The position numbers and the translations under genes are program-made. From contig JAAYJG010000330.1 of assembly GCA_012523055.1 (NCBI GenBank), forward strand, positions 1 through 35,309: DNA of 35,309 nucleotides, written 5' to 3'. Source of the stretch: Ruminiclostridium sp. (GTDB lineage Bacteria > Bacillota > Clostridia > DSM-8532). Positions 1 through 35,309 of the stretch are shown here, piece by piece (positions within the stretch are counted from its first letter, which is position 1; each line of letters starts with the position of its first letter). Below the pieces are notes generated by a model. That model was not told the DNA's origin and searched no databases. It was given only the letters and a program-made list of their open reading frames with translations.

Positions 1-35
1 TCATCAAAGTTGGGACCTGACATCATGGAGGGCGT

Positions 36-713
36 ATGGTAAAGCTTACGAATTACAATGATTTTATTGAACGAGTAAATGAACTGGGTTTTATGGCATT
101 TTCAAACACGCTGCCGGGTTTCCCGTCATTGACAGCGGAAACACCGGGAGGGATATGGCATACCGGTAATCCGCAAACCGATCCCTGGTGTTGGAAGGAC
201 AGGGCGGCGGAAGAGAAAAAGCTAGCTTTTGGATGTGTTCTCGGAGGAAACAAAGGGTTTATTGCGCCCCCGATGTATGCCCACTTTTATGCGGCCTGTC
301 AGCCGGAGGAGCATATAGAAGAGCTTCAGGTCTTTGGCTTTCTCAGTCCTGAGGTGTGGCGGCTTTGGCAGCTCTTTGAAACCAGGAGCCCATTGAGTAC
401 CGGTGAGATCCGCCAGGAGATGGGTGTCACGAAAAAAAAGGGTGGCAGCAGGGTGGACAAGGCTATTTCGGAGCTGGAGCGGATGTTCTGTATTACCGTG
501 GCAGGTTGCCGGAGAAAAATTGATAAGTTCGGGCAACCTTTCGGCTGGGCGTCCAATGTGTATGATAAAGTGGAGAACTGGGCACCGAGGGAATGGTTGG
601 TGGAAAGCCAAACCATTGGAAGGGAAGAGTCCAGAAATAGGATCCTTGATCGGGGGCTGACGATTTCACAGAACATCAGCAGGGAGCAGCTGGCCGCAAT
701 GTTGAGGTTTTAG
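36..713 (+). CDS. AlkZ-related-like hypothetical protein
   Basis: 225-aa ORF with a GGAG-type RBS upstream; winged-helix-like C-terminal half (STGEIRQEMGVTKKKGGSRVDKAISELERMF). Family name recalled from sequence style, not searched. Confidence 0.65.
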   Translation: MVKLTNYNDFIERVNELGFMAFSNTLPGFPSLTAETPGGIWHTGNPQTDPWCWKDRAAEEKKLAFGCVLGGNKGFIAPPMYAHFYAACQPEEHIEELQVFGFLSPEVWRLWQLFETRSPLSTGEIRQEMGVTKKKGGSRVDKAISELERMFCITVAGCRRKIDKFGQPFGWASNVYDKVENWAPREWLVESQTIGREESRNRILDRGLTISQNISREQLAAMLRF

Positions 714-777
714 GTCAAGGCTGAAGACCTCCGGAGGCAGGTTCCGAAGGCAACATTAAAAAAGGAGGTGGATTGTT

Positions 778-984
778 CTGGAGAAGTGGGAATACACAAC
801 CATTCAATTAGCAAAAGGATTTATGGGTAGTAGTCTGGTTACAGATGATATTGACGGTGAGCTGAATCTATATGGGGAACAGGGTTGGGAACTGGTGAAT
901 TGTTTTTCAGCCGGCTTGGTTCGAGGGATTAGAGAAGTGTTTGCAGTATTTAAACGAAGAAAATGGGAAGAAGACCTGGATTAG
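778..984 (+). CDS. DUF4177-like small protein, probable CTG start
   Basis: Reads (M)EKWEYTTIQLAKGFMGSSLVTDDIDGELNLYGEQGWELVNCFSAGLVRGIREVFAVFKRRKWEEDLD*. EKWEY...GxQGWELV pattern is typical of DUF4177. AAGGAGG lies about 9 nt before CTG. Not in the ORF track. Confidence 0.65.
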   Translation: MEKWEYTTIQLAKGFMGSSLVTDDIDGELNLYGEQGWELVNCFSAGLVRGIREVFAVFKRRKWEEDLD

Positions 985-1076
985 GCATATAGTATTTAAT
1001 GTGTGGCACATAACGTATTCTTCGTGAAAGCTGATAACCTGTGGTAGGCGGGAGTTTATCAGTATGGGGTGGTTTA

Positions 1077-2066
1077 ATGGAGATGGAACAGATCCGGTTT
1101 TCGGGAAGGTTTGATTTCAATGATGCAAGAGGACCCAGGTTTGCATGGTCGGGCTGTACCATCCTTGTACGTTTCCAGGGTACAAGCATATCGGTTCGCC
1201 TGAAATCTCATGGTGAAAACTATCTGCTGGTACTACTGGATGGCCGGGTGATCCAAAACGCTTTACGGGTAACCGACGAGCGGGAATATACGCTGGCTGC
1301 TTCTTTGAAGGAAGGCCCCCATGAAATTTCTCTTGTACGCCGTAATGAGTTTTATTTTGGATCTATACAATTTCTAGGTTTTCATGTTACGGGTGGAGGG
1401 TTGCTTGCCTTGCCGCCGCCATCAGATAAAAAGATTGAAATCATTGGTGATTCCATTACCTGCGGGTTCGGCAATGAAGGGGCCATGGGCATGGAATACC
1501 ATCAGAGGTATGACAATGCTTACCTGTCATACGCCGCCATAGCTTCAAGGCTTTTGGAGGCCGAATGTCATATTATTGGTTATTCAGGTTTTGGTATTAT
1601 CCGGGATTATCTTGGGAACGAGCAGAATACACTTCCCGCCAAATATGACTTTATTATACCCGAAGAAAACACCCCCTGGGGTTTTGACACATGGATTCCG
1701 CAGCTTGTTGGGATCAACCTTGGAACCAATGATTTTGGCTTCGGCACAACACCCGACAGAGAACAATTTACAGCAGCCTATGTCAATTTCATAAAAAGAA
1801 TCAGGGGTCATTACCCCAATGCTCATATTCTGTGTATTGTTGGCACCACGATGGGTGGCAAGGCTCTTGAGACCATCCGTACATACATACAGGAAGATAT
1901 CATCAGACTGTTGAGCAATAGCGGTTTTAAACAGATCTCCTATCTGGAGCTGGAGCAGCAAAAAGAAGAAGATAAACTGGGTATCAGCGGCCATCCGGGT
2001 GTTCGAACTCACCAGATTGCAGGAAGAAGGCTTTATGAAGAGATCAAAAGGCTGATGAACTGGTAG
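1077..2066 (+). CDS. SGNH/GDSL-type esterase, carbohydrate esterase family 2-like
   Basis: N-terminal jelly-roll-like region, then GDSITCGFGNEG (block I) and GINLGTNDFG; C-terminal GHPGVRTHQIAG. ORF opens at 1041, but ATG 1077 (MEMEQIRFSGRF) fits the domain start. Confidence 0.85.
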   Translation: MEMEQIRFSGRFDFNDARGPRFAWSGCTILVRFQGTSISVRLKSHGENYLLVLLDGRVIQNALRVTDEREYTLAASLKEGPHEISLVRRNEFYFGSIQFLGFHVTGGGLLALPPPSDKKIEIIGDSITCGFGNEGAMGMEYHQRYDNAYLSYAAIASRLLEAECHIIGYSGFGIIRDYLGNEQNTLPAKYDFIIPEENTPWGFDTWIPQLVGINLGTNDFGFGTTPDREQFTAAYVNFIKRIRGHYPNAHILCIVGTTMGGKALETIRTYIQEDIIRLLSNSGFKQISYLELEQQKEEDKLGISGHPGVRTHQIAGRRLYEEIKRLMNW

Positions 2067-2306
2067 GATGTTTATCTTGAGAAAAGCTGGAGGGTAACTC
2101 AGTAAACAGTTTATACAACGACAACTGATTGGCTGCTTTTGCACTTCTACCCGAAATATTGTACATGTAATCCTTCCGTTGACATTTTTTCAGGATAGAC
2201 CTATAATGAATTTGAATTTCTTTGAACCAAAAAAACCCCTGCCATTATAGGATGGGGGTTAATGAGATGATAAATATGCGAAAGCATCATTGAAGGAGGT
2301 GAGAGG

Positions 2307-2504
2307 ATGAATCAACCCGTTGAAAATACCATGCATGATACCGTAATTTTGGTTTGCAGGAGAGGGAAGGCCGTTCATATTGAGAACGATTTTGAGGTTA
2401 TATGGGGGAAGTCTGCCCATTTTACAGCCTGTTTTGCGAATTTGCAATACAGATCTGCTTATTCGGCCATGTTCAATGCCTCTCACTCAGGAGTAACTGT
2501 TTAA
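2307..2504 (+). CDS. small hypothetical protein
   Basis: 65-aa ORF preceded by GAAGGAGGTGAGAGG RBS; no recognised domain. Confidence 0.35.
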   Translation: MNQPVENTMHDTVILVCRRGKAVHIENDFEVIWGKSAHFTACFANLQYRSAYSAMFNASHSGVTV

Positions 2505-2531
2505 GCTTCCTTTCATGAAGAAAAACAAATC

Positions 2532-2568
2532 CCTGATGGGCTTGACGGCCTGCCAGGGTTTTTTTATG
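2532..2568 (+). terminator. Rho-independent terminator-like hairpin
   Basis: CCCTG...CAGGG stem followed by TTTTTTT. Confidence 0.5.
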
Positions 2569-2884
2569 TCCTTTTTTTCAGGATCTGTTATTGCATTCAA
2601 AAACTCAAGTGCTGCATAAAAGCAGACCGATGAACTTCCAGCGAGCTCATTGGATGCGAATGATGAACCACTTAACGGCAACATAAAAAGTAGAAAAATG
2701 ATCTTCCGACGAGGGGGAAAACGAAGTAAAAAATTAGGGTAACAAGCTAAGAAAAAAGAATGATTATTGTTTGGATTGGGAAACAGTACCCATCAGCTGG
2801 AGCAATATGGCTGGTTTTCCAATCCGATTGAGAGAGAAGGGAATCAATATCGTGGTATGTTCAAAATTTTTAAAAACAGCGCGT

Positions 2885-3625
2885 ATGAGCACGCAAAACC
2901 TGACAAACGGAGGCGTGATTTACCTGCTTCCAAACTATCTTTTAAAGGTTTTATACCTTGTACCGCTGCTGTATTTGTGGCGTTCACTGATGCAAAGCGG
3001 GGTGGATGCGGGAATGACACTTGCGCAGATGCTTACATACACTTACCTGGGCGCGGTTTTCTCCGATCTTCTGGTGGTTCATACACAGGCATCCAGCTGG
3101 TTGTATGAAGGAATGTTTATCAGCTTGTATCAGCGTCCGATGGGGGTTATTCTTCATCTGGTGTCACAGACCATGGGGAAGTGGGTGCCGCAGTTTCTTC
3201 TATTTACAGTGCCGATGCTGCTTGCCGCGCCCTTGTTTGGGGTGAATCTGACCCCGTATTCGCTTTGGGCGATTCCAAGCCTTTTGTTATGTGTATCCCT
3301 GGGCTTTGCAGTAGATATCTTGTTTGCATGCGTCACAATACGCCTGCAGAACGCCAGCTGGCTGGTTTATGTGATTCGAAACGCCATACAGGCGCTATTC
3401 TCAGGCAGCGTAATCCCATTTGCAATACTTCCCTGGGGCATTGGAACGGTTTTTCAGTACATTCCCTTTGGCAGCCTGGCGGCGGCACCATTATCCATTT
3501 ACACCGGGCTTGAGCAGGCAGCACCGATCATTGCGCTGCAAATATTTTGGAATCTGCTGCTGTGGCCATGTGCCATACTGGCGTTTTCCAAATCCAGAGA
3601 AAGGATGGTCTCCTATGGCGGGTAA
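2885..3625 (+). CDS. ABC-2 family transporter permease
   Basis: Hydrophobic multi-TM protein (LLPNYLLKVLYLVPLLYLWRSLMQSG...), overlaps the next permease by a few nt. ORF opens at 2771; start uncertain, N-terminus may be disrupted. Confidence 0.7.
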   Translation: MSTQNLTNGGVIYLLPNYLLKVLYLVPLLYLWRSLMQSGVDAGMTLAQMLTYTYLGAVFSDLLVVHTQASSWLYEGMFISLYQRPMGVILHLVSQTMGKWVPQFLLFTVPMLLAAPLFGVNLTPYSLWAIPSLLLCVSLGFAVDILFACVTIRLQNASWLVYVIRNAIQALFSGSVIPFAILPWGIGTVFQYIPFGSLAAAPLSIYTGLEQAAPIIALQIFWNLLLWPCAILAFSKSRERMVSYGG

Positions 3626-4463
3626 AAGACTAAAACAACTGTTACGGTTATATGGCTTATATGCAAAGATGGACCTGGCGTGGCTGATGCGGGATACAAA
3701 GTTTTTCCTGTTAGCTGTAATAGCGGACTTTCTGTCCAATATTGCCGCGGTGACGGGTGTTTTCCTGCTGGCCTGGCGTTTCAACGGCGTGGGGAGCATG
3801 GATAAGTTTGAGGTGCTGTTTATGCTCGGGTATGTGACAACCTGCACCGGCATCTTCCAAACCTTTTTTGCGAATTCAAATACCGGGCATATCAGCAGAA
3901 GGATAGGAAGAGGGCAGATGGAGCATATGCTGATTCAACCACTACCCCTGCCGATTCAGTTGATCACCGAGGGATTTATCCCGGTTTCAGGATCAAGCAA
4001 CATGATTGCTGGAGCGATCATCATTGGGGTGGCTGTGAAAAACCTGGGCCTTCAACCAGGCCTTGGTTGGTTTGGTTTATTGCTGTTGCATCTGTCTACA
4101 ACCATCCTGATTCTGCTTTCTCTGTCTTATTTATTTTCATCGGCGGCATTTTATGCACCGGTTCAAGCAGAGGAAATATCCTCCCATGTACTTGATTCCA
4201 CAGGAATATTAAGCTCTTATCCCTTGTCCGGAATGACTTTGGCAATACAAATACCGCTTATCACCATCATCCCGGCAGGGCTTTTGGGGTGGTTCCCAAC
4301 ACTGGCGCTTTTAGGAAAGCCGCCACTTGGGTTCCCTTCATTTTACCCCATGCTGATGGCAGCATTATTGTATATTTTGGCTTATATAGCATTTACGAAA
4401 GGATTGAAGCACTATGTCAAAACAGGAACAAACCGTTATTCGGCAGTTGGACACCGCCGTTAG
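3615..4463 (+). CDS. ABC-2 family transporter permease
   Basis: Multi-TM protein starting MAGKRLKQLLRLYGLYAKMDLAWLMRDTKFF, with GRGQMEHMLIQPLPLPIQLITEGF typical of ABC2_membrane_6-type permeases. Confidence 0.75.
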   Translation: MAGKRLKQLLRLYGLYAKMDLAWLMRDTKFFLLAVIADFLSNIAAVTGVFLLAWRFNGVGSMDKFEVLFMLGYVTTCTGIFQTFFANSNTGHISRRIGRGQMEHMLIQPLPLPIQLITEGFIPVSGSSNMIAGAIIIGVAVKNLGLQPGLGWFGLLLLHLSTTILILLSLSYLFSSAAFYAPVQAEEISSHVLDSTGILSSYPLSGMTLAIQIPLITIIPAGLLGWFPTLALLGKPPLGFPSFYPMLMAALLYILAYIAFTKGLKHYVKTGTNRYSAVGHRR

Positions 4464-4693
4464 GATAAACAATGTCACAAAGCATTTTGAACAATGGCAA
4501 CGCAGCGGACAGGGAAAAAACATCGTGAAAAACCTGTTCAAGCCCGAAAAGAAAGTGGTCTGCGCCCTTGAAGATATATCTTTCCGTGTGAAAAAAGGAG
4601 AATTTCTGGCATATGCCGGGCCCAACGGAGCAGGGAAAAGTCGAACAGGTCATCGCAGAGCTGTACACCAGCTGGAAAGAGCAGGGGATGTAG
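4414..4693 (+). pseudogene. ABC transporter ATP-binding protein, internally deleted remnant
   Basis: N-terminus with Walker A (GEFLAYAGPNGAGKS) is joined directly to VEQVIAELYTSWKEQGM* in another frame (4640-4693), which resembles the C-terminal tail of such ATPases. Signature motif, Walker B and H-loop are absent. Confidence 0.8.
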
Positions 4694-4870
4694 GGACAAG
4701 GGGGGACAGGTACCTTGTCCCAATTACCATTTGATTTACGACGAAGCTCAATAGACCCCACCCCACCTCTTCGCATATTTTCAACCTTAGGGAAAACGCC
4801 TGTATACATATTTTTGCCAGAGGCTAAAAAGCGTGTGGTGGTTGGACAGGGTTCCTTACCCCTTGTCCCC
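4691..4870. repeat. MITE / REP-associated (IS200-like) element remnant candidate
   Basis: GGGACAAGGGGGGACAGGTACCTTGTCCC palindrome at the left edge and GGACAGGGTTCCTTACCCCTTGTCCCC at the right edge, about 120 bp non-coding between. Confidence 0.5.
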
Positions 4871-5280
4871 TTCTCCTGGGTTTTTTATCAAAATTCCTTC
4901 AGCCGATAAAACATTACCTTCTGCATCCAAAGCTTTTACATAATAAACACTGCCCCCGGAAATCACATGCTTGTGCACTTTGGCATCAATGGTTTCAGAG
5001 TCGTGCCAGTCCCTTTGGATTGTGTAGCTTACTGCGTCGGTTATTGCGTTCCAGGCCAGTTGATTACCGGAGATCCTCAGTGCCAAAACTCGGTTCTTCC
5101 CTGTATGATCGTTTGCTGCTAAAGGGTGTGGGTAGGGATAGGGCACATAATCAAGCTTGCCCACACCATTGTAATAATCGCGGTTTTCCTTAATATGCAG
5201 CCCACAGTTGTTATGAACTATAACCGAGATATTCTTTCCCTTATGTATATTATTCCATAGATAGGCGGCATCGTGTTCCT
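4856..5280 (-). pseudogene. C-terminal fragment of a secreted right-handed beta-helix protein
   Basis: QEHDAAYLWNN...HIKENRDYYNGVGKLDYVPYPYPHPL...LSAEGILIKNPGEGDKG*, paralogous to the fragment at 5925-7170; lacks the N-terminal half. Confidence 0.65.
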
Positions 5281-5520
5281 GCGGTAAAGGTGGCCGGTTG
5301 TGAATATACCCATGTGAGTGCTGCGGTCGAGGCTGCAAAGTCTGGCGATACGGTCGTATTACCGTCGGGTAACAGTGTATGGGTAAATACGTTAACTATC
5401 CCGGACAATAAAAAAATCACATTAATGGGTTCAGGACCGGATGCCAGTGTTATTACGACGAATGCTTCCAGTCCAAAAGGATTAATTAATATAGGTGCTT
5501 CAAGTTCGCGTGTTTCCAAC
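5275..5520 (+). pseudogene. N-terminal fragment of a beta-helix protein, inverted relative to neighbours
   Basis: VPAVKVAGCEYTHVSAAVEAAKSGDTVVLPSGNSVWVNTLTIPDNKKITLMGSGPDASVITTNASSPKGLINIGASSSRVSN reads on +, flanked by minus-strand pieces. Confidence 0.6.
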
Positions 5521-7170
5521 GCTTTGCAAGTTCTTTTAGATTTTTTTGATAATCGGCGGTCAGGGTTATCACCAGTTCTCTTTTCATCATGGTGCCATAA
5601 GTGGGGTTCAGAAGGTTATCACGGATGTCGGCGCTTTGATATAAAAGCTCCAAAAGCTTGACCAATTCGGGATAATCGGTGGTGATAAGATTTTCAGCAG
5701 GATCATCACTTGGTTGTTGATCCTGCACCGGCACCTTGGTCGGGCTTGGTGTTATCGACGGAGCCGGCTTCTTTGTTTGCGCTGGTATTGGAACTCCGCC
5801 ACTGCCAGGTGTTTGGCTCTGCCCTTGTGTCGGGGTTGGTTCTGGCTTTGTCGTTGGTGTTGCTTCCGGTTTCATGGTTGGTGTAGGGCTTGGCTCCTCC
5901 TGAACGGTAATGGTAATGGTCTGCTCATCTGATAAAGAACCATCGCCCATTGAAAGTAATATGAAAGCTGCCAGATTGAACGTTTGCAGGAGTCCACGTG
6001 AAGGTTTGGCTGGAAGCATTGAAAGCAGCCCCGGCAGGCAGCTCGCTGACTGTATAGGTTAAAGAATCGCTATCCTGGTCTGTAGCCACAATAGTAAAGG
6101 TTAAAGGGATTCCAATCGTAACAGTCTTATTACCGATAGGGTTGATGACAGGGGCGTTGTTCTCTGGCAGCGCAAAAGTAGTTACACTTGTGGGAGCACT
6201 TTGGTTGCTTATATTCCCCTTCGTATCATATGCGGCAACAGTATAGCTGTAAGTGGTACCAACAGAAAGGCCGGTATCTGTATATTCGGTGAACGAGCTT
6301 GTACCCACCTCTATGCCGTTACGATATACCCGATATCCCGCGACACCGACATTATCCCGCGAAGCCCACCAGTTCAACATCACGCTGCTGTGCTTTACAT
6401 TGGTGGAAAGAAGCCCGTTGGGCATACCCGGCGGAGTAGTATCATTACCGGATACTGCCAGATCTCCTTCAGCAGATAGGGTTCTTCCTGTGCTGTCCAG
6501 TGCATAAACCATATATACATGCTCATCACCGGTCATCGTATCGGTATAAGATGTACCCGATACAGTAACCGCGCCATCTGTATTCCAACCACGGACAATA
6601 CGATAGTTTTCCGCTGTTACTGCTTGCCAGTTAAGCTGTGCTTCAGAGGCTGCAACCGTGGTTTGCAGTTCCAACACCCTTTGCTGGCCCGGATAATCCG
6701 ATAAGGTTAATGGATGAGGGTAAACATAGGGCACATACTCAGGACGATGGGTATTGTTAAAGTAGTCACGGCCTTCCTGGACGTGGTTATAGCATTCAGG
6801 TGCGAAATTGTTATTCTGAACAACAGGAAAATGCCCGCCATCATAGGTATTGTTCCATTCATAGATGGGTTCAACCGTTTGAGGCCCCCAGGCATCCCCC
6901 GGAGTCAACGTTGTTACTCCGTTCTGATCCCGGCCCGGATAACCGTTAGCGAGCTTAAAGTTATCACCGGGCTCCCATTTCAGATCGGAACCGTTTTCCG
7001 TTGTGAAGGAGACGATCTTGTATATATCATTTTTTTGCCAGTTGTTTCTTACACCTCCGCTTAATATAGCTGTAAGCATATCGGCTGTATTGGCTGTGAT
7101 AACCCCTCTGCTGTAATCCTTTTGATTGATCACAGTGTATCCAACCCACTGGTTTTTGGATAAAGTGCAT
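5520..7170 (-). pseudogene. secreted beta-helix/FN3/Ig-like protein, 5'-truncated and frameshifted
   Basis: QWVGYTVINQKDYSRGVITANTADM... through PYVYPHPL, an FN3 domain (VMLNWWASRDNVGVAGYRVYRNG), an Ig-like region, frameshift near 5950, then TP-rich linker (PTPTMKPEATPTTKPEPTPT) and KNLKELAKRWK at the junction. Confidence 0.7.
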
Positions 7171-7336
7171 AATTATTTTAACACAGAATCAATCATAAAA
7201 GTACATTTTTAGGGAAGTGATGACTTTATCACAACTACATAATGATATTCGCATCTGTGGAAGTGATTTTTGCAGAAATTGAAGTGACTTTTACCAGAAA
7301 CGTTCATAGCAATCCAACGGTGATACCAGACCGCAT

Positions 7337-7364
7337 GAAAAAAGCCGGTACGAGTACCGGCTTT
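7337..7364 (-). terminator. Rho-independent terminator of the 58-aa gene
   Basis: AAAGCCGGTAC/GTACCGGCTTT stem; A-run on + strand gives a U-run for the minus-strand transcript. Confidence 0.8.
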
Positions 7365-7385
7365 AATGCTTTCAAAATGTTGATT

Positions 7386-7562
7386 TTACTTTGATGCGAC
7401 CTTCTTGGCATGACATCTCTTGCATACCTTGATTCTTTTACCTTCGTCGGAATCAACCTCATATAAAAGCTTAATACCGGTAGCGTTGCAAATGGGGCAG
7501 GTTCCTCTGCCACGAGCGGGCAGGTTCAATAAAGTTTTTCCACGATGTGTTTTTGAAGCCAT
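7386..7562 (-). CDS. 58-aa zinc-ribbon-like protein
   Basis: MASKTHRGKTLLNLPARGRGTCPICNATGIKLLYEVDSDEGKRIKVCKRCHAKKVASK*; CPIC...CKRC pairs; RBS upstream and terminator downstream. Below ORF-track length cutoff. Confidence 0.8.
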   Translation of the reverse strand: MASKTHRGKTLLNLPARGRGTCPICNATGIKLLYEVDSDEGKRIKVCKRCHAKKVASK

Positions 7563-7762
7563 TGTACATACCTCACTTTATATTTTCATCAATAGAATCC
7601 CTATTTTTCTTCTACCGGATAAATCGATCAGAATCCCATTTTGATCTCAGGCGGAAGAAAATTTTCTTGATAGAACTAGAATATCATATTTTCTAAAGAA
7701 ATAAAACAGCAAAAACCATTATATTTATTTTTTCCGTCGTTGCTACTCTGAGGTGTGTATCT

Positions 7763-7890
7763 TATCCTGGGCTCAGTGGTGCTATCCTGGGCGTAGCGAA
7801 GTCATTTTCAGCGCAGCGTGTCATCCTGAGCGTAGCGAAGGATCTTATCAGGAGTAATGTGAGATCCTTCACTTCGTTCAGGATGTCATG
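7763..7890. repeat. intergenic palindromic repeat
   Basis: Imperfect inverted repeat TGTCATCCTGAGCGTAGCGAAGGATCTTA (7819-) / TGAGATCCTTCACTTCGTTCAGGATGTCATG (-7890), with degenerate partial copies at 7772-7818. Confidence 0.7.
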
Positions 7891-8016
7891 CTGTGCCTTA
7901 TAACCTCTGATGAGCAACAACAGCCGAAGGAAAACTGAAATGCTTGAAACAAAAAGATATATTCAATGGGCTTCAAATGTTATAATGGAACTACTGAATT
8001 GTGTCAGGTGGTATAA

Positions 8017-8928
8017 ATGAAAATTAACAGATTGTTGGAAATTATAATTATCCTCTTAAACCGCAAGACGGTTACCGCGAGGGAGCTGGCCAATCGTTTC
8101 GAGGTTTCGACCAGAACCATTTATCGGGATCTGGATGTTCTGTCCACGGCCGGCGTTCCGGTATACACCAACAAGGGAAATGGCGGTGGGATCTCGCTTT
8201 TGGAGGATTACTCCCTGAACAGGACGCTTCTGTCCGAGCAGGAGAGTGAAAGCCTTGTTCTTGCCCTGAAAACGCTTCAAGCCACCAAGTACCCTGAAAT
8301 CGACATGATCCTGGACAAGGTTGGTGGGCTGTTTAAAAGTGCGGACACCTCTGACTGGGTGGATATCGATCTGTCACCCTGGGGCAGCCAGCCCAATGAA
8401 TACAACAAGTTTGCCAACATTAAAAAAGCAATTTTGAAGCGTCAGGTCATATCTTTTTGCTATATCAACTCCAACGGGGACAGAAGCATACGTAGTATGG
8501 AACCCATGCGTCTGATTTATAAGGGACAAGCTTGGTACCTATGGGGATATTGCATGGCCAAAAAGGATTTCAGAGTCTTCCGGATTTCCCGGATGAAAGA
8601 GCTTGTAGTCTGCCCGGAAACCTTTCACCGCCGCAAGCAGGAACAGCCGCATATTGATGATAATGCAAAATCGCCTGTGCTTTCCATGAACCTGAGGTTA
8701 AGATTCGATCCAGAGGTATTATACCGGGTGTATGATGATTTTGATGATGCGATCATTCAAAAAAACGAAGATGGTTCCTGCGAGCTGTCGGTGGAATTCC
8801 CCGTAGGTGAATGGGTTTACGGATTTATCCTGTCCTTTGGCGAGCATGTCGAGGTGCTTGAGCCCGAACACATCCGCCTGACCATTCAAAGCATGCTGCA
8901 AAAGGCTTTGGCTCATTACCAGAAATGA
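8017..8928 (+). CDS. WYL-domain transcriptional regulator, YafY-like
   Basis: N-terminal HTH (TARELANRFEVSTRTIYRDLDVLSTAGVPV), then GQAWYLWGYCMAKKDFRVFRISRM WYL domain. Confidence 0.92.
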   Translation: MKINRLLEIIIILLNRKTVTARELANRFEVSTRTIYRDLDVLSTAGVPVYTNKGNGGGISLLEDYSLNRTLLSEQESESLVLALKTLQATKYPEIDMILDKVGGLFKSADTSDWVDIDLSPWGSQPNEYNKFANIKKAILKRQVISFCYINSNGDRSIRSMEPMRLIYKGQAWYLWGYCMAKKDFRVFRISRMKELVVCPETFHRRKQEQPHIDDNAKSPVLSMNLRLRFDPEVLYRVYDDFDDAIIQKNEDGSCELSVEFPVGEWVYGFILSFGEHVEVLEPEHIRLTIQSMLQKALAHYQK

Positions 8929-9057
8929 TTCATGGCACAGCGCGATTACGATACGGGTAAAGACAATTATGAAGAGGGATTGATATCAATAGTGTAAAGT
9001 AACTTATAAAAACAGCAACAAGAACGTAAAAGAACAATTTGCTCGGAGGAGAGATTT

Positions 9058-9567
9058 ATGAAGGCAATACTATCAGCCGATCTGAACTGGGGAATTGGCT
9101 GCGACGGAAAGCTGCTGCAGAGGGTTCCGGAGGATATGAAACGCTTTATGCATATGACAACCGGCAAGATAGTTGTCATGGGCAGGGAAACCTTTGAATC
9201 CCTTCCCGGAAAGCAGCCATTAAAGGACAGGGTGAACATTGTATTAAGTCGCAAAAAGGAGTTTGGTGATGAACGGTTTCTTGTATGCCGCTCCTTGAAA
9301 GAACTATTCAAATTATTGTCGTCTTATGACATGGACGATGTGTTTGTCACTGGCGGCGAAGCCATATATATTCAATTACTGCCATACTGCAGCATTGTGT
9401 ATCTGACAAGGTTTGAAAAGGAGTTTGAAGCAGACAGGCATTTCCCCGACCTGGATAAAATGGACAACTGGGAACTTGTTTCACAAAGCGAACAAAAGGT
9501 CTATCAGGATATGGGGTTCAGGTACCTGGACTACAGGAACAATGACGTGAAGCCTTTCCCGTGTTGA
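9058..9567 (+). CDS. folA: dihydrofolate reductase
   Basis: WGIGCDGKLLQRVPEDMKRFMHMTTGKIVVMGRETFESLPGKQPLKDRVNIVLSR and VFVTGGEAIYIQLLPYC; strong RBS CGGAGGAG. Confidence 0.93.
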   Translation: MKAILSADLNWGIGCDGKLLQRVPEDMKRFMHMTTGKIVVMGRETFESLPGKQPLKDRVNIVLSRKKEFGDERFLVCRSLKELFKLLSSYDMDDVFVTGGEAIYIQLLPYCSIVYLTRFEKEFEADRHFPDLDKMDNWELVSQSEQKVYQDMGFRYLDYRNNDVKPFPC

Positions 9568-9735
9568 GAGTTTCTCCGGAAATGGCATCACGCCCTGAAT
9601 AGTCTATGTTTTTAGCGTATTCGGAGGGGTCGGCGAAAGTAGCTTGAAGATATAAATAATGATTTCTAATATGACATACTACTGTCACGTTACAAAAGAT
9701 ATACTGATGCCATCAAATCAAAAGGAGATGAAATG

Positions 9736-10008
9736 ATGGCAACAACCGAAATGAAATTCTGCCAAAGCTGTGCGATGCCGATGGAAAACAGCGAAATGTA
9801 CGGAACCAACGCGGACGGCAGTAAAAATGAAGACTACTGCCAGTACTGCTATGCGAATGGCGCATTTACCAGCGATCAAACCATGGAGCAAATGATCGAA
9901 ACCTGCGTTCCTTTTGTATCAAAGGGAGATCCTTACTCGGATGAAGAATCCGCAAGAAAAGCCATGCAGGAATACTTCCCGCAACTGAAGAGGTGGAAGA
10001 AACAATAG
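9736..10008 (+). CDS. putative zinc-ribbon protein (Zn_ribbon_2-like)
   Basis: KFCQSCAMPME...YCQYCYANGAF, two CxxC pairs; AAAGGAGATGA RBS. Confidence 0.85.
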   Translation: MATTEMKFCQSCAMPMENSEMYGTNADGSKNEDYCQYCYANGAFTSDQTMEQMIETCVPFVSKGDPYSDEESARKAMQEYFPQLKRWKKQ

Positions 10009-10261
10009 CAGGACACGGGTGGTTTTATGTCCTGGCCAGGCACAGAACCGTTCCTTGCCGGAGTGCCCGGACCTGCCCTAATCTCATACCTTGTATTTTT
10101 AACAAGTGGTTCTGTTTTGCTGTAATAGAAGGGAGACATGCCCTTTGGTCATAACTGATTATTGTTTTGTTTCTTTATGACCCTATTATTAAAAATGATT
10201 GAATTTTCTCTTTATAACGAATATTCGGGCAGAACCGGTAAATAACGAGGAGGCATTTGCG

Positions 10262-11089
10262 ATGATTGAATTACCAGAAGCTGCAGTAATGGCTGAACAA
10301 TTGAATGAGATCGTTCAGGGAAAAAGAATAACCAACGTAATAGCCAATTCAAGCCCTCATAAATTTGCATGGTTCTGTGGGGATCCACAAAGCTACCATG
10401 GGATGCTTTCGGGCAAAAGCCTTGGAAAGGCCGTCCCTGTGGGTGGCATGGTTGAAATTGCAGCAGAAGGCTATATTTTGGTTTTTGCCGAAGGTGTGAA
10501 TCTGCGGTTTCATGATGTGAATGATAAACGACCGCAGAAACACCAGCTTTTGCTCGAATTTGAGGATGATTCTGCATTGTCAGCCTCTATACAGATGTAT
10601 GGTGGATTATGGTGTTTCCGGGATGGAGAGTTTGACAACCCATATTACCTTGGAGCCGGAAAAAAGCCCTCACCGCTTTCTGCACAATTTGACGAAGCTT
10701 ATTTCAACAGTATCATCAACGCTCCGAGTGCGGAAAAACTGAGCGCAAAGGCATTGCTGGCCACCGAGCAGCGGATTCCGGGCCTTGGGAATGGTGTCTT
10801 GCAGGATATTTTGTACAATGCGGGCGTTCATCCAAAGAGAAAGGTGAAACAGCTTTCTGAAACTGACAAGAAAAAACTGTTTTTATCGATAAAGACGACT
10901 CTTGGTGAAATGGTAATGCTGGGCGGCAGAGATACCGAAACCGATTTACTGGGATGCCCCGGGGGGTACAAAACAAAATTGAGCAAAAAAACCTTGGATA
11001 AACCATGCCCGGTTTGCGGGGAGAGCCTCGTAAAGGAGGCCTATATGGGTGGAAGCATCTACTATTGCACGGGCTGCCAAAAGCAATAA
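10262..11089 (+). CDS. Fpg/Nei family DNA glycosylase-like protein
   Basis: MIELPEAAVMAEQLNEIVQGKRI start, H2TH region IPGLGNGVLQDILYNAGVHPKRK, C-terminal zinc finger CPVCGESLVKEAYMGGSIYYCTGCQ. ORF opens at 10199; ATG 10262 follows a CGAGGAGG RBS. Confidence 0.88.
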   Translation: MIELPEAAVMAEQLNEIVQGKRITNVIANSSPHKFAWFCGDPQSYHGMLSGKSLGKAVPVGGMVEIAAEGYILVFAEGVNLRFHDVNDKRPQKHQLLLEFEDDSALSASIQMYGGLWCFRDGEFDNPYYLGAGKKPSPLSAQFDEAYFNSIINAPSAEKLSAKALLATEQRIPGLGNGVLQDILYNAGVHPKRKVKQLSETDKKKLFLSIKTTLGEMVMLGGRDTETDLLGCPGGYKTKLSKKTLDKPCPVCGESLVKEAYMGGSIYYCTGCQKQ

Positions 11090-11172
11090 CGGGGTTGTGG
11101 ATAGATGTAACGAAGATGTGGCATTCCCAACGTTTTAATCAAAATCTAATTTGTTTATAACGGTTTTGTGCA

Positions 11173-11201
11173 TTGACATTCAATCAAGTTGCCCATATAA
11201 T
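11173..11201 (+). promoter_or_regulatory. consensus sigma-A promoter
   Basis: TTGACA (11173-11178), 17-nt spacer, TATAAT (11196-11201). Confidence 0.85.
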
Positions 11202-11207
11202 GGAACA

Positions 11208-11482
11208 GGAGATTGCGCATGGTAGTCTTCTATCAGGAAAGCCTTAATAAATACGGAAGGAGTGTTGTAAGTGCTCATGAGGTTAGAAAAAGTGGTTTTC
11301 AACAAATAAATATTTGGTACTGGAATAATCAAGCCTGCTATCGGGGTCGTCACAAGGCAAAGCCCTGAACCGGAACATTCGATATTCCGGTGCGCAGCGA
11401 AGCAACCAGGCTGAAGAAACCATTTTTGCACGGCAACACAAAATAGGGTCAAAACAACAGCACGCGGGTAGCGTGCTTTTTT
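11208..11482 (+). ncRNA. candidate structured ncRNA, about 275 nt
   Basis: Between a consensus promoter and a strong terminator. Terminal helix TTGC..ATGGT..CTTC (11213-11230) with GAAG..ACCAT..GCAA (11413-11436); internal hairpin CCGGAACATTCGATATTCCGG (11370-11390); no convincing ORF. Confidence 0.65.
11459..11482 (+). terminator. Rho-independent terminator
   Basis: AGCACGC-GGGTA-GCGTGCT followed by TTTTT. Confidence 0.88.
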
Positions 11483-11553
11483 GATGGGAAAAACCCCAGG
11501 GATTGTTAGCAGGAAGGTTTTATGGTGGCGCTGAAAGGATAGGAGTGAGAAAG

Positions 11554-11706
11554 ATGAAGAAGAAAAAGAAAAAAACCACTCTTGATCTGATGAAAACCAT
11601 TCGGAATGAATGGAGTATCAACCCCAGAACAAGAGTGCAGGAAAATGAACTGAGAAACAAGAAGAAAAGAAGACAGGATGAAAAGAGAATGAAATACGAA
11701 TGGTGA
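11554..11706 (+). CDS. small basic protein (IRNEWxINPxTRVQEN motif)
   Basis: MKKKKKKTTLDLMKTIRNEWSINPRTRVQENELRNKKKRRQDEKRMKYEW, with AGGAG RBS. Motif recurs in the relic at 28.9 kb. Confidence 0.6.
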   Translation: MKKKKKKTTLDLMKTIRNEWSINPRTRVQENELRNKKKRRQDEKRMKYEW

Positions 11707-11721
11707 AGGAGAGGATTCAGG

Positions 11722-12168
11722 ATGGATAAATTTCTTGGCATATCCCCCTTGAGTGAAGATGAAACAAGGCTCAAGAAGAATGATTTGGATGAGGAGATGT
11801 TTAATATGGATGTTCAATTCAAGAGCGAGAAGCTCTGCGACTATAGTGCCATGACCAGTGTGAGCCAGGAGGCTTTCCACGGATGGCACCTGGATAATTG
11901 GTATGTATCAGAGCCTGTTATGGCAGGACTGCCCGAACAGGGCGAGGAGCTTGCCCTCGATTTATCGATGATAACGGAAATCGCCGGCGAGGATACCGGA
12001 CACGTGCTTTTTTCCATTTATCAATTTATAGTGGCCGAAACAGTTCAAAATAGTGCTGTAGCGGCCACTGTTTTTTTACCTTACTCTTGCTGTAAAAAAC
12101 ATCTTTCCAAGCAGCCTTTTTTGGGTAAACAGTTCATAGATGGATCGGTTATAACAAAAGCAGCATAA
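11722..12168 (+). CDS. hypothetical protein
   Basis: 148-aa ORF with GGAGAGGA RBS; its 3' part runs through a terminator-like hairpin, so the true end is doubtful. Confidence 0.4.
   Translation: MDKFLGISPLSEDETRLKKNDLDEEMFNMDVQFKSEKLCDYSAMTSVSQEAFHGWHLDNWYVSEPVMAGLPEQGEELALDLSMITEIAGEDTGHVLFSIYQFIVAETVQNSAVAATVFLPYSCCKKHLSKQPFLGKQFIDGSVITKAA
12030..12077 (+). terminator. terminator-like hairpin inside ORF 11722-12168
   Basis: AGTGGCCG (12030-12037) / CGGCCACT (12062-12069), inner ACAG/CTGT, then TTTTTTT. Confidence 0.65.
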
Positions 12169-12196
12169 TAGAATTCTGAACGGGAGGAAAGAAGAA

Positions 12197-12748
12197 ATGA
12201 AAGAACTGCTGGAAACAGAAAGGCTTTTTGTCAGAAGCTTTAAGCCTGAAGATTGGAGAGAACTTCAGGAATACATATCCAAAGAAGAGGTTATGAGGTT
12301 CGAAGAACCTTGGGACTGTTCGGATGGAGGCATGCGTAAGGCTGCTGAAGACTTTTCAAAGGGGGATGACTTCTGGGCGGTGGAATTGAAAAGCACCGGA
12401 AAAATGATTGGAGATCTCTATTTTGGAAAAACAGGCCCGGAAAGTTTTCGTACCCGAATGATTGGTTATATCTTCAACAATTGCTTCCATGGAAACGGCT
12501 ACGCCACAGATGCCTGCAGAGCTTTACTAAGCTATGCTTTTAGCAGCCTCAATGTTCATCGCGTTGTCGGTTTATGCAGCCCGGAAAACAAGCCATCATG
12601 GAAATTGATGAAGCGGCTGAACATGCGGCGGGAAGGGCATTCCATCAAGGCTGTCACTTTCAGAATGAACGAAGCAGGCCGACCAATCTGGTGGGATGAA
12701 TATCGGTATGCCATATTGGCTGAGGAGTGGGCTGACATAAACGTGTGA
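12197..12748 (+). CDS. GNAT family N-acetyltransferase, RimJ/RimL-like
   Basis: ETERLFVRSFKPEDW...GYIFNNCFHGNGYATDACRALLSYAFSSLNVHRVVGLCSPENKPSWKLMKRLNMRREG. Confidence 0.92.
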   Translation: MKELLETERLFVRSFKPEDWRELQEYISKEEVMRFEEPWDCSDGGMRKAAEDFSKGDDFWAVELKSTGKMIGDLYFGKTGPESFRTRMIGYIFNNCFHGNGYATDACRALLSYAFSSLNVHRVVGLCSPENKPSWKLMKRLNMRREGHSIKAVTFRMNEAGRPIWWDEYRYAILAEEWADINV

Positions 12749-12781
12749 AGAACTGCATTTATAAATCTAACCCCCAAAACC

Positions 12782-13498
12782 CTAACCTTGCGGCATGTTG
12801 AATTTATATCCAACCCCCTTTATTGTTTGAATGAATACAGGTTTTTTGGGGTCGGTTTCAATTTTCTTCCTGATATTACTAACATGAACCATAATTGTTC
12901 TATAGTCACCAAGGCTTTCCGTACCCCACAGATCTTGAAAGAGCTGCTCATTGCTGATCACCGCATTCGGGTTTTGTGCCAGCATGGTAAGGATTTGGAA
13001 TTCCTTTGGTGGCAGGGGTATGGTTTCTCCGTTGATGATGACGCAATAATTACCGATATCGATGATCAGCTCTCCGCAGGTGATGGTATTCTCCGATGAA
13101 ACGTTTTCCTGCAACTCTTGCTTTTTCGTTATGGAATTTCGCCGCAGCTGTGCTTTCACCCTTGCGATCAGCTCGATGGGTTCAAATGGCTTTCCGATAT
13201 AATCGTCTCCACCAGCAAAAAGCCCGATAGACTTCTCTGCCGGGTTGCATTTGCAGCTTAGAAAAATAATGGGAGTTGTGAGGCTGTTCCTTATTTCCTG
13301 GCACACTTCTATCCCGTCCATTCCTGGAAGCATTATATCGAGAATGATTAGATCCGGCTGTTCGGATAAAGCCATACAAACTGCTTTAATTCCATCATCC
13401 GCCGTAACCACATTGTATCCTTCATTCCGTAAATAGAGTGTGACGATTTCACGAATATCGTCATCATCGTCTACCAGTAAAATTTTCTTCTGCGTCAT
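12782..13498 (-). CDS. OmpR-family response regulator
   Basis: DDDDDIREIV, phospho-Asp context DLIILDIMLPGMDG, KPF motif, C-terminal winged helix (LPPKEFQILTMLAQNPNAVISNEQLFQDLWG). Confidence 0.93.
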   Translation of the reverse strand: MTQKKILLVDDDDDIREIVTLYLRNEGYNVVTADDGIKAVCMALSEQPDLIILDIMLPGMDGIEVCQEIRNSLTTPIIFLSCKCNPAEKSIGLFAGGDDYIGKPFEPIELIARVKAQLRRNSITKKQELQENVSSENTITCGELIIDIGNYCVIINGETIPLPPKEFQILTMLAQNPNAVISNEQLFQDLWGTESLGDYRTIMVHVSNIRKKIETDPKKPVFIQTIKGVGYKFNMPQG

Positions 13499-13572
13499 TT
13501 GTCTTCCCTTCCATTTTCATTTATTATCTTAAGCATCGCTGGTTCTGCGGCCTGTTCCTGATTTTATCGGTG

Positions 13573-15705
13573 TTATAGTGAAGAACCCTGATCAATTTTC
13601 CGCTGGTAAACAGAAAGGCTAAAGAAAAACCGACTCCCTTTGCCCGGTTCGCTTTGAATCTCTATTTGTGAGCCGTGGCTGGCCAGTATTTCCTTTACAA
13701 TCGCAAGACCGAGGCCGTTGCTGTCTTTGCCCGCCTTGCGGGCCTTTGATACGATGTAGAAACGTTCAAATATATGGGCTCGATCTTCTTCGCATATCCC
13801 GATGCCTGTATCACTGATATTTACCTGCAACAAACTGTTTTCTTCATTAAGTGCAAAGGTTAAGTCAATTTGTCCGTCGGCAGGCGTATACTTTACTGCG
13901 TTATTTATAAGGTTTGCAAAAACCCGTTCCATTTTCCGAACATCTGCCTTCACAAACATCGCGTGCAAAAATGAATCCTCATGTGCCCCGGGTTTGATAA
14001 TCTTGAATGAAACCTTTGCCTGGTGCATGTCCAGACTGCATTTTTCAGAGAAATATAGAATAAATTCGATTACCGACATCTCTGTATACTGAAGCTGAAA
14101 CTGGCGTGATTCCAATTGAGAAAGCTCAAACAGTTCCTGCACCATATTGCTCATCTGGTAGGACTTGTCCCGCGCCCTGATGAGGTATTCCTGCTGCTGC
14201 CAGGGATCCTTTACGATACCATCCAAGATGGTGTTAATATATCCGATGACGGACGATATGGGCGTCCTCAAGTCGTGGGACACATTCTGCATCAGGTTCT
14301 GCAGAGATTTTTCAGAACGGGAGACAGCCTGGTAAGCTACTTTCAGCTCTTCCCTGGATGTCTCCAGTGCCAGGGTTCGCTCCTTTACTTTTTCCTCCAG
14401 GCCTTTATTGGCCGATCGCAGTTTTGCAGTTAACAATTCCACCTGCGAAAAGCTACCTGAAAACTTTCTTGCCAGAACAAGTGCCTGTGTTAAGGTTAAA
14501 ACCAGCAGACCGATGGAGGAAAGATCGCCCCGTGTTACGAAATTGCGCAGGAAATGGTTGTGACTGTCGGCTACAATCACACTTAAAAACAAAACATCGT
14601 TCAGTGCTGTGAAAACCATCATGGTTAAACCGAAACCAAGTAAATAGGCTCCTGGCCTTTTTCTGATGCAGGTGATAAGGACAATCCACAGCACATAACC
14701 GAAGGTGCAAATTGAAAACACCTGATAAACGGGGTTGACCAGTGTAAAGATACGGGCGGGGGTTGTTAATACCAGAAGTGAAAAGGCTGCACCGATAATC
14801 TGAATGACATGGTTGGCTTTTTTTGAAACATCCTTTGGAAATATGGTTCTCAGGTATGAAAACACCAGAGGAATTCCGTAATAATACGCTGTGGTCTGTA
14901 TTTTATGAGCCAATTCCCAGGGGAAGCCTGGAAAGAGATGAATAAAGAATATTTCACCGACAAACAGCGTTCTAAGGCTGATCAGGATCGAGTAAATCCC
15001 GAGATACAGCGAGGATTTATCTTTTGTACGATACAGGAACAGAGCGATATGGTATAAACCAATGACGAAAAGGCTGCCGAACAGGAAAAGATCCAGCGCA
15101 AGGTTGCAAATCCGTATTTCAACCACCGCCTCCGCTGTTCCCAACCAGATGCTTTCAAGAATCCCACCACTGCGATGGCTGGCGTTGGAAACCTGAAGGA
15201 CAAGCTCAATAGGATCGGTATTTCCCTGCAGGAAATGGATTTGGGGAAGATACTGGGGCTTCATCTGTTCTGCTGCAGTGGCCGTTTCCCCGGCAGAAGC
15301 CAGCAGGTCGCCGTTAGCCCACATGCGGTAGGATGTAAATATGCGGGGAATTTTTATTCCCAGCAGCTCATCTCCGGGGTTTGTGATCAATAAACGAAAG
15401 GTAGCAAAACCTGAGCCAGAAAGCTTTTCACCATCCAGTTCGAAATTGTTCCATGCTCTGGGCAGTTCTATCCACTTTTTAGCCGCTTCATGGCTGCCGG
15501 TATGAAAATCCTCGGGAGAAAGCAGTTCATTCCAATAAAACTCCCATTCTCCATCCAGAGTTAGCATCGGCGATTCTTCCCGGTTCCACCCGGACAAATC
15601 CATTACTCCGTTGCGAAACTCTTCTTCTCCTGTCTGTGCAAAGCTCATTTGCGTAAAGGCTGTGAACACCATAAGCAGCAGCAGCCATACAAATTTCTTT
15701 TGCAT
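13573..15705 (-). CDS. sensor histidine kinase with 7TMR-DISM-type N-terminal region
   Basis: Signal peptide, extracellular beta domain (DGEWEFYWNELLSPEDF), multi-TM region, H-box VSHDLRTPISSVIGYI, N-box NLINNAVKYTP, G-boxes DTGIGI and GLGLAIV. Confidence 0.92.
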   Translation of the reverse strand: MQKKFVWLLLLMVFTAFTQMSFAQTGEEEFRNGVMDLSGWNREESPMLTLDGEWEFYWNELLSPEDFHTGSHEAAKKWIELPRAWNNFELDGEKLSGSGFATFRLLITNPGDELLGIKIPRIFTSYRMWANGDLLASAGETATAAEQMKPQYLPQIHFLQGNTDPIELVLQVSNASHRSGGILESIWLGTAEAVVEIRICNLALDLFLFGSLFVIGLYHIALFLYRTKDKSSLYLGIYSILISLRTLFVGEIFFIHLFPGFPWELAHKIQTTAYYYGIPLVFSYLRTIFPKDVSKKANHVIQIIGAAFSLLVLTTPARIFTLVNPVYQVFSICTFGYVLWIVLITCIRKRPGAYLLGFGLTMMVFTALNDVLFLSVIVADSHNHFLRNFVTRGDLSSIGLLVLTLTQALVLARKFSGSFSQVELLTAKLRSANKGLEEKVKERTLALETSREELKVAYQAVSRSEKSLQNLMQNVSHDLRTPISSVIGYINTILDGIVKDPWQQQEYLIRARDKSYQMSNMVQELFELSQLESRQFQLQYTEMSVIEFILYFSEKCSLDMHQAKVSFKIIKPGAHEDSFLHAMFVKADVRKMERVFANLINNAVKYTPADGQIDLTFALNEENSLLQVNISDTGIGICEEDRAHIFERFYIVSKARKAGKDSNGLGLAIVKEILASHGSQIEIQSEPGKGSRFFFSLSVYQRKIDQGSSL

Positions 15706-16180
15706 ATGCTAATCTTATCCTCTCCTGTATACTCTGCCAGGGGCTTGAACCCTGAAGGTTTTTTATGTACTTTTACTGGATGAGCCCAAGTTTTGGCTCA
15801 CAATTCACGCAAGTCAGGAGTATATCGCAGTCTTCAGCCGAGGAACACCCCTCAGGAAGGCACTAAGGCACCCCTGCGTATTTTGCAAGAAAAAACGCTT
15901 ATGTATTTTATCCCTTCGGGCCAAGAATACGTGACTCATTCACTATATCGACATAAATCGATAAAATCCTTCATATGGAATAAATACTCTCTCTTTAGCA
16001 AAACTTTAGGATTTCTTTAGGTTACTTTGATATTGGAGGCGCGTTTTCGCATGTTAATATGGGTATTAGATCAGTATGGCAGAGGGACGCAGGCAGACAC
16101 ATACCAGATCTATAATCCGCTGTGTGGGATGCCATCAGCGTATTTCTTTTATATAAGGTAATCGGTACCCATTGACAGGT

Positions 16181-16223
16181 GTTTTTCAACCCTCAGGCGT
16201 TTTTCAACCCTGAGTGTTGAAAA
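16181..16223. repeat. two direct GTTTTTCAACCCT copies plus an inverted TTGAAAA segment
   Basis: Copies at 16181-16193 and 16199-16211 (18-nt period); second copy can pair with TGTTGAAAA at 16215-16223. Confidence 0.6.
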
Positions 16224-16359
16224 TGCGCGAAGAGGTGGGCGGGGGCTCATCAATGCCTCGTTATATAGAAAACGAAGAATTAGGTGTTTCATATTTCATT
16301 TCATTGATTGGTGTACAGGAACTTATATTTGCAACGATTTTATCACTTGGGGGGTTATC

Positions 16360-19300
16360 GTGTTGAAAAAATGGTTTACTTTTCTTTTTACAATTTCGTT
16401 CCTTATGACTCTGTTTACATTACCCGCCTTCGCATCCATACGGAGCTACGGTGATGAAAACAATAATTTCCATAGGGATCATTTCTACATCAGTAAGGAT
16501 GAGAACGGGCATGGCAGCGATAGCGATACATCCGGCGGAATCGGCGGCATCGACAGCAACGGGTTTTATAACGGATGGGTAGACCCGCAGGATGAGTCTG
16601 AAGACTTTAAAGTATGGTACAAGCTGGATTTTTCCGCCGAGGATATGCAGAGGATCAACAAAGGGGACATCAGCGCGAAGGTGAGCATGTGGGTGGCAGA
16701 TACCCGATCCGGGCTGAACGACTATGCAATCTTTGAGTGGTTTGCCATGGTAAACGGCGACTGGAAATCTCTGGACAAAACCTCCAAAGCACTGGAAGAC
16801 TCGGCTACCTGGACATATACAAGAAGTATCCCGGTGAACAGCACCGCGCTGGAGCTGGACTTTTCCTCCGACGAAGACGGGAGCAATGATGTTGAGTTCA
16901 ACAAAATAAAGGTTTATTTCTACGACTCCACGGCGCCTACCGTGAAAAGCATTCAATCCAATGATTCAGGAACGAAGATCATTGGAAATTCAACCAGTTT
17001 TACAGTTACCTTTGATGAAGCGGTCAATGTGACAGGCACTCCCAAAATTAAGATGAATACGGGAGGATACGCATTTTATACCTCAGGGTCGGGTACCGAC
17101 ACCCTTACGTTCAAATATACGGTGACGCAGGGAGAGGAAACGGAACAGCTGAACATCCATACAAGCCCGATGGCCATCGAGCTAAATGAAGGAACGATCG
17201 CGGACAGGGGACCCAACAACGCCAGTCTGACCCTCATGAACAAAACAAACAATCTGGTGACCAAAAACATTCGGATAGACGGCAAGAAACCCGAAATCAA
17301 ATCCATTTCCCCTTTAGCGAAAGATGCATCCGGGACGGCTTCGGTAAACCTGAACAGCGGTGACACGGTAACACTGACGGTTTCCCTTACCGAGTCCGTG
17401 AATGTAAGCGGTACGCCCGCTGATATAAGACTGACACTAAATAATGGGAAATATGCCGTATGTCAGGCAACGGGAAACGGAATCAATACGCTAAGCTTCA
17501 AATATACCGTCAGTGCCGGCGACACAGATGTGAACGTTTTGGACATTGTTGGATTAACAGGGGGAACCATCAAGGATTTGGCCGGAAATGAACTGGTACG
17601 AACCACTAAAAGTATTGCCGCATCGGGTATCCGCGTTGACAATACACCCCCGAAGGCAAGCTTCAATGCAACCCAAAATACGCAATACAAAAGCTCCCAA
17701 AGCACAAAGGTGACACTGTCTGATACCACGGCGACCACAACAGGCTCTGGATTAACCGGCCTTACCTATAAATATACCTGGTCCACCGACAGCAATATTG
17801 CCAATGTGAATTGGAGTACGGTAACAAACAGCAACCCTGGCACTGGAACCCTTACAGTGACACAATCGTCCGTTACCGGGAAATACTATCTGCATATCCG
17901 GGCTGTAGATATTGCCGGGAATGTGGGATATTCAACATCAGGGGTGTTTTATCTGGATAACCAGGGCCCGGTCATTACATTAAGCCCGACGGGAGCATCT
18001 TCTCCGGCTGCAGATTATACTGTAAAGGTGACTGTGCAGGATGCTCTGTCCAATCTTCTGGCATCGTCGCTGCGTTATCAATGGTACCAGAGCGGGATAG
18101 ATGCTAACAAGTGGAAAACATTGACCCTGACAAGTGGAACAGCAAACATTTCCGCCATCGGCAGTGGGGCAGATGTTCATGGGAACTGGAAGCTTGTCGT
18201 GGAAGCCTCGGACACACTGAATAACAAAAGCGTGAAGCAAAGCGGAAATTTTTTCATTGATAAAAAACCGCCGGTTATTACGATCAGTCCGGCCGCCACT
18301 GTAAGCGACGATTACCACAAAGGCTATTCCATTACCGTCACCGCAGCCGACCCAAACGATGGATATGCTGCCGGAACTATTATGGGCAGATGGTATCAAT
18401 GGACAAGCAACTCAATAATACCGGCAGCAGGGGATGTGAACTGGAAAACAACCAGCGGCACTATCTCAGAAAGCACATACCATGGAGCTAAATACCTGCA
18501 CGTTAAGGCGCAGGACAACTCCGGGAACATCGCGATTACAACCCAACTCTTCCAGTTCGACAACGCCCCGCCTGTTATCGTTTTCAACACTGATGGTTCT
18601 GAAACGGTTCAGGGCAGCACTACAGCCAGCATATCTGTTCGGGATGATCATTCAGGCCTCCAATCCTGGGATTACCAGTGGACGAAGAGCGGTGCATATG
18701 ATGATACGAAATGGATACCAACCACATCGTTTACCTTTCCTTTAAAAGATGTGAACGGGGATTGGTTTTTATCGATCAGGGCCTGTGATAATGTCGGCAA
18801 CGTCAGTTATGCCACCAGCAAGCGTTTTCGCATAGATAACATGCCACCGGACGGTGGAATCGACGTTCTTGATGAAATAACAAACACCAATAAAGTGGAT
18901 ATCGAACTGTGGGCCACAGACACCAATTACCCTGATCAGATTGAATACCGGCTTTCTATTGGCGAAGAGGCTGCCTGGAGTGAATGGAAAACCTTTATTC
19001 CTGCTCTAAGCGAGAACCTGCCAGATATGGAGGGGCTTCACCGGATCAGGGTACAATACCGTGACCGGTTCGGCAACGTAAGCAGCATTAATGAGGACAC
19101 GGTGATTCTTGACAAAACGCCGCCTTCTGCTGAAATTGCTTATTCAACGGATGATTGGACTTCCGGGGATGTCACAGCAGTTCTTTGTGAGGTTACAGAC
19201 ACCTACAGGCAGGGGGACGACCATGTGAATATGGATCCGAGGAAGATAAGCTTTGTCGGGGATCCGTCATCTATTATTTATAACGAGGTGAATCATACCT

Positions 19301-22161
19301 GGCGGTTTACCTTCACACAGAACGGCAGCCGGGAATTCACCCTCAGGGACATCGCTGGAAATGAGAGTACCTACCAGGCAAAGGTGGAATGGATAGATAA
19401 AACGAAACCGGATATCGTTCTTTCAATGAACAGTAACAGTAATCCAGCCCGCAATGCGGTTGTTACGTTAAATGCATCCGATATTGTGGAATTAGACGGA
19501 AGAAACCTGAAAACAGAACTCCCGGAGCTGATATATTACCAATGGACTCAAACCCCTGAAGATCCGGCGGAAGACGACGAGGAATGGCTTGAGGCAACCA
19601 ACAATACTTCAGTGGAGTTAAGCGGGGTGGATGGAGACTGGTTCCTGCATGTGAAGGCGGCAGACAGAGTAGGGAACACAACCATTCTGGGAAGTGGCAG
19701 GTTCTTAATGGACAATACTCCGCCCGAAGCAAACGTTACCTTTGATAACACAAAACCGACAGCAAACGCAGTAACCGCCTATATATCGTTTAATGAACCC
19801 ACCACCGTTACCAATCCTGCCAATGGGAATACCTATTACACATTTTCTGAAAATGGAGAGTTTACCTTTGAATATAGGGATACGGCCGGTAATGAAGGGA
19901 CTGAAACCATCGAGGTGAGCTGGATTGATAAGAGCCTTCCGGGTGCTGAGATTCACTACTCAACAACTGACTGGACCAATCAGAATGTTACGGTCACTGT
20001 CTCGGTCTATGATGACAACAATACCGGGCTTGTTCAATTCAATTTCCCTGAAGGTATGGATTATAGTTTCATATCAAATGAGGTAACCGAAGCCCTTAGT
20101 GTGATCGAAACGGTCTATGAAATCCGTCAGAACGGCTTATTCAGCTTTATCGTGAAGGATTTTCAGAGAAATTTATCCAATGAAGTAAATGTTATAATTA
20201 ACAATATCGACAGTATAAAGCCAGAGGGCAGTCTGGTTTACAGCGAAACGAAACCAACACGGAACGATGTTGAAGTGTCGGTGATAGCCTCTGACAATAC
20301 CAATCAGAAGGTTGATATTGTTCCACCAGCTGAAGCACGGGTCCAAAATGTGGGAGGAAATGATCGATATGTATTCAGTGAAAACGGAAGCTATGATTTT
20401 CTCTTAAGAGACGTTGCCGGTAATGAAACCGTTCTGACAGCGGAAATTATGAATATTGACAGGGAGCCGCCTACAGGAATTTTAACTTATTCAACCGAGA
20501 CATGGACAAAAGAGCAGGTTACCGTTGAATTAACCTGTGATGACACGATCACGATCCTCAACAACAACGGATCCGGTTCGTTCACCTTTTATAACAATGG
20601 CAGCTTTGTCTTCAGAATTATGGATGCTGCCGGAAACATCAGTGAGGTTCCTGCACAAGTAACCTGGATAGACAAAGAACCACCCGCCGCTGTGGTGAGT
20701 TACAGCACAATGAACAGAACAAACCTGGATGTTTTGGTTATCATCGATACATCCGACAACAGCGGACAGACTGTTCAAATCAATGTTCCTGAAGGGTTTG
20801 AACCCGTTGTCGTAGAAGAAAAGGGACAGTACCTGATCTCCGGGAACGGAACCTATCAGGTTACTCTTGTCGATATTGCAGGGAACGAAAGGAAATTGAC
20901 GATAACGGTTAATAACATCGACAAAACCCTGCCAACCGCGGCAGTCGAGTATTCCACCACATCCCTGACCAATGAAAACGTGGAAATAAGGCTGACACTG
21001 TCCGAAGAAGCCACCGTTGCCTGTCCGGAAGGAATACTTGCCGTGGAAAAGGACGGTAATATGGTCTACATAGCCCATGAAAATGGTGAATACACCTTTA
21101 AGCTGACCGACCTGGCACAGAATGTGAACACGATAACGGCCGAGATCGGGAATATCGATAAAAAGCCTCCTGCAGGTTTCGTAACCTACAGCACCCTTGA
21201 ACCGACAAGGGGGCCTGTAATTGTAAGAGTATTTGCTGATGAAGATTTTGTAGTATCAAACAATTTAAATTCAGTTGAGCGGATCTTCAGCGAGAACGGC
21301 TCATTCACGTTCACCCTTGTGGATGCAGCGGGGAATATCGGCACGGTGGACGCCAGTGTCTCCAATATTGACAATGAGCCACCGCAAGTGGGCATTGTTT
21401 ACAGCACAACAGAAACAACAAACAAAAATGTGACCGCCATGGTTGAATCGGATGAAGAGATAATGATCCTGAACAACAATGGCAGTAAATTCTTCGAATT
21501 TAATGATAACGGAGCCTTCAGGTTTGTTGTCTCGGATCTTCTGGGAAACAGTACCAGTATTTATGCAGAGGTTAAAAATATAGACAAGCAGGCACCTGTC
21601 ATCACTTTAGCGGGTGGGAACCGGGTAATGCTTGAAACGGATAAACTGCTGGAGGGCCAGATCCCCGCGAGAATACTTGAAAAACTGCAGGATTATACAG
21701 CCTTCGATGAGAAGGATGGAGACCTTACGGCGTCAGTACAGATTGATACCAGTTCGCTGGATATAACGAAAACCGGATTAAATGAAGTGAAATACAGCGT
21801 TACGGACAAAGCTGGAAATACAGTAGAAGTGATCAGAAGTGTTATGATGATTGACAAAAACGCTTATAGAGCTTATGTGAATGGCCTGGATCCCCTGTAT
21901 GAACCGATGGTGTTTGATAAGTCCACCCTTGAGTTTGTTGTGACGAACCCACAGGGCGCTCTGGAGGTTAAGTGGAAGAGCGGATTTTGGAGCGAGGGTT
22001 CGATGAAGTCCATGGCAAACCTTCTGGAGAAGGTTGATGGGCGCTATGTGTTCAACGCTCCCAATGCCGGATTCTACACCTTCTATATTCAGGATCAGGA
22101 GAGGAATACCAGCTATCTACAGGTCTTTGTCCAATCTGTTGGACCAACGGAGGTGAAATAA
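16360..22161 (+). CDS. large secreted multi-domain Ig-like repeat protein
   Basis: GTG start, signal peptide (LKKWFTFLFTISFLMTLFTLPAFA), TVTFDEAVNVTGTPKI-type Ig-like domains, about nine YSTxxxTNxxV...ENGSFTF..DxAGN..NIDKxPP units, and a C-terminal FDEKDGDLTASV...VTDKAGN domain. Confidence 0.9.
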   Translation: MLKKWFTFLFTISFLMTLFTLPAFASIRSYGDENNNFHRDHFYISKDENGHGSDSDTSGGIGGIDSNGFYNGWVDPQDESEDFKVWYKLDFSAEDMQRINKGDISAKVSMWVADTRSGLNDYAIFEWFAMVNGDWKSLDKTSKALEDSATWTYTRSIPVNSTALELDFSSDEDGSNDVEFNKIKVYFYDSTAPTVKSIQSNDSGTKIIGNSTSFTVTFDEAVNVTGTPKIKMNTGGYAFYTSGSGTDTLTFKYTVTQGEETEQLNIHTSPMAIELNEGTIADRGPNNASLTLMNKTNNLVTKNIRIDGKKPEIKSISPLAKDASGTASVNLNSGDTVTLTVSLTESVNVSGTPADIRLTLNNGKYAVCQATGNGINTLSFKYTVSAGDTDVNVLDIVGLTGGTIKDLAGNELVRTTKSIAASGIRVDNTPPKASFNATQNTQYKSSQSTKVTLSDTTATTTGSGLTGLTYKYTWSTDSNIANVNWSTVTNSNPGTGTLTVTQSSVTGKYYLHIRAVDIAGNVGYSTSGVFYLDNQGPVITLSPTGASSPAADYTVKVTVQDALSNLLASSLRYQWYQSGIDANKWKTLTLTSGTANISAIGSGADVHGNWKLVVEASDTLNNKSVKQSGNFFIDKKPPVITISPAATVSDDYHKGYSITVTAADPNDGYAAGTIMGRWYQWTSNSIIPAAGDVNWKTTSGTISESTYHGAKYLHVKAQDNSGNIAITTQLFQFDNAPPVIVFNTDGSETVQGSTTASISVRDDHSGLQSWDYQWTKSGAYDDTKWIPTTSFTFPLKDVNGDWFLSIRACDNVGNVSYATSKRFRIDNMPPDGGIDVLDEITNTNKVDIELWATDTNYPDQIEYRLSIGEEAAWSEWKTFIPALSENLPDMEGLHRIRVQYRDRFGNVSSINEDTVILDKTPPSAEIAYSTDDWTSGDVTAVLCEVTDTYRQGDDHVNMDPRKISFVGDPSSIIYNEVNHTWRFTFTQNGSREFTLRDIAGNESTYQAKVEWIDKTKPDIVLSMNSNSNPARNAVVTLNASDIVELDGRNLKTELPELIYYQWTQTPEDPAEDDEEWLEATNNTSVELSGVDGDWFLHVKAADRVGNTTILGSGRFLMDNTPPEANVTFDNTKPTANAVTAYISFNEPTTVTNPANGNTYYTFSENGEFTFEYRDTAGNEGTETIEVSWIDKSLPGAEIHYSTTDWTNQNVTVTVSVYDDNNTGLVQFNFPEGMDYSFISNEVTEALSVIETVYEIRQNGLFSFIVKDFQRNLSNEVNVIINNIDSIKPEGSLVYSETKPTRNDVEVSVIASDNTNQKVDIVPPAEARVQNVGGNDRYVFSENGSYDFLLRDVAGNETVLTAEIMNIDREPPTGILTYSTETWTKEQVTVELTCDDTITILNNNGSGSFTFYNNGSFVFRIMDAAGNISEVPAQVTWIDKEPPAAVVSYSTMNRTNLDVLVIIDTSDNSGQTVQINVPEGFEPVVVEEKGQYLISGNGTYQVTLVDIAGNERKLTITVNNIDKTLPTAAVEYSTTSLTNENVEIRLTLSEEATVACPEGILAVEKDGNMVYIAHENGEYTFKLTDLAQNVNTITAEIGNIDKKPPAGFVTYSTLEPTRGPVIVRVFADEDFVVSNNLNSVERIFSENGSFTFTLVDAAGNIGTVDASVSNIDNEPPQVGIVYSTTETTNKNVTAMVESDEEIMILNNNGSKFFEFNDNGAFRFVVSDLLGNSTSIYAEVKNIDKQAPVITLAGGNRVMLETDKLLEGQIPARILEKLQDYTAFDEKDGDLTASVQIDTSSLDITKTGLNEVKYSVTDKAGNTVEVIRSVMMIDKNAYRAYVNGLDPLYEPMVFDKSTLEFVVTNPQGALEVKWKSGFWSEGSMKSMANLLEKVDGRYVFNAPNAGFYTFYIQDQERNTSYLQVFVQSVGPTEVK

Positions 22162-22165
22162 GATA

Positions 22166-25100
22166 ATGAAACGTAAAGTATTCGGAGCAGTTTTAAGCAT
22201 AATTTTGGCATCGCTTGTTTTTCTAAATGGTATAAACCTGCCGGTTTATGCACAGGAACCACCTGATATGGTTCACAGTATCAGTAATGGGTTTGTCAGG
22301 TTTTCGGTTCTTGCACAAAACGGCCGATTCAGCATTAAAACCTCTGCGGGGGCCGCGAATCGTGATGATAGTAACCAGAAGCTTTTGTATGAAGACAAAA
22401 AACCGGAAACCTCCTTTACCTCGTTTTGGATCGATGGAAAAGAGTACATCTATGGAAATTCATACGGTTTTATGGGGCTGGACGGAACCTTTACCGCACC
22501 GGCGACCGTTGGGAAAACAAACACCTCCGTGTGGAAAATTGGTGCTGTTGAGGTTACGCAAAGCTTGGTACTGCTGGAGGATAAAGATAATCCCAATGTG
22601 GGGAACGTCAGGATTACATACCAGGTTAAAAACTTAAGTGAAAAAGGTGATGTCAAGGTTGGAACAAGAATCCTTCTGGATACCATGCTTGGCTCCAATG
22701 ACGGCGCCCCCATATTTATCCCTGGTACTCAACAGCCTGTTGAGACGGAGATCGAGCTGAAAGATGATAATATACCCCAATACTGGCGAGGAGCAGATAA
22801 TTCTTTCGCACCGAAGGTAGTGTCCTATGGCTTTACCGAAGGATGGGGGAACCTTAGCCCGGACAAAATGGTCATTGGCCACTGGAGTGGCTTGTCCCAA
22901 AGTAAGTGGCAGTATACTCCCGACGACAGTCTGGCATTTTCGGGGACGGACAACCCCTATGGTACTGCAGACAGTGCCGTTGCGCTGTATTGGAACCCTG
23001 TTTCCATCGGCGCAGGGCAAACCCAGGTTTTTGAAACCTACTACGGCATCGGGAATTTCAGTAACATCAACGACAGAGCAAAATACGGCCTGACAGTGAA
23101 TGCGCCTGAAAAACTGGTCATCAACGATAACAAGACAGGCTATTTGGAAGATACCTTTACGATTACGGCTGAGTTGGACAACAGCCTGGCCGGCGCAAGC
23201 AACCTGACCAATGTGACGGCTTCACTGATTTTAGGCGACGGGCTGGTTCTAGTTCCCGACGAGGCTCAGGTTCCGTATGCCACACAGCAGGTTATTTATA
23301 AAAACACGGTACAGACCTTTACCTGGAAGGTGAAGGCCGAAAAGAGCGAGGCTTACACCACACGCCGGTACCGTGTAGACATCAACTGTGATAACCACAC
23401 CGATCCCTTTTCCAAAGACGGTTACATCCTGCTGCCGGGCATTCTGGGGGAACCTCCGCAAACACAATTCCTGGGTGTTAGCCCATCCAAGCTCTATATG
23501 GATGGTGCAAAAAGCTTTACCATCAAAGGCAAGGGTTTTGATATCTATATGAACAAAGCTCTTTGGAGAATGGAACTTGTGGACAGCAAAGGGAATATCG
23601 CGCTGCAAATCCCCAGAGCTGCCATTAATGTCGGACTCGAAGCCATCACCGTTAATTTTGATGCGAACCTGCCTCGTGGCTCTTATTCCATCAGGCTGAA
23701 GCACGATGAACCAAGCGTGGCGGATGAAACCCTGAAGACCAAACTGGAGATGACAGCGGATAAGAAATTCATGTCCAAGACCTATGGCGTCCTGTTTGTT
23801 CGCAAGACCGAAACCGATGGGGACTACACGTATACCCTTGAGATTGCGCAGGACGAAAAAGAGCTGACCCAAATCGAAGAAAGTCTTTTTTCCAATGAAG
23901 AAATCATCCTGGACATAAAGGGTGTCATTCGAGAAACCGAAGAGCAGGGCAGCAAGGTATACCGGGTGTTTGAAAAAGCCCTGCTTAATTCGGTACTGCA
24001 GTATGAAGGAGAGCCGCTGGTTATCCAGAAGGTTGACGATAACCAGGATGTGGATGGAGAGGATACGATACAGATCTCCGGGGACGGAACGCTTACGATG
24101 GAAAATGGATTTTCATTCTGGTTCTGTGAGTTTGAAAGCTCCATCGCGGATGGTGAGAATTACATGACGGAGCTGGCGGACGAGGATGATGGTGAATGCA
24201 ATATCGAGCTTGAGTTTACCGGAATTGGCAAGGTCGCCAAATGGATCGCCGGGTTTGCTATACAAATTGAGAACGCAGTTCTTTTGAAGAGGGGCATTTC
24301 CCTTGGGGGAGGCATCAATATCACTCTGCCCAATATGAATAAGGAACACGAAGTGGATGACGACGAAGATGAATTTCCGGGCATCAGCGCAGAGATATCC
24401 AATGTATTGTATGGTATGAAGGGTGAAAGCAACGATTTCGGGTTTATAGGCATCGATTTTACAACGTCGCTGAAAGCACCGGAGGACATGATCCCCATTA
24501 CCTGGATTCAAAAAGGGTTTGAAATGACGCTTACCATCAATACCATAGACGATCTGTTCTCCTTTGAAGGGGAGGCGGATATTAAGATCTGCGAAGCCAA
24601 TGTGAACCTGACCTTCATCAAGAACCAGGCTTCAGGATGGTGGCTGCCCGATGATTTCGTTATTGCGGCCGGCTTTGACCCCGGTTTTCCTCTGGGCCCC
24701 ACCGGAATTTTTCTGAACAAGGTTGGAGGCGGTGTTGAGGATTTGTTTGGCACCATTACCGGAGACGGAAGCCTGCCGCCGCTTCAGGTGATTCTAATCG
24801 CCGGTCTCAACTTCGCTGAGGTTATAGAAGTGGAAGCTAAGCTGAGCATCAGTAAAAATGGGTTTGTTTTTGAAGGTGAATGAGAAATTGCGAAGATGAA
24901 GGCCCTGAAAGAGGTCAGGGTTGCTTTAACCTGGGCAAAGCCCAGAAGCTTCGAACTGGAAGCCAAGCTGTCGCTGTTGAAAATCATTGAAGGTGGCATC
25001 AGTATTTCCGTCAGTGCTGACAGTTGGGAGGGAGTCGTATTCGCAGATCTGATCATTCCGCACGGGGTGCCTGTTGTTGGCGGCAAGAAGCTTTTCGGCA

Positions 25101-28100
25101 CCAGCTTGGGTGCAAGCAATAAGAAAATATGGGGTCCGGTGCCTGTGATGAACATCCCGGTTATGGTGACCTATTACTGGGGCAAGAATTTTGAATTCAA
25201 GGTACCGAGGCCATGGGGATCCGCCGGTGAAGGCTTTGCATTGACAGGTGAACCAGGCCTATACACCACAACTGTCTGTGATGATGAAGGGGATGGTGTG
25301 ACGATGGTGGTGGGAGGAAATATCCGCCTGGTGGGCTCCTCACAAAAATCGGAAACCGTATATGCATCCACAGGGAGTACGCCATTGCCAGCCCTGCCCG
25401 TGAACCGAATCGTCGCTGCACTGGACAAGCAGGAACACATCATGGATATTATGGATCAACAGATGGCGCTGATGGCCTTCAAGTTTTCCGGTGATACTCC
25501 GTCCCTTCAGGTTTTCCGTCCCGACGGAAGCCAGTACCCTCTGATTGATGCGGATCAGTATCCGGAGGATCCAAACGCAAATATGCTGGTACAGGTGATC
25601 GAGCCCGAATACAGCAATACCGGAGAAAGAGAACAATATATCTACATTACGATTGTGAACCCGGAAAACGGGCAATGGAAGGTTGTATCCGACCAGCCTG
25701 TACAGTCGGCCTTGATGGATGTGGATCCGGTTCCGGTTTTCAACAGTGTCACAGCTGAAGAAACAGCTGATAACCAGTTCCTCGTGAAATGGGATGCAGA
25801 CCATGCAGATGGCACTGTGGTAAACCTTTATCTGGCGAAGGATAAAACCTCCTCAGGGGTTGTATTGGCAAATGGGCTCAACAGTTCGTTGGGCGAATAT
25901 ACCGTATCGGTTCCAAAAGGAACAGAAGAGGGTGATTATTACATCCGAGCCGTCCTTGACAAGGGAGATGCGGGTTATGACACCCGATATACTGAATCAG
26001 CTGTTTCGGTAACCGATCCATACAAGCCTGCGGCAGTAACCGGCGTTACGCTGCAGCCATGCGGTGACGGCTTGCTAAAGGCCAGGTGGGAAAAGGTTGC
26101 AGAAGACAATATCAGCAGCTATATCGTAACTGTTCTGGACGGGAACGGTGAAGTTGTTCAAAGCGTCGGTCATGTTATCGCAGATGCAGAGGATGACAGC
26201 CTGATTCTCGGGGGACAGTACACCATGCAGGGAACAGAGCAGATTGGTGGGCTGGTTCCCGGAACTGAATACCGCGTGGGGATTGTCGCAAGCAGGGAAA
26301 TTGGTGATGATGAAAGCTTTACCACACACTACAGTGACATGGTCTATTCCAACACGGTACTGCTTCCGGAACCTAAACCGGCTTCCATCAATATTCAATA
26401 TGATTCAAGCTTCATCGACGGGTTTAACGATGAAGGCGAGAAAACGAAAATATCCAACCGTGGTGCTGTTACCTTGTCCTTCGGTGCGGATCAAAGTGAC
26501 ATTTCAACGGATGTGTTCGTCAACGGCTCATTCTGTCAGAGGGTGGAAGGCAAGGAATTTGATGTTGTCCTTGAAACTGAAGACGGGAACTATAATGTGC
26601 GGTTTATTACGATAAACGGAAATAAAGATACCACATCCCAAACCGTGCTGTTTACCGTTGATAAGACAGCACCCATGCTAATGATAGATAGTCCGGTTCA
26701 AGGACAGATGAGTGAAAACGGCAGTATCCTGGTAAGGGGAATAACAGAAAAGGGTACTGTCATATCGATAAACGGAGCCGGTCTGGTACCGGATCAAAAC
26801 GGTGTTTTTGAACAAACCATTTCCATCGGAGATGCATTGAAAGCGGAAATAGAGGTTGAGGTCAGCGACAGGGCAGGTAATGTAACGCAATACAACACCG
26901 AAGTTTTGAACGATACCATTAAAAACATTGACAGGATATCCATCCGCCCAGTAGAAAGGGAATTGATTCTGGGAAGTTTACAGGCAGATATGGTAATCCC
27001 TATGATGTATGGTTCAGATGTTGAAAAGGAAATGGTTGTGGGAGATTCACAAGCCTTTAGTGCAGTGATGATCGATGACGAAGGCCGTGAAATCGTTCTG
27101 GATACCGATGTCAGATGGTCGCTTCTGATGGGTGCATCGCTGGCAGAAGTGTCGGAGGACGGCATACTGCGTACCTTCAGCCACGGTGATATTGTTTTGA
27201 AGGCAGCATACTTTATTTCTGAGGATTATGCTTTTGAGGACGCTATTGCGATAACGGTTCTGCCGGATCCGAGCTTGTTGCCCGTAGATGAAGAGGATCC
27301 TTATGCGGGTGGAGAGGACCCTGGCACGGGAGAAGAAGAGCCCGGCACGGGAGTGGAAGAGCCTGACATAGGAGAAGAAGAGCCTGGCACAGGCGGTGAA
27401 GAGCCTGGAACGGGTGAAGAAGATCCTGGAACGGGTGAAGAAGATCCTGGAACGGGTGAAGAAGAGCCCGGCACGGGTGGAGAAGATCCTGGCACAGGTG
27501 GTGAAGAGCCTGGAACGAGTGAAGAAGATCCCGGCACGGGCGGAGAAGATCCTGGCACGGGTGGAGAAGATCCTGGCACAGGTGGAGAAGCCCCCGGCAC
27601 GGGTGGACAAGATCCCGGAACGGAAGAAGAAGAGCCTGGCACAGGTGGAGAAGCCCCCGGCACGGGTGGACAAGATCCCGGAACGGAAGAAGAAGAGCCT
27701 GGCACGAGTGGAGAAGCCCCAGGCACGGGAGATGAAGATTCTGATGACAGCAGCAAGAGTGGGAGCAACGGTGGAAGCAACAGCGGCGACAGTAGTGAAA
27801 TCGACAGGCAGTTGGAAGAGATCCTGAACAACATTATCCAAAACGAACAGAATGTCACACCAATGCAAATCGTTACTCTTTATCCGAATCAAAGCCAGAC
27901 GATAACGCTGCAAAACAGCGGACGGCTGGATATTCCATCCGGAATCATCGGTCAGCAGGACAAGCTGTTTATTGGCATTGTAAAAGATACCTCTGTGTAT
28001 CTGGGTGACAGTGATCTGAATACAAGGCTTTTAAGCCCTATTTATGAAATCCGGCTGGCAATGTCAGAACACACCTTAGGCGAGCCTGTTCAGTTGACAT

Positions 28101-28843
28101 TCTCCCTACGCGGAGTGGATATACAAGGTGCTGCAAGCCTGGGAGTGTATTACTACAACGAAGCTTTTGGAAAATGGCAATACATCGGAGGCGTGCTGAA
28201 TCCGGAAACGGAAGAATTCACAGTTTCTCTGAACCACTTCAGCAAATACGCCCTTCTGGCAAACCACGAAATGCAACGGTTCGATGATGTTGACGGAAGG
28301 TGGTCGGAGAACTATATCAAAGCTTTGCATTCTTTGGGAATTGTTAACGGCATACCGTACGGAGCAGGGTACAGGTTCGATCCTGAACGGGAAATTTCCC
28401 GAATTGAATTTACAAAAATGGTAGTTGAAGCCCTACTGCAAACGAACCAAATTGAAGACATCCAGCAAGATATGCCGCTGCCTTTCACCGACAGCAGTCA
28501 AATTCCTGAGTGGGGAAGAAAATATGCTTCGCTGGCCTGTTCAAACAATATCATTTCCGGCAGGGGAACAAAAGGCGGGCCTGCATTTGATGCATATGCC
28601 CCAATTACCAAAGCGGAAGCGGCCGTCATATTGGGCAGAACCCTAGACGATCCGGAAAAAACAGCAGAATCGAATTTCATTGATAAGAATCGCTTCCCGT
28701 CCTGGGCGAGAGATTCTATCGAACTGCTATGGCGCAAAGGGATAGTTCAGGGAGATTCAAATCATTTATTTGTACCTGATAAAAACCTGACCAGAGAAGA
28801 AGCTGCTTCAATGATTATGAAATGGATTAACAGTAGTTATTAA
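22166..28843 (+). CDS. large SLH-anchored surface protein, interrupted by in-frame TGA at 24881-24883
   Basis: Signal peptide in 22166-24883. The second ORF (24896-28843) is in the same frame four codons after the TGA, with similar AKLS repeats on both sides. FN3/Ig-like domains, PGTGG-E linker and three C-terminal SLH domains. Confidence 0.8.
27305..27735 (+). repeat. 21-nt tandem repeats encoding E-(E/D)-P-G-T-G-(G/E)
   Basis: About 20 heptapeptide units; a 63-nt block (GAAGCCCCCGGCACGGGTGGACAAGATCCCGGAACGGAAGAAGAAGAGCCTGGCAC...) is repeated nearly exactly at about 27589 and 27652. Confidence 0.92.
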
Positions 28844-28871
28844 CTTTCCCTATAACAGACACTCTCAACTG

Positions 28872-28905
28872 AAAGGCCTCCGTTTATCGTGTAGCGGAGG
28901 TCTTT
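28872..28905 (+). terminator. terminator-like hairpin after the SLH gene
   Basis: AAAGGCCTCCG / CGGAGGTCTTT stem; short T-run. Confidence 0.6.
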
Positions 28906-28915
28906 CAATTATAAT

Positions 28916-29025
28916 AAAAATGGCATTCACCCCAACACAAGAGTGCAGTATAATGAAAATTAGAACCTGCAGGAAACAAGAAATGAAAGAATGGCTGGAA
29001 ACGGAACGCTTTTTTATCAAAATCG
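28916..29025 (+). pseudogene. decayed copy of the small basic protein fused to a GNAT N-terminus
   Basis: NGIHPNTRVQYNEN* resembles NEWSINPRTRVQENE (11.6 kb); ATGAAAGAATGGCTGGAAACGGAACGCTTTTTTATCAAAA resembles ATGAAAGAACTGCTGGAAACAGAAAGGCTTTTTGTCAGAAG (12197). Confidence 0.7.
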
Positions 29026-29141
29026 ATGGTAAGAAGGCCCGAGCAAAGAATAATATACTAATAGAACTGGTAAGTATTAAATAGCCAATATGTAAAAACC
29101 GATAGAATTAATTCGAAGAGAACTCTTTTTGGAGGAATGTG

Positions 29142-29588
29142 ATGGAAGTTATGTTTTATCCATTTGGGGAGATAGAGAATGATCTGCTTGATTTCGCAGT
29201 AATATCAAGTTCTTATCAGGGGAAATGGCTTTATGTGAGGAACAGGGAACGTGATACCTGGGAAATCCCCGGAGGACACCGGGAGCCGGGAGAAGAGATC
29301 TCAGTTACCGCTCTGCGGGAATTATATGAAGAAACGGGTGCGGTTTGCGATACCGTTGAACCGGTTTGTCATTACTCGGTAACGATAGGAGACAGCATCA
29401 GATTTGGCGCCTTGTTTCTTGCTGATATAGAGCAATTGGACCCACTGCCTGAAAGTGAAATCGGTGAAGTAATGCTGTCAATGGAATTGCCGGATAAGCT
29501 GACTTATCCTGAAATACAGCCACTTTTACATCAGAAATCTTTGCAGTTCTTATACCAGAAGACTGAGGGGATGCAATGCAAAGAATAA
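29142..29588 (+). CDS. Nudix hydrolase
   Basis: Complete Nudix box GGHREPGEEISVTALRELYEETGA; GGAGGAATGTG RBS. Confidence 0.92.
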   Translation: MEVMFYPFGEIENDLLDFAVISSSYQGKWLYVRNRERDTWEIPGGHREPGEEISVTALRELYEETGAVCDTVEPVCHYSVTIGDSIRFGALFLADIEQLDPLPESEIGEVMLSMELPDKLTYPEIQPLLHQKSLQFLYQKTEGMQCKE

Positions 29589-29648
29589 AAATAAGGGTAT
29601 GCAAAACACATACCCTTTCACCAGCTCAACCGAAGAGATAATAAAGGA

Positions 29649-29957
29649 CTACCTGCCCATCCTTCGCGATTTTGGCGGGGCAAGGAGTTCTGAGTAAATC
29701 AAGCCCTTCAGCAAATCCTCTCTGTTCAATTGGATTTGCAGGCTTTCTCTGCCGATTTCAGAGCTTTCAATCGTTGATTCAATTATCGGACTCACAGAGA
29801 GTTCCCCCGTGCCGGGGTCTTCAATGGTTTCTGCAACAGGCTTCTGATTTGCTTTAGGCCTGGCTGCAGGAGGTTTATTTGTTGCCCTGGGCATTGGGGC
29901 AGTGGGGGTTTGTTTTGCTTTCCAGGGCGGGGGCTGATAATATGGGTAACTTGCCAT
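29649..29957 (-). CDS. proline-rich hypothetical protein
   Basis: MASYPYYQPPPWKAKQTPTAPMPRATNKPPAARPK...; lies just downstream of floA on the same strand. Confidence 0.55.
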   Translation of the reverse strand: MASYPYYQPPPWKAKQTPTAPMPRATNKPPAARPKANQKPVAETIEDPGTGELSVSPIIESTIESSEIGRESLQIQLNREDLLKGLIYSELLAPPKSRRMGR

Positions 29958-29985
29958 GATAACCACCTGTCCTTATCTGCCTGAA

Positions 29986-31002
29986 TTATTTCTTGTCACC
30001 GGGGGTTGTCGTATCCGGCTTCCCCATGCCGGAAATGGCATTTCGCATTTGGGTATCGGAAATGACATTTTGCATATTGTAGTAATCCAGAACTCCCAGT
30101 TTACCTTCCCTTAGTGCAGTAGCCATGGCCTTGGGCACTTCCGCCTCGGACTCGACAACCTTTGCCCGCATTTCCTGCACCGACGCCTTCATTTCCTGCT
30201 CGCGGGCAACAGCCATGGCTCTTCTTTCTTCCGCTTTGGCCTGGGCGATCCGCTTGTCGGCTTCGGCCTGGTCGGTCTGAAGCTGAGCGCCGATATTTCT
30301 GCCCACGTCGATGTCGGCAATATCAATGGAGAGAATTTCGAACGCTGTTCCGGCGTCCAGCCCCTTGTCCAGAACTGTTCGGGAGATCTTGTCCGGGTTC
30401 TCAAGAACATCCTTGTGCGATTCGGCAGAGCCAACGGTTGTGACAACACCCTCACCCACGCGAGCGATGATGGTCTGCTCACCGGCGCCACCAACAAGAC
30501 GATCAATATTCGCCCTTACCGTAACCCTGGCTTTAGCCTTCAATTCAATGCCATCCTTGGCTATAGAAGCAATAATCGGTGTTTCAATGACCTTCGGGTT
30601 AACGCTCATCTGAACCGCTTCCAGAACATCACGGCCTGCAAGGTCAATGGCTGCGGCCCGCTCAAATTCCAGCGGGATGTTTGCACGCTGCGCGGCGATC
30701 AATGCGTTTACCACTTTATCCACGTTTCCTCCGGCCAGGTAATGGGCTTCGAGCTTGTTGATGGATACCTCGAGGCCGGCCTTAATGGCCTTGATCATCG
30801 GGTTGACAACCCTTGATGGAACAACTCGGCGCAGTTTCATACCCAGAAGATTAAAAAGGCCTACCTTAACGCCAGCGGCTGCGGCAGATATCCACAAACC
30901 TACTGGAATAAAGCTGAAAAACAGCGAAAGAAAAATAATTATCAGAACAATAACTCCAAAGACTGTAAAAAATCCTCCTGGCATAATCAAAACTCCCTTC
31001 AT
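29986..31002 (-). CDS. floA: flotillin-like protein FloA
   Basis: N-terminal TM hairpin, [50 protein letters not shown], then a long EA-rich helix. Start may be 30984 ([10 protein letters not shown]). Confidence 0.92.
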
Positions 31003-31064
31003 GTTTCTACAAACAAAAACACTTCATTTTGCGTTAATACTAACCTTCCAATGCCATACGGCAG

Positions 31065-31589
31065 TTATACAACTTTTTCAACTACCTTCACCATGATACG
31101 GGGCCCGGAAACCTCGACAATTTTCACTATGGATCCCTTCGGAATAAACTCGCCATCACTGACAACATCCAGCTTCAAACCGTCAAATGTTGCAGTTCCC
31201 GACGGACGCAGGACGGTGGTTGTAATGCCTTCTCTTCCAACATAACTTTCCAGATTTTTTGTGCTGATAAAACCAGCTTCCTTGTTCAGTGATTCATTTA
31301 AAATTAAGGTTTTTGAAAGCCGTCCCTTCCTGGCTGAACGCAGTACGACGGATAAAACCACCGCCACGATCGCCAGCAGCGCGATAAACAGAATAACCGC
31401 CTCAAGCGGTGTTTTTGCGGTGATCAGGATGCCCACCACCAGAAGGACAAGCCCAATACCACCGATCACTCCAAAATTGGGCATAAACATTTCAATGACC
31501 AGACAAATAAGCCCCACCACGAAAATAATAATCTGATATACCTGGATGTCGCTTAGAAAACCAGCAGTCTCCAAAACATCACCCCCCAT
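31065..31589 (-). CDS. NfeD family protein
   Basis: TM segments (IIIFVVGLICLVIEMFMPNFGVIGGIGLVLLVVGILI) and C-terminal OB-fold-like GREGITTTVLRPSGTATFDGLKLDVVSDGEFIPKG; adjacent to floA. Confidence 0.9.
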   Translation of the reverse strand: MGGDVLETAGFLSDIQVYQIIIFVVGLICLVIEMFMPNFGVIGGIGLVLLVVGILITAKTPLEAVILFIALLAIVAVVLSVVLRSARKGRLSKTLILNESLNKEAGFISTKNLESYVGREGITTTVLRPSGTATFDGLKLDVVSDGEFIPKGSIVKIVEVSGPRIMVKVVEKVV

Positions 31590-31843
31590 TGCATTGCCGA
31601 ATATTGAATATTATGGTTCCACATTCTGTTTAACAGCACTCGATAGTATTACGTATCCGTTATTAATCAAGATTGCAACTTCCTATAAATCAATCATATC
31701 ACAAATCAATCAATCATATCACTCATTTTCGAAAATGGATCGATCTGGAGCGATTTCAACCAAAGTGAAAAGATTTGCTGTTTTTCCGATGCGATTCATG
31801 GTAAACTTAAAAATGCTCATAAGTGATACAGGGAGTTGCACGC

Positions 31844-32275
31844 ATGAATAAATATCTGTCCGCCTTTACCGGGGCGCTGATAGCGGTAATGATTCTTTTC
31901 AATGGTGTTCTGGCCAACGCCTTCGGCAATTATATTTCCACTGTGCTCATTCATATTGTTGGGCTGGTCACTATTTCTCTTGTGCTGGTTATCTCGCGCG
32001 GCAGAACAAAAATTCAAAACCCGGCCGGGAAGATACCGTTTTACCTTTACTCTGCCGGTGTGATCGGTGTTTTAACCGTAGTTTTTACCAATATCGGGTT
32101 TTCAGCCCTAGGGGTTTCAGCCACCATAGCTCTTGGTCTGTTGGGGCAGACCCTTGTATCGATCATCGTGGATCACTTTGGCCTGTTTGGGATGAAGGTG
32201 ATCCGCTTTGAAAAGAAAAAAATCATCGGGCTTGCAGCCATTCTCCTCGGTGTGGTCACGATGCTTGTTTTTTAG
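31844..32275 (+). CDS. DMT family transporter, DUF606/YdcZ-like
   Basis: Five predicted TM helices; FTNIGFSALGVSATIALGLLGQTLVSIIVDHFGLFG. ORF opens at 31823; ATG 31844 has better RBS spacing. Confidence 0.8.
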   Translation: MNKYLSAFTGALIAVMILFNGVLANAFGNYISTVLIHIVGLVTISLVLVISRGRTKIQNPAGKIPFYLYSAGVIGVLTVVFTNIGFSALGVSATIALGLLGQTLVSIIVDHFGLFGMKVIRFEKKKIIGLAAILLGVVTMLVF

Positions 32276-32290
32276 CGAAAGGAATAAACC

Positions 32291-32752
32291 ATGATTGCTG
32301 CTGTTATAGCAACCACTCTAACAGGCTTTACCATTGTAATAAACAGAATCATCAATTCAAGGCTTGCCCAAAGGATTGGAATATTTCAAAGTACCCTATA
32401 TAATTATATAACGGGTTTATTCGTTTCCGTTCTGTTTGCGGTTTTCAGCAGGGAAACCATAGCGTTAAATGGGCTTGAGTTTGGCAATGTGCCTTTCTGG
32501 GCTTATCTTGGAGGTTTTATAGGTGTTATTACCATTGTTCTTTCCAGTTACCTCACTCCCAGAATATCGGCACTGTACCTGACGCTTCTGCTTTTCATCG
32601 GCCAGCTTTTTACCGGAATCATCATTGATTATTTCAATAGTGGTGAATTTTCCTGGCCAAAGCTCATCGGAGGGATTTTTGTTCTTACAGGGCTTTCCTA
32701 TAATTTATTTGTGGATTATAGAAAGGAACAGGAGACAGCCAAAGTTCAATGA
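32291..32752 (+). CDS. DMT family transporter, DUF606/YdcZ-like
   Basis: Paralogue of the preceding gene: TPRISALYLTLLLFIGQLFTGIIIDYFNSGEFSWPKLIGGIFVLTG. Confidence 0.8.
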   Translation: MIAAVIATTLTGFTIVINRIINSRLAQRIGIFQSTLYNYITGLFVSVLFAVFSRETIALNGLEFGNVPFWAYLGGFIGVITIVLSSYLTPRISALYLTLLLFIGQLFTGIIIDYFNSGEFSWPKLIGGIFVLTGLSYNLFVDYRKEQETAKVQ

Positions 32753-32763
32753 GTGCTTGCGCG

Positions 32764-32949
32764 AATTGTGCGCCAAAATGCGGGCGCTGAAAGTGCCTTC
32801 TACACGCAAAAACATCTATGTTTTTGTGTGTGACTTACGCATTTTGTGTGCAACTAGTTCATAATTATCTCTGATAATTATGAACGGTCCGCGAGCATTT
32901 TATCATCTGCCCTTCAGTGAGGGATTGCACCCGCAACTGAAGGGCAGAT
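32764..32949. repeat. cluster of consecutive inverted repeats
   Basis: Arms 32802-32815/32818-32831 (14 bp, one G-T), 32857-32869/32873-32885 (13 bp perfect), 32905-32918/32936-32949 (14 bp perfect), plus outer CCAAAATGCG/CGCATTTTG arms. Confidence 0.75.
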
Positions 32950-33103
32950 TTATAACATCCCGGGCATGAAGCAATTGCTTCTGTTGCTATGACGACTGGG
33001 AATCATGAAAAATTAACCTAATTCTAATCAATTTCCAACAGACTACTGATAGAATCCAATCGTAGTCTCAGTGAATATAGCTAAATAGAACAATATACCG
33101 CAT

Positions 33104-35309
33104 ATGGGGGAATACAGAAACCCCGAAGGTTTGGAAGTGCAGGAGGAAGCGCCGTTGAGAATCATCATCAAGTATATCTTGAAAAATTTATGGGAGAAAA
33201 AACTCCGGACTCTGCTGATCCTGTTTTCCGTAATGACTGCCTGCGGCCTGTTTTTTTCATCAAGTGCTATTGGAGACACCTTTGCACAGTTGTATATCAA
33301 CAGAATTAATATGTACTATGGGCAGACAGATATCATCATCCAACCCGATGACCGTTCTCCATCCCCATGGTTAAAGCTGGAGCCTATCAAAAACATGGAG
33401 AATATTCGGCTGGCTGCCGGCCGTTTTGAGAGCAGTGCCACTTATCGCAGCGGAACTTATGAGAAGACCAATCTGATACTATTGGGAACAGACTGGGAAG
33501 CCAGCCAGCAGATTAACCCTGTACAGGTGCTTTCGGAAAATGGTTTGGAGTCTTTCGCCGGTATGAAAATTGTCCTCCCCAGGGAGTTCTGTGAGAAATA
33601 TGGTTATCGTGCCGGTGATTCCATCAACCTGACTATCAATGGCGGGCTTCGCAAACTGACTATCGTTGCTGTTGCAACAGGGGGCATCTTTACAGAAAAT
33701 GGTTCAACAGCCTTTGGGATACTTCCGGCAGATACGCTGTCCGCACTCCATAATGCCCGAGGAGCTTTCAACAGCATCCAGGTCTGCCTGGAAGATGAGA
33801 GCATGGTTACACAGACAATCGCACAGCTTCAGGATATCTACAAGGGATATCAGGTGCAGCAGCCCTTCAACGGTGAAGATATCAAACGAGAAATGGAAAG
33901 TATCACCCTGCCCTTTATGCTGATGACCTTCATTGTGGCATTCATGAGTATGTTCATCATTTTTAGCTCCTTCAGGGTGATCACGATGGAAAGGCTTCCG
34001 GTGATTGGCACCTTCAGGAGCATCGGGGCAACACGAAAAACAACCGATAACATCATGCTGGTTGAGAGCCTTTTGTATGGAATCGTTGGCAGCGGGCTTG
34101 GGCTTGGTTTGGGGATAATCATCCTGAATATCATGTCCGAAACATTGAAAGATCCATGGATTAAAGACATGGAGACCAGGGCGGTTTATACTCCGTCTCA
34201 AATGGGTTTAAGCTTTGCCTTCGGGGTGCTTTTGTGCTTTGCGAGCTCGTAGATTCCCATTCTGAAGGTTTCCCGAATCCCGCTGAAGGATATCATATTA
34301 AATACCATGGATAAAGCCGTGAAGAAGAACGGAATCCGGTTTGTTCTGGGAATCCTTTTTATCGTCATCTCGGTTTATCTTCCGTCCCGATTGCCTAAAA
34401 GCATTGCAATGCCGGGAAATATTATCTGCATGCTGCTGTCGATCTGTTCGATTGTTTTGCTGGTGCCCTACGTAACGGCTCTGTTTGTTGCAATACTGGA
34501 TAAGCTGTATGTGATTCTGTTGGGGAATGTAGGTGTGCTTGCGGCAAAGAACCTTCGTGAAAACCGAAGCATTCTAAACAATATTTCACTTCTGAGCATC
34601 GGTATTGCGTCACTGATGATGATCAACCTCATTAGCTACAGCGTCGGTGTGGAGGTGGTTGGGTTTTACAATAAGGCCCGTTATGACATCACCTATGCTT
34701 CAGATGCATGCAATGCCCATATGGAAAGGCTTCTTCAAAAGATTGACGGTGTGAGCGAGGTTTATGGCCTATATGAACTGTCCAGCGTGGAGGTCTTAGG
34801 TCAAAGCACTCGGATCTCAACCTTTATGGGTATCGAGTATCGAAAATTCTTCGAGTATTGGGACTTTCAAGTTCAGCAGGACAGCAAGGACAAATTATCC
34901 GAACTGGAACAAGGCCGGGCAGTATTTTTAACCCAGGTTCTGAAGGATCGTTATGAGCTGCAGGCAGGTGACCAGGTTACGTTCCGCATCAATAATCGGG
35001 ATTGCGTGTACACCGTCGCAGGATTTTTCAACTCTCTGTACAATAATGGCAGCCTTGCGTTGATATCAGATAAATACTTCAGGCTCGATACCGGACAGCA
35101 AAACTACAGTGCTATTTATATCAAAACAGATGAGGCTGCCGAGGCAGTGGCAGAACGCATTGAAAAGGAAATGTCCCATTATTATCCCTGGCTCGAGACC
35201 ATGGAGGAAATGAAGAAAAGCAACCAGGAGAGCAATGAGCAGATGTTTACCCTTCTAAAGGGTTTCTCTCTTCTGGCGATGCTGATCGGAATCATTGGGG
35301 TGGTGAACA
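33104..35309 (+). pseudogene. FtsX-like ABC transporter permease, in-frame TAG at 34250-34252, runs off window end
   Basis: KNLWEKKLRTLLILFSVMTACGLFFSSSAIG... and EDIKREMESITLPFMLMTFIVAFMSMFIIFSSFRVITMERLPVIGTFRSIGATRKTT. After the TAG the same frame stays open: IPILKVSRIPLKDIILNTMDKAV...KNLRENRSILNNISLLSIG... to 35309. Confidence 0.8.

Follow-up and report, generated by a model that had tools for sequence, protein, structure and literature searches.

A probable ribosome-mediated attenuator leader upstream of ribosome-related genes in Clostridia

The question raised by this locus is whether a short structured RNA with its own promoter and terminator is an independent molecule or the beginning of a message. 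It lies in a 35,309-nucleotide stretch of DNA from Ruminiclostridium sp. (the window), where a first-pass annotation recorded a candidate stand-alone structured non-coding RNA. The region is most likely a cis-acting element at the start of an mRNA that probably senses stalled ribosomes, rather than a stand-alone RNA. Its features are collected in Table 1.

Table 1. The leader and the genes behind it in the window (feature; positions; strand; basis)
Promoter: -35 TTGACA 11173-11178, 17-nt spacer, -10 TATAAT 11196-11201	11173..11201	+	12/12 consensus match
Shine-Dalgarno (SD) of leader ORF, GGAAGGAG	11255..11262	+	Kept in alignments of 17 and 32 copies
Leader ORF (uORF): GTG start 11271, peptide MLMRLEKVVFNK, stop TAA 11307-11309	11271..11309	+	In-frame conservation
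Helix P2, 5' arm, just past uORF stop	11317..11327	+	Two-sided changes at 9/11 pairs
Helix P2, 3' arm	11383..11393	+	Covariation, 9/11 pairs two-sided
Motif AAGCAACC, which most copies have as AGYAACC; putative switching strand	11400..11407	+	Conserved in alignments A2 and A3
Intrinsic terminator T1, AGCACGC-GGGUA-GCGUGCU then T-tract	11459..11482	+	
Client gene, conserved basic 50-aa protein (MKKKKKKTTLDLMKTIRNEWSINPRTRVQENELRNKKKRRQDEKRMKYEW)	11554..11706	+	Translation; relatives found
Probable second operon gene, N-terminal GNAT-like, truncated-looking	11722..12168	+	tblastn match of L082 GNAT
Probable third operon gene, GNAT acetyltransferase	12197..12748	+	PF13302, 3.2e-26

The transcription unit itself is well defined. 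Its promoter, described in the first-pass annotation as a consensus one, matches at every position and is the sole promoter-like site between 11090 and 11600, a region for which shuffled sequences yield 0.7 sites at 9/12 or better. Both hexamers are retained in the homologue copies L002, L003 and L004. The annotation also proposed an RNA of about 275 nt that ends in a terminator, and this too is borne out: T1 has a 7-bp stem with 5 GC pairs and a T-tract behind it, and two terminator-like sites (one hairpin, read on both strands) were found against 0.4 expected. A terminator of the form GCACGC...GCGUGC-U tract is common to L002-L004 and to most copies of the window's subtype. The predicted fold of the RNA is also better than that of shuffles (z = -3.3).

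A search of Rfam had been proposed beforehand. Neither the window nor any of twelve homologue loci contains a family that reaches its gathering score, and even at a lax threshold (E up to 10) there was no significant match in the leader region. The earlier remark had been that the RNA matches no familiar tmRNA, SRP, RNase P or common riboswitch core. The suggestion of 6S RNA is excluded, because the genome's own 6S sits elsewhere (RF00013, G000:C430, 84.8 bits); this family has no match at the leader. The other suggestion, a raiA-type RNA, gave no covariance-model match at gathering score, and the same is true of the remaining Rfam families. Given the promoter, the terminator, a fold above that of shuffles and the lack of an Rfam match, the earlier observation is therefore a real one.

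These properties are also those expected of a stand-alone structured RNA that acts in trans, with the neighbouring gene incidental: it would have its own promoter and terminator and a structure above chance, and it would appear as a short terminated RNA, although the last of these is expected of an attenuator as well.

Searching with the DNA gives three relatives of the RNA within the family, and behind every one of them lies a gene for the small basic protein seen in the window. Further DNA matches (L005, L007, L008) were rejected as short chance matches within coding DNA. With the 50-residue protein as bait, divergent copies of the leader RNA were found upstream of its relatives. The leader occurs in named species including Ruminiclostridium cellobioparum and R. 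papyrosolvens, and is absent upstream of the protein's homologues L023, L029 and L046. Two covariance models, R1 made from 17 copies and R2 from 32, were searched regardless of the downstream gene. R1 matches 11 of 32 genomes of the family. R2 matches 30 of 391 genomes of the class (about 8% of those sampled), 10 of the 11 in the family of genome G313, and 5 of 399 in the phylum besides the window's own. The window's genome carries five copies of the leader with different client genes. The resulting comparison set holds 64 copies, and five more from other lineages.

The comparison does not bear out the claim that the RNA lacks a real ORF. The window contains a leader ORF of 12 codons (with an alternative ATG start at 11277), preceded by a Shine-Dalgarno sequence, and its frame is kept across homologues. 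Every one of the first 17 copies has a Shine-Dalgarno sequence and a short in-frame uORF, as have 32 copies of an enlarged set of 33. The sole exception is the decayed leader L080 (G035:C27), which has neither the Shine-Dalgarno sequence nor a uORF start; the same genome also carries an intact leader. In the first 17 copies the uORF stop directly precedes a conserved AAUA stretch. As a control, the start codon was picked by its distance from the Shine-Dalgarno sequence, independently of frame. The frame then spans 9-13 codons in 59 of 62 scorable copies, compared with 5 and 7 copies in the shifted frames.

The end of the peptide has a fixed layout, usually E-V-x-x-x-stop. In 62 of 64 copies, residue -4 relative to the stop is valine, a count somewhat favoured because the position of this valine also guided the choice among alternative starts. 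Glutamate is usual at -5, and positions -3 and -2 are mostly hydrophobic. Constraints on the RNA and on the peptide are not fully separable, since the codons GAGGUG can pair with the downstream AACC; part of the conservation of the uORF may thus be at the RNA level.

Three other readings of the same stretch as coding DNA were rejected. A 49-codon frame on the + strand from 11219 is interrupted by a 1-nt deletion in a 93%-identical copy from a genome of the same genus, and a 90-codon antisense frame is interrupted by the same deletion. Reading the 49-codon frame past its in-frame TGA, as a selenoprotein or a pseudogene, fails as well, for in the same-genus copy the TGA is a TAA and the 1-nt deletion breaks the frame.

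The genes behind the leader form the second line of comparison. RsgA-type GTPases lie downstream in 28 of the 64 copies, and the small basic protein in 18, of which 17 were located through the protein. CD3324 and ABC exporters are found behind nine copies each (one exporter lies about 3 kb off), MoxR-like ATPases behind three (named from sequence features, with no NCBIfam match), RtcB behind two, and an ABC-F protein and a Tet-type ribosomal protection protein behind one each. APH kinases, GNATs and methyltransferases recur among the client genes; the presence of a GNAT or a methyltransferase alone is weak proof, because these families are common. The family names of clients rest on representatives. 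Among copies found through the RNA model only, 46 of 47 lie near a gene for RsgA, CD3324, an ABC exporter, RtcB, a Tet-type protein, a MoxR-like protein, APH, a GNAT, a methyltransferase or the 50-residue protein. Gene context agrees in the five copies from other lineages.

Some of these clients can be placed more closely. The ABC-F protein L091 (= L032) passes the general ribosomal-protection ABC-F model; with the Lsa ABC-F model it reaches 734.8 bits, against a cut-off of 750. For L131 the Tet protection model gives 622.7 bits, where 775 would be needed, and it is therefore a relative below the curated cut-off. L128 passes the RtcB model and has behind it a protein with an RF-1 domain (a PrfH-like release factor). 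An RtcB2-PrfH operon is known to shield E. coli ATCC25922 against colicin E3 (PMC9223846).

In L168, L170 and L079 the leader is followed by short ORFs whose similarity to RsgA is confined to one end of that protein. The one in L168 is like a C-terminal piece, and in L170 and L079 the short ORF precedes an APH-type kinase. These may be either eroded clients or small functional derivatives.

In the window, about 71 nt separate the end of T1 from the client's start codon. The 50-residue protein has no Pfam or PADLOC match. Basic proteins of about this length with the core NPRTRVQENxLKNKKKRRQxEKK are found in several clostridial families (L012-L046), usually behind the leader, and the protein is a candidate ribosome-associated factor. 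The protein encoded at 11722-12168 has no Pfam match on its own.

These comparisons speak against a stand-alone RNA. The reading frame of the uORF is conserved, the copies lie on the same strand upstream of a limited range of gene kinds, and five copies in one genome precede different client genes. A trans-acting RNA next to an incidental gene is accordingly quite improbable. What stands of the first-pass annotation is a structured transcription unit absent from Rfam; its stand-alone and ORF-free character does not.

The structure of the RNA is the third line of evidence. The annotation had also described a long-range closing helix. No conserved helix encloses the whole RNA, and the sole comparatively supported one in the window copy, P2, is internal. 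It was the proposed covariation check that brought out the two-sided changes in P2. For the whole structure (P2 and the helix of the Shine-Dalgarno sequence) the covariation score is 0.243. Shuffled alignments give 0.153 (0 of 500 reach the observed score), and sliding the partners gives no more than 0.086; the alignment had been fitted to the structure, which favours the score. In an earlier MAFFT alignment of 17 copies covariation was only moderate.

Downstream of P2, a motif near RAGYAACC recurs among the copies, and in most of them terminators follow it. Hybrids between the motif and the T1 of the same copy have a mean energy of -7.67 kcal/mol, against -6.09 +/- 0.25 kcal/mol for permuted pairs (0 of 2000, a test that ignores kinship among copies). 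Subtypes vary in matched fashion, for example with ACCUUUCG opposite a T1 carrying CGAAUAGGU; the ACCUUUCG strand can also pair with the Shine-Dalgarno sequence of the same subtype, CGAAAGG. A strand resembling CUUCUUUC, next to the motif GAGCAACC, offers a pairing partner for the Shine-Dalgarno sequence in 13 of the 17 copies first collected. This anti-SD strand is absent from the window's clade. An antiterminator formed by the 3' arm of P2 and the 5' arm of T1 was considered too, as the 5' arms are similar. It would have only 4-6 bp, and the permutation-tested pairing of AGYAACC with T1 was preferred.

Many copies have a second terminator, T2, and none is evident in the window copy. The loop of T2 (CCCGCAGGUGGUCGUUAUCUGCGGG) is unusually conserved in L078, L083, L030 and others, and within it AGGUGGUC resembles the AGGUGGUU of the uORF. 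This loop may be a second switching site.

A covarying helix, conserved sequence past the uORF stop and a terminator that could serve as expression platform would also suit a ligand-binding riboswitch in which the short ORF is incidental. Conservation after the stop is indeed seen across the copies. The helices are short, however, and the central loop is highly variable, most of it missing in L003/L018. The conserved reading frame is a further point against a riboswitch, as are the clients, which are linked by ribosomes and drugs and have no common metabolite. Of the explanations considered, a riboswitch has the least to recommend it and is very improbable.

The leader is thus best read as a ribosome-mediated transcription attenuator, and this assignment is made with good confidence. 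Comparison of sequences supports the uORF, P2, the motif, the terminator and the gene context, and the leader class is strongly supported. The window leader has an SD-preceded in-frame uORF and an intrinsic terminator between uORF and client gene. Translation of the uORF, stalling as the signal, the antiterminator of motif and T1, and a switch that runs from stalling to read-through are inferred.

In the proposed mechanism, RNA polymerase would begin at the consensus promoter and a ribosome would initiate on the leader ORF of the nascent RNA. During normal translation, the AGYAACC region would be sequestered by the leader fold, through P2, through a short helix that involves the GGUG of the uORF and, in most subtypes, through pairing of SD and anti-SD. 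Transcription would then terminate at T1, and at T2 where present, to give the RNA of about 275 nt. If an antibiotic or other damage to translation stalled the ribosome on the uORF, the AGYAACC region would be freed and could pair with T1 sequence. Termination would fail, and the ribosome-protection or resistance-type genes would be expressed.

Some observations weigh against the attenuator. The window's clade has neither the anti-SD strand nor an evident second terminator. When ribosome footprints were masked in nested partition-function folding, T1 was left intact: its mean probability was 0.79 unmasked, 0.87 with the start masked and 0.79 with the end masked, and no consistent switch was seen across copies. 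This kind of folding takes no account of the order of synthesis or of helices that cross, P1 among them, and because of this the result neither proves nor excludes an attenuator.

The same leader could also work with the opposite sign, sensing missing initiation or a shortage of free ribosomes. An empty uORF would then allow SD/anti-SD pairing, leave the motif free for T1 and lead to read-through, and translation of the uORF would favour termination. Masking the start did raise the probability of T1 in several subtype-A copies (from 0.01 to 0.68 in L078, and from 0.23 to 0.85 in L031), and lowered motif-T1 pairing. However, only a minority of copies show the effect, the crossing P1 helix has no place in a nested fold, and in the characterised relatives in layout, vmlR, hflXr and cplR, it is stalling on the uORF that induces expression. 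The opposite sign is unlikely, if less so than a trans-acting RNA.

The layout matches that of attenuators established by experiment. In vmlR, hflXr and cplR, an antiterminator strand becomes available when ribosomes stall on a uORF (PMC9226507, PMC6310831, PMC10201436). The leader of Bacillus subtilis vmlR is alike in having a uORF within an anti-antiterminator, so that stalling exposes the antiterminator, and an intrinsic terminator before a ribosome-protection gene (PMC9226507). Its uORF is very short (MIN, according to PMC10201436), compared with 9-13 codons in the present class, which also has helix P2, AGYAACC, in many copies a second terminator, and a wide range of client genes.

Another example is rli80 of Listeria monocytogenes, a constitutively transcribed small RNA before hflXr that was shown to be an attenuator with a 14-residue ORF (PMC6310831). 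Like the window copy, it looks like a small RNA that has a promoter and a terminator of its own, and it contains a short ORF; it controls a ribosome-rescue factor by transcription attenuation. Its peptide has the macrolide-type RLR, whereas the present class ends in E-V-x-x-x-stop and has other client genes. The RLR (Arg-Leu-Arg) macrolide arrest motif is absent from the listed uORF peptides.

Clostridial cplR (PMC10201436) likewise combines a uORF, an anti-SD, a terminator and an ABC-F client (here Lsa-type, L032/L091). Its uORF encodes MR[I/M], and the Shine-Dalgarno sequence of the main gene is concealed by the terminator, whereas here the uORF has 9-13 codons of different sequence and the terminators lie well upstream of the client's. 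The comparative RNA motif uORFC-6-1, found upstream of hflX in Bacillales (PMC8632094), also places a uORF before a ribosome-rescue gene, but with an RLR peptide, a single client gene and a different order. In erm-type leaders such as ErmBL (PMC4935803), a short stall-sensing peptide governs a ribosome-protecting gene; the consensus of the present class lacks a known arrest motif such as RLR. ermC acts on translation and not by transcription termination (PMC6310831).

The leader class is apparently undescribed and widespread, with a mechanism of a known kind. As far as the searches reached, what is new is the architecture shared across many ribosome-related clients, together with the peptide consensus. 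No leader of such kind before clostridial rsgA, CD3324 or rtcB was found in the open-access literature (including PMC8632094 and PMC11109978), subscription journals lying mostly outside this search.

Two other features of the window may be mentioned. Convergent with the leader's operon, a response regulator and a 7TMR-DISM histidine kinase form a pair on the minus strand (12782-15705). Beyond it (16360-28843) are three very large consecutive ORFs of 1933, 905 and 1315 residues with bacterial Ig-like domains, the third also with S-layer homology domains; these are probable cell-surface proteins.

Leaders that sense drugs or stress are usually described gene by gene. Here, a single leader with a single peptide signature stands before many unrelated genes tied to damaged or drugged ribosomes. 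The balance tips slightly towards one attenuator class that acts as a portable translation-stress sensor and wires a cis ribosome-protection regulon in Clostridia and some other Firmicutes. If this is true, the extra RsgA GTPases, CD3324, the 50-residue protein and the MoxR-like pairs would be candidate ribosome-rescue or drug-resistance factors. The leader would serve as a search handle for new genes of intrinsic resistance and ribosome repair, and it suggests testable roles for RsgA paralogues, CD3324 proteins and the 50-residue protein. With the new uORF consensus one could also ask at which codons particular inhibitors arrest the ribosome.
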